A stretch of DNA of 64,000 bases. Source: an uncultured Methylophilaceae bacterium (GTDB lineage: Bacteria; Pseudomonadota; Gammaproteobacteria; Burkholderiales; Methylophilaceae). Position 1 is the first letter of the stretch. Every line of letters begins with the position of its first letter. The notes beneath the pieces were generated by a model, which worked only from the letters and a program-made list of their open reading frames with translations, did not search any database and was not told where the DNA came from. Both the position numbers and the translations under genes were made by a program. The stretch is taken from the NCBI GenBank assembly GCA_903834185.1, contig CAILHX010000051.1, positions 1 to 64,000 on the forward strand. The letters are read 5' to 3'. Below are positions 1 to 64,000 of this stretch, piece after piece.

Positions 1-60
1 GAGCAGTTCCGGTAACAACGTTCCTTGTGTTCTGTCTTCGCCTTGAATGAATCTCTTCAT
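1..60 (-). mobile_element. IS1182-type transposase, N-terminal 20 codons (cut by window edge)
   Basis: Reading the minus strand from an ATG at 60-58 gives MKRFIQGEDRTQGTLLPELL, open to the window edge. This matches the characteristic opening of IS1182/IS5-like DDE transposases (MKRFI-GEDR-Q-TL-PE-L). The rest of the gene lies outside the window, so completeness and activity cannot be judged. The terminal inverted repeat of the element should lie between about 61 and 380, but I could not identify it. It adjoins a tRNA relic, which marks this edge as accessory DNA. Confidence 0.75.
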
Positions 61-382
61 ACCTTGCCCCAACGATCACCGTGACAGGGTTATTATATAA
101 GATATCGCGTTTTTACACAGTCTGGGCCGATAGCAGACGGCCAATCACCTTAAATTTACCATTTCTGAACGTCCGCTTTTCGATTTCCCAGTAAACACTC
201 TGCCATAATTATGCATGTCTGAGTTAATGAAATATGCAATTTTAGATTTACTTGATAATGAGTAGCATCGGAGTAACTGTAGTTAAAAACGTACCACTTT
301 CATACTTTTCGAGCTGTTTTGAAACTCTCTAGGACTGCGTTTTAAGTGTGGCGAACACTGTAAGTGATTGATAAATAAAGAT
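61..382. other. Gene-free stretch between the IS transposase and the tRNA relic
   Basis: I find no convincing coding region here on either strand. The sequence is AT-rich compared with the core genes. It must contain the upstream region and probably the terminal repeat of the IS element whose transposase starts at 60. No matching second terminal repeat can be seen because the element continues outside the window. Confidence 0.5.
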
Positions 383-447
383 GCGCCCATTAGATTTTGC
401 TCCTACGAACCAAGGGGTCAGGAGTTCGAATCTCTTCGGGCGCGCCA
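383..447 (+). pseudogene. tRNA-Arg(ACG) relic, 3' half intact, 5' half degraded
   Basis: From 403 to 447 the sequence is a clean 3' half of tRNA-Arg. It has anticodon loop CTACGAA (anticodon ACG), then CCAAG, a variable loop, T arm AGGAG-TTCGAAT-CTCTT, acceptor CGGGCGC, discriminator G and an encoded CCA. The 5' side does not fit: the strand that should pair with CCAAG is absent and there is no D arm. A GCGCCC at 383-388 could still pair with the acceptor, which would give a 65-nt gene instead of about 77. Either the gene lost its D arm and decayed, or this is a 3' half displaced by an element that integrated at the anticodon loop. It is not expected to be functional. Confidence 0.7.
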
Positions 448-461
448 ATATGCAAAGACTG

Positions 462-485
462 AGGCTGCCTTCCGGCGGCCTTTTT
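462..485 (+). terminator. Rho-independent terminator of the former tRNA-Arg gene
   Basis: AGGCTGCC (462-469) and GGCGGCCT (474-481) form an 8-bp stem with one G-T pair around a TTCC loop, followed by a run of T. It sits 15 nt after the tRNA CCA, as expected for a single tRNA transcription unit. This supports the reading that 383-447 was once a real tRNA gene. Confidence 0.7.
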
Positions 486-504
486 CTTTGTTCTGTAGCG
501 AAAA

Positions 505-1128
505 TCAGCACCTCCCACGATCTTCAGACTGGCATGACGGCTCACCCACTGAGCCAGATGCAACCAGTGTGTAATGTTCGACTGTTGGGAAAGGGTCATA
601 AAAATGGTGCGGTAGTGCCCGCCACGCTTGGTATTGATCCGACCCACGAAAACCTTGGGTATGATCTTCTATCGTTTCCCAGTTCACCAGAAGAAGATAT
701 CTGCTTTCAGCCTCAATGCAGCGCTGCAACTGGTGTGAAATGTATCCGGTCATGGATGAAATGATTCCTGATGCCTTTTGAAAGGCCATCTCAAACTCCG
801 GCTCCTGCCCGGCAATGACGTTGAGTATAGCGACTTCCAAAATCATATTGGCCTTACCCGAATCAATCTGATGCCAATCAGCAAACAACCCGGCTCTTGA
901 GCGAATTCGTGAATAGGCGGCGTAATAGCCAATCATCATCAATATGACCCCTGCAAATGAAGCGATGGCCAGTGGCTCCCAACTTGGATTGAGAACCACC
1001 TTTACAAAATCGTAAGCGCCATTACCAATTGGAAGCAATATCGGAAAGAGCGCCGAATATAAAGCAAGAAGCAATGATCCAATGATGAGTGACAACCCAC
1101 CAAGTTTTTCAATCGACAAAAAAATCAT
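505..1128 (-). CDS. Membrane segment fused to antibiotic biosynthesis monooxygenase (ABM) domain
   Basis: The 207-residue product has two parts. Residues 1-80 hold two hydrophobic helices (about 10-34 and 53-72). Residues 95-190 look like a complete YgiN/ABM-type ferredoxin-like monooxygenase domain, with the typical ...FRGSDQYQAWR... region near the C-terminus. An internal ATG at 846, preceded by GGTAAGG, could start a free-standing ABM protein, so this may be two genes joined in frame by a deletion, or a real fusion. The upstream AAGGAG (about 1139-1134) supports the long start. The family acts on quinones and polyketides or as a small heme/quinone monooxygenase; the substrate here is unknown. 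It lies beside the tRNA relic, in accessory-looking DNA. Confidence 0.55.
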   Translation of the reverse strand: MIFLSIEKLGGLSLIIGSLLLALYSALFPILLPIGNGAYDFVKVVLNPSWEPLAIASFAGVILMMIGYYAAYSRIRSRAGLFADWHQIDSGKANMILEVAILNVIAGQEPEFEMAFQKASGIISSMTGYISHQLQRCIEAESRYLLLVNWETIEDHTQGFRGSDQYQAWRALPHHFYDPFPTVEHYTLVASGSVGEPSCQSEDRGRC

Positions 1129-1257
1129 TAAATAAACTCCTTAAGACAGCTTAAATAATTATTCTAAACCTACGCTGGAGAGAGCAACCCAAAGCCCGTT
1201 CAATCTATCCCAGAAATGTGCTTGGGCAATTTAAAGTACAGATTGCGGCCCATTCTT

Positions 1258-2178
1258 TTATTTCTTCTGAGGAAGCGTGATTGCTAACACCCCTGCAAGG
1301 ACTAGACCTGTGCCAATAATCTGTTTCACCGTAATCGGCTCATCAAGAAATACAGCCGCTAACAATACAGTTGAAACAGGCCCGACACTGCCGATCAGGG
1401 AAGCTTTACTGCCTCCAACTTTCTTGATTCCCATGTTAAGCAGAACCACCGGCAGAACAGTCGACACGATGGCCATGAAAAATCCCAGGATGTAAACCTG
1501 TCTTGGCAATTCCAGCGAAGTGATTGGGTGCGTTACCGAAAAATGAGTCAATACAGCAATACAGGCCACAGTCATGGTGTAACCCGTGAACCGCTGTGTT
1601 CCTACCTTGTGGATTGCCGGCCCGCTTCCCACCAGATAACTGGCGTAGGTCATGGAGCTTATAAATACAAATCCAGCTCCTAGAAGTGTTTCTGCATTTT
1701 TGGCGAATGATATCTCATGTGTTGCCACCAGAATGATGCCAGCATAGCTCAGAATTAAAGCAAGTATTTCCTGCTTTCCGATAGCCCTACCTGCTTGCAA
1801 AGCCGAGATAACTACAACAAACGTTGGGTAGAGAAACAGGATCGTTCTTTCCATCCCGGCAGAAACACGCTCCAACCCAAGAAAGTCGAATAACTGTGAG
1901 AAGTACATCCCAGTCAATCCCAGAACAACGATGGATACCCAGTCACGTGAACTCAAGGCTATCGACGACCCATCACGGCTGGCCATTACTGCCATCACCA
2001 TGAAGAATGGAGTGGATATCAGCATACGCAATGCCATCAAAGTGAGGGCGTCTACTGAGTACGCATAGGCCAGTTTGACGAAGATCGCTTTGGCGGAAAA
2101 GGCGATGGCCGAAATAAATACCCATGCCGCACCGACGAGTGCTTCATTACTGCTGGAATTGTGCTTGGTTTGTGACAT
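1258..2178 (-). CDS. EamA/DMT-family inner-membrane transporter
   Basis: The 306-residue protein has about ten hydrophobic helices in two repeated five-helix EamA halves, typical of the drug/metabolite transporter superfamily. Many members export amino acids or their derivatives; E. coli EamA exports O-acetylserine and cysteine. I choose ATG 2178 over an upstream in-frame codon at 2229 because an AAAAGGGG ribosome-binding sequence sits just before it, and because the upstream extension overlaps the regulatory stems. The leader contains a Cys-codon peptide and alternative stems (separate entries), which hints that the substrate is sulfur-related. The family assignment is firm; the substrate is inference only. 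Confidence 0.85.
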   Translation of the reverse strand: MSQTKHNSSSNEALVGAAWVFISAIAFSAKAIFVKLAYAYSVDALTLMALRMLISTPFFMVMAVMASRDGSSIALSSRDWVSIVVLGLTGMYFSQLFDFLGLERVSAGMERTILFLYPTFVVVISALQAGRAIGKQEILALILSYAGIILVATHEISFAKNAETLLGAGFVFISSMTYASYLVGSGPAIHKVGTQRFTGYTMTVACIAVLTHFSVTHPITSLELPRQVYILGFFMAIVSTVLPVVLLNMGIKKVGGSKASLIGSVGPVSTVLLAAVFLDEPITVKQIIGTGLVLAGVLAITLPQKK

Positions 2179-2285
2179 AAGACCCCTTTTATTTGCGGGT
2201 CTTGTCAGCAGGAGAAGAGAACGAACCAACCGCGGAGAAGACCCGCGGTTGCCAAATTAAATCAGGAAATGCAGCAACAACCGCG
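2179..2285 (-). promoter_or_regulatory. Candidate cysteine-responsive translational attenuator of the EamA gene
   Basis: On the minus strand five segments can pair in competing ways. Segment 1 (CGCGGTTG, 2285-2278, inside the leader ORF just ahead of the Cys codons) matches segment 2 (CAACCGCG, 2251-2244). Segment 2 (AACCGCGG, 2250-2243) also matches segment 3 (CCGCGGTT, 2235-2228; 8-bp hairpin with a 7-nt loop). GCGGGTCTT (2246-2238) matches segment 4 (AAGACCCGC, 2203-2195). Segment 4 can instead pair AAGACCC with GGGTCTT (2185-2179), which abuts the EamA start codon and covers its ribosome-binding site. There is no T-run after the stems, so control would be at translation. The pairings are seen; the switching is inferred. 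Confidence 0.6.
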
Positions 2286-2306
2286 AGACGTGTTTAGACG
2301 CCACAT
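2262..2306 (-). CDS. Leader peptide with three consecutive Cys codons
   Basis: A 14-codon ORF reads MWRLNTSRGCCCIS and stops at TGA 2264-2262, 83 nt before the EamA start. The three Cys codons (TGT TGC TGC) directly follow segment 1 of the attenuator. An AAGG lies just upstream of the ATG, although the spacing is short. A strong promoter lies 54 nt upstream. Cys-rich leader peptides are known in other proteobacteria for copper- or sulfur-related genes; I cannot tell whether this one belongs to a described family. The peptide itself probably has no function beyond ribosome stalling. Confidence 0.55.
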   Translation of the reverse strand: MWRLNTSRGCCCIS

Positions 2307-2359
2307 TACCTTGCGGTTTAGTTTGGATTTGGTGTGGTGAATATTTGGCATGGGTCGGC

Positions 2360-2387
2360 ACTATACTCCTGACTTTATGAAAGTCAA
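2360..2387 (-). promoter_or_regulatory. Sigma-70 promoter for the leader peptide and EamA gene
   Basis: On the minus strand TTGACT (2387-2382) and TATAGT (2365-2360) are separated by 16 nt, each differing from consensus at one or two positions. Transcription would begin near 2353 and give a leader of about 175 nt that contains the Cys-codon ORF and the competing stems. Confidence 0.65.
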
Positions 2388-2505
2388 TTTTTTAGTACGC
2401 AATTTCAGTAATCGAGTACTGGTTGTCTACAAATTACAATTTGAGCTATCGGAAATCAACGGAGCCGACACGCTCCTTATAACATTATGTGAGGATGAAC
2501 GACGT

Positions 2506-2745
2506 TCATTTGAGTAGTTCCGATCTTGCTTTTTGTCTGGCCGCTTTTAAGGCCGATTTGTCTGATTTTATTTTTTGTTTATCGCTATGCAAGGTGTCCT
2601 TATCTGCCTCAGCAGCAATGTCAGCGTGCATTTTTGCTACATCCGTCTGCAGCTTTTTAGCAGCCGCATCGATTGCATCCTCCGCAAATACATTTGTTGT
2701 TATCAGCAATAAGCATGTCATGAAGAGTACAAATGCGTTGATCAT
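2506..2745 (-). CDS. Small secreted Lys/Ala-rich protein, unknown function
   Basis: The 79-residue product starts at ATG 2745 after AAAGGACA. It opens with a clear signal peptide (MINAFVLFMTCLLLITTNVFA) and likely cleavage before EDAID. The mature part, about 58 residues, is almost entirely Lys, Ala, Asp and Gln with heptad-like spacing, so it is probably helical or a coiled coil in the periplasm. It follows recG on the same strand with about 60 nt between. I do not recognise a family. Similar short periplasmic helical proteins are often annotated hypothetical. Confidence 0.55.
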   Translation of the reverse strand: MINAFVLFMTCLLLITTNVFAEDAIDAAAKKLQTDVAKMHADIAAEADKDTLHSDKQKIKSDKSALKAARQKARSELLK

Positions 2746-2804
2746 TGAGTGTCCTTTGTAAAACATTTTGCATAGACTAACGCGTATACGCGAATACAGC
2801 GATA

Positions 2805-4733
2805 TCAAACCTTAACGTATTCTTCAGCCCGCCCCATCCATCTGTTCAAATGCAGTTCCGCCGTCTGTGGCTGCTCTTTCAATATATGATCTGCAGCTTC
2901 TCTAGCCTGCTCCAGCAAGTCGGCATCGCGCTCCAGATCGGCGATCTTCAACATTGGCACGCCACTTTGCCGCACCCCCAAAAACTCGCCAGGTCCACGC
3001 AGATGAAGATCCGCTCGCGCGATCTCGAAGCCATCCGTATTTTCATAGATCACTTTCAGTCTGGCTCTGGCCGTTTCGGATAACGGTTTCTGGTAGAGCA
3101 GGATACAGGCGCTCCTAGCAGCACCCCGCCCCACACGCCCGCGCAACTGATGTAGCTGAGAGAGGCCGAAACGCTCGGCGTGTTCAATCACCATCAAACT
3201 TGCATTCGGCACATCCACACCGACTTCAATCACTGTGGTTGCGACCAGCAAATGGATTTCTCCCTCAACAAACTGCTGCATCACCACCTGTTTTTCTGCG
3301 GGTTTCAGCCTGCCGTGAACGATACCAACCTTGAGTTCAGGCAACAATGCAGACAGTGTGGCATGGGTATCCAGCGCCGTTTGTATGTCCTCCAACGCTT
3401 CTGATTCCTCAATCAGCGGACACACCCAGTACACCTGCTGTCCTTGCAGACATGCATCGCGCACCCCCTGGATCACTTCATCTCGACGGTTGTCGGCCAG
3501 CAACTTGGTGGTGATAGGCGTTCGACCAGGTGGCAATTCATCAATCACGGACACATCCAGATCGGCGTAATAGCTCATGGAAAGGGTACGCGGAATGGGT
3601 GTTGCGCTCATCATCAACTGGTGCGTTTCCTTGCCTTTTTGCCTGAGCGCCAAGCGTTGGTGCACGCCGAAACGGTGCTGCTCATCTACAATGGATAAGG
3701 CGAGATTGGCAAATTCAACTTTGTCCTGAAATAAGGCATGCGTGCCTATCGCCAATTGCGCCGTGCCATCAAGGCATGCCTGAATACCCGGTTCGCGTTG
3801 TTTCTTGCTCTGGCTGCCGGTTAGCCATATCACCTTTACACCCAACGGGGTCAGCCAACCTGCAAGTTTTTGGTAATGCTGCTCTGCCAGAATCTCGGTA
3901 GGTGCCATAAGTGCCACCTGCCTGCCGTTCTCTATGGCTTGCAACGCAGCCAGTGCTGCCACTATGGTTTTGCCGCTACCAACATCGCCTTGCAGCAATC
4001 TTTGCATAGGATGAGGGCGTGCCAGATCTGCGCTGATCTCACTCACCACTTTCTGCTGGGCGCGTGTCAACGCAAAAGGCAAAGCCTGAATGAACGCTTG
4101 GGTAAGCTGATTTTTCGCTGGCAGTGAAGGTGCTTGTTGTTCGCGACGACGCGCATAATGACGGCGCATTGATAGTTGCTGTGCCAGCAGCTCATCGAAT
4201 GCCAATCGCCGCCAGGCCGGATGATCACGGTTCTCCAGTGTAGCGAGTGAAATTTCCGGAGAAGGCTGGTGCAGCAAGCGGATGGTACTGGCAAAGTCCG
4301 GCAAATACAGCCGTTGTAACAGCGAGGGAGGCAAAGTATCCGGCAATATGTCCTGCGCCAGCACCTGATTGACCAGACCACGCAAAGTGGCTTGCGACAA
4401 GCTGGCAGTAGTAGGATAAACGGGCGTCAACGCCTGTTTCAGCGGCGCGTCTTCAGTGACTTTTTTACACTGCGGGTGCACCATCTCCATACCGAAGAAT
4501 CCCTGACGCGGTTCGCCAAACACTCTTAAGCGAGTGCCCACTTTCATCTGCGCAACCTGACTGGGATAAAAATTCAGAAAGCGCAAATACAGCACATCGG
4601 TCTGATCCTGCAATTGGCAGATCAATGCCTTGCGCGGTCTGTATTGAGTTTCTGCATGGATGATCTCGCCTTCGACTTGTGCCGACTCCCCCCAGCGCAA
4701 ATCGCGGATGGCGGTGATGCGTGTCTCATCCAC
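2805..4733 (-). CDS. recG: ATP-dependent DNA helicase RecG
   Basis: RecG reverses stalled forks and processes Holliday junctions. The sequence shows the OB-fold wedge domain at the N-terminus, then helicase motifs: Walker A GDVGSGKT, a DEQH box in VDEQHRFG, the SATPIPRT motif III, and QLRGRVGR motif VI. The C-terminal TRG-like region follows. GTG 4733 is the first conventional start, but it falls inside the conserved LPLRY motif. The same frame stays open back to 4862 and encodes the expected extra N-terminal residues (LKGATKPVLSRLQKLGI, then LLLHLPLRY) without any ATG, GTG or TTG. The true start may therefore be a CTG at 4844. It lies just downstream of ridA on the same strand. Confidence 0.9.
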   Translation of the reverse strand: MDETRITAIRDLRWGESAQVEGEIIHAETQYRPRKALICQLQDQTDVLYLRFLNFYPSQVAQMKVGTRLRVFGEPRQGFFGMEMVHPQCKKVTEDAPLKQALTPVYPTTASLSQATLRGLVNQVLAQDILPDTLPPSLLQRLYLPDFASTIRLLHQPSPEISLATLENRDHPAWRRLAFDELLAQQLSMRRHYARRREQQAPSLPAKNQLTQAFIQALPFALTRAQQKVVSEISADLARPHPMQRLLQGDVGSGKTIVAALAALQAIENGRQVALMAPTEILAEQHYQKLAGWLTPLGVKVIWLTGSQSKKQREPGIQACLDGTAQLAIGTHALFQDKVEFANLALSIVDEQHRFGVHQRLALRQKGKETHQLMMSATPIPRTLSMSYYADLDVSVIDELPPGRTPITTKLLADNRRDEVIQGVRDACLQGQQVYWVCPLIEESEALEDIQTALDTHATLSALLPELKVGIVHGRLKPAEKQVVMQQFVEGEIHLLVATTVIEVGVDVPNASLMVIEHAERFGLSQLHQLRGRVGRGAARSACILLYQKPLSETARARLKVIYENTDGFEIARADLHLRGPGEFLGVRQSGVPMLKIADLERDADLLEQAREAADHILKEQPQTAELHLNRWMGRAEEYVKV

Positions 4734-4868
4734 ATAGCGTAGCGGAAGATGCAGTAACAGATCGTATGGCGCGTTGATCCCGAGCTTTTGCAGTCGGGAA
4801 AGGACGGGTTTGGTAGCCCCTTTGAGTTCTTCTAATGTAGCCAGTTTTAGCTCGGTTTTAGCTCAGGC

Positions 4869-5249
4869 TCAACCCAGAATCATGACGCCGTCGGCTTCCA
4901 CCAGAGCACCGCGCGGTAATGACGCCACACCTACTGCAGCCCTTGCAGGATAGGGCTGGCTGAAATATTCGGTCATAATGGTATTAACCAACGCAAAATT
5001 GCCTAGATCCGTCAAAAACACATTGAGTTTGACGATATCGGCGAGAGATCCGCCGGAGGCCACGGTCACGGCCTTCAGGTTATCAAACACACGGCGTACT
5101 TGCGCTTCTATGCCTTCTACCAACTGCATGGTGACCGGGTCTAGGCCGATCTGACCGGAAAGATAAACGGTATCTCCCGCCCGTACTGCCTGCGAGTATA
5201 TTCCTATCGCCTGCGGCGCCTGATCGGTACTAATGATTTGCTTATTCAA
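4869..5249 (-). CDS. ridA: RidA family enamine/imine deaminase
   Basis: RidA hydrolyses reactive 2-aminoacrylate and related enamines released by pyridoxal-phosphate enzymes, which protects those enzymes. The 126 residues span the full YjgF/RidA fold. The catalytic arginine is visible in PARAAVGV and the conserved glutamate in VEADGVMI near the C-terminus. It sits between spoT/relA and recG on the same strand, nine nt after the spoT stop. The ridA stop (TGA 4871-4869) is immediately followed by a second TGA in the recG frame. Confidence 0.93.
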
Positions 5250-5258
5250 ACCGCTCTC

Positions 5259-7487
5259 CTAATGCCTTGGGGTATCTTGTGCATTGCCTTTGATGCGCGC
5301 CAGACGCACCACTTCAGTCACTTTGCGCAGGTTGCGCATCAGCTTGGCAAGATGGATACGGTCTTCCACCTGTACCGTAAAGTGCATGCTGATATAGTCG
5401 GTATCTTCGCCTTCATCCATCGCGATGTTATCAATATTGGAACCGGCTTCGGAGATTGCCGCAGCCACTTTTGCCAATACGCCGCGCTGATTGGCGACGG
5501 TGATTTTGAGATTGACCTTGAATAGGCGTTTGGTTTCCGGATCCCATTCCACATCCAGCCATTTTTCCGGGTCATGACGCAGCTTGGCGATCGTCGGGCA
5601 ATCATGAGTATGGATCACCAGCCCTTTGCCCTTGTTGATAAAACCCAGGATAGGATCACCCGGGATAGGCCGGCAACAACGCGCAAACTGTACTGCCATG
5701 CCCTCGGTACCACGGATAGTGATGTTGCCCAAAGTTCGTCCGTCTTTGATTTCGGAAGTTTCGGACAATGCCAGCAGCTGGCGCGCAACCATCAGATTCA
5801 AGCGCTTGCCTAGTCCGATGTCTGTATAGACCTCCTGCCTGTCCTTGACCCCATAATCACGGATCAGTTTTTTCCAGCGTGCTTCATCCACGGCTGCCGT
5901 ATCGGCGTGCAGCGCGCGTAATGCCTGGTTAAGCAAGCGCTCGCCCAATTGTGCCGCTTCATCGGAATGTATAGTTTTGAGGAAATGACGGATATGCGAG
6001 CGCGCCTTGCCGGTAGTGACGTAATTCAGCCAAGCGGGATTTGGTTTGGCATGAGAGGCGGTGATGATCTCGACATGGTCGCCGTTATGCAACTCGGTAC
6101 GCAAAGGTGCATGCTCATGGTTGATCTTGACCGCCACACAGCGATTGCCGATGTCGGTATGTACGGCATAGGCGAAATCAACCGCCGTTGCACCCTTAGG
6201 CAAGGAGAGAATTTTTCCCTTGGGCGTGAACACATAAACTTCGTCGGGGAACAGGTCTACCTTGAAATGCTCAAGGAATTCCATCGAGTCGCTACTTTCC
6301 GACTGAATTTCCAGCAATCTTTGCAGCCATTGGTGGGTCTGCTGCTGCAAGATGGATAGTTCGGCATCACTCGTCTTGTACAGCCAATGCGCTGCCACCC
6401 CCGCCTCGGCGATCTTATGCATGTCGTGACTGCGTATCTGCACCTCTATCGGCGTGCCGAAATCGCCAAACAAGGTGGTATGCAAAGACTGATATCCATT
6501 CGCTTTGGGGATGGCGATGTAATCTTTGACTTTGCCCGGAATCGGCTTATATAAGCCATGCAGTGCGCCCAAAGCCAGGTAACAGGAAGGAGTATCGTTG
6601 ACGATGATACGAAAACCATAGATGTCGAATACTTGGGAAAATGTACCCACGCGATCGTGCATCTTGTGATAAATGCTGTACAGATGCTTTTCGCGCCCGC
6701 TGATTTCTGCCTCTATTCCTGCCTTGGCCAGACATTCCTTCATCGCTTCCAGGGTTTTCCCCACGACTTCCTTACGATTGCCGCGCGCCGCTTTTACCGA
6801 CTTCAGCAATACGCGATGACGCATGGGGTAAAGGTATTTGAAACTGAGGTCTTCCAACTCCTGATAGATATTGTTCAGCCCCAATCTGTTGGCAATAGGC
6901 GCATAAATATCCAGGGTTTCAGTGGCAATACGACGACGCTTTTCTGCAGACATGACGTCCATCGTCCTCATATTGTGCAAACGATCCGCTAATTTGATGA
7001 GGATAACGCGCACATCTTGCGACATGGCCAGTAGCATCTTGCGAAAGTTCTCTGCTTGAGCATGTGTGGCCGTCTGAAACTCGATCTTGTCCAGCTTGGA
7101 AACGCCATCCACCAGTACCGCCACCGTTTTTCCGAACAGATCGGTCAATTGCGCTACGGTAGCGCCGGTATCTTCCATTACATCATGCAGCAGTGCCGCC
7201 ATCAGCGCCTGGGGATCAAGATGCAGGTCGGCCAGGATACAGGCGACAGTGACGGGATGCGAAATATAAGCTTCACCGCTTTTACGCATCTGGCCTTCAT
7301 GTGCTTGCGCGCTATGGCGATAAGCTGCCATCACGTGCGCGATGTCTTCAGCCTTGAGGTAGGTCTTGAGTTTTAGATAGAGGAGTGAATTTTCGCTGTC
7401 GGCAGGCAACAGCGGAGGTTCCGCTGGCCTGACAGCACGGGCTGGTCTTACTGTGTCGGTTTTGCGTAAAGCGTTCCCACGAGACAT
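5259..7487 (-). CDS. spoT: Bifunctional (p)ppGpp synthetase/hydrolase, SpoT/RelA family
   Basis: The 742-residue protein has all expected parts in order. A short basic N-terminal extension is followed by an HD hydrolase domain (LLHDVMEDT, residues about 90-200), the synthetase domain (PKANGYQSLHTTLFG), a TGS domain (VYVFTPKGKILSLPKGATAVDFAYAVHT), a conserved-cysteine region and a C-terminal ACT domain. Since both HD and synthetase motifs look intact, it should both make and degrade the alarmone. It is followed by ridA and preceded by rpoZ and gmk, the usual spoT neighbourhood. The omega subunit and guanylate kinase link it to transcription and GTP supply. Confidence 0.93.
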   Translation of the reverse strand: MSRGNALRKTDTVRPARAVRPAEPPLLPADSENSLLYLKLKTYLKAEDIAHVMAAYRHSAQAHEGQMRKSGEAYISHPVTVACILADLHLDPQALMAALLHDVMEDTGATVAQLTDLFGKTVAVLVDGVSKLDKIEFQTATHAQAENFRKMLLAMSQDVRVILIKLADRLHNMRTMDVMSAEKRRRIATETLDIYAPIANRLGLNNIYQELEDLSFKYLYPMRHRVLLKSVKAARGNRKEVVGKTLEAMKECLAKAGIEAEISGREKHLYSIYHKMHDRVGTFSQVFDIYGFRIIVNDTPSCYLALGALHGLYKPIPGKVKDYIAIPKANGYQSLHTTLFGDFGTPIEVQIRSHDMHKIAEAGVAAHWLYKTSDAELSILQQQTHQWLQRLLEIQSESSDSMEFLEHFKVDLFPDEVYVFTPKGKILSLPKGATAVDFAYAVHTDIGNRCVAVKINHEHAPLRTELHNGDHVEIITASHAKPNPAWLNYVTTGKARSHIRHFLKTIHSDEAAQLGERLLNQALRALHADTAAVDEARWKKLIRDYGVKDRQEVYTDIGLGKRLNLMVARQLLALSETSEIKDGRTLGNITIRGTEGMAVQFARCCRPIPGDPILGFINKGKGLVIHTHDCPTIAKLRHDPEKWLDVEWDPETKRLFKVNLKITVANQRGVLAKVAAAISEAGSNIDNIAMDEGEDTDYISMHFTVQVEDRIHLAKLMRNLRKVTEVVRLARIKGNAQDTPRH

Positions 7488-7500
7488 TTTGGCACAGGCA

Positions 7501-7710
7501 TTAAGCCTGACCCCTGTTCAGAATTTCAATGCCCACTTTTCCAGCTGCGATCTCGCGCAAGGCAATCACCGTTGGCTTATCTCTTTGTATGTGGCTCACC
7601 AGTGGCTCGGAGCCATTGGCAATCTGACGCGCACGATAGGCAGCTGCCAGCGTCAGGTGGAACCGGTTGGGAATCTTTTCCAGACAATCATCTACTGTGA
7701 TACGAGCCAT
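7501..7710 (-). CDS. rpoZ: RNA polymerase omega subunit
   Basis: The 69-residue product begins [19 protein letters not shown] and has the conserved AAAYRARQI segment that contacts the C-terminus of the beta' subunit. Omega helps assemble RNA polymerase and forms part of a ppGpp-binding site, so its place between gmk and spoT makes biological sense. The length is somewhat shorter than E. coli omega (91 residues), as is common in betaproteobacteria. Confidence 0.93.
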
Positions 7711-7743
7711 ATTGAAACCTCTAAAGATACTTGTGACAGAACA

Positions 7744-8361
7744 TTATTGGGAAAGCTTATTCACGATTTCGGCGTAACGCCGAAGCTGCTTCACACCACG
7801 CAAACGCTGTGCCCGAACAATTGATTTCAGGTCGCCCAGCGCATCATCGAAAACGTCGTTAATGATAACATAGTCGAACTCGCTCACATGGCGGATTTCC
7901 TTGTGTGCATTGGCAAGGCGGCGCGCTATCACTTCCGGCGCATCTTGCCCCCGCTTGTTCAACCTGTCATGCAAGGCCTCCGCAGAAGGTGGCAGTATAA
8001 AAATGCTTAGCGCCTGAGGGAATAGACCACGCACCTGAGCTGCGCCCTGCCAATCTATCTCTAACAACAAATCATCACCCTGCTTAAGAATGGACTGTAC
8101 CCAGCTTTGTGAAGTTCCGTAACGGCCGCCGTGCACCTGGGCACTTTCCAGAAACTCGCCATCCTCCAGCATGCGGAGAAACTGGCCTTCATCGACAAAG
8201 TGATAATCCACGCCGTTGACCTCGCCAGGGCGGGGTGCCCGCGTCGTGTAGGAAATGGATAATTTGATGCGAGGATCTGACGCCAGCAACGCCCGTACCA
8301 GTGTAGTTTTACCGGCACCAGAAGGTGCTGTGACAATAAACAGGTTGCCTGTGATTTCCAT
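7744..8361 (-). CDS. gmk: Guanylate kinase
   Basis: Gmk converts GMP and ATP to GDP and ADP. The 205 residues show the P-loop APSGAGKTT near the N-terminus, the GMP-binding segment STTRAPRPGEVNGVDYHF-like region (here SYTTRAPRPGEVNGVDY), and the lid and catalytic Asp/Arg regions (DWQGAAQVR). It starts the minus-strand unit gmk-rpoZ-spoT-ridA-recG, with 33 nt to rpoZ. Its expression together with spoT fits control of guanine nucleotide pools. Confidence 0.94.
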   Translation of the reverse strand: MEITGNLFIVTAPSGAGKTTLVRALLASDPRIKLSISYTTRAPRPGEVNGVDYHFVDEGQFLRMLEDGEFLESAQVHGGRYGTSQSWVQSILKQGDDLLLEIDWQGAAQVRGLFPQALSIFILPPSAEALHDRLNKRGQDAPEVIARRLANAHKEIRHVSEFDYVIINDVFDDALGDLKSIVRAQRLRGVKQLRRYAEIVNKLSQ

Positions 8362-8414
8362 GCAGCTATTCTAAACCCAGATAGTTTATTAGCCCAGATA
8401 ATTCAGTAGGGCTT

Positions 8415-8581
8415 AGTGCTTCTTTTTGCGCGCGGATGTGCCTGATCGCAAACCTTCGCCAGGTGTTGACAACACGCGAAGCGGCGGCCGAAGCCAACCA
8501 AAATGCCGAAGCCAAAATCCAGTGCTTATTTTTTTCTCGCTCGGGGATGCGCCTGATCATAAACTTTCGCCAGGTGTTGAA
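8415..8581 (-). repeat. Duplicated 3' tail of xerC
   Basis: The last codons of xerC (8581-8521) recur in a diverged copy at 8470-8415, about 110 nt further downstream. The intact gene encodes QHLAKVYDQAHPRARKK before its stop. In the same frame after that stop the second copy encodes QHLAKVCDQAHPRAKRS and then reaches its own stop. The 50 nt between copies contain a further short direct repeat of GCCGAAGCCAA. This is a remnant of a tandem duplication or of replacement of the gene end. Confidence 0.7.
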
Positions 8582-9398
8582 AATCCAGATGCGTATAAAC
8601 CTGAGTGGTCGAAATATTCGCATGGCCCAGCATCTCCTGCACAGCCCGCAAATCACCGCTGGATTGCAACACATGTGTAGCAAAACTATGACGTAGCGTA
8701 TGCGGGTGTACATTTCCGGCCACGCCCTGCCGTAGCGCCCAAACTTTGATGCGATATTGCACAGCACGCGGTGTGAGGCGTGTGCCGCGGTTATTCAGAA
8801 AGATAGCTTTTTCATCGGGCTTGACGATTTGCTTACGCATTTCCAGCCATTCGCGTAACGCCGTGATGGCCTTGCTGCCGACAGGGACGATGCGCGTCTT
8901 GTTACCTTTACCTGTTACGGTAACAGTGGCATCGGACATATCAAGTCCTGTTACATCGAGGTTGACCAGTTCCGCCAACCGTAAACCCGAAGAATAGAAC
9001 AATTCGAATATGGCGCGGTCACGCAACGACAACAGATCTTCGCTCTCGATCTCAACCAGCTGCGAGGCCTGATCTGCCGATAAGGCCTGGGGTAAGGTTT
9101 TAGGTGATTTAGGCGCCTTCATCCCTATACACGGATTACTGGCGTATCCATGACGATGAATGAGAAACTGGAAAAATCCCCGCCAACTGGAGAGCATACG
9201 TGCAATACTTTTTCCGCCCAGCCCTTTGCCATGTAATGCCGCTACAAAGCGGCGGATATGGGCGATCTTTAAGGTGTGTAAGTCATTGCTCCCTGCCAAT
9301 TCCTGCAATACCTTGATGTCGCGCGCATAATTCTCACAGGTAAGAGGGCTCAACCCCTTTTCATTAGCCAGATAAGCAAGGTAGGGTTCAAGCAACAT
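8526..9398 (-). CDS. xerC: Tyrosine recombinase XerC
   Basis: XerC works with XerD at dif to resolve chromosome dimers at division. The 290 residues contain the N-terminal SAM-like core-binding domain and the catalytic domain. The catalytic set is complete: Arg in SSGLRLAEL, Lys in the beta-hairpin (GKGNKTRIVP), His-X-X-Arg in HTLRHSFATH, His in LGHANIS and the nucleophile Tyr in TTQVYTHL. It overlaps the DUF484 gene by 11 nt, the usual dapF-DUF484-xerC order. A diverged copy of its 3' end lies downstream (separate entry). Confidence 0.93.
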   Translation of the reverse strand: MLLEPYLAYLANEKGLSPLTCENYARDIKVLQELAGSNDLHTLKIAHIRRFVAALHGKGLGGKSIARMLSSWRGFFQFLIHRHGYASNPCIGMKAPKSPKTLPQALSADQASQLVEIESEDLLSLRDRAIFELFYSSGLRLAELVNLDVTGLDMSDATVTVTGKGNKTRIVPVGSKAITALREWLEMRKQIVKPDEKAIFLNNRGTRLTPRAVQYRIKVWALRQGVAGNVHPHTLRHSFATHVLQSSGDLRAVQEMLGHANISTTQVYTHLDFQHLAKVYDQAHPRARKK

Positions 9399-10047
9399 AG
9401 CGCTTGAGCGCCGAACTCACTAATTCACCGATGCGTTTCAAAAACATGGTGCCCATTTCAGGATAAAAGCGTTGCGCATCCTCACTCGCCAGTGCCAACA
9501 CGCCGAAACTGCGTTCACTACGCAAGGCGATCAACGCGAAGGACTTGAGTGTGGAATTGGTTTCCCCGAACCATGTGCCTATATCCAGTGCAGGCTTATG
9601 GCCGCAATATGGGATCGCCAAGCCGTCTACCCAAGCGCGCAGATCGAACTCGACTGCCGCAAACTCAGGGCGACTGCTGATATCCGATGGCGGGTTACCC
9701 CACAAACGCATGGCTACGTGCGGCACCTGAAAATCGTCACGCAAGTTGTTGCTAATTACATCCGCCAGATCGTTGAAATTCCCGGCAACCATCAATGCCA
9801 CAGATAAACGATGGACACGCTCGCTGATCACGTCATTGGTCTCACCAAACTTCACCAATTCTGCCAATTTGTGTTCTATCACGCGCAATTTATCGCGTAG
9901 TGCGGTTTGCTGGCGCTCCATCAGAGAAATGGCGGCTCCCCCGTGCTGATCCGGCAACACGATCTCGTCCAGCAACTTGAGGTTACGCTCGAAAAATTGC
10001 GGGTCAGCACGCAAAAACTGCGCTACTTGATTGTCATCCAATTCCAT
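9388..10047 (-). CDS. DUF484 family protein (GAF-like)
   Basis: The 219-residue protein has the family's N-terminal acidic segment (DDNQVAQFLRADPQFFERN), a helical linker around the ...LMERQQTALRDKLRVIEHKL region, and a GAF-like C-terminal domain. Its role is unknown; it is regularly encoded between dapF and xerC in proteobacteria. Here it overlaps xerC by 11 nt and follows dapF by 36 nt, so the three genes probably form one transcript. Confidence 0.85.
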   Translation of the reverse strand: MELDDNQVAQFLRADPQFFERNLKLLDEIVLPDQHGGAAISLMERQQTALRDKLRVIEHKLAELVKFGETNDVISERVHRLSVALMVAGNFNDLADVISNNLRDDFQVPHVAMRLWGNPPSDISSRPEFAAVEFDLRAWVDGLAIPYCGHKPALDIGTWFGETNSTLKSFALIALRSERSFGVLALASEDAQRFYPEMGTMFLKRIGELVSSALKRYVA

Positions 10048-10083
10048 CGTTGACTCCTAATGAAGTTCCTAAATATCAGGCAA

Positions 10084-10914
10084 TTAAATACTAATTTCAC
10101 CCTCAAACACTGTCAGCGCCGGGCCCGTCATTATCACTGGCTCACCAACGCCAGCCCAGGCGATCTGCAACTCGCCGCCGCGTGCAGTCACTGTTACGGG
10201 AGACTCCAGCATGCCACGTTGTATGCCATGTACCACTGCTGCGCAAGCACCCGTGCCGCATGCCAATGTTTCACCGGCACCGCGCTCATAAACCCTCAAC
10301 TTGATATGGTGGCGGTCCACGATCTGCATATAACCTGCATTTACCCGTTGCGGGAACCGGGGATGAGTTTCGATAAGCTTGCCTTGTGTGACCACCGGTG
10401 CCGTGTCTACATCCTTCACCACCTGCACTGCATGAGGATTCCCCATGGAAACCGCGCCGATCTCCAGTTCCTCATCTGCAACATTCAAGACATAAACCTG
10501 CGCCTGTTTTTGTGCCAGAAACGGGATATGTTGCGGCTCAAAACGCGGCAACCCCATATCCACCGACACCATGCCGTCAGCCTCCAGCCTTGGGGTGATC
10601 ACGCCGCACATCGTTTGCACACGGATCATGGTTTTATTGGTGAAACCATGATCGTGTACATAACGCACAAAACAACGCGCACCGTTGCCACACTGCTCCA
10701 CCTCACCACCATCGGCATTGAAAATACGGTAACGAAAATCCGCGTCCTGCAAGGTAGGCTTTTCTACCAGCAACAACTGATCACATCCCACGCCAAAATG
10801 GCGATCTGCCAGTTGTCGCAGTTGCGCGGTGCTGAGGGATAAGTTCTGGGTGAATCCGTCCAGCACCACAAAGTCGTTGCCCAAACCCTGCATTTTTGTA
10901 AACTTGAGCTTCAT
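10084..10914 (-). CDS. dapF: Diaminopimelate epimerase
   Basis: DapF converts LL- to meso-diaminopimelate for lysine and peptidoglycan synthesis. The 276-residue protein carries both catalytic cysteines, in [11 protein letters not shown] and [11 protein letters not shown], and the N-terminal [12 protein letters not shown] motif. It heads the dapF-DUF484-xerC unit and is preceded by an lpxL-type gene whose stop lies four nt upstream. The product feeds MurE in the dcw cluster of this window, which has the meso-DAP type DNPR motif. Confidence 0.95.
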
Positions 10915-10918
10915 GTGA

Positions 10919-11758
10919 CTATTGTAATGGGTTTACCGAAGCGCCACGCGGTGTTTTGTAGCGATTGTAGCCCCAAAGATATTGTTCTGGCCTAGTGCGT
11001 ATCACACGCTCAATCGCCGCATTCAAACCGCTGGAGATATCCTCCGGTTCAATATGAATGATATAACCTTTGCCATGTGGCAAGCGCTCACCAAACGCCA
11101 TCAATACCGTGGCGCCGGTGCTCTGCGCCAGTTTTTTTACCAGAGTCATGGTATAGGCAGGCCTGGCGAAAAATTCTTCCCACTCACCTTCGCCGTTTGC
11201 CGGAACCTGATCCGGCAAGATACCGATGGCTTCGCCCTGTTTTAATGCTTTCAACAAACTACGCACCCCTTGCATATTGGTAGGAGCCAATTGAATGTTT
11301 TTCCTTGATCGACCTGCATCTATGACGGGAGCCAGCCAGGACTTGCGTGGCGGGCGGTACAACACACTCATAGGGTGTCGGGACGCATAATATAAAGCAG
11401 TGATTTCGAAACAGCCCAGGTGCGGCGTGAGGAAGATAATGCCCTTTTTCTTTGCCAGTGCTGCTTCAACATAATGCCAGCCACGACATTCACGCACCCA
11501 TTGCAACACAGTCTCCTGATCTCGAAACCACACGGCAAAGGTTTCAGTGACGCCTTTACCGGCTTCTCCTATACTGGCATGTAGCAATCTTCGGAAATCA
11601 TGCTCATCAACGCTCAAAGCACTACCGCGCAAATTTTCGCTTAGTCGTGCGGCATAGCCAGGTGAAGCCCAATAGGTCAGCCAGCCGGCGATACTCCCAA
11701 CAAGCTGGATGACGGAGAGAGGCAGATGCGCAAACAATCGTAACAAGCGAATCAGCAC
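10919..11758 (-). CDS. lpxL: Lipid A biosynthesis acyltransferase (LpxL/HtrB family)
   Basis: The 279-residue protein has an N-terminal membrane anchor and the acyltransferase HX4E motif as HLGCFE. It also has the ILPDQVP and conserved GY-Y-P-Y-like segments of LpxL/LpxM enzymes, which add secondary acyl chains to Kdo2-lipid IVA at the inner membrane. The exact acyl position (LpxL or LpxM) cannot be told from sequence alone. It diverges from metK, with 69 nt between the start codons. Confidence 0.85.
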
Positions 11759-11827
11759 GTTTTTCTTTTGTAGGTCATTGAAGTTTGCTATTCTAGCAAG
11801 CCTTGATTAACCCTAGACTATTTCTAC

Positions 11828-12991
11828 ATGAGCGATTATCTATTTACTTCTGAATCAGTTTCCGAAGGGCATCCTGACAAGGTTGCCGACCAAATTTCCG
11901 ATGCCATAGTGGATGCTATCCTGGCACAGGACAAACACTCCCGCATCGCCGCCGAAACCCTTTGCAATACCGGGTTGGTGGTACTTGCCGGTGAAATTAC
12001 CACCACAGCGAATGTGGATTACATTCAGGTGGCGCGCGATACCATCAAACGTATCGGTTACGACAATACCGAATACGGCATCGACTATAAAGGTTGTGCG
12101 GTATTGGTGGCTTACGACAAGCAGTCTCCGGACATCGCCCAGGGCGTTAATAAAGCTTATGACGACACGCTGGATCAGGGTGCAGGCGATCAGGGTTTGA
12201 TGTTTGGCTATGCCTGTGATGAAACACCAGTGCTGATGCCGCTTCCCATCTATCTCGCACACAGACTGGTAGAACGCCAATCACAATTGCGTAAGGATGG
12301 CCGTCTGAAGTGGCTGCGTCCCGACGCAAAATCACAAGTCACCTTGCGTTATGTAGATGGCAAGCCGGTCAGTATAGATACCGTGGTGCTATCCACGCAA
12401 CACGCCCCGGAAATGTCCCTGGAAGCGATACGCGAAGCAGTGATCGAAGAAATCATCAAGCCGATATTGCCGAAAGAACTGATCAAGGGTGAGATCAAGT
12501 ATCTGGTCAACCCCACCGGCCGTTTTGTCGTCGGTGGCCCACAAGGCGATTGTGGCCTGACCGGACGCAAGATCATCGTGGATACCTACGGCGGAGCAGC
12601 GCCGCATGGTGGTGGCGCTTTTTCCGGCAAAGATCCTTCCAAGGTAGACCGCTCTGCCGCCTATGCCGCACGTTATGTCGCGAAAAATATCGTGGCTGCA
12701 GGACTGGCATCCCGTTGCATGGTGCAGATCAGCTATGCCATTGGGGTATCCAAGCCTACCAGCGTGATGGTGGATACTTTTGGCACCGGAAAAATCTCTA
12801 ATGAAAAGCTGACGGAACTGGTATTGTCCAATTTCGACCTGCGTCCAAAAGGCATCGTTCAAATGCTTGATCTATTGCGTCCTATCTACCAAAAAACGGC
12901 AGCTTATGGCCATTTTGGTCGTGATGAGCCTGAGTTTTCCTGGGAAGCTACCGATAAGGTCACGGCTTTGAAGGAGAGCGCAGGCCTCTAG
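11828..12991 (+). CDS. metK: S-adenosylmethionine synthetase
   Basis: MetK makes S-adenosylmethionine from methionine and ATP. The 387 residues have the [12 protein letters not shown] start region, the ATP-binding [12 protein letters not shown] hexapeptide region and the [16 protein letters not shown] phosphate-binding loop. It begins the methyl-cycle block metK - HD-GYP - ahcY - metF. No SAM riboswitch is visible in the short leader. I see no strong Shine-Dalgarno sequence before the ATG. Confidence 0.96.
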
Positions 12992-13006
12992 CCTGCGTTA
13001 TTGGAG

Positions 13007-14209
13007 ATGCTCAAACGAATAGACGTTAAGCATCTTCGGGTTGGCATGTATTTGCACGAGTTATGCGGCAAGTATATGGATCATCCCTTCTGGCGCAGTA
13101 AATTCATGCTGGAAGATAAGCACGCGATAGACCAGCTGCTTTCCAGCCCCATCAAGGAAGTGGTGATCGACACCGATAAAGGGCTGGACGTAGAAGTTAT
13201 TGAGCCGAGAAAACCTGCGTCTGTACCTGCACCACCTCCACCCAAAAAGGTGGTCGTTCACTCCAGCCTTAAAGAAGAGATGGAGCATGCCGCCAATGTC
13301 TGCAATAAGGCAAAGCATGCCGTCACATCCATGTTTAATGAACTGCGCATGGGAAGTGCTCTGGATGCAAATAACGCTGTACCCGTCGTCGAAGAGATAT
13401 CCAATTCGGTGATGCGCAATCCTGGCGCGCTGATTAGCCTGGCACGCCTTAAAACCAAGGACGATTACACTTATATGCACTCGGTCGCCGTGTGTGCGTT
13501 GATGGTGTCGCTTTCCAAGCAGCTTGGGTTGGATGAAACGACCACGCATAAGGCGGGGATGGCCGGGTTATTGCATGATGCCGGGAAAATGATGATCCCC
13601 ATTGAAATACTTGATAAGCCCGGCAAGCTCACCAATGCTGAATTCAGGATCATTCAAGGTCATCCCATGGCTGGCTACAAGTTATTATCGGAAGGCAAAG
13701 GCGTGGATGAGACTTCTCTGGACGTTGTCAGGCATCACCACGAAAAAATCGATGGGAGCGGTTATCCGGATGGCCTGAAGAATGGCGAGATCAGCCTGTT
13801 TGCCAAGATGAGCGCGGTGTGTGATGTCTATGATGCCATCACCTCCAACCGCCCATACAAAACAGGATGGGACCCGGCAGAGTCATTGAAAAGAATGGCC
13901 GAGTGGAGTAAAGGTCATTTTGACGATCATGTATTTCAGGCATTTGTTAAAAGCATAGGCATCTACCCTATCGGATCGCTGGTGCGTATGCAGTCAGGGC
14001 GTATAGGCGTCGTGGTTGGCCAACACGAAAAATCATTATTGGCTCCCATGGTGCGCGTATTCTTTTCTACCAAGTCCAACTTGCATATTCCACCGGAAAT
14101 GATAGACCTGTCTGCTTCCGGCCTGCATGACAAGATATTGGCTACGGAAGATTCCACCAAATGGAATTTCCCCGATCTCGATGAGCTATGGCAAGGGGCC
14201 GATGTTTAG
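13007..14209 (+). CDS. HD-GYP domain protein with N-terminal DUF3391
   Basis: The 400-residue protein starts with a DUF3391-type domain (about residues 1-65) and a Pro-rich linker. An HD-GYP domain follows, typical of cyclic di-GMP phosphodiesterases. The diagnostic residues are present: HSVAVC, LLHDAGKM, a metal-ligand His in GHPMAGY, and HHHEKIDGSGYPDGL. This domain hydrolyses c-di-GMP in many proteins; activity here is inferred. ATG 13007 fits the family start, although the GGAG directly before it is too close to act as a normal ribosome-binding site and a TTG at 13001 is also possible. It follows metK by 15 nt. Confidence 0.88.
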   Translation: MLKRIDVKHLRVGMYLHELCGKYMDHPFWRSKFMLEDKHAIDQLLSSPIKEVVIDTDKGLDVEVIEPRKPASVPAPPPPKKVVVHSSLKEEMEHAANVCNKAKHAVTSMFNELRMGSALDANNAVPVVEEISNSVMRNPGALISLARLKTKDDYTYMHSVAVCALMVSLSKQLGLDETTTHKAGMAGLLHDAGKMMIPIEILDKPGKLTNAEFRIIQGHPMAGYKLLSEGKGVDETSLDVVRHHHEKIDGSGYPDGLKNGEISLFAKMSAVCDVYDAITSNRPYKTGWDPAESLKRMAEWSKGHFDDHVFQAFVKSIGIYPIGSLVRMQSGRIGVVVGQHEKSLLAPMVRVFFSTKSNLHIPPEMIDLSASGLHDKILATEDSTKWNFPDLDELWQGADV

Positions 14210-14229
14210 CAACACCTCTCTACATTCAG

Positions 14230-14259
14230 TTGGTATAAAACAGGATTTCATCATATAAT
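14230..14259 (+). promoter_or_regulatory. Sigma-70 promoter for the SAH riboswitch-ahcY-metF unit
   Basis: TTGGTA (14230-14235) and a perfect TATAAT (14254-14259) are 18 nt apart. Transcription would start near 14266, immediately before the conserved 5' end of the riboswitch, which makes this placement convincing. Confidence 0.7.
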
Positions 14260-14268
14260 CACCGGTCT

Positions 14269-14346
14269 AACCGAGGAACGTTGCGAGGGGTGTTGTTTAT
14301 TTCATCTCCTAGGCTCGGTTAATTGCAGTTTCAACGACGTTCATTC
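14269..14346 (+). ncRNA. S-adenosylhomocysteine (SAH) riboswitch
   Basis: The sequence has the conserved SAH aptamer blocks in order: ACCGAGGAACGTTGCGAGGG near 14270, then CTAGGCTCGGTT near 14309, then CAACGACGTTCATTC near 14332. GAGG/CTCGG-type pairing closes P1 and the last block supplies the pseudoknot strand. SAH riboswitches turn on SAH hydrolase genes when SAH accumulates. Its position between a TATAAT promoter and ahcY fits exactly. A small hairpin follows (CCCGTG 14353-14358 with CACGGG 14364-14369), possibly part of the expression platform. Confidence 0.9.
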
Positions 14347-14426
14347 GACTAACCCGTGCCGGACACGGGAGCCGGATGAATTCAATACATCCCCTCCCTC
14401 CGGTCACTCCATTCAAGGATTATTTG

Positions 14427-15836
14427 ATGAATACTGTGACTGATATTAAAGATTACGTAATTGCAGACTTGGCTTTGGCCAACTGGGGGCGTAAAGAAAT
14501 CGCCATTGCAGAAACCGAAATGCCGGGGCTGATGGCGATTCGCGAAGAATTCGCACTGACCAAACCACTCAAGGGCGCACGCATCACCGGCTCTTTGCAT
14601 ATGACCATCCAGACCGCAGTGCTGATTGAAACACTGACGGCACTCGGCGCACAGGTAAGGTGGGCTTCCTGCAATATATTCTCTACTCAGGACCATGCTG
14701 CCGCCGCGATTGCAGAAAGCGGTATCCCTGTTTTCGCCGTCAAGGGCGAATCACTGGAAGAATACTGGGATTACACCCATCGCATTTTCGAATGGGCAGA
14801 CGGCGGATTTTCCAACATGATTCTGGATGATGGCGGAGATGCCACATTGTTATTGCATCTCGGTGCCAGAGCGGAAAAGGACATTTCCTTACTTACCAAC
14901 CCCGGCAGTGAAGAAGAGCGTGTACTGTTTGCATCCATCAAAAACAAGCTGGCAACCGACAAAACCTGGTACTCCGTCCGTCTGGCACAAATCAAGGGCG
15001 TAACAGAAGAGACCACCACCGGCGTCCATCGCTTGTACCAGATGCATGAACGTGGCGAACTCAAATTTCCTGGGATCAATGTCAACGACTCTGTGACCAA
15101 GTCCAAGTTCGACAATCTCTACGGCTGCCGTGAATCGCTGGTGGACGGCATCAAGCGCGCCACTGATGTGATGGTGGCAGGCAAGGTTGCTGTAGTGGCA
15201 GGTTATGGGGATGTGGGTAAAGGCTCGGCACAAGCACTACGCGCATTGTCTGCACAAGTATGGGTAACGGAAATAGATCCAATCTGCGCGCTGCAGGCCG
15301 CAATGGAAGGTTATCGCGTGGTGACCATGGAATACGCTGCTGACAAGGCTGATATTTTCGTCACTGCTACTGGTAATTTCCATGTCATCAATCACGACCA
15401 TATGGCCAAGATGAAGAATCAGGCCATCGTTTGCAATATCGGTCACTTTGATAACGAAATTGACGTGGCTTCGATCGAGAAATATCAGTGGGAAGAAATC
15501 AAACCACAAGTCGATCATGTCATTTTCCCCGACGGCAAACGCATCATCCTGCTGGCCAAAGGGCGTCTGGTTAACCTGGGCTGCGGCACCGGCCATCCAA
15601 GCTATGTAATGAGCTCCAGCTTTGCCAATCAGACCATTGCCCAGATCGAGTTGTTTACACGCAACAGTGAATACCCGGTTGGTGTATACACGCTCCCGAA
15701 ACATCTGGACGAAAAGGTAGCACGCCTGCAGCTGAAGAAGCTCAACGCTCAATTATCGGAGCTTACCGACCAGCAAGCCACGTATATCGGCGTCGCCAAG
15801 ACCGGGCCTTACAAACCCGAGCATTATCGTTACTAG
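14427..15836 (+). CDS. ahcY: Adenosylhomocysteinase (SAH hydrolase)
   Basis: AhcY splits S-adenosylhomocysteine to homocysteine and adenosine, which relieves methyltransferase inhibition. The 469 residues have the NAD-binding Rossmann loop [14 protein letters not shown], the substrate region with [12 protein letters not shown], and [10 protein letters not shown] near the active site. I choose ATG 14427 because AAGGAT (14415-14420) lies at proper spacing and [10 protein letters not shown] matches the usual N-terminus. An upstream in-frame ATG at 14376 would add 17 residues. It is controlled by the SAH riboswitch and followed by metF after three nt. Confidence 0.95.
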
Positions 15837-15839
15837 GCA

Positions 15840-16676
15840 ATGAGCGGCGAGAAACGCATTTACAGCTTTGAATTCTTTCCACCCAAAACGGTGGAAGGAA
15901 TAGCCAAGCTGCGCGACGCGCGCAAGCAACTCGCGCAGCTTGATCCAAAGTTTTTTTCGGTGACTTTCGGCGCTGGCGGCTCCACTCGTGACCGCACTCT
16001 GGAGACAGTGCTGGAAATCAAAGCAGATGGGTTGGCGGCGGCACCACATATCTCCTGTATCTCGTCGACGCGTGAAGAAATTCGTGAGGTATTGCTCCAA
16101 TATAAAAATCACGGGTTTCGTCATATCGTCGCGTTACGGGGAGACTTGCCCTCCGGGGAAGCCAGTACCAGTGAGCTGCGCTATGCAGCAGAATTGGTGG
16201 AATTCATACGCGAGGAAACCGGAGACTGGTTTGAAATCGAAGTGGCAGCATATCCCGAGATCCATCCGGAAGCCACATCGGCCAGAGCAGACCTGGCTAA
16301 CTTCAAACGCAAAGTAGATGCCGGAGCAGATGCCGCGATCACGCAGTACTTTTACAATGCCGATGCCTATTTCCGCTTCATGGAAGAATGTGATTCCATG
16401 GGAATCACCATTCCCATCTATCCCGGCATCATGCCCATCTATAATCATGCGCAATTGGCACGCTTTTCTGCCATGTGCGGTGCGGAAATCCCTCGCTGGC
16501 TGACGCTACGCCTGAAGGACTTTGGTGACGATATTGCTTCGGTACGCGCGTTGGGGCTGGATGTGGTTACTGAACTTTGTGACCGGTTGCTCACAGGAGG
16601 TGCTCCGGGCTTGCATTTTTACACGTTGAATCAGGCGGGTGCGGTTTCTACCATCTGGCAACGTTTGGGGATTTAG
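15840..16676 (+). CDS. metF: 5,10-methylenetetrahydrofolate reductase
   Basis: MetF reduces methylene-THF to methyl-THF, the methyl donor for turning homocysteine into methionine. The 278-residue flavoprotein has the N-terminal SFEFFPPKT motif with its catalytic glutamate, the GAGGSTRDRTLE loop, and the ALRGDLPSG flavin/NADH region. It lies three nt after ahcY, so SAH sensed by the riboswitch would also raise MetF. A perfect hairpin follows the gene. Confidence 0.95.
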   Translation: MSGEKRIYSFEFFPPKTVEGIAKLRDARKQLAQLDPKFFSVTFGAGGSTRDRTLETVLEIKADGLAAAPHISCISSTREEIREVLLQYKNHGFRHIVALRGDLPSGEASTSELRYAAELVEFIREETGDWFEIEVAAYPEIHPEATSARADLANFKRKVDAGADAAITQYFYNADAYFRFMEECDSMGITIPIYPGIMPIYNHAQLARFSAMCGAEIPRWLTLRLKDFGDDIASVRALGLDVVTELCDRLLTGGAPGLHFYTLNQAGAVSTIWQRLGI

Positions 16677-16684
16677 TAAATCTT

Positions 16685-16713
16685 TAATAGGGTGCGCTTT
16701 GCGCACCCTATTA
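16685..16713. terminator. Bidirectional terminator between metF and smg
   Basis: A perfect 13-bp stem (TAATAGGGTGCGC with GCGCACCCTATTA) closes around a TTT loop. It sits between the ends of two convergent genes, metF on plus and smg on minus. The T-tail is weak on both strands (TTAC on plus, TTTA-like on minus). Confidence 0.65.
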
Positions 16714-16722
16714 CATCCCATC

Positions 16723-17181
16723 CTAATGGATGGTGGCGTGTCTCTCGCTGATCAGCGCATCTTCCACAAACAGATAATCACGCGCTTTACCGTGATGCCA
16801 CAGTACCATCAACGAGATCCATTTGGCCTGTTCCAGATTGACTTCCAGTTCCGGTAATGCCAGCAAGCGGTCTATCACCACTTCCCGTTCGAGCGGATTG
16901 AGCACCGAAGCCTGCTCCAGAAACATGAGGAAACTACGACTCTCCAGACCAATCTTCTTGCTTTCGTCAGGACTGTAGATTCTATAACCCGCACGGTCGG
17001 TTGCGCTTTCTGTATCAGCCTGGCCTGCCAACGCTTCCAGATCACTGAACCAGATAAAAGCCTTACTGATATCGTCACTGTCGAAACCGGCCGCTGACAA
17101 CTCTCGCGTCAGCGTCTTTTCATCTGCCAAAGTGTCCAGTTCGATATAGTTTTCAAACAGGTATACAAGCAGTTCAAACAT
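16723..17181 (-). CDS. smg: Smg family protein (DUF494)
   Basis: The 152-residue protein matches the Smg/DUF494 family: an acidic N-terminal segment (MFELLVYLFENYIELD) and the C-terminal ...LEQAKWISLMVLWHHGKARDYLFVEDAL-type region. The function is not established, but smg follows dprA (smf) in most beta- and gammaproteobacteria, as it does here after 18 nt. Confidence 0.88.
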   Translation of the reverse strand: MFELLVYLFENYIELDTLADEKTLTRELSAAGFDSDDISKAFIWFSDLEALAGQADTESATDRAGYRIYSPDESKKIGLESRSFLMFLEQASVLNPLEREVVIDRLLALPELEVNLEQAKWISLMVLWHHGKARDYLFVEDALISERHATIH

Positions 17182-17199
17182 GTTTTTCCTATCAGTTGC

Positions 17200-18291
17200 C
17201 TAAATAATGCGTTGATAATAACCGCCAGGCAGGCTGGCGATCTTTCCATCCAGTTCCAGCGATAACAGCATCGCCGAAACCTGTTCGCTCGTCAAGCCGC
17301 ATCTTTGTATCAAGGTTTCAGCGGCGACCGCATCAAATCCCATCTGCTCTAACAGTGGAGAAATAATGGTTTCGCCAGACTCTTCGATAATGGGGGCATC
17401 GCCGAGTTCTTCAAGGATGTCACGGATGCTATCCACCAACTTGGCACCCTGCTTGATCAGGTGATGACACCCTCTGGACAAAGGCGAATGGATGGAGCCG
17501 GGAATGGCGAATACATCTCGCCCTTGTTCTGCAGCCAAACGCGCGGTGATGAGAGAACCACTCTGCAAATTGGCTTCCACTACGAGTACGCCTCGTGCCA
17601 AACCGCTGATGATGCGGTTGCGCCTGGGGAAATTGGCAGGCTTGGAAGGCTCACCCAACGCAAATTCGGAAATGATGACCCCATGTTGCACGATCTCATG
17701 CGCAAGATCACGATGTCTTGCAGGGTACACAATATCCATCCCGGTCCCGACCACAGCGACAGTCCCTGTTTTACCTCGCAATGCACCGCGATGCGCTGCA
17801 CCGTCTATGCCCAATGCCATGCCGCTAGCCACACACCAGCCAGCTTCGCTTAAGGCCTCAGCAAAGGCTTCAGTAGTTTTGATCCCCTGTGGTGTCGCGT
17901 TGCGGCTACCTACAATGGCGATGGTGGGCTGCTTCAAACAACCGATATCCCCCTTTGCATACAGCAAAGGGGGCGGATCGCTGATTTCCAGTAGCGCCCG
18001 CGGGTAATCTTCATCTGCCAAGGTCACTAAGCGATTCCCAGCTTGCTGTAACCAATCCAGCGCCGGTTTTACTTTGGCTTCATCAATGCCGTCACCTATC
18101 GCTTTCGCGATCTCCGGTTTCACTATTTCTTTGAGCTGTGCCACAGGCGTGGCATAGATATGCTGAGGAGTGCCGAAAGCCGAAAGCAATTGGCGAAAGC
18201 TCTCACCGCCCAAACCATAAATCATGGCCAATGCTACCCAGGAACTAAGCTCTTCAACATCCATGAGTGGCGGCGCTATAATGCTATCCAT
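17200..18291 (-). CDS. dprA: DNA-processing protein DprA
   Basis: DprA protects incoming single-stranded DNA and loads RecA during natural transformation. The 363-residue protein has a SAM-like N-terminus, the Rossmann-like core (SGMALGIDGAAHRGAL, GSRNATPQG) and a C-terminal winged-helix segment (TLIQRCGLTSEQVSAMLL). The reading frame is complete. The contrast with the disrupted comEC of this window is notable. It leads the dprA-smg transcript, divergent from def. Confidence 0.93.
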   Translation of the reverse strand: MDSIIAPPLMDVEELSSWVALAMIYGLGGESFRQLLSAFGTPQHIYATPVAQLKEIVKPEIAKAIGDGIDEAKVKPALDWLQQAGNRLVTLADEDYPRALLEISDPPPLLYAKGDIGCLKQPTIAIVGSRNATPQGIKTTEAFAEALSEAGWCVASGMALGIDGAAHRGALRGKTGTVAVVGTGMDIVYPARHRDLAHEIVQHGVIISEFALGEPSKPANFPRRNRIISGLARGVLVVEANLQSGSLITARLAAEQGRDVFAIPGSIHSPLSRGCHHLIKQGAKLVDSIRDILEELGDAPIIEESGETIISPLLEQMGFDAVAAETLIQRCGLTSEQVSAMLLSLELDGKIASLPGGYYQRII

Positions 18292-18389
18292 TGTCGAAAT
18301 TTAATTATTAAGACCGACCTAGCATATCACCCTGCTGTATAGATTGTGAATCACAACTTTAGGCTAACACTGACTCAACAGGCAGCTTT

Positions 18390-18893
18390 ATGGCGCTACT
18401 AAACATTATCCACTACCCCGACCCGCGACTTTATACTGTGGCAAAACCTGTTGCCGAGGTGAATGACAACATCCGCAGGCTGATACGCGACATGGCAGAA
18501 ACCATGTATGCGGCGCCGGGGATAGGTCTGGCTGCCACACAAGTGGATGTGCATCAGCAGATCATTGTGATGGATCTTTCTGAAGCTAAAAATGCGCTAC
18601 AAGTTTTCATCAACCCGCTGATCACCAAAGCCGAAGGCTCACAGGACTATGAAGAAGGCTGCTTGTCTGTGCCCGGCATTTACGAAACAGTGACACGCCC
18701 GGAAAAAATCACAGTAGAAGCATTAGATAAAGATGGCAACCAATTCAAACTCAATGCAGATGGATTATTGGCGGTATGCATACAACATGAAATGGATCAT
18801 CTCAAAGGCAAGGTGTTTGTCGAATACCTTTCCAAACTGAAGCAATCCCGCATCAAAAGCAAAATGAAAAAACGCATGCGCGAGACGATGTGA
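18390..18893 (+). CDS. def: Peptide deformylase
   Basis: Def removes the N-formyl group from nascent proteins. The 167 residues carry all three signature motifs: [18 protein letters not shown] with the metal-binding Cys, and the HEXXH motif as QHEMDHL. It is divergent from dprA. In many relatives def is followed by fmt; here fmt is absent and a methyltransferase gene comes next. Confidence 0.95.
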
Positions 18894-18952
18894 CCCTCAT
18901 ATGACTTCGTCGCAGTAAGCATAGACGGTTAACCTACAAAAGATTGCTTGAT

Positions 18953-19921
18953 ATGACGAAAATGAAACACCCGTTTCCGGATATGCCAGCCGCAGCAACC
19001 ACTCCCGCATCCGAGATCAGCATTGCTGGCGATGACGAGGCTGATGAGAGTTATCTGGGACAGTTCATTCCACTCTACTACCATCACAACATGCTGATGG
19101 ATGAAAACCGCATGCTTTCATTCAAGGCAGCCATAGACCATGCCGTTTTTGAAGGCGCAAAAGTACTGGAATTGGGCGGCGGCACCGGGGTGCTTTCATG
19201 TTTTGCAGCGGCGAAGGCAAGCAATGTTTGGTGCGTAGAATTCAATCCTGATCTGGTAAGAGAGTCGCAGCGTTTTTTAGCACTCAACCCGCATGGGCAT
19301 AAAGTCACTGTGATCCATGCTAATGCTTTTGAATACTTGCCGCCGGAGCCTGTAGATATCGTGATCTGCGAAATGATCCATGCCGCGATGCTTAAGGAAA
19401 AGCTGGTCGACGTGATCGAGGCTTTTAAACAGCGTTACCGTCAACGCTTCGGCGAGCATCTGCCGGTTTTTATGCCGGAAGCCATGGTCATGGCAGTGCA
19501 ACCCATACAGCAAAATTATGATTTTTTTGGCTACTACGCCCCCATCATCCAGGTTCAACCTGCGTACTTCTCACATCCTGAAACAATCGAGTTGGCCGCC
19601 CCAATGGTATACAGTACGCTGGATTTCAGCCAGCCTGTAGCACGAGAAATTGAATGGGAGGGAGCCTTTACTCTGGAGTCGGATTGCGTAGTGAATGCCC
19701 TGCGTTTCATCACCAAGAACATTCTTAGCGTAGTAGCAGAACAGGCGGCCACCATAGACTGGTTCATGGGTTATCTGGCACTGCCTTTGGCAGAACCGGT
19801 ACATGTCAAAGCAGGTGACACACTTAAAGTCTCCTTCCGTTATCTGACGGGAGGATCAATAAGATCGCTGGAAAATAGCATACACGCAAGCAACGTTACA
19901 ATTTGTGACGGAACAGGTTGA
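18953..19921 (+). CDS. PRMT-like SAM-dependent methyltransferase
   Basis: The 322-residue protein has a class I methyltransferase core with motif I VLELGGGTGVLSCFAA and post-I VEFNPDLV. It also has ICEMIHAAMLKE, which aligns with the double-E loop of protein arginine methyltransferases (glutamates spaced by nine residues). A C-terminal beta-barrel-like region follows. This layout is unusual for bacteria. The substrate is unknown. The start could be ATG 18953 or TTG 18944; I prefer the ATG. It follows def by 59 nt. Confidence 0.7.
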   Translation: MTKMKHPFPDMPAAATTPASEISIAGDDEADESYLGQFIPLYYHHNMLMDENRMLSFKAAIDHAVFEGAKVLELGGGTGVLSCFAAAKASNVWCVEFNPDLVRESQRFLALNPHGHKVTVIHANAFEYLPPEPVDIVICEMIHAAMLKEKLVDVIEAFKQRYRQRFGEHLPVFMPEAMVMAVQPIQQNYDFFGYYAPIIQVQPAYFSHPETIELAAPMVYSTLDFSQPVAREIEWEGAFTLESDCVVNALRFITKNILSVVAEQAATIDWFMGYLALPLAEPVHVKAGDTLKVSFRYLTGGSIRSLENSIHASNVTICDGTG

Positions 19922-19983
19922 TGTAATTAGGAAGTGCGTGAAGTAAAATAGGCACAATCGCATGCCATTAATAGCACATCCTT

Positions 19984-20820
19984 TTGGAATCAATCGAACC
20001 TGACAATGTCCCGAGCTTTTTGAAGAAGCGCCCAGCAAGCGCCTTCATCCAGATACGCATCAGTCGCAAGACATTGATCGCAAGCATCGTGTCGTTACTG
20101 GTGCACTTGCTGGCATTGTATATATTCACTTTGTTTCCGAAACAACCATCACTGATTGATGCGAACAACCAGCCCTTGGATGTCACTCTGGCATCACCTG
20201 AACCGCCGCAGATTAAGGCTCCACCCGAACCGGTAAAACAGACTGCACCCAAACTTTCATCAAAACCTACGCAACAAAGCAGAATACTGACTCGGCAACC
20301 GCCTCCAGTCGCAGCAACCAACCCATTCAATGTCCCTCAACAACCGGCCACTGCCAAGCCGGTAACTCCTCCGGCACCCGGCCCGGCATCTCCCACGACT
20401 CCGAACCAGCCCACCGATCTGGCCGCTTACATGAAAGCACAGCGGGCAAAGAGAGGTGAAACCGAAGATACCGCGTCCGCAGTGGACGAGCAAAGTCAGG
20501 CTTCTAGTGCGCCACCGCCGGGGGGCGAGCATGGCGCATTTACCATCAAAAGCATGGATAGAACCAGTGCAACATATACTTTTCGTGGCTGGAATGGAGA
20601 CATGAGCTTCACTCATCTGGAAACCTATGCCATTGAAGCCAAACCGGGGCAGGATATAAGGCTGGAAATCGTGCGCAGTCAAATTGGCATCATTCGCCGC
20701 TATTATTCCGGCGATTTCACTTTCTATTCAGAACGTTTACATCGCGTAGTGACATTGTCGGCGAGAAAAGAAGACACTGCAGGGCTGGAAGATTTTCTAA
20801 TGAGGGAATACTTTGGGTAG
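19984..20820 (+). CDS. TonB-like membrane-anchored protein with Pro-rich linker, unknown C-terminal domain
   Basis: The 278-residue product begins with a short cytoplasmic segment and one membrane helix (about residues 30-53). A Pro/Ala/Thr-rich linker of about 100 residues follows, in the manner of TonB, and then a folded C-terminal part of about 95 residues without a recognised TonB motif. No ATG lies near the expected start; TTG 19984 is used here. No exbB or exbD is nearby. It converges with the broken comEC. The function is not clear; a periplasm-spanning link is plausible. Confidence 0.55.
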   Translation: MESIEPDNVPSFLKKRPASAFIQIRISRKTLIASIVSLLVHLLALYIFTLFPKQPSLIDANNQPLDVTLASPEPPQIKAPPEPVKQTAPKLSSKPTQQSRILTRQPPPVAATNPFNVPQQPATAKPVTPPAPGPASPTTPNQPTDLAAYMKAQRAKRGETEDTASAVDEQSQASSAPPPGGEHGAFTIKSMDRTSATYTFRGWNGDMSFTHLETYAIEAKPGQDIRLEIVRSQIGIIRRYYSGDFTFYSERLHRVVTLSARKEDTAGLEDFLMREYFG

Positions 20821-20841
20821 AGCGTCAGGTAATTCGGTACA

Positions 20842-23157
20842 TTAGCCGGCCTCATCCCAATATCTGTGCGCGGTTTTGCGCCATGCATTCGCGCTAATTC
20901 CTGTCTTGCCAAAATCCAGTAACACAGCGCCATCTTCATCCGAACGGTAGATGCGACTACCGGCATCTTTATATCGCGCCACCACCTCCGCCTTGGGGTG
21001 TCCGAAACGATTGCGATATCCTGTAGTGAATATCGCGATCTTCGGGTGTACACGGGCGATAAAGTCTGGAGTTGAAGAAGTCTTGCTACCGTGGTGCGGC
21101 ACTACCAGCACATCCGCAGCCAAAGCATCGGATTGAGCTTCGACCAAGGCTTGTTCCGATGAGCTTTCAATGTCGGCGGGCAACAGCAAACTACCAAAGC
21201 GACTGGTGATCTTCAGTACGCAACCTCTATCGTTATCCTTCAGTTTTTCAACATCATAGCTTTGCCAGGCTGGATGCAGCATGTCAAAACGCACGCCATC
21301 CCATTGCCAGTGCTGTCCGGCGTAGCAGCGTCTAGGCTGCGGAGCAACAGCAACGATGGCGTTATCCGCTGGCAAAGAAGAAGCGAACCAGCCCGTAGGC
21401 ACTTCCTGCAATACCGAAATCGCTCCCCCACTATGATCGTTATCATTATGGGTCACTATCATGCCATCCAGATGACTGATCCCTGCAGCCCGCAGATAGG
21501 GCGCTATGATGCGGTTGCCGCTATCGGCATCAGCGCTATAGCTTGGCCCGGTATCGTAAAGCAGGTTGTGATGTGCTGTTTGATAATCCTTGCCCCACAT
21601 CCAGCACAGCGACTCTCATGCTACCTGCCGCCGGGATGCCTGGAACCACCAGTAACATTGGTGCGCAGTAAACCAAACCCAGCCACCTTGCCGGAAAACC
21701 TCGCGGCAAAAGCATCCACAATACACCTAACATAGCGAGCATGAGTGCCCACCAAGGCGGTATGGCCTGTTGCCAGACAGCATTTGGGTGTTAGTTAATG
21801 GCTGCAACAAGCACATGCACCATTGCATCAGCTGGTGCGCGGTCAGCAGTATAAAATCGAACGGCAATACGGCACCCAGCAGCGTGAGTGGCGTGATCAT
21901 CAGGCTGATCATGGGAATGGCAAATGCATTGGCAAGCGGCGACACCAATGAAGATTGCTGAAACAATACCAATAACAACGGCATCAAGCCTAAAGTAACT
22001 GCCCATTGCGTGATCAAGGCTTCGCATAACCAGTGCGGGCGTTCCAGCCGACTGCCGCTGGCGTAGACGATCACCGCCACCGCACCAAAGGAAAGCCAGT
22101 ATCCCGGCTCGTTTACCGCCCAAGGATCAAGCAAAACCGTGACAACCAGTGCCCAAGCCAATATCAGCGAAAACGCGATATTCCTGCCCGACCATAACGC
22201 GGCTGCGACCACCGCTAGCATGTAAACGGTACGTTGCGCCGGCACACCGAAACCGGCGATCAGCGTGTACGCCAATGCCGTCAGCATCCCAGCCACTACT
22301 GCAGCTTTGCGCGCAGGCAATCTGAGCGGTAAATATTTCGAACGCCGCCATAGGGCTTGCGTCAGTGCGAATACCAGTCCGGATATCATGGTGATGTGTA
22401 AGCCGGAGATGCTCATTAAATGTGTAACCCCGGTGCGCCGGTAGACTTGCCAATCCTGACGCGAAATACCGCTGTCATCCCCGATCGCCAGCGCCAGCAG
22501 CGTACTTGCATATGGTTTGCCTTGAAGCGCTTGCTGCATGCGCTCACGCAGTTTTTCGCGCATGTGCTCCACCCAGTAAGCAGGCCGATAGACCAGCACG
22601 CTCAGCCGCTGATTAGTTTGCTCATTGCGCACGTAGCCGGTCGCACGGATGTTGCGTTCCAGCGCCCAGGCTTCCAGATCAAAACCGTGTGGATTGGCTG
22701 CCCCATGCGGACGCTTCAGTTTTACTGTGAGTTGCCAGCGTTCTCCTGCCTTGAAGATTTGTTCAGCTGCTGCCTGGGCACGAAACTCATCTGCATAAGA
22801 ATTCAGCGAGATTCTGACAGGCACATACGCCTGCGGAGTGAGTGTTTGCTCAACATCAAATACAAAGCGCTGTCCATGCTCTTGCTGCTGCGGCAAGCTG
22901 GCAACGACACCCACAACCTGAATGTTCTGCCCTTCCCATGAACGGGGTAAGAGATCCGCCAGCCGGTATTGCGCGAAGGCAGCGGCCCAGAAAAATCCGG
23001 CAAAAGCAGCCACCGGAACGAGTAACCAGAAGCTTGGACGACGGTAGCAGAGAATAATCAGCGGGATAAGCGCCAGCGCCCAGATCAAATGCGGAAGTAC
23101 GGCTTGTTGCTGCAGGACCCATGCGCCGAAGACGAACGCAAGAAGCGGGATGGTCAT
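20842..23157 (-). pseudogene. comEC: comEC/rec2, competence DNA channel, broken by at least two frameshifts
   Basis: ComEC forms the inner-membrane channel for transforming DNA. Together three frames give an intact-looking protein. 23157 to about 21790 encodes the OB-fold and membrane competence domain. About 21790 to 21585 encodes the linker ending in VAVLDVGQGLS. About 21585 to 20842 encodes the metallo-beta-lactamase-like domain with THNDNDHSGG. The first break looks like a lost C (minus strand) in a CCCC run near 21787. The second looks like a short deletion near 21585, where the expected VV(V)QTAHH is compressed. Two independent lesions argue for a genuine pseudogene rather than one sequencing error. 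lolD lies just upstream. Confidence 0.8.
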
Positions 23158-23166
23158 ATTGGTACT

Positions 23167-23844
23167 CTAGGTCAAAACACCACTATCAAGCCGCAGCACC
23201 CGGTTCATACGCGCTGCCAGATCAAGATCATGCGTCACCATCACAAAACAGGTGTTCAGACTGGCATTGAGTTCCAGCATCAGATCGAACACCGTCGCAG
23301 CAGTCCCGCGATCCAGATTGCCGGTAGGTTCATCCGCCAGTACGCATTTGGGTTGAGTGACCAATGCCCGCGCTACTGCCGCACGTTGGCGCTCGCCGCC
23401 GGAGAGTTCGCCTGGAGTATGTTCCAGCCTGTGCCCCAGCCCCACGCGCTGCAGGATATCTGCCGCGGTTGCCAAGGCTTCAGCCCGCTCAATACGACGC
23501 ACCAGCAACGGCATGGCGACATTCTCCAGTGCAGTGAATTCCGGCAGCAGATGATGGAACTGGTAGATAAAACCCAAGGCATGGTTACGCAAATCTCCAC
23601 GTTTGGTTTCAGACAGCGTGCGCAATGGCTGACCGAGTATGCTGACTTCGCCCTTCGTCGGAGCATCCAGGCCGCCCAATAGATGCAACAGGGTGCTTTT
23701 ACCGGAACCAGATGCCCCTACAATTGCCACCTGCTCTCCGGCGGCAATCTGCAGGCTGATGCCATTGAGCACGGCAACATCCAGCCCGGAGTAGGTTTTG
23801 TGCAGGTCGCTACAACTGAGTACGATATCCTTACCCTCATTCAT
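23167..23844 (-). CDS. lolD: Lipoprotein-releasing ABC transporter ATPase LolD
   Basis: LolD powers extraction of lipoproteins from the inner membrane. The 225-residue ATPase has Walker [10 protein letters not shown], the LolD-characteristic [22 protein letters not shown] region, the signature LSGGERQR and Walker B VLADEP. It overlaps lolC/E by eight nt. The broken comEC follows downstream. Confidence 0.95.
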
Positions 23845-25087
23845 ATCTCAGCGCCTCTGCCGGATTGATATTAGAGGCACGCCAGCTTGGATATAGCGTT
23901 GCCAGCAGTGAAAGCACCAGGGATACCAGGGTAATGGTGATGACGTCCCCCGATTGCAGTTGCGAAGGAAGCTCACTGATGTAATAGACTTCCTTGGACA
24001 GAAAATGCACGCCGAACAGATTTTCGATAAATGGCACCACGGTGCTGATATTGAGCGCCAGAATCACGCCGCCCACGGCTCCGAGAGCGGTCCCTATGAA
24101 CCCGATAGCCGCGCCCTGTACGATAAATATTTTCATAATGCTACGCGGCGATGCGCCCAGCGTTCTCAGAATAGCGATGTCTGCGCGTTTATCCGTCACC
24201 GCCATCACCAGTGTGGAAACTATATTGAATGCCGCCACTGCTACGATCAAGGTCAAAATGACAAACATCACACGCTTTTCCATGCGCACCGCACGGAAGA
24301 AATTGGCATGTTCCACAGTCCAGTCACTGACGTAATACGCACCGAAAGCGGCAAGCTGTTTGGCAAGATCACGCGCAATCTCCGGCGCATCATCCAGGTT
24401 TTCAAGCTTCAGTCTGACCCCGCTGACCTGATCTCCCATGCGATAAAGCTTGGCCGCATCGTCCATATGTATCAGCGCCAGCGAAGCATCATATTCATAC
24501 ATTCCCACCTGAAATATACCCACTACGGTGAATTGCTTTATTCTGGGAACAATGCCAGCGGGCGTGAACTGTCCTTGCGGCGCCATCAACACCACTTTGT
24601 CGCCCAACCCTGCGCCCAGAGATTGCGCCAGCTCCATCCCCAGCACGATGCCGAATTCCCCCGGTTTGAGATTGCTTAATTTGCCCACTTTCATCTGTGC
24701 GCCAATATCTGCCACGCGACCTTCTTCTGCAGGCAGAATACCGCGAACAATCGTACCCTGCACCGCCTGATCGAACGACAGCATGCCCTGCTCCACGATA
24801 TACGGTGCAGCCCCTTTGACCTGTTTTGAGCCTTGCACGAATTTCACCATACCAGGCCAGTCACTTAAGGTGTTATTTCCGCCGGTGATCTGGATATGTG
24901 ACGCCACGCCAAGAATGCGGGTGCGCAGCTCATGCTGAAAGCCGTTCATCACCGATAGCACCACGATCAGCGCCGCCACACCTAATGCAATCCCTATCAT
25001 GGAGGTCATCGAAATGAACGAGATGAAATGATTGCGACGCTTGGCACGGGTATAGCGCAAGCCGATGAATAATTCGTAGGAACTCAT
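23837..25087 (-). CDS. lolC: Lipoprotein-releasing ABC transporter permease LolC/E
   Basis: The 416-residue permease has the MacB/FtsX-like layout: an N-terminal helix after the [17 protein letters not shown] motif, a large periplasmic domain, and three C-terminal helices. The cytoplasmic [11 protein letters not shown] and [14 protein letters not shown] segments are typical of LolC/E. Only one permease gene is present here, so it may be a single LolF-type subunit or have a partner elsewhere. It overlaps lolD by eight nt and diverges from the flagellin-like gene. Confidence 0.9.
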
Positions 25088-25133
25088 AGCCCTATTTTAG
25101 CCTGAAATGCCCATCTGCAACGCGCCTGAATAA

Positions 25134-25174
25134 ATGAGGCCGGGAGCCTTGTTTTACTTGGCTCCCAGCCTCAT
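25134..25174. repeat. Long imperfect inverted repeat in the lolC/flagellin divergent region
   Basis: ATGAGGC-C-GGGAGCC (25134-25148) pairs with GGCTCCC-A-GCCTCAT (25160-25174): 14 pairs and one mismatch around an 11-nt loop. It lies upstream of both divergent genes, so it is not an ordinary gene-end terminator. It could stop antisense transcription or be the trace of a small mobile palindrome. There is no strong T-tail on either strand. Confidence 0.6.
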
Positions 25175-25207
25175 CAAAAATATCAGCAAAACCCGCGTAA
25201 CTAATGG

Positions 25208-25235
25208 TTGACAATAGCCGCGTAAAGTTTATTAT
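25208..25235 (+). promoter_or_regulatory. Sigma-70 promoter of the flagellin-like gene
   Basis: A consensus TTGACA (25208-25213) is followed after 16 nt by TATTAT (25230-25235). A good AAGGAG ribosome-binding site (25257-25262) precedes the ATG. The sequence does not resemble a sigma-28 (FliA) flagellin promoter. Confidence 0.65.
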
Positions 25236-25268
25236 TTGATCATAGATTTAACTCATAAGGAGTTTGTC

Positions 25269-26075
25269 ATGGCAATTGGCATCTCACCACCCGGAATATC
25301 TTCCTTAAATCAGGCGCAATCCGTACAGCAGACCAATCTGCAACGCCAGAGCAGCGGACTTCGCATCAATTCCTCCAAGGATGATGCTGCAGGGATAGCG
25401 ATTCTTGTCAGCCTGACCGGTCAGCTCGGAGGTACGCAGCAGGCCATTAACAATATCGGCAGCGGCGTTGATCTGGCTGATACGGCGAACGGCGGCTTAT
25501 CGACCATATCTGATAATTTGTCGCGGATACAAACGCTTGCAGTACAGGCTTCCAATAGCACCAACAGCGCGAGCGATCTGCAAGCCATCCAGGGCGAGAT
25601 CAATCAGCTCACCCAAAACATCAATCAGGTCACAGGCAATACGCAATTTAACGGCCAGAACCTATTGAATGGCAGCTTTAATGCCACGGTACAATCCGGC
25701 CCTAATGCAGGTGATACAACGCAAATCAGTATAGGAGCAACCGATACCACCAGCCTCGGGGTTTCTGCGCTTGATGTAACAACCTTTGCAGGAGCGCAGG
25801 CAGCCATAACCGCAGCTCAAGCCGCGCAAGATGTCGTTTCCGGCCAGCAGGCGAGTCTGGGGGCGATATCGGCAGGACTCAATTCCAGCATTGCTGGCCT
25901 GACCAATACGTACCAGAATCTGGCAGCTACGGCTAGCCGCATAGGCGACAATAACTACGCGAGTTCCTCAACCAGCCTGTCCTCCAGTAACGTACAGATA
26001 CAAGCAGGTTTGCACTCTTTGGCTGCGTATAACGCGCAGCTCAAATCGCCTTTAAGGTTACTGGGTATCGGCTGA
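25269..26075 (+). CDS. Orphan flagellin-like protein
   Basis: The 268 residues show the flagellin N-terminal D0/D1 region (SSGLRINSSKDDAAGIAI; DLADTANGGLSTI; NTQFNGQNLLNG) and a recognisable but altered C-terminal helix (ISAGLNSSIAGLTNTYQNLAA; QAGLHSLAAYNAQLKS). The usual N-terminal ...NTN.ASLNAQ region is a few residues shorter, and the C-terminal end has a Ser-rich insert-like stretch (ASSSTSLSSSNVQ) and an unusual PLRLLGIG tail. No other flagellar gene is within 25 kb on either side. It has a sigma-70 promoter and its own terminator, so it is a single-gene unit. It could be a spare filament, a flagellin-like secreted protein or a decaying copy. Confidence 0.8.
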   Translation: MAIGISPPGISSLNQAQSVQQTNLQRQSSGLRINSSKDDAAGIAILVSLTGQLGGTQQAINNIGSGVDLADTANGGLSTISDNLSRIQTLAVQASNSTNSASDLQAIQGEINQLTQNINQVTGNTQFNGQNLLNGSFNATVQSGPNAGDTTQISIGATDTTSLGVSALDVTTFAGAQAAITAAQAAQDVVSGQQASLGAISAGLNSSIAGLTNTYQNLAATASRIGDNNYASSSTSLSSSNVQIQAGLHSLAAYNAQLKSPLRLLGIG

Positions 26076-26093
26076 CTGTTTCAACTTATTCTC

Positions 26094-26132
26094 AAAGGGC
26101 GAAACCGTGAAGGTTTCGCCCTTTTGTTTTTT
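26094..26132 (+). terminator. Rho-independent terminator of the flagellin-like gene
   Basis: AAAGGGCGAAACC (26094-26106) pairs perfectly with GGTTTCGCCCTTT (26112-26124) around GTGAA, followed by TTGTTTTTT. It isolates the flagellin-like gene from ribE. Confidence 0.85.
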
Positions 26133-26162
26133 ATGCCCGTCCCCATCTGTTAAAATAACATC

Positions 26163-26756
26163 ATGTTTACAGGAATCATTCAGGCCGTCGGTCATATCGA
26201 CAGCGCCAACAAGCATGGAGACGACCTAATCCTGATGGTCGCTGCCAATACTCTCGACTTATCCGATGTTGCACCCGGCGACAGTATCGCAGTGAATGGC
26301 GCATGCCTCACTGTGGTAGAACACAACTCGCAGTCGTTTCAGGTACATGTTTCTGCAGAGACCTTGCGCTGTACTGCAGGGTTGGACGCTGATCGAAAAG
26401 TGAATCTGGAAAAAGCATTACGCATGTCTGACAAACTCGACGGCCATCTGGTGAGTGGCCATGTTGATGGCACAGGCAAAGTAACAGGCCTCGAGCCCTT
26501 GGGTGATTGCGTACGCATGTGGATACAGGCACCTCATGCACTCATGCGTTATGTGGCAGTGAAAGGCTCGGTCACGATAAGCGGCGTCAGCCTGACCGTG
26601 AACGCCATCACGCAAGACACGTTCTGCTTCAACCTGATCCCGCATACCCTGAAAAACACAACGCTGGGAGATTTGAATATAGGTGATGAAGTCAACATGG
26701 AAGTAGATCTGATCGCGCGTTATATAGACCGCGCGCAAGCATGGGAAAAAGAATGA
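26163..26756 (+). CDS. ribE: Riboflavin synthase, alpha subunit
   Basis: The enzyme dismutates two 6,7-dimethyl-8-ribityllumazine molecules to riboflavin. The 197 residues contain the two tandem lumazine-binding repeats, beginning [12 protein letters not shown] and [20 protein letters not shown], and the catalytic-type conserved VNGACLTV in repeat 1. The stop overlaps the ribBA start by an ATGA. No FMN riboswitch is visible in the short leader. Confidence 0.94.
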
Positions 26757-27844
26757 GCCAGATATCCTCAACTGCGGACATCATCGCCGACATACGCGCC
26801 GGTAAAATGGTGCTGCTGGTCGATGAAGAAGATCGCGAGAACGAAGGCGATCTGGTGCTTGCTGCAGAATTCGCCAATGCAGCGCACATCAACTTCATGG
26901 CAACCCATGGTCGCGGACTGATTTGCCTGACGCTGACACAAGCCCGCTGCCAGCAGCTAAACCTGTCGCAGATGGTGCAGCATAACGGCACAAAACTGGG
27001 CACCAATTTCACTGCATCAATTGAAGCGGCATCAGGAGTCACCACCGGGATATCTGCCGCCGACCGGGCACATACCATTCAGGCAGCCGTAGCCAAAAAC
27101 GCCAAAGCACAAGACATTGTCAGCCCGGGGCATGTTTTTCCGCTCATGGCGCAAAATGGCGGCGTACTGGTGCGAGCGGGACATACCGAAGCAGGTTGCG
27201 ATCTGGCAGCACTGGCAGGACTGGAACCGGCAGCCGTGATTTGCGAGGTATTGAAAGACGATGGAAATATGGCCCGCCTGGCAGATTTGATGGATTTCGC
27301 CAGCAAGCATGATTTGAAAATAGGCTCGATCGCCGATCTCATCCATTATCGCAGTCAGACCGAGCGTCTGATCGAACGTGCCACCGAACGCATGGTACAA
27401 ACTCCTTACGGCGAATTCAGATTGATCGCTTTTCACGACAAGATTGCAGACGAGACCCATCTGGCGCTGGTGAAAGGCCAGCCAACACCGGGAAAGGAAA
27501 CGCTGGTGCGGGTACATGAACCTTTATCCGTATTTGACTTGATCGATCACGACAGTAACACCCATTCCTGGAGCGTTTATCGGGCGATGGAAGCCATACG
27601 TGATGCCGAAACCGGCGTGATTGTGCTGTTGCGCCGAACTGAAACCGGACAGGAACTGATCGACCGTATCCGTCAGGCAGACGAACCGGTGCGCTCCAAA
27701 CAGGATTTACGTGATTACGGTATAGGCTCGCAAATATTGCGTGATCTCGGCGTGGGCAAGATGCGCCTGATGGCAGTACCTCGGAAAATGCCGAGCATGG
27801 TAGGGTTTGATCTGGAAGTGACTGGCTACATGACAGGAATATGA
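26753..27844 (+). CDS. ribB: 3,4-dihydroxy-2-butanone 4-phosphate synthase with degenerate RibA-like domain (RibBX)
   Basis: Residues 1-200 form the DHBP synthase domain, with the acidic metal-binding loop [24 protein letters not shown] and [14 protein letters not shown]. Residues 205-363 resemble GTP cyclohydrolase II. However, the zinc-binding Cys cluster (C-X10-C-X-C type) is missing; the corresponding segment reads [21 protein letters not shown]. The C-terminal half should therefore not have cyclohydrolase activity, as in RibBX proteins of other proteobacteria. A separate ribA must exist elsewhere. It is translationally coupled to ribE. Confidence 0.9.
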
Positions 27845-27903
27845 GCCAGCATATTGAGCAGTAAATTGCAAAAAACATGTGAAATAAATGCGATAATACG
27901 ACT

Positions 27904-28464
27904 GTGGAAAATATCAATCTGACGGGCCACTTCATCATTGCCATGCCAGCCATGGCAGATCCGCACTTTGCCAAATCACTGACTTACGTTTGCGAGCACA
28001 ATGAGAGTGGCGCGCTCGGCATCGTCATCAACCGTTCCATAGATATGCATCTGGATGACCTGCTGCAACAAATCAATGTTGCAGCCACTGACCCGAATGT
28101 GAACAAGACGCCGGTGCACTTCGGCGGCCCGGTACAAACCGATAGGGGTTTCGTACTGCACCAGCCTGTCGGCCAGTGGCAATCCACCATTGCCATCAGA
28201 GGCGACACCGCACTAACCACATCAAAAGACATACTGGAAGCCGCCGCACGCGGCGAAGGCCCGCAAAAAATGTTGGTCAGCCTTGGTTATGCAGGCTGGT
28301 CTGCCGGTCAACTGGAACAAGAGATGGCACAAAATGCGTGGCTTACGGTTGAAGCCCAGGACAACATCATCTTCGATATTCCGATAGAACAAAAATTCTC
28401 TGCGGCCATGAGCTTGCTCGGCTTGGATTTTGCAAATTTTGCGGATCAGGCGGGTCATGCCTGA
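27904..28464 (+). CDS. YqgE/AlgH family protein (DUF179)
   Basis: The 186-residue protein has the family landmarks: [13 protein letters not shown] near the N-terminus, [23 protein letters not shown] and [11 protein letters not shown]. The function is unresolved; AlgH was linked to alginate regulation in Pseudomonas. Start is GTG 27904. It overlaps ruvX (yqgF) by eight nt, a conserved neighbourhood. The gap from ribBA is about 60 nt. Confidence 0.9.
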
Positions 28465-28927
28465 GGCTTTGGCTGCCTCAATTCTGACTAAAGGCGCTGT
28501 ACTCGCTTTTGATTTTGGCGAAAAACGTGTAGGGGTTGCAGTGGGTGACTGGGAAATGGGCATTGCCCACCCTCTCCTGACCATAAACGAAGAAGGCAAT
28601 GATGCAAGATTCAATATCATTGCCCAGTTGATTACAGAGTGGCGTCCGGTGCAATTGGTGGTGGGATTGCCTGCCCATATGGATGGCACGGAGCATGAGT
28701 TAAGCCGCTTGTGTCGGCGCTTTGCACGACGCCTGCAGGGACGTTTCAACCTGCCCACGGTACTCATGGATGAGCGATTGAGTTCGGATCATGCCAGCCT
28801 GTCTTTGAATGAGATTGGCATACGCGGTAGAGCGCAGAAAGAAATGCTGGATCAAGTGGCCGCACAACATATTTTACAAAGTCATTTTGACACTCAACGG
28901 GCTGAGACTCACCATCATGCTACCTGA
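28457..28927 (+). CDS. ruvX: Putative pre-16S rRNA nuclease YqgF (RuvX)
   Basis: The 156-residue protein is a RNase H-like resolvase-fold enzyme. The catalytic-type residues are in [24 protein letters not shown] and the late acidic [13 protein letters not shown] 28457 overlaps the end of the yqgE gene; upstream in-frame codons would lie inside that gene. It overlaps pyrR by 11 nt, giving the common yqgE-yqgF-pyrR-pyrB order. Confidence 0.9.
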
Positions 28928-29411
28928 TGCAGAACAATTGCTAGAAAATCTGTCCCGACAGCTAGAGCCTTTCATCGCCGAGGGCGCGGCACTGGTAGGG
29001 ATCCATAGCGGCGGGGCATGGATCGCCTCGCGCTTGCAACAATCACTGGGCGGCGACTTGGGGACCTTGGACATTTCCTTTTATCGCGACGACTTCAGCC
29101 GCATAGGTCTGCACCCTCAAACCAAACCTTCCAATATTCCCTTCGATGTCGAAGGGCGCCATATCCTGCTCATCGATGATGTGTTGTACACCGGTCGTAC
29201 AGTACGCGCAGCAATGAACGAATTATTCGATTATGGGCGACCTGCACGCATTTCCCTGGCAGTACTGGTAGACCGAGGCGAACGGGAATTACCTATTGAA
29301 GCTCAGGCTGTCGGCGTACGCATGACGCTCAAACCCGGCCAGAACCTCGAACTTCTGCGCGACGCAGCCGGGCATTTCAATTTAAAACTACATGAGGAAA
29401 TCAGTGAATAA
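28917..29411 (+). CDS. pyrR: PyrR family phosphoribosyltransferase/regulator
   Basis: The 164-residue protein has the type I PRTase fold with the PRPP-binding motif [16 protein letters not shown]. In Gram-positives PyrR binds RNA to attenuate pyr genes; in proteobacteria it may be a UPRTase or a regulator. ATG 28917 is preferred because upstream in-frame starts fall inside ruvX. Its end overlaps the pyrB start, and I see no clear attenuator before pyrB. Confidence 0.88.
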
Positions 29412-30357
29412 TCCCCAACTCAACAAACATGGTGAACTCACTCATTTACTCTCAATCGAAGGGCTTTCAGCCCCCATCCTAAAGCAGATACTGGAAACAG
29501 CCGCATCATTCGTCGGCGTGGCCGAGCGCGAAGTCAAAAAAGTCCCTTTGTTGCGCGGCAAAACCGTGTGCAATATCTTCTTTGAAAACAGCACGCGTAC
29601 CCGTACCACTTTTGAAATCGCCGCCAAACGCCTGTCTGCCGATGTGATCAACCTGAATGTCGGTACTTCATCGCAGTCCAAAGGTGAAACCATACTCGAC
29701 ACGGTGGATAACCTGATCGCCATGCATGCCGACATGTTCGTGGTACGCCACGCACAATCAGGTGCTGCGCACCTGATCGCCCGGCACGTCGGATCCGACA
29801 TTCATGTCATCAACGCCGGCGATGGACGTCATGCGCATCCAACGCAAGGCTTGCTGGACGTATTCACGGTACGCCACTACAAACCGGATATGCATAATCT
29901 ACGCGTCGCTGTCGTCGGCGATGTACTGCATTCTCGAGTGGCCCGCTCCGAGATTCATGCGCTGACTACATTGGGGGTGCCGGAAGTAAGAGTGATCGCC
30001 CCCAAAACATTGCTGCCGCAAGAGGTTGAGAAATTAGGAGTACAGGTATATCACGACATGGCCTCCGGTCTTAAGGATGTGGATGTCATCATGATGCTGC
30101 GCCTGCAGAATGAGCGCATGAATGGCGCTCTGCTACCCAGCGCCCAGGAGTATTTCAAGACTTACGGACTGACGCAGGACAAACTGGCGTTGGCTAAACC
30201 GGATGCGATTGTGATGCATCCCGGACCGATGAATCGCGGCGTTGAAATCGACTCTACTGTGGCTGATGGCGCGCAGTCGGTGATATTGCCGCAAGTCACT
30301 TACGGCATCGCGGTACGAATGGCGGTGATGAGTATCTTGGCGGGAAATACAGAATAA
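29404..30357 (+). CDS. pyrB: Aspartate carbamoyltransferase catalytic subunit
   Basis: PyrB makes carbamoyl-aspartate, the first committed step of pyrimidine synthesis. The 317 residues contain the carbamoyl-phosphate motif [13 protein letters not shown] and the aspartate-binding HPTQGLLD region. GTG 29404 is chosen because GAGGA at 29395-29399 lies five nt upstream; ATG 29392 is also possible. Two nt separate it from the dihydroorotase-like gene, with which it likely forms a complex. Confidence 0.95.
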
Positions 30358-30358
30358 T

Positions 30359-31636
30359 ATGAAAATACACATCAAAAATGGACGTCTGATAGACCCCAAA
30401 AACAATATTGATGCCAAGCATGATGTGTTCATCGCTGCAGGCAAGATCGTGGGCTTGGGCAATGCTCCTGATGGCTTTGTAGCGAACCAGATTATCGATG
30501 CCAGCAACCTCGTCGTCTGCCCTGGTCTGATTGATCTTTCTGCGCGACTAAGAGAACCAGGCTTTGAATACAAGGCGACACTGGAAAGCGAGTTGCTGGC
30601 CGCTGCTGCAGGCGGCGTTACCAGTCTGGCCTGTCCGCCAGATACTGACCCGGTACTCGACGAGCCGGGGTTGGTCGAGATGCTCAAACACCGCGCCAAG
30701 TTGCTGAACCTGGTCAATATCTATCCCTTAGGCGCATTGACCCGTCAATTGCAAGGCAAGAACCTGACGGAAATGTTCGAGTTGTCTGAAGCCGGTTGTG
30801 TCGGATTCTCGCAAGCTGATAACGCGTTGACGGATACGCAGGTATTGTGGAACTCACTGCAATACGCCGCGACATTCGACCTGACCGTATGGCTGCGGGC
30901 AGAAGATGCTCATTTAGCCAAAAATGGTGTTGCCCATAGTGGCGAAGTCGCTGCCCGGCTCGGCTTGCAGGGCATCCCTGCATGTGCCGAAACCATCGCC
31001 TTATCCACCATCCTGTCACTGATGCGTGAAACCGGTGCCAAAGTACATATATGTCGGCTTTCTACCTTGCAATCGGTGGCGATGATCAAGCAGGCAAAAA
31101 AAGAAGGGCTGCCTATCAGTTGCGACATTGCCTCCACCCATTTGCATCTGACCGAACACGACATCGGTTATTTCGATGCCCAATGCCACCTTCGCCCGCC
31201 ACTACGAACTGAACGCGACCGCGATGCGCTGCGCGCAGGGCTGCTGGATGGCACCATAGATGCCATCTGCTCGGATCACACACCGGTAGATGACGACGCC
31301 AAACTTTCTCCGTTCGCCGAAAGTGAACCTGGCGCAAGCGGCCTGGAATTACTGCTTTCACTCACACTAAAATGGGCCCTGGACAACAAGCTGGCTTTAC
31401 CCCAGGCGCTGACCAGCATTACCAGTTCGCCGGCGAGTGTGCTGGGTATAGATGGTGGCAGCCTGAGTCTGGGTGCTCAGGCCGATGTGTGCGTATTCGA
31501 TGCCGACTTCGTGTGGAAGGTAGAAGCGAAAACACTACTCAGCCAAGGCAAAAATACACCGTTCATGGGATTGGAACTTCCAGGAAAAGTCCGCTGGACG
31601 CTACTGAACGGACAAATCGTGTATCAACACCATTAA
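30359..31636 (+). CDS. Dihydroorotase homologue lacking the metal-binding HxH (noncatalytic PyrC')
   Basis: The 425-residue amidohydrolase-fold protein resembles dihydroorotase, but the first metal motif HxH is changed to SAR in PGLIDLSARLREPG. Other catalytic positions are also altered (CRLSTLQSV, HLHLTEHDI, with CSDHTPVD retained). In Pseudomonas and relatives such a pseudo-dihydroorotase holds PyrB in a dodecamer. The close coupling to pyrB supports that role. An active pyrC must lie elsewhere in the genome. Confidence 0.88.
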   Translation: MKIHIKNGRLIDPKNNIDAKHDVFIAAGKIVGLGNAPDGFVANQIIDASNLVVCPGLIDLSARLREPGFEYKATLESELLAAAAGGVTSLACPPDTDPVLDEPGLVEMLKHRAKLLNLVNIYPLGALTRQLQGKNLTEMFELSEAGCVGFSQADNALTDTQVLWNSLQYAATFDLTVWLRAEDAHLAKNGVAHSGEVAARLGLQGIPACAETIALSTILSLMRETGAKVHICRLSTLQSVAMIKQAKKEGLPISCDIASTHLHLTEHDIGYFDAQCHLRPPLRTERDRDALRAGLLDGTIDAICSDHTPVDDDAKLSPFAESEPGASGLELLLSLTLKWALDNKLALPQALTSITSSPASVLGIDGGSLSLGAQADVCVFDADFVWKVEAKTLLSQGKNTPFMGLELPGKVRWTLLNGQIVYQHH

Positions 31637-31660
31637 CACACGACCACGACGCGCTTAAAT

Positions 31661-32710
31661 CTATGACAAATCAGGGAAAGATTCCTTGTTGACAGCTTTC
31701 ATCCTGGCCTCGGCCGAGGTGATCACCTTGTTTTTCACCAACTCCAGCAGATTCTGATCCAGCGTTTGCATACCTATCGCCTGACCGGTTTGAATCGCAG
31801 AATACATTTGCGCGATCTTGGCCTCGCGGATCAGATTCCTGATAGCCGAAGTCCCTATCATGATTTCATGTGCCGCCACACGCCCCTTGCCATCAGCGGT
31901 CTTGCACAGCGTTTGCGAAATGACTGCACGTAAGGATTCCGACAACATCGCGCGTACCATTTCCTTCTCCGCCGCCGGGAACACATCCACGATACGGTCT
32001 ATGGTTTTTGCTGCCGATGAAGTATGCAAAGTACCGAATACCAGGTGACCGGTTTCTGCAGCAGTGAGTGCCAGTCGTATGGTTTCCAGATCTCGCATTT
32101 CGCCTACCAGAATCACATCCGGATCTTCGCGTAATGCTGATTTAAGCGCGCTGGTAAAAGACTCGGTATGCGGCCCGACTTCGCGCTGGTTGATCAGGCA
32201 TTTTTTCGATACATGAACGAACTCGATCGGGTCTTCAACCGTCAGGATATGTCCGTATTCTTCCTCATTAATATAATTCACCAGCGCTGCCAGCGTAGTG
32301 GATTTACCGGAGCCGGTAGGTCCGGTTACCAAAACAATGCCACGAGGGTTTTGTGCGATCTCCTTGAAGATCGGTGGACATTTGAGATATTCCAGAGATA
32401 ATACTTTTGAAGGAATAGTACGTAATACCGCACCTGCGCCGCGATTCTGATTGAACGCATTGACACGAAACCTTGCCAGGTCTTCCACTTCAATCGAGAA
32501 GTCGCATTCCAGATGTTCGGCGAAAATCTTGCGCTGATGGTCGTTCATGATGCCGGTGATCATGGAATGCACCTGCTCATGTTCCAGCGGCGGCGCATTG
32601 ATGCGACGCACATCGCCATGCACCCGGATCATCGGCGGCAGTCCTGCCGACAGGTGCAGGTCGGAAGCTCCGTTTTGTACGGAAAATACCAACAAATCAG
32701 AAATTTCCAT
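31661..32710 (-). CDS. pilT: Type IV pilus retraction ATPase PilT
   Basis: PilT pulls in type IV pili and so drives twitching motility and DNA uptake. The 349 residues have Walker A GPTGSGKSTTL, the Asp box (VGEMRDLETIRLAL), the His box (LVFGTLHTSSAAKTIDR) and the C-terminal AIRNLIREAKIAQMYSAIQTG segment typical of PilT. ATG 32710 fits the family start MEISDLL; upstream codons in this frame lie over the divergent yggS promoter region. The two genes' starts are only 31 nt apart. No pilU follows. Confidence 0.93.
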   Translation of the reverse strand: MEISDLLVFSVQNGASDLHLSAGLPPMIRVHGDVRRINAPPLEHEQVHSMITGIMNDHQRKIFAEHLECDFSIEVEDLARFRVNAFNQNRGAGAVLRTIPSKVLSLEYLKCPPIFKEIAQNPRGIVLVTGPTGSGKSTTLAALVNYINEEEYGHILTVEDPIEFVHVSKKCLINQREVGPHTESFTSALKSALREDPDVILVGEMRDLETIRLALTAAETGHLVFGTLHTSSAAKTIDRIVDVFPAAEKEMVRAMLSESLRAVISQTLCKTADGKGRVAAHEIMIGTSAIRNLIREAKIAQMYSAIQTGQAIGMQTLDQNLLELVKNKVITSAEARMKAVNKESFPDLS

Positions 32711-32741
32711 GTACGCTCCACTGATATAATTTGCGTGGATT

Positions 32742-33452
32742 ATGACAACAATCACACAACGTTCGCAAGCTATTCTGTCGCAGATCGAGAATGCAGTGTT
32801 TACCGCTGGCAGACCATCGGAATGCGTAACACTGGTAGCAGTCAGCAAAACGCATGCGGCGCCCTCGCTGCGTAAAGCTTATCTAGCTGGTTTAACAGAT
32901 TTTGGCGAGAGTTATTTACAAGAAGCGCTGGATAAAATGCAGCAACTCGCAGATCTGCCCATAGTCTGGCATTTTATCGGCCCCATTCAAAGCAACAAGA
33001 CGCGCCCCATTGCCGAATCCTTCAGCTGGGTACATGGGGTGGATCGATTGAAAATCGCCCAGCGTCTGGCGGAGAGTCGTCCCCCGCATCTGCCACCGCT
33101 CAATGTTTGCCTGCAGGTGAATATCAGCGGAGAAGCCACCAAGGCCGGTTGCACTGCGGATGAATTACCTGCTTTGGCACACGCTGTAAACTCTATTCCC
33201 GGGCTAAGATTACGCGGCCTGATGGCGATACCCGAACCGACAACAGATGTGACCAAACAACGTCAGAATTTCAAATTGCTGGCGCAATTAATGGAGACGT
33301 TGAATCAACGCGTTCTGAACCACCCAGGGTTGGGGATGGATACTCTTTCCATGGGCATGTCTGGCGATTTTGTCAGCGCCATCATGGAAGGTAGCACCAT
33401 GGTCAGGATAGGTACGGCGATATTTGGGCAAAGACATGCATATTCACGCTAG
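32742..33452 (+). CDS. yggS: YggS/PROSC family PLP-homeostasis protein
   Basis: The 236-residue protein is a single-domain alanine-racemase-like barrel binding pyridoxal phosphate. Visible signatures are LVAVSKTHAAPSLR with the PLP lysine, FGESYLQEALDK and IGPIQSNKTRPIAE, and LSMGMSGDFVSAI at the phosphate site. It maintains PLP and amino acid balance. It precedes proC and yggT, the conserved pilT-yggS-proC-yggT neighbourhood. Confidence 0.93.
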   Translation: MTTITQRSQAILSQIENAVFTAGRPSECVTLVAVSKTHAAPSLRKAYLAGLTDFGESYLQEALDKMQQLADLPIVWHFIGPIQSNKTRPIAESFSWVHGVDRLKIAQRLAESRPPHLPPLNVCLQVNISGEATKAGCTADELPALAHAVNSIPGLRLRGLMAIPEPTTDVTKQRQNFKLLAQLMETLNQRVLNHPGLGMDTLSMGMSGDFVSAIMEGSTMVRIGTAIFGQRHAYSR

Positions 33453-33524
33453 AATCAGCACGATTCAATTGGAAATCACAATTTGTGACCGAATGAGCGA
33501 TTTAATAAAACCGGGCAAGCACTC

Positions 33525-34334
33525 ATGACGATTAGTTTTATTGGCGGCGGTAATATGGCAAAAGCCCTCATCATCGGCTTGCTTGAGAATGGCACTCCCG
33601 CAACACAGGTGATGGTGGTTGAGCCGGACGCCAACAAACGTGTGCAGTTACAACAGGAATTCGGTATTAACGTCAGCGACCAGCTTGCCGCAGCGGCGCA
33701 TGCCGACAACATTGTTCTGGCGGTGAAACCACAGCAGTTGCGCGATATCGCAATTTTTCTTTCCAGCCTGCTTCAGCGGCAATTGGTGATTTCCATCGCT
33801 GCCGGCATACGCTCCACAGACCTGATACGCTGGCTGGGTGGTTACAACAAAGTGATCCGGGTCATGCCCAACACCCCTGCACAGGTGCAAGCAGGTGTAT
33901 CCGCGCTTTATGCATCGCCGCAAGTCACCCTGGAACAGAAGCAACAGGCTTTTAACATACTTGAAGCTGCCGGAACATGCATATGGCTGGAGGACGAGAG
34001 GCAGATGGATGCAGTCACCGCCATTTCAGGGAGTGGCCCAGCCTATATGTTCTACTTTCTCGAAGCCATGCAGGAAGCGGGCAGCATCTTGGGGTTAAGC
34101 CCTGAGCAGACACGCATTCTTGCGCTGCAGACCATGCAAGGTGCCGCCAAATTGGCGGCAGCCAGCCCGGAACAGTTTGATACGCTGCGCGCTCAAGTCA
34201 CTTCCAAAGGTGGCACCACGGAACAGGCGATCACTGCCATGCAAGCTTCTCAGGTCAAAGAGCACATCATCCTGGCTATAAAATCGGCTGCGGCACGCTC
34301 CAGAGAACTAGGCGATTTGTTAGGTAAAGATTAA
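33525..34334 (+). CDS. proC: Pyrroline-5-carboxylate reductase
   Basis: ProC catalyses the last step of proline synthesis. The 269 residues contain the NAD(P)-binding FIGGGNMAKALI, the MPNTPAQV loop and the AVTAISGSGPAYMFYFLEAM signature near the active site. It is followed by yggT after 11 nt. A palindrome (TCACAA-T-TTGTGA, 33476-33488) lies just upstream; its function is unknown. Confidence 0.95.
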   Translation: MTISFIGGGNMAKALIIGLLENGTPATQVMVVEPDANKRVQLQQEFGINVSDQLAAAAHADNIVLAVKPQQLRDIAIFLSSLLQRQLVISIAAGIRSTDLIRWLGGYNKVIRVMPNTPAQVQAGVSALYASPQVTLEQKQQAFNILEAAGTCIWLEDERQMDAVTAISGSGPAYMFYFLEAMQEAGSILGLSPEQTRILALQTMQGAAKLAAASPEQFDTLRAQVTSKGGTTEQAITAMQASQVKEHIILAIKSAAARSRELGDLLGKD

Positions 34335-34345
34335 GGAAACATCAT

Positions 34346-34921
34346 ATGTTTACACAAGCCTTTTTGTTCTTGCTCAACACCCTGCTGGGGCTGTTCACGA
34401 TTGCAGTATTGCTTCGCTTTTACCTGCAGCTTACCGGCGCACCTTATTACAACCCGGTGTCGCAAGCGGTAGTTTCTGCGACTAATTTCCTGGTGCGCCC
34501 GGTGCGCAGATTCACCCCTTCCTGGCGCAGCCTGGACTTATCCACGCTGGTGCTTGCATTCACTGCACAATTGATCTTGCAGTTTGCACAATTATGGGCG
34601 GAAGATTACCCGTTGGGATTAGCCAATTTCAATGTTTACTTCGCGATTTTCGGTCTGGTGATACTGGCTTTATTTAAACTCAGCGTATATATCATTCTTT
34701 ATGCCGTCATCATTCAGGCAATTATGAGCTGGGTTAATCCGCACACCGGAGCCGCCGACGCACTGAATAGCCTGACAGCCCCGCTGCTGAATCCGGTGCG
34801 GCGCATGATGGGCAACATTGGCGGACTGGATCTATCACCACTGATTGTATTCATCGTTGCGCAGCTATTATTCATGCTATTCATTACGCCACTGGAACGC
34901 GTGTTGATAGCATTGCTTTAA
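34346..34921 (+). CDS. yggT: YggT family integral membrane protein
   Basis: The 191-residue protein has two YGGT repeats, each a pair of helices with the characteristic YNPVSQ...RPVRRFTP and LLNPVRRMMG motifs. It probably sits in the inner membrane; the role is unclear, with links to osmotic stress proposed. The neighbouring order yggS-proC-yggT is conserved. Confidence 0.9.
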   Translation: MFTQAFLFLLNTLLGLFTIAVLLRFYLQLTGAPYYNPVSQAVVSATNFLVRPVRRFTPSWRSLDLSTLVLAFTAQLILQFAQLWAEDYPLGLANFNVYFAIFGLVILALFKLSVYIILYAVIIQAIMSWVNPHTGAADALNSLTAPLLNPVRRMMGNIGGLDLSPLIVFIVAQLLFMLFITPLERVLIALL

Positions 34922-34960
34922 CACGCCTCAAAACCGACGGCGCAAAACCGAGAGAATCAC

Positions 34961-35581
34961 ATGCTCACACTTTATGGCTCACCCGGCTCCCGCTCTACCC
35001 GCGTTGCCTGGGCATTGGAAGAAGCGGGCGCAGAATACGATTTCATCTTCATCGACCTGAAAAAGGGCGACAATAAAACCCCGGAATTTCTGAAACTCAA
35101 CCCCAACGGCAAACTGCCCGTGCTAGTGGATGGTGAACTGGTGCTGAGCGAATCGGCCGCCATTTGCACCTATATCGGCGAGCGTTTTCCTGCATCCCGT
35201 TTGGTACCGCCGGTGGAGCAATCAGTCCTCAGGGCACATTACTTTCAGTGGTGTTTTTTTGCCATGAGCGAGCTGGAAGCACCACTGTGGACCATGAGCA
35301 AGCATGCTCGCCTATTGCCGGAAGAGCAGCGCATCGCAGCGATCGCACCATATTGTGTGCGTGAATTCGACAAAGTGGCGAGTGTGTTGGCGCAACATAT
35401 GGAAAACCGCGAATATGCGGTTGGCATGCAGTTCACAGCGGCAGATATTCTATTAGGCGGCACGCTTAACTGGGCGCGGGCACTCAATATTGCGATGCCA
35501 TCCTCGCTGAAAATCTACGCCAAGCAGATGGCTGCACGCCCGGCGTTAGCCAGGGCAAAACAACGGGAAAGTCTGGCTTAG
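34961..35581 (+). CDS. Glutathione S-transferase family protein
   Basis: The 206-residue product has the thioredoxin-fold N-terminus ([18 protein letters not shown]) and the [13 protein letters not shown] cis-Pro and [13 protein letters not shown] glutathione-binding segments. A helical C-domain with [10 protein letters not shown] follows. It is a full-length GST-like enzyme of unknown substrate. Its stop overlaps the end of the convergent ilvD. Confidence 0.88.
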
Positions 35582-37431
35582 TTCTTTTCCACTTGAGTGA
35601 CATCGCGCACTGCACCCTTGGAAGCGCTCGTCGTCATGGCAGCATATGCCCGTAGTGCTTCTGATACAAAGCGTTCGCGCTTCACCGGCTTCCACGCATC
35701 CTTACCTTTAGCCTCCATCTCTGCACGGCGGCTCGCCAGTTCCGAGTCGCTCACCACCAAATGAATGGTGCGATCAGGAATATTGATCTCTATGGTGTCG
35801 CCTTCTTCCACCAGCCCGATGGCGCCGCCCTCTTCAGCTTCCGGCGAGGCGTGGCCTATACTCAGGCCTGAGGTACCGCCCGAAAAACGTCCGTCTGTCA
35901 GCAACGCACAAACCTTGCCTAGCCCCTTGGACTTGAGATAGGAGGTTGGATACAGCATTTCCTGCATGCCCGGGCCTCCGCGCGGACCTTCATAGCGTAT
36001 CACCACAATATCGCCTGCCACGATCTGGTCGGCTAGAATGCCCTCCACCGCTGCATCCTGGCTTTCGAAAATGCGCGCACGACCGGTGAACTTGAGAATA
36101 CTCTCGTCCACACCCGCCGTTTTAACGATGCAGCCTTCGAGTGCGATATTGCCGTAAAGCACTGCTAATCCGCCGTCTTGCGAGTAAGCGTGCGCCTTGT
36201 CGCGAATACAGCCTTCGGCTCTGTCGTCATCCAAGGTGGGGTAGCGCATGGACTGGGAGAATGCGATGGTGGTCGGAACTCCGCCCGGCGCAGCGCGGAA
36301 GAATGATTTAACTGCCTCGTCCTTGCTACGCATGATGTCCCATTGCTCCAGCGCCGCACCCATACTGGGGGCATGCACCGTAGGCACCTCGCGTTGTATC
36401 AGTCCGGCTCTATCCAGCTCGCCCAGAATGCCCATCACGCCACCTGCGCGGTGTACGTCTTCCATGTGATATTTCTGCGTGGCAGGGGCAACCTTGCTCA
36501 GACATGGCACACGCCTTGAAATACGGTCTATGTCTTTCATGGTGAAATTCACCTTGGCTTCGTGAGCGGCAGCCAGCAGGTGCAGCACTGTATTGGTGGA
36601 TCCTCCCATGGCCACATCCAGGCTCATGGCATTCTCGAACGCAGCCATGGAAGCAATGGCACGTGGCAGAATCGAGGCATCATCCTGCTCGTAATAACGT
36701 TTGGCCAATTCCACGATGGTGCGACCGGCGCGCAGGAAAAGTTGTTTTCTGTCCGCGTGGGTGGCAAGTGTGGAGCCGTTACCAGGCAAGGATAAACCCA
36801 GCGCCTCGGTCAGGCAGTTCATGGAATTTGCAGTAAACATACCGGAGCAGGAACCGCAGGTTGGGCAGGCAGAACGCTCTATGGCTTCTGATTTTTCGTC
36901 GCTGACGTTGCTGTCGGCAGCAGCAACCATGGCATCCACCAGATCCAGCTTCATTTCATCGCCTTGCCAGGTCACTTTACCGGCTTCCATCGGCCCGCCC
37001 GAAACAAACACCACGGGGATGTTGAGACGCAATGCCGCCATCAGCATGCCGGGAGTGATCTTGTCGCAGTTGGAGATGCACACCAGCGCGTCGGCGCAAT
37101 GCGCATTGACCATGTATTCCACGCTATCAGCAATCAAATCGCGACTGGGCAGCGAATACAACATGCCACCGTGACCCATGGCGATACCGTCATCCACTGC
37201 GATGGTATTGAATTCTTTGGCTACTCCACCGGACTTCTCGATCTCGCGCGCCACTAATTGCCCCATGTCTTTAAGGTGTACATGGCCGGGTACGAATTGG
37301 GTGAACGAATTGGCAACCGCGATGATGGGCTTGTTGAAATCACCCTCTTTCATGCCGGTGGCGCGCCACAAAGCGCGTGCACCGGCCATATTACGGCCAT
37401 GAGTGGTGGTACGGGAACGATATTGCGGCAT
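35578..37431 (-). CDS. ilvD: Dihydroxy-acid dehydratase
   Basis: IlvD dehydrates dihydroxy acids in branched-chain amino acid synthesis. The 617 residues carry the iron-sulfur cysteines in [10 protein letters not shown] and [17 protein letters not shown], and the metal/substrate [15 protein letters not shown] segment. The long form resembles the E. coli-type enzyme. It is divergent from lgt and converges on the GST gene with a four-nt overlap of the ends. The 96 nt before lgt hold both promoters. Confidence 0.95.
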
Positions 37432-37527
37432 GATGAAACCTCTATTTGTGAATCCGATTACGTATAATTGAGCTCCAGCTCATTGTCTTCCGTTTCAATT
37501 TTACTCTAATTCTGAAAGCTACCCTAA

Positions 37528-38334
37528 ATGCTAGTCCACCCGCAATTCGACCCTATTGCCATCCATATTGGTTCCTTTGGTATCCACTGGTACGGTCTGA
37601 TGTACCTGACTGCTTTCATGGCCTTTCTCTGGCTGGGCAAGTACCGCATCCAGGCCAATCCGCAAGCGGGTTTCTCTATCCAGATGCTGGATGACATGCT
37701 GTTTTACGGAGCACTGGGTGTGATCCTGGGTGGACGCTTGGGCTATGTGTTGTTCTATCAGCCTTCACACTTTTTCGCACACCCCGCGGAGATACCAGCA
37801 GTCTGGCAAGGCGGTATGTCCTTTCACGGCGGATTTTTGGGCGTACTCACTGCGATGCTGATTGTTGCCCGCAAATATCAGATCAAATGGCTGGCGCTTA
37901 TGGACTTCATTGCACCCCTGGTACCCCTGGGTCTTGGTGCCGGGCGCATGGGAAATTTCATCAACGGCGAATTGTGGGGACGTCCGACCGACTTGCCATG
38001 GGGCATGGTTTTCCCCTATGTAGACCAAGTCCCCCGCCACCCCTCACAATTATATGAATTTGGTCTGGAAGGCATCATCCTGTTTTCGATATTGTGGCTT
38101 TACTCTCGTAAACCGCGCCCCACAGGTGCAGTATCCGGACTATTCCTGATTGGCTACGGTAGTTTCAGATTTTTGGTGGAATTCACGCGTCAGCCTGACA
38201 ACTTTCTGGGTCTGTTGTCACTTGGGTTAAGCATGGGACAATGGCTCAGTCTGCCTATGGTGCTGGCCGGGATATGGATGATAGCCTGGTCGCACAACAC
38301 TGGCTCAGGCAAAACTGGTACCGTGCTAAAATAA
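37528..38334 (+). CDS. lgt: Prolipoprotein diacylglyceryl transferase
   Basis: Lgt transfers a diacylglyceryl group from phosphatidylglycerol to the lipobox cysteine. The 268-residue membrane protein has about seven helices. It also has the [12 protein letters not shown] region and the [21 protein letters not shown] signature that includes the essential Arg and Asn. Its last codons overlap the promoter of rnpB. Confidence 0.94.
38324..38332 (+). promoter_or_regulatory. Extended -10 promoter of rnpB, overlapping the lgt stop
   Basis: TGCTAAAAT (38324-38332) has an extended -10 (TG-n-TAAAAT). Its predicted start near 38339-38340 matches the 5' end of the RNase P RNA. The -35 region is weak. 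The sequence is also the last codons of lgt. Confidence 0.55.
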
Positions 38335-38339
38335 GCACT

Positions 38340-38685
38340 GAAGCTGGCCAGACAGTCGCCGCCTGTGTTTAATGCACAGGGGGAGGAAAGTCCGGGCTGC
38401 ACAGAGCGGGATGACGGCTAACGGCCGTACGCAGCAACTTTTGGGAAACCGAAAGCCAAGGCGAGGAACAGGGCCACAGAGACGAGTAAGCCGTAAGGTG
38501 GAAGTGAAACGCGGTAACCTCCATCCGCAGCAAGACCAAATAGGCTGGCATTTTACTTCGGTAATAAGGCGTGGCTCGCGCTGCCAGCGGGTAGGTTGCT
38601 TGAGTGCACGAGCAATTGTGCGCCTAGAGGAATGACTGTCGCTTACCGCAAGGTATGAACAAAACCCGGCTTATCGGCCAGCTTC
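38340..38685 (+). ncRNA. rnpB: RNase P RNA (type A)
   Basis: The 346-nt RNA begins GAAGCTGGCC and ends GGCCAGCTTC, the paired P1 ends. It shows the universally conserved blocks: AGACAGTCGCCGCC, GGGGAGGAAAGTCCGGGC, ACAGAGACGAG, GGTAA-CTCCA-type J regions, GCAAGACCAAATAGG, and TGACTGTCGCTTACCG-type 3' end with AACCCGGCTTATCGG. It processes tRNA 5' ends. The gene follows lgt directly. Confidence 0.93.
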
Positions 38686-38827
38686 TATTTTCCTATCACC
38701 TTTTACCTTTCTTACACCCAAGCTAATAATTAACATTCAGTTGATTTCATAATCAATTGATTTTTAACAAAAAACAATTTACCAGCTTTCTCAGCTAAGT
38801 ATTTGAGTAAAAAAGAAAAAATAGTAA

Positions 38828-38854
38828 AAAGAGCTTGCAAAGCTCTTTTTTTTT
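38828..38854 (+). terminator. Rho-independent terminator between rnpB and the dcw operon
   Basis: AAAGAGCTT (38828-38836) pairs with AAGCTCTTT (38840-38848) around GCA, followed by a run of T to 38854. It stops transcription before the mraZ operator. The 140 nt before it after rnpB are AT-rich with no gene. Confidence 0.8.
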
Positions 38855-38871
38855 ATCTATAGTTCCACCCA

Positions 38872-38897
38872 GTGGGAAAAAGTGGGATTTTGTGGGA
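38872..38897 (+). promoter_or_regulatory. MraZ operator: three GTGGGA repeats at 10-nt spacing
   Basis: GTGGGA occurs at 38872, 38882 and 38892, exactly one helical turn apart. This is the known DNA-binding pattern of MraZ, which represses its own dcw operon. The mraZ gene starts about 100 nt downstream. I could not place the -10 and -35 with confidence. Confidence 0.85.
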
Positions 38898-39000
38898 GTC
38901 GCTGTTCGAAACTAAGGGCGGATGGCGACTACCCTTTGTTGCCATTCTCCCCGATAGCACTCAGGGAAAATTTAAAACGGGTTCATTTTAAGGCTCATTC

Positions 39001-39441
39001 ATGTTTCGCGGCGCAACCTCTCTCAATCTTGATGCTAAAGGCCGGCTGGCAGTACCCAGCCGGCATAGAGACGCCCTGATGAACCAGTCCGCAGGTCAGT
39101 TGGTACTTACCGCACACCCCCATCGTTGCTTGCTGCTTTACCCGCAACCGGCATGGGAACCCATACAGGCAAAGATCATGTCGCTTTCCAGCTTTGACCG
39201 TCAATCGAGTGCGCTTCAGCGTTTACTGGTGGGCTATGCCGAGGATATGGAGATGGATAGCGCCGGACGCTTGCTGGTCTCGCCGGCCTTGCGCGAATTC
39301 GCGCAACTGGAGAAGTCCGCCATGCTGGTCGGTCAAGGCAGCCATTTTGAATTGTGGAGCATGGAAGCCTGGAAGGCGCAACTGGAACAAGTAATGGATG
39401 CCGAGTCCTTGCCCACAGAGCTGGAAGGTTTTTCGTTGTGA
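39001..39441 (+). CDS. mraZ: Transcriptional regulator MraZ
   Basis: The 146-residue protein has the two-fold AbrB/SpoVT-like repeats: [21 protein letters not shown] and a second [16 protein letters not shown] motif. MraZ binds the GTGGGA repeats upstream and tunes expression of the cell division and cell wall operon. It overlaps rsmH by four nt. Confidence 0.93.
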
Positions 39442-40388
39442 CCGCAGGGCTGAACGCCCACCCACAACACCTTCCGGTATTGCTTCATGAAGCGGTCGAG
39501 GCATTGAACATAGCTGCAGATGGCATTTATGTAGATGGCACATTCGGTCGCGGCGGGCATAGTCTGGCGATTTTGCAAAAACTGGGTAAGGGCGGGCGGC
39601 TGATTGCCTTCGACAGAGATGCGCAAGCGATTGAAGCGGCACAGAATATCAACGACCCGCGCTTCACTGCAGTGAGAAGCCCGTTTAGCCAGATGGAAAA
39701 GATTTTAAGGGATTTAGGTATTTCAAAGGTGGCTGGCGTGTTGCTCGATATAGGTGTTTCGTCACCGCAGATTAATGAGGCCGAAAGGGGTTTCAGCTTT
39801 AAAAACGATGGTCCTTTGGATATGCGGATGGACCAAAGTCGCGGGCAGACTGCCGCAGAGTTTTTAGCAACAACATCCGAGCAACAACTTCAGGAGGTTA
39901 TAAAAAATTATGGTGAAGAACGGTTTGCTAAACAGATTGCAAGGGCGCTTGTTGCGGCACGCACAGACGGGCAGCACATTCACACTACTCGACAACTTGC
40001 CACGATCGTGGCAGGCGCTGTCACCAAAGTCGAGCCCGGTCAGGATCCGGCGACACGCACCTTTCAAGCTTTACGGATTTTCATCAATCAGGAGCTTGAG
40101 GAATTGTCGCTAGCGCTGCCTCATTGCGCTGAAATTCTTGCCCCCGGCGGCAGATTAGCCGTCATCAGCTTCCATTCCCTGGAAGATCGAATCGTAAAAC
40201 GTTTTATTCGTTCGCAGCAAGACCGCGATGACCTCCCCAGTAATTTCCCTGTGCGTGCAGCAGATTTGCCGCAACCCCGTCTCATCGCCGTGGGCAAGGC
40301 AATCAAGCCCGGCAAACAGGAAGTCGCTTTCAACCCGCGCTCACGCAGTGCGGTATTGCGCGTGGCAGAAAGAACCTCAACGCCATGA
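39438..40388 (+). CDS. rsmH: 16S rRNA (cytosine-1402-N4)-methyltransferase RsmH (MraW)
   Basis: RsmH N4-methylates C1402 in 16S rRNA. The 316 residues contain [13 protein letters not shown] (SAM motif), [18 protein letters not shown] and the [14 protein letters not shown] motif. Start GTG 39438 overlaps the mraZ stop (GTGA). It overlaps ftsL by four nt. Confidence 0.93.
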
Positions 40389-40657
40389 CCAAGCTAAATC
40401 TCATTTTGCTGGCGATCCTGTTGTGCTGCGCACTAAGTGTGGTGACCTCGCAACACAAGGCACGCAAGCTTTATATCGAACTGCAACAGCAACAAAATCA
40501 GGCCAAACAATACGAGATTGAATGGGGGCAATTAGAGCTGGAACAAAGTACCTGGGCAGTACATTCCCGTATTGAGCAAGTTGCTGCCAGCCAGTTACAG
40601 ATGAAAGTGCCGGAAGCCTCGCGCATTCAGGTCATCCAGCTTGGAGGGGTACGCTGA
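40385..40657 (+). CDS. ftsL: Cell division protein FtsL
   Basis: The 90-residue protein has a short cytoplasmic tail, one membrane helix (residues about 3-21) and a periplasmic coiled coil with a leucine-zipper-like pattern ([21 protein letters not shown]). FtsL links FtsQ/FtsB to FtsI/FtsW in the septal complex. Size, single helix and position between rsmH and ftsI make the call secure despite low sequence conservation. Confidence 0.9.
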
Positions 40658-42408
40658 TGGCGCAAAGCGCTGCTCAGATACTATCAAAAGCAAGAGCGCA
40701 GGCCATGCCGATGCGCCTGCCTTCCTGGCGCAGACGCGCACTGCTGATCGGGTTGATGCTTTGCTTTGCGATGCTGTTAGGCCGAGCCGTTTACCTGCAG
40801 GGTCTGCACCGCGATTTCCTGCAACAAAAAGGCGATCAGCGTTATGGCCGTACGCTCAGCATTTTCGCGCATCGCGGCATGATCACCGACCGCAATAATG
40901 AACCGCTGGCAATCAGCACGCCTGTGGAATCGGTCTGGGCCAGCCCGCCGGATGTCGAGATTACACCGCAACAAACAAAAAACCTGGCGGAATTGCTGCA
41001 AATAAAACCGGGTGAAATCAATAAAAAAATAAAAAATAACGACAAAAACTTTATTTATCTCAAGCGCCGCATGCCTCCCGAGGCCGCCGCACGGGTGATG
41101 CAGCTCGGCATTCCCGGCATATATCTGCAACGGGAATACCGGCGTTTTTATCCGGCAGGCGACATGTCGGCTCATATCATCGGTTTCACCGGTGCTGAAG
41201 ACATCGGTCAGGAAGGGGTGGAGCTGGTGTATCAACACTGGCTGGGCGGCAAACAAGGCAGTCGCCGCGTGATCCAGGACAGGCAGGGGCACATCATAGA
41301 AGAGCTGGAAGAAGTCAAAGTACCGCAAGAGGGACGTGATCTGGTGCTATCCATAGACAGGCGTATTCAGTATCTTGCTCATCGCGAGCTGGCGCACGCG
41401 GTCGAAATCAACAAAGCCAAGGCTGGCAGTATCGTGGTGCTTGATTCGCGTACCGGCGAGGTGTTGGCATTAGCCAACCAGCCTACTTACAACCCGAATG
41501 CACCCACCAATCTGGCGGTAAGTGCCCGCAACCGTGCCATCGTGGATACCTTCGAGCCAGGCTCCACACTGAAGCCGTTCACTGTTGCAACTGCGCTGGA
41601 AGCGGGTACCTTCAAGCCCGATACTTTAATCAATACCGGTAACGGTAAGTATAGTATCGGCCCAGCCACCATCAGTGATGCGCATCCGGTGGGGATAGTC
41701 ACTGTGGCACAAGTGATACAAAAATCATCTAACGTCGGCGCTGCCAAAATAGCCCTTACCCTCGCGCCCGAAGCAATGTGGCGGATGTTTAACCAGATGG
41801 GTTTCGGCTCCACTTCGCATATCGGTTTCCCCGGCGAAGCCTCCGGTCACCTGCGCCCTTGGCAACACTGGCGGCCTATCGAACAAGCGACCATGGCTTA
41901 TGGTCATGGCATTTCACTGAGCCTGATACAACTTGCGCGCGCTTACACCGCGTTTGCCAACGATGGCGAGATCAAACCTATTTCATTACTCAAGCTAAAT
42001 GAACCACCTATCGGTCAACATGTGATCTCGGCACAAACCGCCAAAGAGATCCGCGATATGCTGGAATTAGTTGTGCAGCCTGGAGGCACAGCCCCCAGAG
42101 CGCAAATAGCAGGCTATCGCGTTGCCGGAAAAACCGGCACTGCACATAAATTGCTCAACGGGCAGTACGCCGAGAACCTCTATGTCTCATCCTTTATCGG
42201 CATGGCTCCAGCCACTAATCCGCGTCTGATCATTGCAGTAATGATTGATGAACCTAGCGCCGGAGAATATTACGGTGGCGCTGTCGCTGCACCGGTGTTC
42301 AGCAATGTGATGGCAGGTGCGTTGAGGATACTGGCAATTCCGCAGGATGCACCGGCCTCCAACATCGCTCCCGTGATCAACGCCCCTGAAGTCAAGGAGA
42401 GTGTATGA
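40657..42408 (+). CDS. ftsI: Septal peptidoglycan transpeptidase FtsI (PBP3)
   Basis: The 583-residue protein has a basic cytoplasmic tail, one membrane anchor (about residues 29-48) and the class B PBP dimerisation domain. The transpeptidase domain carries the catalytic motifs SxxK in EPGSTLKPFT, SxN in QKSSNVG and KTG in GKTGTAHK. It crosslinks septal peptidoglycan with FtsW. It overlaps ftsL and murE. Confidence 0.94.
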   Translation: MAQSAAQILSKARAQAMPMRLPSWRRRALLIGLMLCFAMLLGRAVYLQGLHRDFLQQKGDQRYGRTLSIFAHRGMITDRNNEPLAISTPVESVWASPPDVEITPQQTKNLAELLQIKPGEINKKIKNNDKNFIYLKRRMPPEAAARVMQLGIPGIYLQREYRRFYPAGDMSAHIIGFTGAEDIGQEGVELVYQHWLGGKQGSRRVIQDRQGHIIEELEEVKVPQEGRDLVLSIDRRIQYLAHRELAHAVEINKAKAGSIVVLDSRTGEVLALANQPTYNPNAPTNLAVSARNRAIVDTFEPGSTLKPFTVATALEAGTFKPDTLINTGNGKYSIGPATISDAHPVGIVTVAQVIQKSSNVGAAKIALTLAPEAMWRMFNQMGFGSTSHIGFPGEASGHLRPWQHWRPIEQATMAYGHGISLSLIQLARAYTAFANDGEIKPISLLKLNEPPIGQHVISAQTAKEIRDMLELVVQPGGTAPRAQIAGYRVAGKTGTAHKLLNGQYAENLYVSSFIGMAPATNPRLIIAVMIDEPSAGEYYGGAVAAPVFSNVMAGALRILAIPQDAPASNIAPVINAPEVKESV

Positions 42409-43835
42409 CGACAGGCGCACAGATACTGGCACAAATGCAGGATATGCAACCGCGCCGCCTGGTGAACGATAGTCGTCAGGTGCACCACGGAGATGCGTTC
42501 ATCGCGTATCCTGGCGAACACGTGGATGGCCGCGATTTCATACAGCAGGCCATCGCACAAGGCGCAACAGCGATACTGTGGGAAAGCACCGGTTATGCAT
42601 GGAACGCGGACTGGGATATTGCCAATTGGCCGGTGAGTAATCTGCGTGAGCAGGTGGGCAGCCTCGCCAGCGCTTTTTATGGCGAACCCTCGCAGAAACT
42701 ATGGGTGATCGGCGTCACCGGCACCAACGGCAAAACTTCTTGCAGCCACTGGGTGGCGCAAGCACTGCAAATACTGGGGCGTAACACCGCCATCATCGGC
42801 ACACTGGGAAACGGCTTTCCCAATGCTTTGTCGGCAACCATCAATACCACGCCGGATCCCATTCTGCTGCACGGACTATTGGCCGAGTATCTGGCGCAAG
42901 GCACGACGGATATCGCCATGGAAGTTTCCTCTCACGCGCTGGTGCAACACCGCGTCAATGGCATGAAATTCGATGTGGCGGTATTGACCAATCTGTCACG
43001 TGACCATCTGGATTTCCACGGCGACATGACAAACTACATCGCCGCCAAGCGCATATTGTTTGAATGGCCGGATTTGCAGCATGCGGTACTGAATGTTGAT
43101 GATGCGTTCGGCGCTGAAATGGCGCAACAACTTGATAAACGCAAAATCGATGTAGTCACTTATGGCTTCGATCAGGCCGATGTGCAAGGGCACGATCTCA
43201 GCTTCAATGCCCACGGACTCACCATGCGCGTGACTACGCCTCAAGGAGAGGCCGTTTTATCCGCCCAACTGGTAGGCCGTTTCAATGCCTACAACCTGCT
43301 GGCAGTACTGGCGGCTTTGCTTTGTTCGGGCATCCGCTTGCAGGATGCGGTGAGCGCCATCTCCAAACTCATTCCGGTCGCTGGTCGTATGCAGCAACTT
43401 GGCGGCGGCAAACTGCCATTAGTTGTGGTGGATTATGCGCACACTCCGGATGCGTTGCAAAAAGTGCTCTCCACCCTAAGAGAGCAATGCAGCGGACGCT
43501 TGATCTGCGTATTCGGTTGCGGTGGCGACCGCGACAAAGGCAAACGCCCTTTAATGGGCGAAACAGTGTCGAACCTGGCAGATTACGCCATTATCACTGC
43601 CGATAACCCGCGCCATGAGGATGTGAACGATATCATTGCCGACATCGTGCAGGATATGCGCGGCGCGTATCTGATAGAACCGGATCGCGCTAGTGCGATC
43701 CGCCTTGCCATCCGGCAAGCGCAGGCTGGCGACATTGTTTTGCTGGCCGGGAAAGGTCATGAAGATTATCAACAGATAGGTACGCAAAAACTACCTTTCA
43801 GCGATCTGGATTTTGCCAGGGAGGCGCTGTCATGA
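42405..43835 (+). CDS. murE: UDP-MurNAc-L-Ala-D-Glu:meso-DAP ligase
   Basis: MurE adds meso-diaminopimelate to the peptidoglycan precursor. The 476 residues include the ATP loop TGTNGKTSCSHW, the carbamylated lysine region around ...KFDVAVLTNLSRDHLDFHG, and the DNPRHEDVNDI motif, the DNPR signature of meso-DAP specificity. That fits dapF in this window. Overlaps ftsI and murF by four nt each. Confidence 0.94.
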   Translation: MTTGAQILAQMQDMQPRRLVNDSRQVHHGDAFIAYPGEHVDGRDFIQQAIAQGATAILWESTGYAWNADWDIANWPVSNLREQVGSLASAFYGEPSQKLWVIGVTGTNGKTSCSHWVAQALQILGRNTAIIGTLGNGFPNALSATINTTPDPILLHGLLAEYLAQGTTDIAMEVSSHALVQHRVNGMKFDVAVLTNLSRDHLDFHGDMTNYIAAKRILFEWPDLQHAVLNVDDAFGAEMAQQLDKRKIDVVTYGFDQADVQGHDLSFNAHGLTMRVTTPQGEAVLSAQLVGRFNAYNLLAVLAALLCSGIRLQDAVSAISKLIPVAGRMQQLGGGKLPLVVVDYAHTPDALQKVLSTLREQCSGRLICVFGCGGDRDKGKRPLMGETVSNLADYAIITADNPRHEDVNDIIADIVQDMRGAYLIEPDRASAIRLAIRQAQAGDIVLLAGKGHEDYQQIGTQKLPFSDLDFAREALS

Positions 43836-45208
43836 TGATGCTCTCCACAGCAGCAAAAGCAACCAATGGTCAACTCATCGGTGCCGATGCAATGTTTAAC
43901 GCGGTGAGTACGGACAGCCGCAACATCAATGCGGATAATCTATTCATTGCGCTTAAAGGTGACAGCTTTGACGGGCACGACTACGCAGCCCAGTGCCTGC
44001 AGCAAGGAGCGGCAGGCATTCTGGTAAGTAAAAAAATCGAAACGGAAAAGCCGCAAATCGTGGTGCAGGACACGCGTCTGGCGCTGGGTAAGCTGGCGCA
44101 ATATTGGCGCGAACAATTCGACATCCCGCTTGCCGCGATTACGGGCAGCAACGGCAAAACCACGGTCAAGGAGATGCTGGCGTCTATTCTGCGTCATGTC
44201 GCCGGCGATCAGCATGTGCTGGCGACCGAAGGCAATCTGAATAACGATATTGGCCTGCCATTGACTTTGCTCAAACTGCAATCGCATCATCGTTTTGCGG
44301 TTGCCGAAATGGGTATGAGCAACCCCGGCGAGATTGATTACCTGACCCACCTTGCCCACCCCAGCGTGGCTGTTGTCAATAACGCGCATCCTGCGCATCT
44401 GCTAGGCATGGGCAATGTAGAGGCGATCGCCAGAGAAAAAGGCAGCATCTTCAATGGTCTGGGTCCTACTGGCATCGCCGTTTTCAACGCCGATGATACT
44501 TTTGCACCACTGTGGAAATCGTTGGCGGGGTCAAACAAGACGCTGACTTTCGGACTGAAGCATGCTGCCGATATCAGCGCTGACTATCAATTGAAAGCTG
44601 ATTGTTCGCAGCTCACCATCAAAACTGCCAGCGGCAGCATCTCTGTCAGCATCGGGGTGCCGGGCACACACAATATAAGTAATGCACTGGCGGCCACTGC
44701 TGCTGCCTTGGCCATGGGGATAAGCTTGCCTGACGTTGCTGCGGGCCTGGCAGCTTTTGCAGGGGTCAAAGGTCGATTGCAGCTTAAACAAGGCAAGGCC
44801 GGAGCAATGGTGATAGATGACAGCTATAACGCCAACCCGGCATCCATGCGTGCTGCTATCTCGGTACTTGCTGAAGCTTCCGGCCAGAAAATTCTGGTAG
44901 TAGGCGACATGGGTGAACTAGGTGATGACGCCAAGCGCTTGCACGAAGAAATCGGCACATTTGCCAAACAGTCAGGGATAGACCAGCTTTTCGCGCTGGG
45001 CGAAGCAAGTCAGCACATCGCACTTGCCTTCGGCGACAAAGCGCGACATTTCGATACGCCTGCAGCCTTGGTGGAAGGGCTGGCTCCTTATCTGGAATCC
45101 AACACTACGATACTGGTTAAAGGTTCGCGCTTCATGAAAATGGAGCGTGTAACCGAAGCCATACTTATGAACACAAACGCCTGCCCGCAGGCTGAAAGGG
45201 TGCACTGA
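43832..45208 (+). CDS. murF: UDP-MurNAc-tripeptide:D-Ala-D-Ala ligase
   Basis: MurF attaches D-Ala-D-Ala, the last amino acid step. The 458-residue Mur ligase has [13 protein letters not shown] for [15 protein letters not shown] and [14 protein letters not shown], and the conserved [14 protein letters not shown] segment. Two further ATG codons lie within the first seven codons, so the exact start is uncertain by two residues. It overlaps mraY by one nt. Confidence 0.94.
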
Positions 45209-46311
45209 TGCTATTAGAGCTTACACGCTGGCTGGCTCATGATCTACGGGCATTTAACGTATTCAATTACATCACCTTGCGTGCTGTGCTGGCCATTCTT
45301 ACCTCACTGGCGATCTCGTTATTGGTCGGGCCAACGATGATACGCAAACTGACCCAGTATAAGGTAGGCCAATCGGTACGCGACAATGGTCCGCAGACGC
45401 ATTTGATCAAGGCCGGAACGCCCACCATGGGAGGAGCGCTGATACTGGTTTCCATTGCCATCGCCACTTTGCTGTGGGCCGACCTGCATAATCGCTATGT
45501 ATGGGTAGTCCTGTTTACCACACTGGGATTCGGCATCATAGGTTGGGTGGACGACTGGCGCAAAGTCGTGCATCGCAACCCGAAGGGCCTTTCGGCCAAA
45601 GAAAAATACTTCTGGCAATCGGTGATCGGATTCAGCGTGGCTGGTTATCTGTATGCAACCTCGTCACTGCCTGCAAACACCGAGCTTATCGTACCGTTCT
45701 TCAAGCATCTGGTATTTCCGCTTGGCGCTTTCGGTTTCATTGTGCTGACTTATCTGGTGATCGTGGGTTCAAGCAATGCAGTCAATCTTACCGACGGCCT
45801 GGATGGTCTTGCCATCATGCCGACAGTGCTGGTCAGCAGTGCCCTGGCAATATTCGCCTACGCCACCGGTCACTTGTTCTTCTCAAAATATCTGGGTATC
45901 CCTTACGTGCCGGGTGCCGGCGAACTGGCGGTGTTCTGCTCGGCAGTAGCCGGGGCCGGGCTGGGCTTTCTGTGGTTCAACGCTTACCCCGCGGAAGTGT
46001 TCATGGGTGACGTCGGCGCACTGGCACTGGGGGCGGCGCTGGGCACTGTCGCGGTCATTGTGCGTCAGGAAATCGTGCTGTTCATCATGGGCGGCGTATT
46101 CGTGGTCGAGACGGTATCGGTTGCTGCGCAGGTCAGCTACTTCAAGTACACAAAATACAAATATGGCGAAGGCCAGCGCATCTTCCTCATGGCGCCGCTG
46201 CATCACCACTACGAGCAAAAAGGCTGGAAAGAGACGCAAGTGGTGGTGCGCTTCTGGATCATCACCATGATGCTGGTGCTGCTCGGACTATCAACGTTGA
46301 AACTGCGATAA
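45208..46311 (+). CDS. mraY: Phospho-N-acetylmuramoyl-pentapeptide transferase
   Basis: MraY moves the pentapeptide to undecaprenyl phosphate, which forms lipid I. The 367-residue protein has about ten membrane helices and the family motifs [10 protein letters not shown], the aspartate-rich [32 protein letters not shown] and the basic [15 protein letters not shown] loop. It lies between murF and murD, as usual. Confidence 0.95.
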
Positions 46312-46318
46312 CAGGTAA

Positions 46319-47686
46319 ATGCTACCCATGGAACTTGATCTGAAAAACAAGCGAGTATTGGTGCTGGGACTGGGTGATACCGGCCTGTCTGCACTGCGCT
46401 GGCTGTCAGGTCAAGGGGCCACACTCAGCGTCGCAGATAGCCGTGATACACCGCCCAATCTGGCACTGGTACAAGTGGATATGCCGAAAGTGACCGTTTA
46501 TCTGGGGGCATTTCAGGAACGGGCTTTTGCCGGAGCAGAGTTGATAGTCATCAGTCCAGGCGTTGCTTTGAACGAGCCGCAAATACAAGCGGCTATCGCA
46601 CGCGGGATTCCAGTGGTAGGTGACATAGAGTTGTTTGCCCGTTTCCGCCCGAGAAAAAGCAAGGTGATCGCCATTACCGGTTCCAATGGCAAGAGCACAG
46701 TGACCAGTCTGGTAGGCGCCATGTGCCAAAAAGCCGGTCTGAAAACCATAGTTGCAGGCAATATCGGGGTTCCCGTGCTGGATACCTTGGCTATGGATAC
46801 GCCTGACGTTTACGTACTGGAGCTTTCCAGCTTTCAACTTGAAACCACCTCCAGTCTGAATGCTGACGCGGCGACTGTGCTTAACATCAGCGAAGATCAT
46901 CTGGACCGCTACGCTGGCATCGCCGAGTATGCCGCCGCCAAAGCTCGTATTTTTAACGGTACTGGCGTGCAAGTGCTGAACCGGCGCAATAGCTGGAGCA
47001 AGCGCATGGCACTGCCGGATCGGCATGTAGTGTATTTCGGAGATGACGGTCCGGACAATGCGCACAATTACGGCTTGCGCCAGACAGGCCGTGACATATG
47101 GTTGATGCAGGGCGATACCGATCTGCTGAATTTCGCAGAATGCCGGATCGCCGGGTTGCACAACGCCACTAATGCACTGGCCGCACTGGCATTGTGCCGA
47201 GCCATAGGCCTGAATCGCCCGCCATTGCTTGCGGCAATGCGCGAGTTCAAGGGCTTGCCGCATCGGGTTGAATGGGTCACCGAAATCAACGGCATTACCT
47301 TCTTTGACGATTCCAAAGGCACCAATGTAGGTGCAACTTGCGCTGCCATCGACGGATTGCCGCCAAAAGTAGTGTTGATCGCTGGCGGTGACGGAAAAGG
47401 CCAAAACTTCGACCCTCTGCAGCAATATATTCAACGCAATGCAAGGAGCGTAATCCTGATAGGGCGTGACGCGCCCATCATCGCCGCCGCCATCAAAGCG
47501 TCCAATGTGCCGATGATTTCTGCCAAGAACATGCAGGAAGCGGTGCAAAAAGCTTTTTCTGCTGCACAACCGGGCGATGCGGTGCTGCTCTCTCCTGCTT
47601 GCGCCAGTTTCGATATGTTCCGTAACTATGTGCACCGCGCCGAAGTATTCATTGACGCTGTCCGTCATTTGGAGGCCACCACATGA
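46319..47686 (+). CDS. murD: UDP-MurNAc-L-alanine:D-glutamate ligase
   Basis: MurD adds D-glutamate. The 455-residue ligase has the N-terminal [15 protein letters not shown], the ATP loop [13 protein letters not shown], and the [22 protein letters not shown] and NDNDHLDRY-type central motifs (seen as [12 protein letters not shown]). ATG 46328 is an alternative start. The stop overlaps ftsW by four nt. Confidence 0.93.
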
Positions 47687-48867
47687 TAGACAGCATGAAC
47701 GGGATGATGACCATGTTGCGTGAGCGCGGCAAGATCGTTGCGCCACCTTACGACCAGGCATTGCTATGGGCGGTGTTGCTATTACTGTCATTCGGATTGG
47801 TGATGGTGTATTCCGCCTCTATCGCCCTGGCCGAAGCTGACAAGTCTTTCGGCCATCAGTCAACCTATTTCCTGGTACGCCACACCATCTTTTTAATCAT
47901 AGGGCTGCTGGCCGGATTAGTGACGTTTCAATTTCCCACACGTTTTTGGCAAAAAATGGCCCCTTTGCTTTTTTTAGTCGGACTGGCTTTGCTGGTGCTG
48001 GTACTTATTCCGCATATCGGGCGCGAAGTGAATGGCAGTCGTCGCTGGATACCTCTTATTTTCTTCACCTTGCAACCCTCGGAACTGATGAAGTTATTCG
48101 CCGCCATGTATGTCGCCGACTATACGGTACGCAAAGCTGCATTTCTGCATAGCTTTACCCGCGGATTCCTGCCCATGCTGGCAGTGATGCTGTTGGTAGC
48201 GGGCTTGTTGTTACGTGAACCTGATTTCGGCGCTTTCGCCGTGATCGCTGCGGTGTCTATTTCCATTTTGTGGCTGGGCGGAATCAATGGGCGCATCTTT
48301 GCAGGCTTGCTGGTAATGCTGGTGACAGGTCTGGTTTTCCTCATCTGGAGCTCGCCATACCGTTTGCAACGCATCACCGGATTCATGGACCCTTGGGCCG
48401 ATCCATACGGCAAAGGCTATCAGCTCTCGCACGCCCTGATTGCCTTCGGACGTGGCGAACTTTTCGGCGTCGGCTTGGGAGGCAGCGTGGAAAAACTGCT
48501 CTACCTGCCGGAAGCACACACTGACTTTTTATTAGCCGTGATTGCGGAAGAACTGGGATTCCTGGGGGTACTTGCCGTGGTACTCGCATTTGTGTGGCTG
48601 GTGATGCGCGCCTTCAGTATCGCCAAGGAAGCCGCACTGTATGAGCGTAACTTCTCCGCCCTGCTGGCACAAGGCATAGGCGTATGGCTGGGCATGCAGT
48701 CATTCATCAACATGGGCGTCAACATGGGGCTGTTGCCCACCAAAGGCTTGACGTTACCACTGTTGTCCTTCGGCGGCAGCGGCATCGTTGCCAATTGTAT
48801 TGCACTGGCTATATTGCTGCGTATTGATTATGAAAACAGACGCCTCGCGAAAGGGTTACCCGCATGA
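47683..48867 (+). CDS. ftsW: Septal peptidoglycan glycosyltransferase FtsW
   Basis: FtsW is the SEDS-family polymerase that works with FtsI. The 394 residues form about ten helices with conserved VYSAS near the start, [11 protein letters not shown], the catalytic loop region and [21 protein letters not shown], and the [19 protein letters not shown] loop. Its TGA overlaps the ATG of the duplicated murG head, keeping the normal ATGA coupling. Confidence 0.94.
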
Positions 48868-49007
48868 CGCCGACGCTGATGATCATGGCAGGCGGCACCG
48901 GAGGGCATGTTTTTAGCTACGGCCGCGCTTCGCGCTTAACGTTGGCTTCGCCAACGTTAGCCTCCACTGAAAACATGTTCAGAATGTCGGGGGGAGTCGT
49001 TCTATGA
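48864..49007 (+). pseudogene. Duplicated head of murG (17 codons) with a short tail
   Basis: ATG 48864 overlaps the ftsW stop. The first 17 codons encode [17 protein letters not shown], identical to the start of the intact murG at 49004 but with many synonymous differences. The frame then runs through two palindromes into unrelated residues and stops at TGA 49005-49007, overlapping the murG ATG. The copy lacks everything needed for MurG function. It may still be translated as a 47-residue relay that couples ftsW translation to murG. Confidence 0.85.
48925..48959. repeat. Two adjacent TTC-loop palindromes inside the duplicated murG head
   Basis: GCGC-TTC-GCGC (48925-48935) is followed one base later by TAACGTTGGC-TTC-GCCAACGTTA (48937-48959), a perfect 10-bp stem. 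Both have the same three-nt loop. The pair looks like a small repetitive palindromic element (REP/BIME-like). I saw no second full copy in this window. Confidence 0.7.
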
Positions 49008-50074
49008 CACCTACCTTGATGATTATGGCGGGCGGGACCGGAGGGCATGTTTTTCCGGCCATTGCCGTGGCTGACATGCTTAAGGCCAAAGGTTGGCAGA
49101 TCGTCTGGCTGGCGACTTCGGGCGGCATGGAAAATCAACTCATCGCCAACAAGGACTACCGGGTCAGCACCATCCATATGCGAGGTGTCAGAGGCAAGGG
49201 CATGTTGCGCTGGCTAAAACTTCCTTTCAGCTTGGGTGCCGCGTGCGTGCAAAGCTTCAGGGCACTACGCGAACATCACCCCGATGTGGTGTTGGGTATG
49301 GGTGGTTTTGCAGCCTTCCCTGGCGGATTGATGGCTTGGTTGATGCGCACGCCTGTGGTGATACACGAGCAAAACTCGGTGGCCGGATTGAGCAATCGGG
49401 TGATGGCAGTTTTTGCCCGCACCATTCTTGCTGCGTTCCCGACAGCGTTTGGCAAAAAAAGCCTGGTGGTGGGCAACCCGGTGCGCCCTGAAATAATTGC
49501 TATCCCGGCACCTGCATTACGTTTATCCAATCGCAGCGGAAAACTGCGCATACTGGTGATAGGCGGTAGTCTGGGTGCCCAGGCGTTGAACGAAACTGTA
49601 CCGCTCGCTTTAGCCATGATCCCTGCGGAGCAACGTCCATTCATTACCCACCAGGCTGGCGTCAAGCATCTGCAAACCTTGCAGCAGCAATACGCAGCAG
49701 CCGGAGTGACCGCAGAGATATGTTCATTCATTGAAGACATGGCAGCCATGTACCAATGGTCTGATCTGGTCATTTGCCGCGCAGGTGCTCTTACCGTCTC
49801 AGAGTTGGCAGCGGCTGGAGCGGCCAGCGTACTGGTACCTTTGCCGCATGCGGTAGATGATCATCAGACCGGAAATGCACATTATCTGGCTGACGCTGAT
49901 GCAGCACTGCTGTTGCCGCAGCCGGAATTGAGTGCAATAAAACTGGCCGGCATTATTAGCAATTTCACCCGCCCCAGATTGCTGGAAATGGCCTGCAACG
50001 CACGCGGCCTAGCCAAACCTGCAGCAGCTGAAGACGTCGCAAGAATATGTGAGGAGTTGGCGCATGCGACATAA
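49004..50074 (+). CDS. murG: UDP-GlcNAc:lipid I N-acetylglucosaminyltransferase
   Basis: MurG makes lipid II at the inner face of the membrane. The 356 residues have the N-terminal [16 protein letters not shown] loop, [10 protein letters not shown], the INEQNSVAG-type loop ([14 protein letters not shown]), [11 protein letters not shown], and [15 protein letters not shown] plus DDHQTGNA for UDP-GlcNAc binding. It keeps the ATGA overlap, here with the duplicated head rather than with ftsW. Confidence 0.95.
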
Positions 50075-51461
50075 AGTCAAGCACATTCACTTCGTCGGCA
50101 TTGGTGGTTCGGGTATGAATGGCATTGCCGAGGTATTGCTGAATCTGGGATTCATGATTAGCGGCTCGGATCTGGCTGACAATTCCACCACGCAACGCCT
50201 GAAAAAAATGGGCGCAGTCATTCATTGCGGTCATGCTGAAAGCAATCTTGCCGCAGCTGATGTCGTGGTGGTGTCCACTGCCGTTAAGGAAGATAACCCG
50301 GAAGTGATAGCCGCTAGGGCGCGTAAGATTCCTGTCGTTCCGCGTGCCATGATGCTGGCGGAATTGATGCGTTTCAGGCAAGGCATTGCTGTAGCCGGAA
50401 CACACGGAAAAACTACAACCACCAGCCTGATCGCCAGTATTCTGGCTGAAGCTGACATGGATCCAACCTATGTCATCGGCGGGCGGCTGGAAAGCGCCAA
50501 CACCAATGCACGCCTGGGCGCAGGTGAATTCATTGTGGCCGAGGCCGATGAATCCGATGCTTCGTTCCTGCATTTGTCACCGGTGCTGGCGGTTGTCACC
50601 AACATCGACGCCGATCACATGGAAACCTATGAGCATGATTTCGACAAACTGAAAAATGCCTTTGTAGAGTTCCTGCAACGGCTGCCATTTTACGGCATGG
50701 CTGTCGTCTGCATAGATGACCCCAATGTGCGTGCAATTATGCCGCGTATCTCCAAGCCCATCATGCCTTATGGGCTCAGCGAAGATGCTCGTTTCCGTGC
50801 TGTGAATGTACGTGCCGTGGGCGCGCAGATGTGCTTTAACGTGCAACGCATCAACGGCATCACCAGCGAATTCGAGGTGACTCTGAATCTCGCCGGCACG
50901 CACAATGTACTTAACGCACTTGCTGCCATCGCCATCGCCAGCGAACTCAATATCGCTGATAAGGCCATCGTCAAGGCCTTGAAAGAATTCAAAGGCGTGG
51001 GGCGACGCTTCCAGCGCTATGGCGAAGTCCTGGCGCGCGATGGCGGGCAATTCACGCTGATCGACGACTATGGCCACCATCCGGCAGAGATGCAGGCGGT
51101 AATCAATGCTGCGCGCGGGGCATTCCCCAATCGTCGGCTAGTGCTGGCTTTTCAGCCGCATCGGTACACCCGCACCCGGGATTGCTTTGAAGACTTCGTA
51201 AAAGTGCTGTGCGAGGCCGATGCAGTGTTGCTCACTGAAATCTACTCTGCGGGCGAAGCCCCCATTGTGGCTGCAGATAGCCGAGCTCTGCTACGAGCTA
51301 TCCGCGTGATGGGAAAAGTCGAACCGGTATTCGTGGAAACCACTGGTGAGTTGCCCCAGGCGATTCTGCAAATCGCGAAAGCTGACGATGTGGTGATCGT
51401 GATGGGCGCAGGCTCCATCGGGCAAGTGGCGGCTAATACCAAAGAATTGGCACAGGCATGA
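50064..51461 (+). CDS. murC: UDP-MurNAc:L-alanine ligase
   Basis: MurC adds L-alanine, the first Mur ligase step. The 465 residues have [15 protein letters not shown], the ATP loop [25 protein letters not shown], and the C-terminal [10 protein letters not shown] motif. ATG 50064 is used because the earlier in-frame GTG lies inside murG. Its stop overlaps the murB start. Confidence 0.94.
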
Positions 51462-52363
51462 TGACGCAAATACATAACCAGACAGGCAAGGTGATGTACC
51501 AAGAGCCCATGAGCAGGCACACCAGCTGGCGTGTTGGCGGACTGGCTGAGCGTTTGTATATCCCCGGCGGCGTGGAGGATCTTGCGCTATTCCTCAAGTC
51601 GCTGCCCCATGGAGAGCCCATTCATTTCGTAGGTCTGGGTTCGAATCTGCTGGTACGCGATGGCGGTGTGCGCGGCACGGTGATTCTGCTGCACGGCGGC
51701 TCGCTTGATCGCCTGACCATAGATCAAAACACGGTGTATGCCGAAGCCGGAGTGACCTGCGCCAAGCTGGCCAAGTTCAGTGCAAGACAGCATTTGCATG
51801 GGGCAGAGTTCTTTTCAGGGATTCCCGGCACCGTGGGTGGCGCATTGGCGATGAATGCAGGCTGCCACGGCTCTGAAACCTGGGACGTGGTGCATCACGC
51901 CCTGACCATAGACCGGGGCGGCATAGTGAATGAAAGGTCGCAAGTGGACCTGGAGATCGGTTATCGCCATGTCGGCTTACCGAGCGAGGAATGGTTCGTA
52001 GCCGCCTGGTTTGAGTTACAGCCAGGCAACGCAGCTATCGCTGAACAAAAAATCAAAAACCTGCTGGCAAAAAGGCTGGAATCGCAGCCATTGAACATGC
52101 CCAATGCCGGGTCTATTTTCAGGAACCCGGACGGCGATTTCGCCGCGCGCCTGATTCAATCCTGCGGGCTTAAGGGGCATCGCGTGGGTGGTGCGCAGGT
52201 ATCGGAAAAGCATGCCAATTTCATCGTCAATACCGGCACGGCAAGCGCGGCGGAGATCGAACAACTGATGGCCCATGTACATGAAACGGTATTACGTGAA
52301 ACGGGTGTGGATTTACAGCGTGAAGTACGAATTATTGGCGAGGCGCAAGGATTGGAACGATGA
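51458..52363 (+). CDS. murB: UDP-N-acetylenolpyruvoylglucosamine reductase
   Basis: MurB reduces the enolpyruvyl group to make UDP-MurNAc. The 301-residue flavoprotein has the FAD-binding [44 protein letters not shown], and the catalytic-type SIFRNP with AGRLI-like ([12 protein letters not shown]) region. The short, SIFRNP[14 protein letters not shown] form resembles type II MurB of the Gram-positive type. Overlaps murC and ddl by four nt. Confidence 0.93.
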
Positions 52364-53265
52364 AAGATTTCGGAAAAGTTGCGGTATTACTAGGCGGCAA
52401 ATCAGCCGAAAGAGAGGTTTCGCTGAAAAGCGGTAACGCCGTGCTCGCCGCATTGAAGCGGGGCGGAGTAGATGCATACGCTTTTGATACTGCGCAACTT
52501 CCGTTGCACGATCTGGAATCCTACGACCGAGTGTTCATTTCATTACATGGCAGATATGGTGAAGACGGCACAGTGCAAGGCGCATTGGAATTGATGGGCA
52601 TTCCTTATACCGGCAGCGGTGTATTGGCTTCCAGTCTGGGCATGGACAAATGGCGCTCCAAGCTGATGTGGCAGGCAACGGGCATTGCCACACCTGCATT
52701 TGAAATAGTACATGCGGATAGCGATTTTGCTGCAATTGAACAACGATTAGGGTTGCCGTTGTTCGTGAAACCCGCTAACGAGGGCTCCAGCGTAGGCATC
52801 AGCAAGGTCAAGCATACGGGCGGCTTGAAAGCCGCTTATATGGAAGCAGCCAAATATGACCCGCTGGTGATTGCCGAGCAATTCATAGGGGGCGGTGAAT
52901 ACACCGTGGGTATTCTGGGTGATAGCGCGCTACCCATCATACGCATCATTCCTGCCAACGAGTTTTATGATTATGACGCCAAGTATCTGCGTGACGACAC
53001 GCAATATCTATGTCCTTGCGGGCTGGCAGCGGAACATGAACGCCGCATCCAGCAACAAGCGTTGCAAGCCTTTAGGGTATTGGATGGGCGTGGTTGGGGC
53101 CGGGTAGATTTTCTGATGGATGAACATGGCCGCCATTTTTTCCTGGAGGCAAATACCTCGCCCGGCATGACCGACCATAGTCTGGTCCCTATGGGTGCTC
53201 GCGCCGCTGGCATCTCATTCGATCAGCTGGTGCTGAACATTCTGGAGTTGGCGCATGTGGGATAA
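52360..53265 (+). CDS. ddl: D-alanine-D-alanine ligase
   Basis: Ddl makes D-Ala-D-Ala for MurF. The 301-residue ATP-grasp enzyme has the N-terminal [16 protein letters not shown], the [12 protein letters not shown] loop, [16 protein letters not shown], and the metal-binding [16 protein letters not shown] end. It overlaps murB and ftsQ (four and 11 nt). Confidence 0.95.
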
Positions 53266-53980
53266 ACCCAAGCTGATTATCTGGATCGCTAATCTGCTAT
53301 ATGCAGTAGCCGCCCTTCTACTGCTTTATGCGGTGTTGTTTGTGGTGCTGCATTTGCCTATCTATCCGATCAAACACATCGAGGTGAATGGCGAGCTGAT
53401 GCATGTCACTCGCGATCAGCTGAAATTGATCGCAGAAGGTCATTTGCACGGTAATTTTTTCACTGTTGATCTGGTACAGACGCGCGACGCCTTTCAAAAA
53501 TTGCCCTGGGTACGCAACGTCAGCGTACGCAGGCGCTGGCCCGATATGCTGGTGGTGCAGGTTGAGGAGCAGCGCGAGCTGGCACGCTGGGATGACATCG
53601 CGCTGGTCAACACGCATGGCGAGATGTTTCACGCCATTTCGGATAAAGACTTACCCACATTTTATGGACCTGGCGAAAGTGTGAAGGAAATCGCAGCAAA
53701 CTATCAGCTCTACGACCAAATGCTGATACCGATCGGAATGCGAGTCAACCGTTTGTCGCTGAGCGCACGCCGCGCATGGCAGATAGGTACGGATAAGGGG
53801 ATGGTGATCGAGCTGGGCAGAGACCAGATGGAACAGCGATTGAAGAAGTTTGTGAATATTTATCCGATTGCGCTCGGCACACAGAGCGGTTTTGTGAGTT
53901 ATGCAGATTTGCGCTACCCCAATGGTTTCGCGATTCGCAGGCCACCAGGGCAATTGCCAGCGGCTAAAAAAGCATCTTGA
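53255..53980 (+). CDS. ftsQ: Cell division protein FtsQ
   Basis: The 241-residue bitopic protein has a cytoplasmic tail, a membrane helix (about residues 8-35), a POTRA domain starting [15 protein letters not shown], and the FtsQ beta domain with [24 protein letters not shown]. It bridges early and late divisome proteins. It overlaps ddl by 11 nt and precedes ftsA by ten nt. Confidence 0.92.
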
Positions 53981-53990
53981 GGAGAAGTGT

Positions 53991-55223
53991 ATGAGTAAAG
54001 AACAGCAAAATTTAGTGGTCGGTCTGGATATAGGCACTTCAAAGATCGTGGCCATCGTGGCGGAACTGATGCCGGAGGGGGATCTTAAGGTCATAGGCTT
54101 AGGCCAGCACGAATCACGAGGTTTGAAACGGGGCGTAGTGATCAACATAGATTCCACCGTCGCCGCGATTCAACGCGCGCTGGAAGAAGCGGAGTTGATG
54201 GCCGACTGCAAAATAAAATCGGTTTATACGGGCATCGCCGGCAGCCATATCCGCAGTGTTAACTCGCACGGGGTTGTAAAGATCAAGGACGCCGAAGTCA
54301 ATCAAATGGACGTAGACCGCGTGATCGAGATGGCACAAGCCATCAGCCTGCCTAGCGATCAGCAGATACTGCATATCCTGACTCAGGAATTCATCATAGA
54401 CGGGCAGGAAGATGTGCGCGAACCCCTGGGAATGAGTGGCATGAAGCTGGAAGTCAAAGTACATATTGTCACCGGTGCCGTGGCTGCCGCACAAAACATC
54501 ATCAAATGCGTCAAACGTTGCGGACTGGAAGTCAACGATCTGGTGCTGCAACCGCTAGCATCCAGCGTCTCGGTGCTCACCGACGACGAAAAGGAGTTGG
54601 GGGTGTGCCTGGTAGATATCGGCGGTGGAACGACAGACATCGCCGTTTTCAAACAAGGTGCCATCCGTCATACCGGTGTGATTCCGATTGCGGGAGACCA
54701 GATTACAAACGACATTGCAGTGGCATTCCGCACCCCCACCCAGAACGCTGAAGAGATCAAGATCCTGCACGGTTGTGCGCTGCAGCAATTGGCTGAACCC
54801 GGCGCATTGGTGGAAGTGGCAGGTGCCGAAGGACGCGAATCGAGACAGTTATTACAGCAAACACTGGCCGAAGTGATAGAAGCACGAGTGGAAGAGATTT
54901 ACACGCTGGTTCAGGCCGAGCTTCGACGCAGCGGGTTTGAAGAAATGATCGCATCGGGTGTCGTCATCACCGGCGGCAGCAGCTTGATGCGCGGCATGGT
55001 CGATCTTGGCGAAGAGGTCTTGCACATGCCGGTACGTTTAGGTCTGCCTACTAAAGTGGGCGGCCTGTCTGAAGTAGTGAGCAATCCGCGCTTTTCTACT
55101 GGCGTGGGCTTGTTGTTAATGGGCAAAAACCAGCTTGAGCGGCATATGCAGGAGCGCATCGAAACCACTTCGTTCGGCAGGTTATGGGAAATGATGAAAA
55201 GTTGGTTTCAAGGAAATTTTTGA
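53991..55223 (+). CDS. ftsA: Cell division protein FtsA
   Basis: FtsA tethers FtsZ to the membrane. The 410 residues have the actin-like ATP fold with GLDIGTSKIVAIV, the DIGGGTTDIAVF phosphate loop and GGSSLMRGM, and a C-terminal amphipathic helix (LWEMMKSWFQGNF). ATG 53991 follows GAGGAGAAG, a strong ribosome-binding site. Confidence 0.94.
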   Translation: MSKEQQNLVVGLDIGTSKIVAIVAELMPEGDLKVIGLGQHESRGLKRGVVINIDSTVAAIQRALEEAELMADCKIKSVYTGIAGSHIRSVNSHGVVKIKDAEVNQMDVDRVIEMAQAISLPSDQQILHILTQEFIIDGQEDVREPLGMSGMKLEVKVHIVTGAVAAAQNIIKCVKRCGLEVNDLVLQPLASSVSVLTDDEKELGVCLVDIGGGTTDIAVFKQGAIRHTGVIPIAGDQITNDIAVAFRTPTQNAEEIKILHGCALQQLAEPGALVEVAGAEGRESRQLLQQTLAEVIEARVEEIYTLVQAELRRSGFEEMIASGVVITGGSSLMRGMVDLGEEVLHMPVRLGLPTKVGGLSEVVSNPRFSTGVGLLLMGKNQLERHMQERIETTSFGRLWEMMKSWFQGNF

Positions 55224-55283
55224 TGTAGGGAAAATTTTTAAGTGTTGTTTGGTTCGATTTAGTTAACTAGAGGAGGAAACAAA

Positions 55284-56468
55284 ATGTCATTTGATTTCGA
55301 AGTAATTGATCGTCCCGCTGACAAAGCGGTGATCAAAGTCATCGGCGTGGGAGGTTGCGGCGGCAACGCAGTCGAACACATGATAGACATGGGGGTGACG
55401 GGCGTGGAGTTCATCAGCGCCAACACTGATATTGGCGCACTCAACCGTAGCCGTGCAGAAGTGCAACTGCAACTCGGCAATGCACTGACTCGAGGTCTGG
55501 GTGCAGGCGGCAAACCGGATGTAGGCCGCGAAGCCGCAATGGAAGACCGTGATCGTATCGAAGACATGATACGTGGTGCGGATATGCTGTTTATCGCCGC
55601 CGGCATGGGTGGTGGTACCGGCACCGGCGCAGCTCCTGTAGTCGCAGAAGTGGCACGAGAACTGGGCATACTCACTGTTGCCGTGGTGACCAAACCATTC
55701 GCATTCGAGAACAACCGCAAGGCATTGGCAGAAGATGGGATTACTACGCTGGCCAAGCACGTAGACTCCCTGCTGGTGGTGCCTAATGAACGCTTGATGG
55801 AAGTGCTGGGAGGAAAAGTCACACTCAAAGACGCCTACCGCGCTGCAAATGGGGTACTGCATAGCGCAGTTTCCGGAATCGCGGAAATCATCAATGGCTA
55901 TGGTCAGGTCAACGTAGACTTTGCCGACGTACGCACTGTGATGTCGGAAAACGGTATGGCCATGATGGGGTCAGCCACTGCTTCAGGTCCTGACAGAGCG
56001 CGCACCGCAGCCACTGAGGCAGTCAACAGTCCATTCCTGGAAAACGTCAACCTCAAGGGCGCACGTGGCGTTCTGGTGAATATCTCGGCCAGCGAAGACA
56101 GCTTCATGATGGATGAATTCTACGAAGTGATGAACACGATCAAGGAATTCACTGCTGACGATGCTTCTGTTTATTACGGCAACGTATTCGATAACTCTCT
56201 GGGTGACGATTTGCGTATCACTCTGGTTGCTACCGGCCTGGGCGGCGCAAGCGGACAAAAAGCTCGTCCGACACTTGCTGTCAGTAACGAATGGGCGAAC
56301 GCTGTAGGCCGCACCGGCACGCACGATGAACCTATCGTATTCGGCGGTGCTGAAGATAATGTCCCTGCTGTGATGCAAAGCAACCGCCGTGCACAGGCAG
56401 ATGTGATGCGTAGCAATGGCTATGATGAATCGGATATACCGGCATTTTTGCGTAAACAAGCAGATTAA
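55284..56468 (+). CDS. ftsZ: Cell division protein FtsZ
   Basis: FtsZ is the tubulin-like GTPase of the division ring. The 394 residues contain the GTP loop GGGTGTGAAPVV, VGGCGGNAVEHMI, NTDIGAL and the T7-type NVDFADVRTVM. The conserved C-terminal peptide is DIPAFLRKQAD, which binds FtsA and ZipA-type partners. A very strong AGGAGG precedes the ATG, in keeping with high expression. Confidence 0.96.
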   Translation: MSFDFEVIDRPADKAVIKVIGVGGCGGNAVEHMIDMGVTGVEFISANTDIGALNRSRAEVQLQLGNALTRGLGAGGKPDVGREAAMEDRDRIEDMIRGADMLFIAAGMGGGTGTGAAPVVAEVARELGILTVAVVTKPFAFENNRKALAEDGITTLAKHVDSLLVVPNERLMEVLGGKVTLKDAYRAANGVLHSAVSGIAEIINGYGQVNVDFADVRTVMSENGMAMMGSATASGPDRARTAATEAVNSPFLENVNLKGARGVLVNISASEDSFMMDEFYEVMNTIKEFTADDASVYYGNVFDNSLGDDLRITLVATGLGGASGQKARPTLAVSNEWANAVGRTGTHDEPIVFGGAEDNVPAVMQSNRRAQADVMRSNGYDESDIPAFLRKQAD

Positions 56469-56561
56469 GCTGCGACAATCAGGAGTACGGTAATTTGCAG
56501 CAAATCGCTCTTCTTCGCCCGCGTTCCGAACCAGCGCGGTTGCCGGAAGCAGTGCGATTTA

Positions 56562-56570
56562 TGCTATGAT
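56562..56570 (+). promoter_or_regulatory. Candidate extended -10 promoter for lpxC
   Basis: TGCTATGAT (56562-56570) matches an extended -10, with a weak TTGCCG 19 nt upstream of TATGAT at 56540-56545. It lies in the 152-nt gap after ftsZ and would give a leader of about 45 nt for lpxC. No terminator separates the genes, so read-through from ftsZ is also likely. Confidence 0.4.
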
Positions 56571-56620
56571 TCACGTACTTATGTTGAAAGCTATGTAGCG
56601 CATGACAGGATCGGTTAAAA

Positions 56621-57535
56621 GTGCTTAAACAGCGCAGCCTTAAAAACATAATCCGCGCCACTGGCGTGGGTTTGCACACTGGCGACAAGGTATACCTTAC
56701 CTTGCGCCCGGCTGCACCTGATACCGGTATCGTATTTCGCCGTGTCGACTTGCCTGAACCTGTTTCGATAAAAGCCGCTCCGGAACATGTGCAAGATACC
56801 CGCCTGTCGTCTACGCTGGAAGTGGATGGCGTCAGAATCGGAACTGTTGAGCATCTGATGTCTGCCTTTGCTGGTTTGGGCATTGATAATGCGTATGTGG
56901 ATCTGTCTGCTTCCGAATTGCCTATCATGGATGGCAGCGCAGGCCCTTTCGTATTCTTGCTGCAATCCGCTGGCATCATCGAACAGAATGCCCTGAAGAA
57001 ATTCATCCGTATCAAAAAGGCTATCGAAGTGCATGATGGTGACAAATGGGTTCGTTTTGAGCCATACCAAGGCTTCAAAATGGCTTTCACCATAGATTTC
57101 TCACATCCGGTATTCGAGCATTCCAGCCAATCAGTGAAAATTGATTTTGCTGAAGACTCTTACATCAAGGAAGTCAGTCGTGCACGCACTTTCGGCTTTA
57201 TGCGTGAAGTGGAAGCTCTCCGGGCGATGGGTCTGGCGCGTGGTGGCAGCCTGGATAATGCAGTGGTTGTGGACGAGTACCGCATCCTCAACAGCGAAGG
57301 CCTGCGTTTTGAAGACGAGTTCGTCAGACATAAAGTGTTGGATGCGATCGGCGATCTCTACCTGTTAGGTCATCCGATCATAGGCTCCTTCACTGCCCAC
57401 AAATCCGGCCATGCGCTCAACAACCGCCTTTTGCGTGCATTGCTCAGCGACAGCACTGCATGGGAATATGCCACTTTTGAAAACACAGAAGACGCCCCCC
57501 GCGGCTTTCCCCAACTTTTTACCCAGCCAGCTTAA
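56621..57535 (+). CDS. lpxC: UDP-3-O-acyl-N-acetylglucosamine deacetylase
   Basis: LpxC catalyses the committed, zinc-dependent step of lipid A synthesis. The 304 residues have [21 protein letters not shown] with a metal His, the catalytic [11 protein letters not shown], and [18 protein letters not shown] plus [16 protein letters not shown] with the other His and Asp ligands. Start GTG 56621 gives the expected N-terminus MLKQRSLKN. It follows ftsZ as in many proteobacteria. Confidence 0.95.
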
Positions 57536-57553
57536 CTCCGTGTCACTGCAGCT

Positions 57554-57733
57554 ATGCTACTGATGCGACTGCTACTAGGATTAGGCATCATCTCCATCGC
57601 CGTCGGTGTAGGTGTTTATTTTGTCAGCGGCGACCGCCGCTGGCTCCGATTTTCCTGGCAATTATTCAAATTTGGCGTAGTGCTGGGAGCTATTGTTGCT
57701 TTGGTTTTTATGGTCGGGCGCTTCATTCTTTAA
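57554..57733 (+). CDS. 59-residue membrane protein downstream of lpxC
   Basis: ATG 57554 to TAA 57733 encodes a 59-residue protein. It has two hydrophobic helices (about residues 5-24 and 39-58), separated by a polar turn SGDRRWLRFSWQLF. It fits exactly between lpxC and slt (18 nt and 34 nt away) on the same strand. It may begin at ATG 57563 instead. I do not recognise a family; the two-helix layout and the conserved gap position argue that it is real. Confidence 0.6.
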   Translation: MLLMRLLLGLGIISIAVGVGVYFVSGDRRWLRFSWQLFKFGVVLGAIVALVFMVGRFIL

Positions 57734-57767
57734 TTTTCTATTCGTCTGTGACGTGTATTCTTAGCGC

Positions 57768-59708
57768 ATGTCAAAAAAGCTCCCATACTACCTACTCGCC
57801 AGCCTGATTTTCCTTGCTAGTCGTTGCTTCGCTGACGATACGCTGATTGATGACGCCTATAACGCTTATAAAAATCGCGACGACAAAGCATTAGCAGGCT
57901 ACGTAGCACAAATGCAAGGTCAACCGCTTGCAGCATATCCCGAATACTGGCGTTTGCTACTTACACTGGACCAAACCGATAGTGGAACCATAGAAGCATT
58001 TCTGGCACGCTACAGCGATACTCCTTTTGCCGAGAAGCTTCGTCAGGAGTGGCTAAAGAGCCTGGGCAAGCAGCAGAACTGGACGCTGTATATGGAGGAA
58101 CTGCCTAAACTGACTCTCATGGACACAGCAAATAGTTGCTATGCCGCACTGGCGCAGGCGGGAGATAAAACTACGCTGCAAAATGCCAAACCACTTTGGC
58201 TCAATTCCAATGACCTGCCCTCCAACTGTGATGATCTATTCATCGTGATGCAGGAAAAGGGCGTGATCAAGGATAGCGACGTATGGGCAAGATTGCGTCT
58301 TATATTTCAGGCGAATCACATCTCGGTCGCCAAATCCGCTGCAAGCTATTTATCCAAACCACCCAACAGCACAACGCTCAAGCTTTTTGACCGGGTATAC
58401 GAGGATCCGCAGCGCATGCTGGAAAAGAAAAACATCACGACGAAAACCAGGCTGGGACGAGAACTTAATTTTTACGCATTGGAACGGGTAGCACGCAGCC
58501 AGCCGGATCTGGCGGTTGAACTTTGGGAAAAGATGCATACCAATTTCAGTAAAGAGGATCAGAAGTATGTTTGGGGCCGGTTGGCAATACAGGCTGCACG
58601 CAACCACCATCCGCAAGCTTTGGCCTGGTATAAGCTGGCTGACTCCGATCTGCTGGATAATGAACAATTGGCCTGGAAGGCGCGTGCTGCTTTACGTGCT
58701 GCAGACTGGGATACACTTGCTTCTACCATTGCAGAGATGTCCCCGGTATTGCAGGAAGATGCTGCCTGGCGTTTCTGGAAAGCGCGCGCATTCAGGGAAA
58801 CAGGAAATCAGGCAGCGGCAGATGCGTTGCTGTTACCATTATCGAAAGAGCGCAATTTTTACGGTCAGCTGGCGTTGGAAGAGTTAGGGTCAGTGGTCAA
58901 TGCACCTGCAGTCGCATATCACGCCAGCGAGGCCGACGTAAGCGAGATCGAAAAACTACCTGCAGTGCAACGTGCTTCAATATTGTATCGCCATGGCCTG
59001 CGTTGGGAATCTCGTCAGGAATGGTTGTGGGCGATACGCAATATGGATGACAAACACTTGATCGCCGCAGCTGAGTACGCATTCCGCCAGGAATGGTACG
59101 ATTTAGCCATCAACACTGCAGACAAAACTCAACTCATACATGACTTTGCCTTGCGCTATCCCACACCTTATCGCGATCAAATGAAAAACTATGCCCGCGA
59201 AAACCAATTGGACGAAGCATGGGTCTATGGTCTGGTAAGACAGGAAAGCCGTTTTATAAGTGAGTCACGTTCCGGTGTAGGTGCGGCTGGTTTGATGCAA
59301 CTGATGCCGGCAACAGCAAGATGGATCGCAAAAAAAATAGGGTTTGGGCAATATCAAACCAATATGATCCACGAATTGAATACCAATATTCAATTTGGTA
59401 CCTATTATTTACGCCATATACTAGAGGTAACGAACGGGCAATCGGTGATGGCCACCGCTGCCTACAATGCTGGTCCAGGAAGGGCAAAACGCTGGGTGGA
59501 CGACAAACCGCTGGAAGGTGCGATTTACATAGAGACCATTCCGTTTCTGGAAACACGCGACTATGTGAAAAAAGTAATGAGTAACGCACAATACTATTCG
59601 CAAAGGCTGGGGACGCAGATGCAAACGATCAAGCAACGATTAGGAACTGTGACCAGCGTGGTAAACACCCCAGTTGAAGCAAGCGATGTTGACGAAAACA
59701 AGGAATGA
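57768..59708 (+). CDS. slt: Soluble lytic murein transglycosylase
   Basis: The 646-residue periplasmic enzyme has a signal peptide (ASLIFLASRCFA before DDT), a long alpha-helical ring (residues about 25-460), and a C-terminal SLT catalytic domain. That domain contains the glutamate in VRQESRFISESRSGVGAAGLMQLMPATA and the AYNAGPGRAKRW motif. It cuts the glycan strand with formation of a 1,6-anhydro bond. It is followed by the SDR gene after seven nt. Confidence 0.92.
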   Translation: MSKKLPYYLLASLIFLASRCFADDTLIDDAYNAYKNRDDKALAGYVAQMQGQPLAAYPEYWRLLLTLDQTDSGTIEAFLARYSDTPFAEKLRQEWLKSLGKQQNWTLYMEELPKLTLMDTANSCYAALAQAGDKTTLQNAKPLWLNSNDLPSNCDDLFIVMQEKGVIKDSDVWARLRLIFQANHISVAKSAASYLSKPPNSTTLKLFDRVYEDPQRMLEKKNITTKTRLGRELNFYALERVARSQPDLAVELWEKMHTNFSKEDQKYVWGRLAIQAARNHHPQALAWYKLADSDLLDNEQLAWKARAALRAADWDTLASTIAEMSPVLQEDAAWRFWKARAFRETGNQAAADALLLPLSKERNFYGQLALEELGSVVNAPAVAYHASEADVSEIEKLPAVQRASILYRHGLRWESRQEWLWAIRNMDDKHLIAAAEYAFRQEWYDLAINTADKTQLIHDFALRYPTPYRDQMKNYARENQLDEAWVYGLVRQESRFISESRSGVGAAGLMQLMPATARWIAKKIGFGQYQTNMIHELNTNIQFGTYYLRHILEVTNGQSVMATAAYNAGPGRAKRWVDDKPLEGAIYIETIPFLETRDYVKKVMSNAQYYSQRLGTQMQTIKQRLGTVTSVVNTPVEASDVDENKE

Positions 59709-59715
59709 AAGGGCA

Positions 59716-60660
59716 ATGATGCAGATAAAGCATGTTTGTGTAGTCGGTGGTGCCGGCTTTATCGGACGCCATGTGGTACATCAGCTTGATGTTGCAGGAT
59801 ATAAGGTTAAAGTGCTCACGCGTCGTCGAGAATCGGCAAAACACCTGATCCTTTTGCCGAAAGTCGAAGTGGTGGAATGCGATCTGACGCACGACGCTGC
59901 TTTACATGACGCCTTGCAAGGCTGTGATGCCGTCATCAATCTGGTGGGGATTCTGCACCAAAGCCGCCGCGCAACATTTGAACGCATACATGGCGATTTG
60001 CCGCGCCGCTTGGCAGGCATGTGCAAGAGCCTCGGTATCAAACGCTTTATTCAGGTCAGTGCACTGCATGCCAGCAGTGCAGCTCCCAGCTCATATCTAC
60101 GCTCCAAAGCATTAGGAGAAGCAGCACTCAAAGCCTCACAATTGGATTGGACAGTGTTCCGTCCTTCAGTAGTATTTGGCGAGGGCGACAATTTTCTGAA
60201 CTTGTTTGCCAAAATGGCCAAGCTATTGCCTGTCATTCCGTTGGCATTGCCTACTGCCCGTTTTCAGCCGGTCTGGGTTGAGGATCTGGCAAAAGTAATC
60301 GCTGCCAGTGTGAACAATCTGCATACTTACCAGCAGACCTATGATATCTGCGGGCCCAGAATTTATACCATGAAACAGTTGGTGGAGTTTGCCGCAAAAG
60401 CTGTGGGTAAAACCCCGCGCATTATTGGATTGAGCAGCCGCCTTTCTTATTTGCAGGCATTGCTGATGGAATTTTTACCGGTACAGCTTATTAGTCGCGA
60501 CAACCTGCGCTCCATGGAAATCGATAGTGTCAGCACTCACCCTTTTCCAGAACTGTTCGGCATCACCCCCACCGCACTTGAGGCCGTCGCGCCTTACTAT
60601 CTGGCTGGTACGACACCGCGTGCCGATTACCTGCGATATCGGGTAACCGCAGGTAGATGA
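59716..60660 (+). CDS. NAD(P)-binding SDR protein, complex I NDUFA9-like
   Basis: The 314-residue protein has the extended-SDR start VCVVGGAGFIGRHVV. The catalytic Tyr-X3-Lys is altered: the region around SAAPSSYLRSKALGEAAL keeps Tyr and Lys in a Y-L-R-S-K pattern. Members of this family include NDUFA9-like proteins and nucleotide-sugar epimerases; the specific role is unknown. ATG 59716 is preferred (GAAAGGG upstream). It lies between slt and cca with 13 nt to the latter. Confidence 0.82.
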   Translation: MMQIKHVCVVGGAGFIGRHVVHQLDVAGYKVKVLTRRRESAKHLILLPKVEVVECDLTHDAALHDALQGCDAVINLVGILHQSRRATFERIHGDLPRRLAGMCKSLGIKRFIQVSALHASSAAPSSYLRSKALGEAALKASQLDWTVFRPSVVFGEGDNFLNLFAKMAKLLPVIPLALPTARFQPVWVEDLAKVIAASVNNLHTYQQTYDICGPRIYTMKQLVEFAAKAVGKTPRIIGLSSRLSYLQALLMEFLPVQLISRDNLRSMEIDSVSTHPFPELFGITPTALEAVAPYYLAGTTPRADYLRYRVTAGR

Positions 60661-60673
60661 GTTGCCTGCGCAG

Positions 60674-61891
60674 ATGAAAGTTTATTGCGTCGGCGGGGCA
60701 GTACGTGACGAATTGCTGGGTCTGCAGGTAAAAGATCGCGATTGGGTTGTGGTCGGAGCTACGCCAGAGGAGTTGGTCGCGCAGGGTTACAAGCCTGTAG
60801 GTAAGGATTTCCCGGTTTTTTTACACCCGGAAACGCATGAAGAGTATGCGCTCGCTCGCACCGAGCGCAGCACTGCTCGCGGCTATAAGGGGTTCAGCGT
60901 CTATGCCGCACCAGACGTCACGCTGGAACAGGACCTGATCAGGCGCGATCTGACCATCAATGCCATCGCCCGTGATGCGCAGGGCCAGTTGATAGACCCA
61001 CACCATGGTCTGGCTGATCTGCAAGCCAAAGTGCTGCGCCATGTCAGTACCGCATTCATTGAAGATCCTGTAAGAATCCTGCGTATCGCCCGTTTTGCGG
61101 CGCGTTTCAGCGACTTCAGTATTGCCGAAGAGACCATGAATCTGATGCGTAACATGGTGGATAGCGGCGAATTGGATGCCTTGGTAGCAGAACGCGTTTG
61201 GCAGGAACTTGCTACAGGACTGATGGAGATCGCGCCTTCACGCATGTTTGAAGTATTACGTTACTGCGGCGCACTAAAAAAAATCCTGCCCGAAGTCGAT
61301 AGGCTATGGGGAGTACCGCAACCGGCACTGCATCACCCTGAAATTGATACCGGCGTGCATGTGATGATGGTACTGGATTATGCCGCTGCCATGCAGTATA
61401 GCCTGCCTATACGCTTCGCCTCGCTCACACATGACCTGGGAAAAGGCACTACGCCCGAGGATGTCCTTCCGCGCCATATCGGGCATGAAGAACGCAGTGT
61501 CAACCTGCTTAAACACCTTTGCCCACGGCTAAAAGTACCCAATGATTGCCGCGAGTTGGCGCTGATGGTCGCCAAATTCCACGGTAAGGTACACAGAGCT
61601 CTGGAAATGCGTCCTGAAACCCTGTTGCAGCTTATTCATGATACCGATGCGATTCGCCAGCCTGATCGTTTTAATGATTTTTTGCTCGCCTGTGAATGTG
61701 ATTCACGCGGTAGATTGGGTATGCAAAATAAACCCTATCCGCAAGCCGAAGTGCTGCAAAAAACGCTCAAAACTGCGCTTTCCGTTGATGCAGGCGCAAT
61801 CGCGAGCCAGCACAAGCAACCTGAAAAAATCAGGGATGCCATCTACCAAGCCAGACTGGAAGCGGTCAAGACCATATTTTCGCCAGACTAG
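60674..61891 (+). CDS. cca: CCA-adding enzyme with HD domain
   Basis: Cca adds or repairs the 3' CCA of tRNAs. The 405 residues have the nucleotidyltransferase motif GGAVRDELLGLQVKDRDWVVVG with the catalytic acidic pair, the RRDLTINAIARD segment, the tRNA-body region, and an HD domain (HDLGKGTTPEDVLPRHIGHE) that gives the extra phosphatase and phosphodiesterase activity of the E. coli-type enzyme. ATG 60674 fits the known N-terminus MKVYCVGGAVRD. Confidence 0.94.
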   Translation: MKVYCVGGAVRDELLGLQVKDRDWVVVGATPEELVAQGYKPVGKDFPVFLHPETHEEYALARTERSTARGYKGFSVYAAPDVTLEQDLIRRDLTINAIARDAQGQLIDPHHGLADLQAKVLRHVSTAFIEDPVRILRIARFAARFSDFSIAEETMNLMRNMVDSGELDALVAERVWQELATGLMEIAPSRMFEVLRYCGALKKILPEVDRLWGVPQPALHHPEIDTGVHVMMVLDYAAAMQYSLPIRFASLTHDLGKGTTPEDVLPRHIGHEERSVNLLKHLCPRLKVPNDCRELALMVAKFHGKVHRALEMRPETLLQLIHDTDAIRQPDRFNDFLLACECDSRGRLGMQNKPYPQAEVLQKTLKTALSVDAGAIASQHKQPEKIRDAIYQARLEAVKTIFSPD

Positions 61892-61914
61892 TTTTGACCA
61901 TTGCTAACATCAAA

Positions 61915-61944
61915 TTGTCATGATGCACCGATTCGGGTTACGAT
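61915..61944 (+). promoter_or_regulatory. Candidate promoter of edd-eda
   Basis: TTGTCA (61915-61920) and TACGAT (61939-61944) are 18 nt apart in the 91-nt gap before edd. The -10 has four of six consensus positions. There is no other gene-free space for a promoter before edd, and the gap from cca suggests a separate transcript. Confidence 0.4.
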
Positions 61945-61982
61945 TAGCCTTTATTCTCTTTTAGCTTTCGAGTACATTTTAG

Positions 61983-63794
61983 ATGAATCCGACTGTTTTA
62001 ACCGTAGCTGCTCGCATTCGCGAGCGTAGCGAGACTACTCGCCGCGCTTATTTGCAACGATTGGATACCATGGCTGCGCGCGGCCCTGGCGTCGAACGCA
62101 TGGGCTGTGCCAATGTGGCACACTCTTTTGCCGCCATGCCAGCCAATGACAAATTGAAAGTGGTGACGGAGCGCGCACCGAATATAGGTATTATCACTGC
62201 CTATAACGATATGTTATCCGCGCATGCACCGTTTCAGGGCTACCCCGATCTGATCAAGGACGAAGCACGTAAGCATGGTGCCACCGCACAAGTGGCGGGT
62301 GGTGTTCCGGCCATGTGCGACGGCATCACCCAGGGTATGCCCGGAATGGAACTCAGCCTGTTCAGCCGCGATGTGATCGCCATGTCTGCTGCTGTAGGGT
62401 TAAGCCATGATGTGTTTGATGCAGCCTTGATGTTGGGCGTGTGCGACAAGATCGTTCCAGGGTTACTGATAGGCGCATTGCATTTCGGTCATCTGCCCAC
62501 CGTATTCGTGCCGGCGGGTCCGATGACAACCGGTTTGTCCAATAGCGAGAAATCGCACATGCGCGTATTAGCCGCAGAAGGCAAAGTAGGCCGCAAGGAA
62601 TTACTACAAACAGAATCGAAGGCCTACCATGGCCAGGGAACCTGTACTTTTTACGGCACAGCCAATAGTAATCAGATGTTGCTTGAGGCGATGGGCTTGC
62701 ATGTACCTGGTACTGCATTCGTCAACCCTGGCAGTGACTTCCGTGCGGAGCTCACACGCGAAGCTGTGCGTAGCGTCCTCAATATCACCAAGAACAAAGC
62801 CTTCACCCCTATAGGCAGGTTGATAGACGAGCGATGTATCGTTAACGCCATGGTGGCTTTACTGGCTACGGGTGGCTCGACCAATCACCTTATCCACTGG
62901 GTTGCCGTTGCTCGCGCTGCTGGCATAGACATCAACTGGGATGATTTCTGCACGCTGTCTGATGTCGTTCCACTCATCGCTCGGGTCTACCCCAACGGTG
63001 AAGCCGATGTGAATGCGTTCCAGGATGCAGGCGGCCCCGGCTATGTGATCCGCGAGTTACTGGATGCAGGTTTGATGTATGAAGACGTAGTCACCGTTCG
63101 CAAGGGCGGTATACGAGAGTACACCGGCATCCCGCACATGAATGATCAGAAACTGCAGTGGGATATTGTAGGCGCTTCCAAAGACGACAGCGTGGTGCGG
63201 CCGGTGGATTCGCCCTTCAGCTCCAATGGCGGCATCAAAGTGCTGCGTGGCAATCTGGGACGTAGTGTGATCAAGATATCTGCAGTTCCGGAAGAACAAC
63301 ATGTTGTAGAAGCGCCAGCCAGAGTATTTGACTCTCAGGAGGCATTGTTGGCAGCGTTTAGTGCTGGCGACTTGAATCAGAACGCCGTCTGTGTCGTGCG
63401 CTGGCAAGGACCGAAAGCCAATGGCATGCCTGAACTGCATAAACTGACACCGCCGCTGAAAGCATTGCAAAGCAAGGGCTTCGATGTAGCGTTGGTCACC
63501 GATGGTCGTATGAGCGGCGCCTCCGGCAAGATCCCGGCAGCTATTCATGTGTCGCCGGAAGCGGCGGCAGGCGGGCCATTGGCGAAAGTACGTGATGGTG
63601 ATGTAATACGTCTGGATGCGCTGACCGGAAGATTGGAGGTATTGGTGAATATCTCTGAGTGGGAAGCGCGTGAGGTATTGGAGATGCCGCAGGCATTGCG
63701 CGAGGCCAATGGCCTTGGCATGGGGCGCGAATTGTTTGCCGGTATGCGTAATAATGCGCTAACCGCTGAAGAGGGAGGTTGTACCTGGCTATGA
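61983..63794 (+). CDS. edd: 6-phosphogluconate dehydratase
   Basis: Edd makes KDPG, the first specific step of the Entner-Doudoroff pathway. The 603 residues belong to the IlvD/Edd family, with the iron-sulfur region including [14 protein letters not shown] and [28 protein letters not shown], and the [21 protein letters not shown] end. It is more like Edd than IlvD by length and motifs, and eda follows with an ATGA overlap. Confidence 0.93.
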
Positions 63795-64000
63795 GTGAAC
63801 GTTTTACAGCAATACAAATCATGCAGGACAAGCCTGTGATCCCGGTGATCGTGCTCAACGATGTCGCCCATGCCGTACCTATGGCGCGTGCCCTGCTGGC
63901 GGGGGGCTTGCGCATGCTGGAAATCACCATGCGCACTTCTGCCGCGCTGGCCTGTATGCGAGCCATCTCCAAAGATGTCCCGCAAGCGATCGTAGGTGCC
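63791..64000 (+). CDS. eda: KDPG aldolase, N-terminal part (cut by window end)
   Basis: The visible 70 codons start [22 protein letters not shown] and include the LRMLEITMRTSAAL segment with the conserved glutamate of KDPG/KHG aldolases. The Schiff-base lysine would lie beyond the window. It overlaps edd by four nt, so both Entner-Doudoroff enzymes should be made from one transcript. Confidence 0.9.
   Translation, partial: MSERFTAIQIMQDKPVIPVIVLNDVAHAVPMARALLAGGLRMLEITMRTSAALACMRAISKDVPQAIVGA

Follow-up and report, generated by a model that had tools for sequence, protein, structure and literature searches.

An EamA-family transporter gene in the window (the whole 64-kb stretch of DNA that we analysed) follows a leader that combines a sigma-70-like promoter, a short upstream open reading frame (uORF) and a chain of competing stems able to mask the EamA ribosome-binding site (RBS). 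Conservation and covariation among relatives support the view, put forward in a first-pass annotation, that the leader is a uORF-dependent translational attenuator. That annotation took Cys to be the sensed residue. We find instead a near-universal Trp codon and, with moderate confidence, read the leader as a cis-acting attenuator of the trp type, which would sense the charging of tRNA-Trp.

The leader and its chain of stems

The features of the leader, in the order of transcription, are as follows.

2382-2387, minus strand: -35 hexamer TTGACT; TTGAC is also kept 5' of the leaders of relatives
2360-2365, minus strand: -10 hexamer TATAGT; transcription is predicted to start at about 2354-2352
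2262-2351, minus strand: leaderless leader ORF encoding MPNIHHTKSKLNRKVMWRLNTSRGCCCIS and a stop; its ATG lies 8 nt past the -10, a layout common to 67 distinct relatives
2313-2318, minus strand: segment 0, AACCGC (codons Asn12-Arg13); possible partner of 2284-2279, weak in the window genome (P at most 0.12)
2301-2303, minus strand: conserved Trp codon (Trp17 of the leader)
2278-2285, minus strand: segment 1, CGCGGTTG (codons Arg23 and Gly24 and 2 nt of Cys25)
2271-2279, minus strand: three Cys codons, TGT TGC TGC
2243-2251, minus strand: segment 2, CAACCGCGG; partner of segment 1 or 3
2238-2246, minus strand: segment 2', GCGGGTCTT; anti-sequestering arm that would capture segment 4
2227-2235, minus strand: segment 3, CCGCGGTTG; makes the 2:3 hairpin
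2195-2203, minus strand: segment 4, AAGACCCGC; partner of 2' in the open state and of the RBS in the closed one
2179-2185, minus strand: segment 5, GGGTCTT, the EamA Shine-Dalgarno region; sequestered by segment 4
2285-2278 with 2251-2244, minus strand: stem 1:2, 8 bp, CGCGGUUG/CAACCGCG
2251-2243 with 2235-2227, minus strand: stem 2:3, 9 bp, CAACCGCGG/CCGCGGUUG
2246-2238 with 2203-2195, minus strand: stem 2':4 (2:4 in the first-pass annotation), 9 bp, GCGGGUCUU/AAGACCCGC
2203-2197 with 2185-2179, minus strand: stem 4:5, 7 bp, AAGACCC/GGGUCUU
1258-2178, minus strand: EamA/DMT-family transporter, 306 aa (Pfam PF00892, E 1.4e-38)

The promoter proposed earlier, TTGACT-16-TATAGT (2387-2360, minus strand), proved to be the sole sigma-70-like site within 1000-4000. 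The leader peptide had been read from an ATG at 2306, and MWRLNTSRGCCCIS can indeed be read at 2306-2262, but an in-frame ATG lies further upstream at 2351 in an arrangement shared by relatives. We therefore rejected 2306 as the start and take the ORF from 2351, encoding MPNIHHTKSKLNRKVMWRLNTSRGCCCIS, as the true one. Since this ATG stands just 8 nt past the -10, the window transcript is predicted from its sequence to be leaderless or nearly so; in the 67 distinct leaders of relatives the ATG lies 4-10 nt past the -10.

All of the stems named in the first-pass annotation exist where it placed them, as perfect Watson-Crick helices. The three Cys codons had been placed on a stem arm; arm 1 does touch two bases of the first of them (2279-2277), but the rest of it covers the Arg-Gly codons CGC GGT. 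The 2:3 hairpin, previously listed as a mere further alternative, turned out to be dominant, with P 0.86 in free RNA and 0.99 once a ribosome occupies the Cys codons. Although this hairpin (2251-2227) passes a loose terminator scan, such sites are no more numerous than in shuffled sequences, and no U-run follows it (GTTCGTTCTC comes next). We therefore rejected a transcriptional terminator in 2:3; the leader does not have the intrinsic-terminator output of a trp-type attenuator, and its output is RBS access.

The EamA protein falls well below every NCBIfam equivalog cut-off, including that of the aromatic amino-acid exporter YddG (62.4 bits against a cut-off of 300 bits). Just two solved structures match its profile, LicB (7b0k, 9.3e-9) and 5i20 (5.8e-4), the second of which we take to be a YddG; its kinship with DMT proteins of known structure is remote. 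LicB is a choline importer within the DMT superfamily. Export of Cys or O-acetylserine (OAS), brought up in the first-pass annotation, is a putative function of the EamA protein. Two further genes flank the unit on the same strand. Adjoining the leader promoter on its upstream side (2506-2745, minus strand) is a 79-aa protein whose N-terminus is signal-like and whose sequence is otherwise Ala/Lys-rich, for which Pfam and NCBIfam searches gave no match. Downstream of EamA (505-1128, minus strand), a protein carries a C-terminal antibiotic biosynthesis monooxygenase (ABM) domain after hydrophobic N-terminal stretches.

Conservation and covariation among relatives

We gathered orthologous EamA genes from the Methylophilaceae family (44 of 187 genomes), from relatives and from named genomes. 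Many of them are preceded by the same conserved unit, in which a TTGAC box and a TANNNT -10 are followed after 4-10 nt by the ATG of a short ORF and then by the stem chain. Promoter, leaderless ORF and stem chain are thus conserved together ahead of orthologous EamA genes. Hosts include Methylophilaceae, Gallionella, Sideroxydans, Sulfuriferula and Sulfuricella and, beyond these betaproteobacterial relatives, Methylomonas; a Nitrospinota metagenome-assembled genome (L117) matches more weakly. A first covariance model (R1), made from 33 leaders, found 47 members at E <=0.01 among 83 loci. A second model (R2) was built from 20 leaders with Methylophilaceae left out. Its sole match in the 64-kb window is 2312-2173 on the minus strand (E 4.1e-10), and it recovers held-out relatives down to E ~1e-3. 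Because a model made from the leaders of other families picks exactly this site and no other, the element is more than a chance arrangement.

In order- and class-wide searches with the models, every listed element precedes the EamA clade except one (L161; genome G060, C10:329953-330089), which precedes a truncated EamA remnant (MASHTRKTFAHRDVLTGALLSAG and a stop). The start codon of that leader has apparently decayed too, a switch outliving its gene. Since all listed elements precede the EamA clade or its remnant, other regulated genes give no clue to the ligand. In one genome of the window's genus (G001, L019), EamA has no leader; the gene immediately before it is of the Lrp/AsnC type (AsnC ligand-binding domain in Pfam, 1.7e-18), which hints, if weakly, that the substrate is related to amino acids. 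Diverged leaderless Trp uORFs also stand before EamA in Chromatiaceae, Zetaproteobacteria, Nitrospinales and other relatives (L093, L094, L103, L123, L130 and L026); their stems are near or beyond the detection limit of R2, and they likely point to a wider family. Neither the window region nor any of 17 relatives credibly matched an Rfam covariance model, by which we rejected a known riboswitch or amino-acid leader, and searches of open-licence papers returned no description of the element.

To examine covariation we used an alignment (A3) fitted to 0:1, 2:3 and 4:5, so that 2':4 and 1:2 are tests outside the fit. Stem 2':4 is paired in 88.4% of cases and shows 50 double-change cells against 18.5 in shuffles (0/500), the cells being counts of sequences and not of events; slid versions pair at 29-48%. 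Stem 1:2 is paired in 87.1%, with 10 double-change cells against 4.2 in shuffles (1/500) and 31-57% for slid versions. The covarying stems that the first-pass annotation called for are therefore present, strongly for 2':4 and modestly for 1:2. For 4:5, assessed on an alignment fitted to it and with small register corrections in 2-3 rows, the values are 76% and 45 against 14.8 (0/300). Stem 0:1 shows no covariation in the alignment of relatives. A single ancient split, between GGGUCU/AGACCC and GGGCUC/GAGCCC groups, accounts for part of the signal, and further pairing types occur beyond it (L031, L032, L018, L006 and L008).

Trp codon, ribosome position and alternative readings

We asked which residue of the uORF is conserved. 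The residue count over 67 leaders had required a Trp. When it was repeated under a strict promoter without that requirement, 69 distinct leaderless ORFs were obtained, 68 of which contain Trp. The lone Trp-less ORF (L041, genome G118) carries its Trp portion out of frame, through a disruption between the start and the Trp motif that may be real or a sequencing or assembly frameshift. The Leu codon before the Trp varies (CTG, TTG, CTA, TTA), as expected of a translated codon, and in RLWLW-type leaders the first Trp can be replaced (RLPLW in L003, RLLLW in L154, RLRLW in L163) while the second is retained. Cys behaves otherwise. Among the last 12 residues, 15 of the 67 distinct leaders have no Cys and 29 have one, so that 44 of 67 lack any run of Cys codons there; clusters are confined to Methylophilaceae-type leaders.

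We also folded the leaders with and without a ribosome. In the window, free RNA is closed (P 0.86 for 2:3 and 0.90 for 4:5), the default fold thus sequestering the RBS as in erm-type attenuators, and the covarying 2':4 is the alternative stem by which release is predicted. A ribosome on any Cys codon makes it more closed, and with a ribosome at Trp the full-length equilibrium is still closed (2:3 0.98, 4:5 0.87). In nascent RNA, taken as RNA ending before segment 3, 1:2 of the window reaches 0.98 with a ribosome at Trp and 0.96 without one and so does not discriminate. Given a closed equilibrium and a ribosome-independent nascent 1:2, switching in the window would have to be kinetic. Across relatives, the mutually exclusive stems do depend on a ribosome at Trp. 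The mean nascent P(1:2) is 0.21 without and 0.72 with it in 20 Methylophilaceae-type leaders, and 0.25 without and 0.79 with it in 27 others, means that are probably understated owing to imperfect A3 column registers in some rows (e.g. L001, L018, L032). At full length, a ribosome at Trp in Methylophilaceae-type leaders lowers P(2:3) from 0.97 to 0.48 and raises P(2':4) from 0.01 to 0.34, and folding favours the open state, 1:2 with 2':4, in several relatives; the equilibrium of the 27 other leaders barely shifts and is mostly closed. As proof of a switch, equilibrium folding is convincing in part of the Methylophilaceae-type leaders, and we rejected it as such for the window.

These results bear directly on the earlier proposal of an attenuator for charged tRNA-Cys (or Cu/S), in which the RBS opens when the ribosome pauses at the Cys codons. 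The Cys-rich C-termini (CCGCC, CCC and similar) of the 20 Methylophilaceae-type leaders analysed agree with it, as does a leader (L031) that keeps Cys-Cys without TGCGGTTGC pairing, and Cys-codon attenuators are known elsewhere (uORFC-8-2 before cysS, PMC8632094). However, the elements of other families lack the Cys cluster, and the Cys codons are partly due to GCGGTTGC, which is required for 1:2 and, in Methylophilaceae-type leaders, itself codes for Cys-Gly-Cys. The predicted sign is also probably wrong: a ribosome on segment 1 or on the Cys codons leaves 2:3 at 0.98-0.99 and 2':4 at about zero (0.98 and 0.00 for segment 1 in full-length Methylophilaceae-type leaders), a closed state. We thus rejected Cys as the sensed residue on the comparison with other families and on folding, and consider a Cys sensor distinctly improbable.

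In the trp-type reading that we prefer, the leaderless uORF would be translated from the mRNA 5' end. If the ribosome did not pause, segment 2 would fold with 3, leaving segment 4 free to cover the EamA Shine-Dalgarno (4:5), the OFF state. A shortage of charged tRNA-Trp would make the ribosome pause at the conserved Trp codon and free segment 1, so that 1:2 would pair before segment 3 is made; 1:2 would then block 2:3, 2' would capture 4 and the RBS would be exposed, the ON state. What we computed is the conserved architecture, its covariation, the near-universal presence of Trp and the way folding shifts in relatives; that the uORF is translated, that tRNA-Trp is the signal, which sign the response has and what the transporter carries are inferred. 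The restriction of the element to the EamA clade or its remnant counts for this model. Counting against it are the closed equilibrium of the window, the unresponsive leaders outside the Methylophilaceae type, the lack of covariation in 0:1 and the single Trp codon (52 of 67 leaders), classical trp leaders carrying tandem Trp codons.

The same Trp codon could serve other kinds of stalling. In a TnaC-like arrest, the main rival to our reading, free Trp (or another ligand) and a nascent chain whose Trp stands some 12-13 residues before the C-terminal end would hold the ribosome at the leader stop, where it would cover the 5' part of segment 2 and block 2:3, so that 2':4 opens the RBS; such induction by excess fits an exporter. 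In 49 of 67 leaders the first Trp does lie 12-13 codons ahead of the stop, a linker of 5-9 nt often separates the stop from segment 2, and a footprint edge 15-17 nt past the stop brings P(2:3) to 0.33-0.58 in Methylophilaceae-type leaders. We nevertheless judge this arrest unlikely, if a serious contender: the spacing spans 8-18 codons, many linkers are 12-24 nt and beyond the ribosome's reach, the C-terminal Pro and mid-peptide Asp of TnaC are not conserved, and the conservation of 1:2 is left unexplained. It is improbable that the Trp motif forms part of a stall site for an antibiotic or other translation stress, with EamA as a drug exporter. Drug exporters do occur among DMT proteins, leader control of drug pumps has precedents (BmrC/BmrD, PMC4191407) and the residue before Leu-Trp is usually basic, yet the leaders contain no known drug-stall motif, RLR-like or other, and a near-universal Trp amid variable neighbours points to Trp itself. 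That the hairpins are conserved around a chance ORF of no regulatory use we regard as highly improbable; transcription and translation are here predictions from the DNA, but the ATG position is conserved in 67 distinct leaders, all with the ORF, and synonymous Leu variation occurs while Trp is kept where pairing changes.

A Trp-starvation signal would be odd if the EamA protein were an exporter, and induction by Trp shortage would make an importer more likely. It is possible, if on balance doubtful, that the leaders form a widespread and so far undescribed class of translational attenuators responding to Trp, with a leaderless uORF, confined to one EamA/DMT clade and ON when charged tRNA-Trp is scarce, and that the protein imports Trp (or an aromatic precursor) instead of exporting as annotated. 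The element adds a conserved, so far unlisted candidate RNA regulator, in which leaderless initiation and a near-invariant Trp codon are combined with a chain of stems that acts on the RBS. It would link uncharacterised EamA transporters of methylotrophs and of iron and sulfur oxidisers to tryptophan, a lead on their substrate. Cys-rich leader peptides can, moreover, be a by-product of RNA pairing, which calls for caution when the sensed amino acid is inferred from one genome.

Relation to known leaders

Sinorhizobium meliloti trpL, the mycobacterial polycysteine sORFs, the cysS uORF and ykkC-2d are nearest in kind, and none of them equals the EamA element. RNAs of ykkC subtype 2d lie upstream of EamA genes (PMC7266159). 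Like them, the EamA leader would be an RNA element that controls EamA-annotated transporters, but it has no Rfam match and appears to be a uORF attenuator rather than an aptamer. The polycysteine sORFs, leaderless according to Canestrari et al. 2020 as cited in PMC9031893, and the uORFC-8-2 motif before cysS in Rhodobacterales (PMC8632094) are likewise short Cys-codon uORFs acting by ribosome speed. As far as the cited account of the sORFs goes, the EamA leader differs from both in its non-conserved Cys, its host bacteria and its target, and its stems predict closure on a Cys pause.

The EamA leader shares RBS sequestration with erm-type translational attenuators and differs from them in its extra anti-sequestering arm 2', its trp-like chain and the lack of a recognised drug-stall motif. 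In erm-type systems, translation of the leader peptide decides whether the downstream RBS is sequestered. In TnaC the critical Trp stands about 12 residues before the stop (W12 to P24), close to the spacing of 12-13 in most EamA leaders. TnaC (tnaCAB) senses free Trp (PMC3902921); unlike it, the EamA leader lacks the terminal Pro, has a spacing of 8-18 and would switch translation.

The trpL of S. meliloti trpLE(G) is a leaderless mRNA (PMC7298713), and the uORF of the EamA leader is likewise predicted to be leaderless. As in the trp attenuators of E. coli trpL and S. meliloti trpL, the Trp codon lies in or beside the first arm of mutually exclusive stems and a pause would free the next arm, so that 0:1, 1:2 and 2:3 of the EamA leader correspond to 1:2, 2:3 and 3:4 of the trp attenuator. 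Unlike the latter, the EamA leader would act on RBS access instead of a terminator, usually has one Trp codon, targets a transporter and carries the extra segments 4 and 5.
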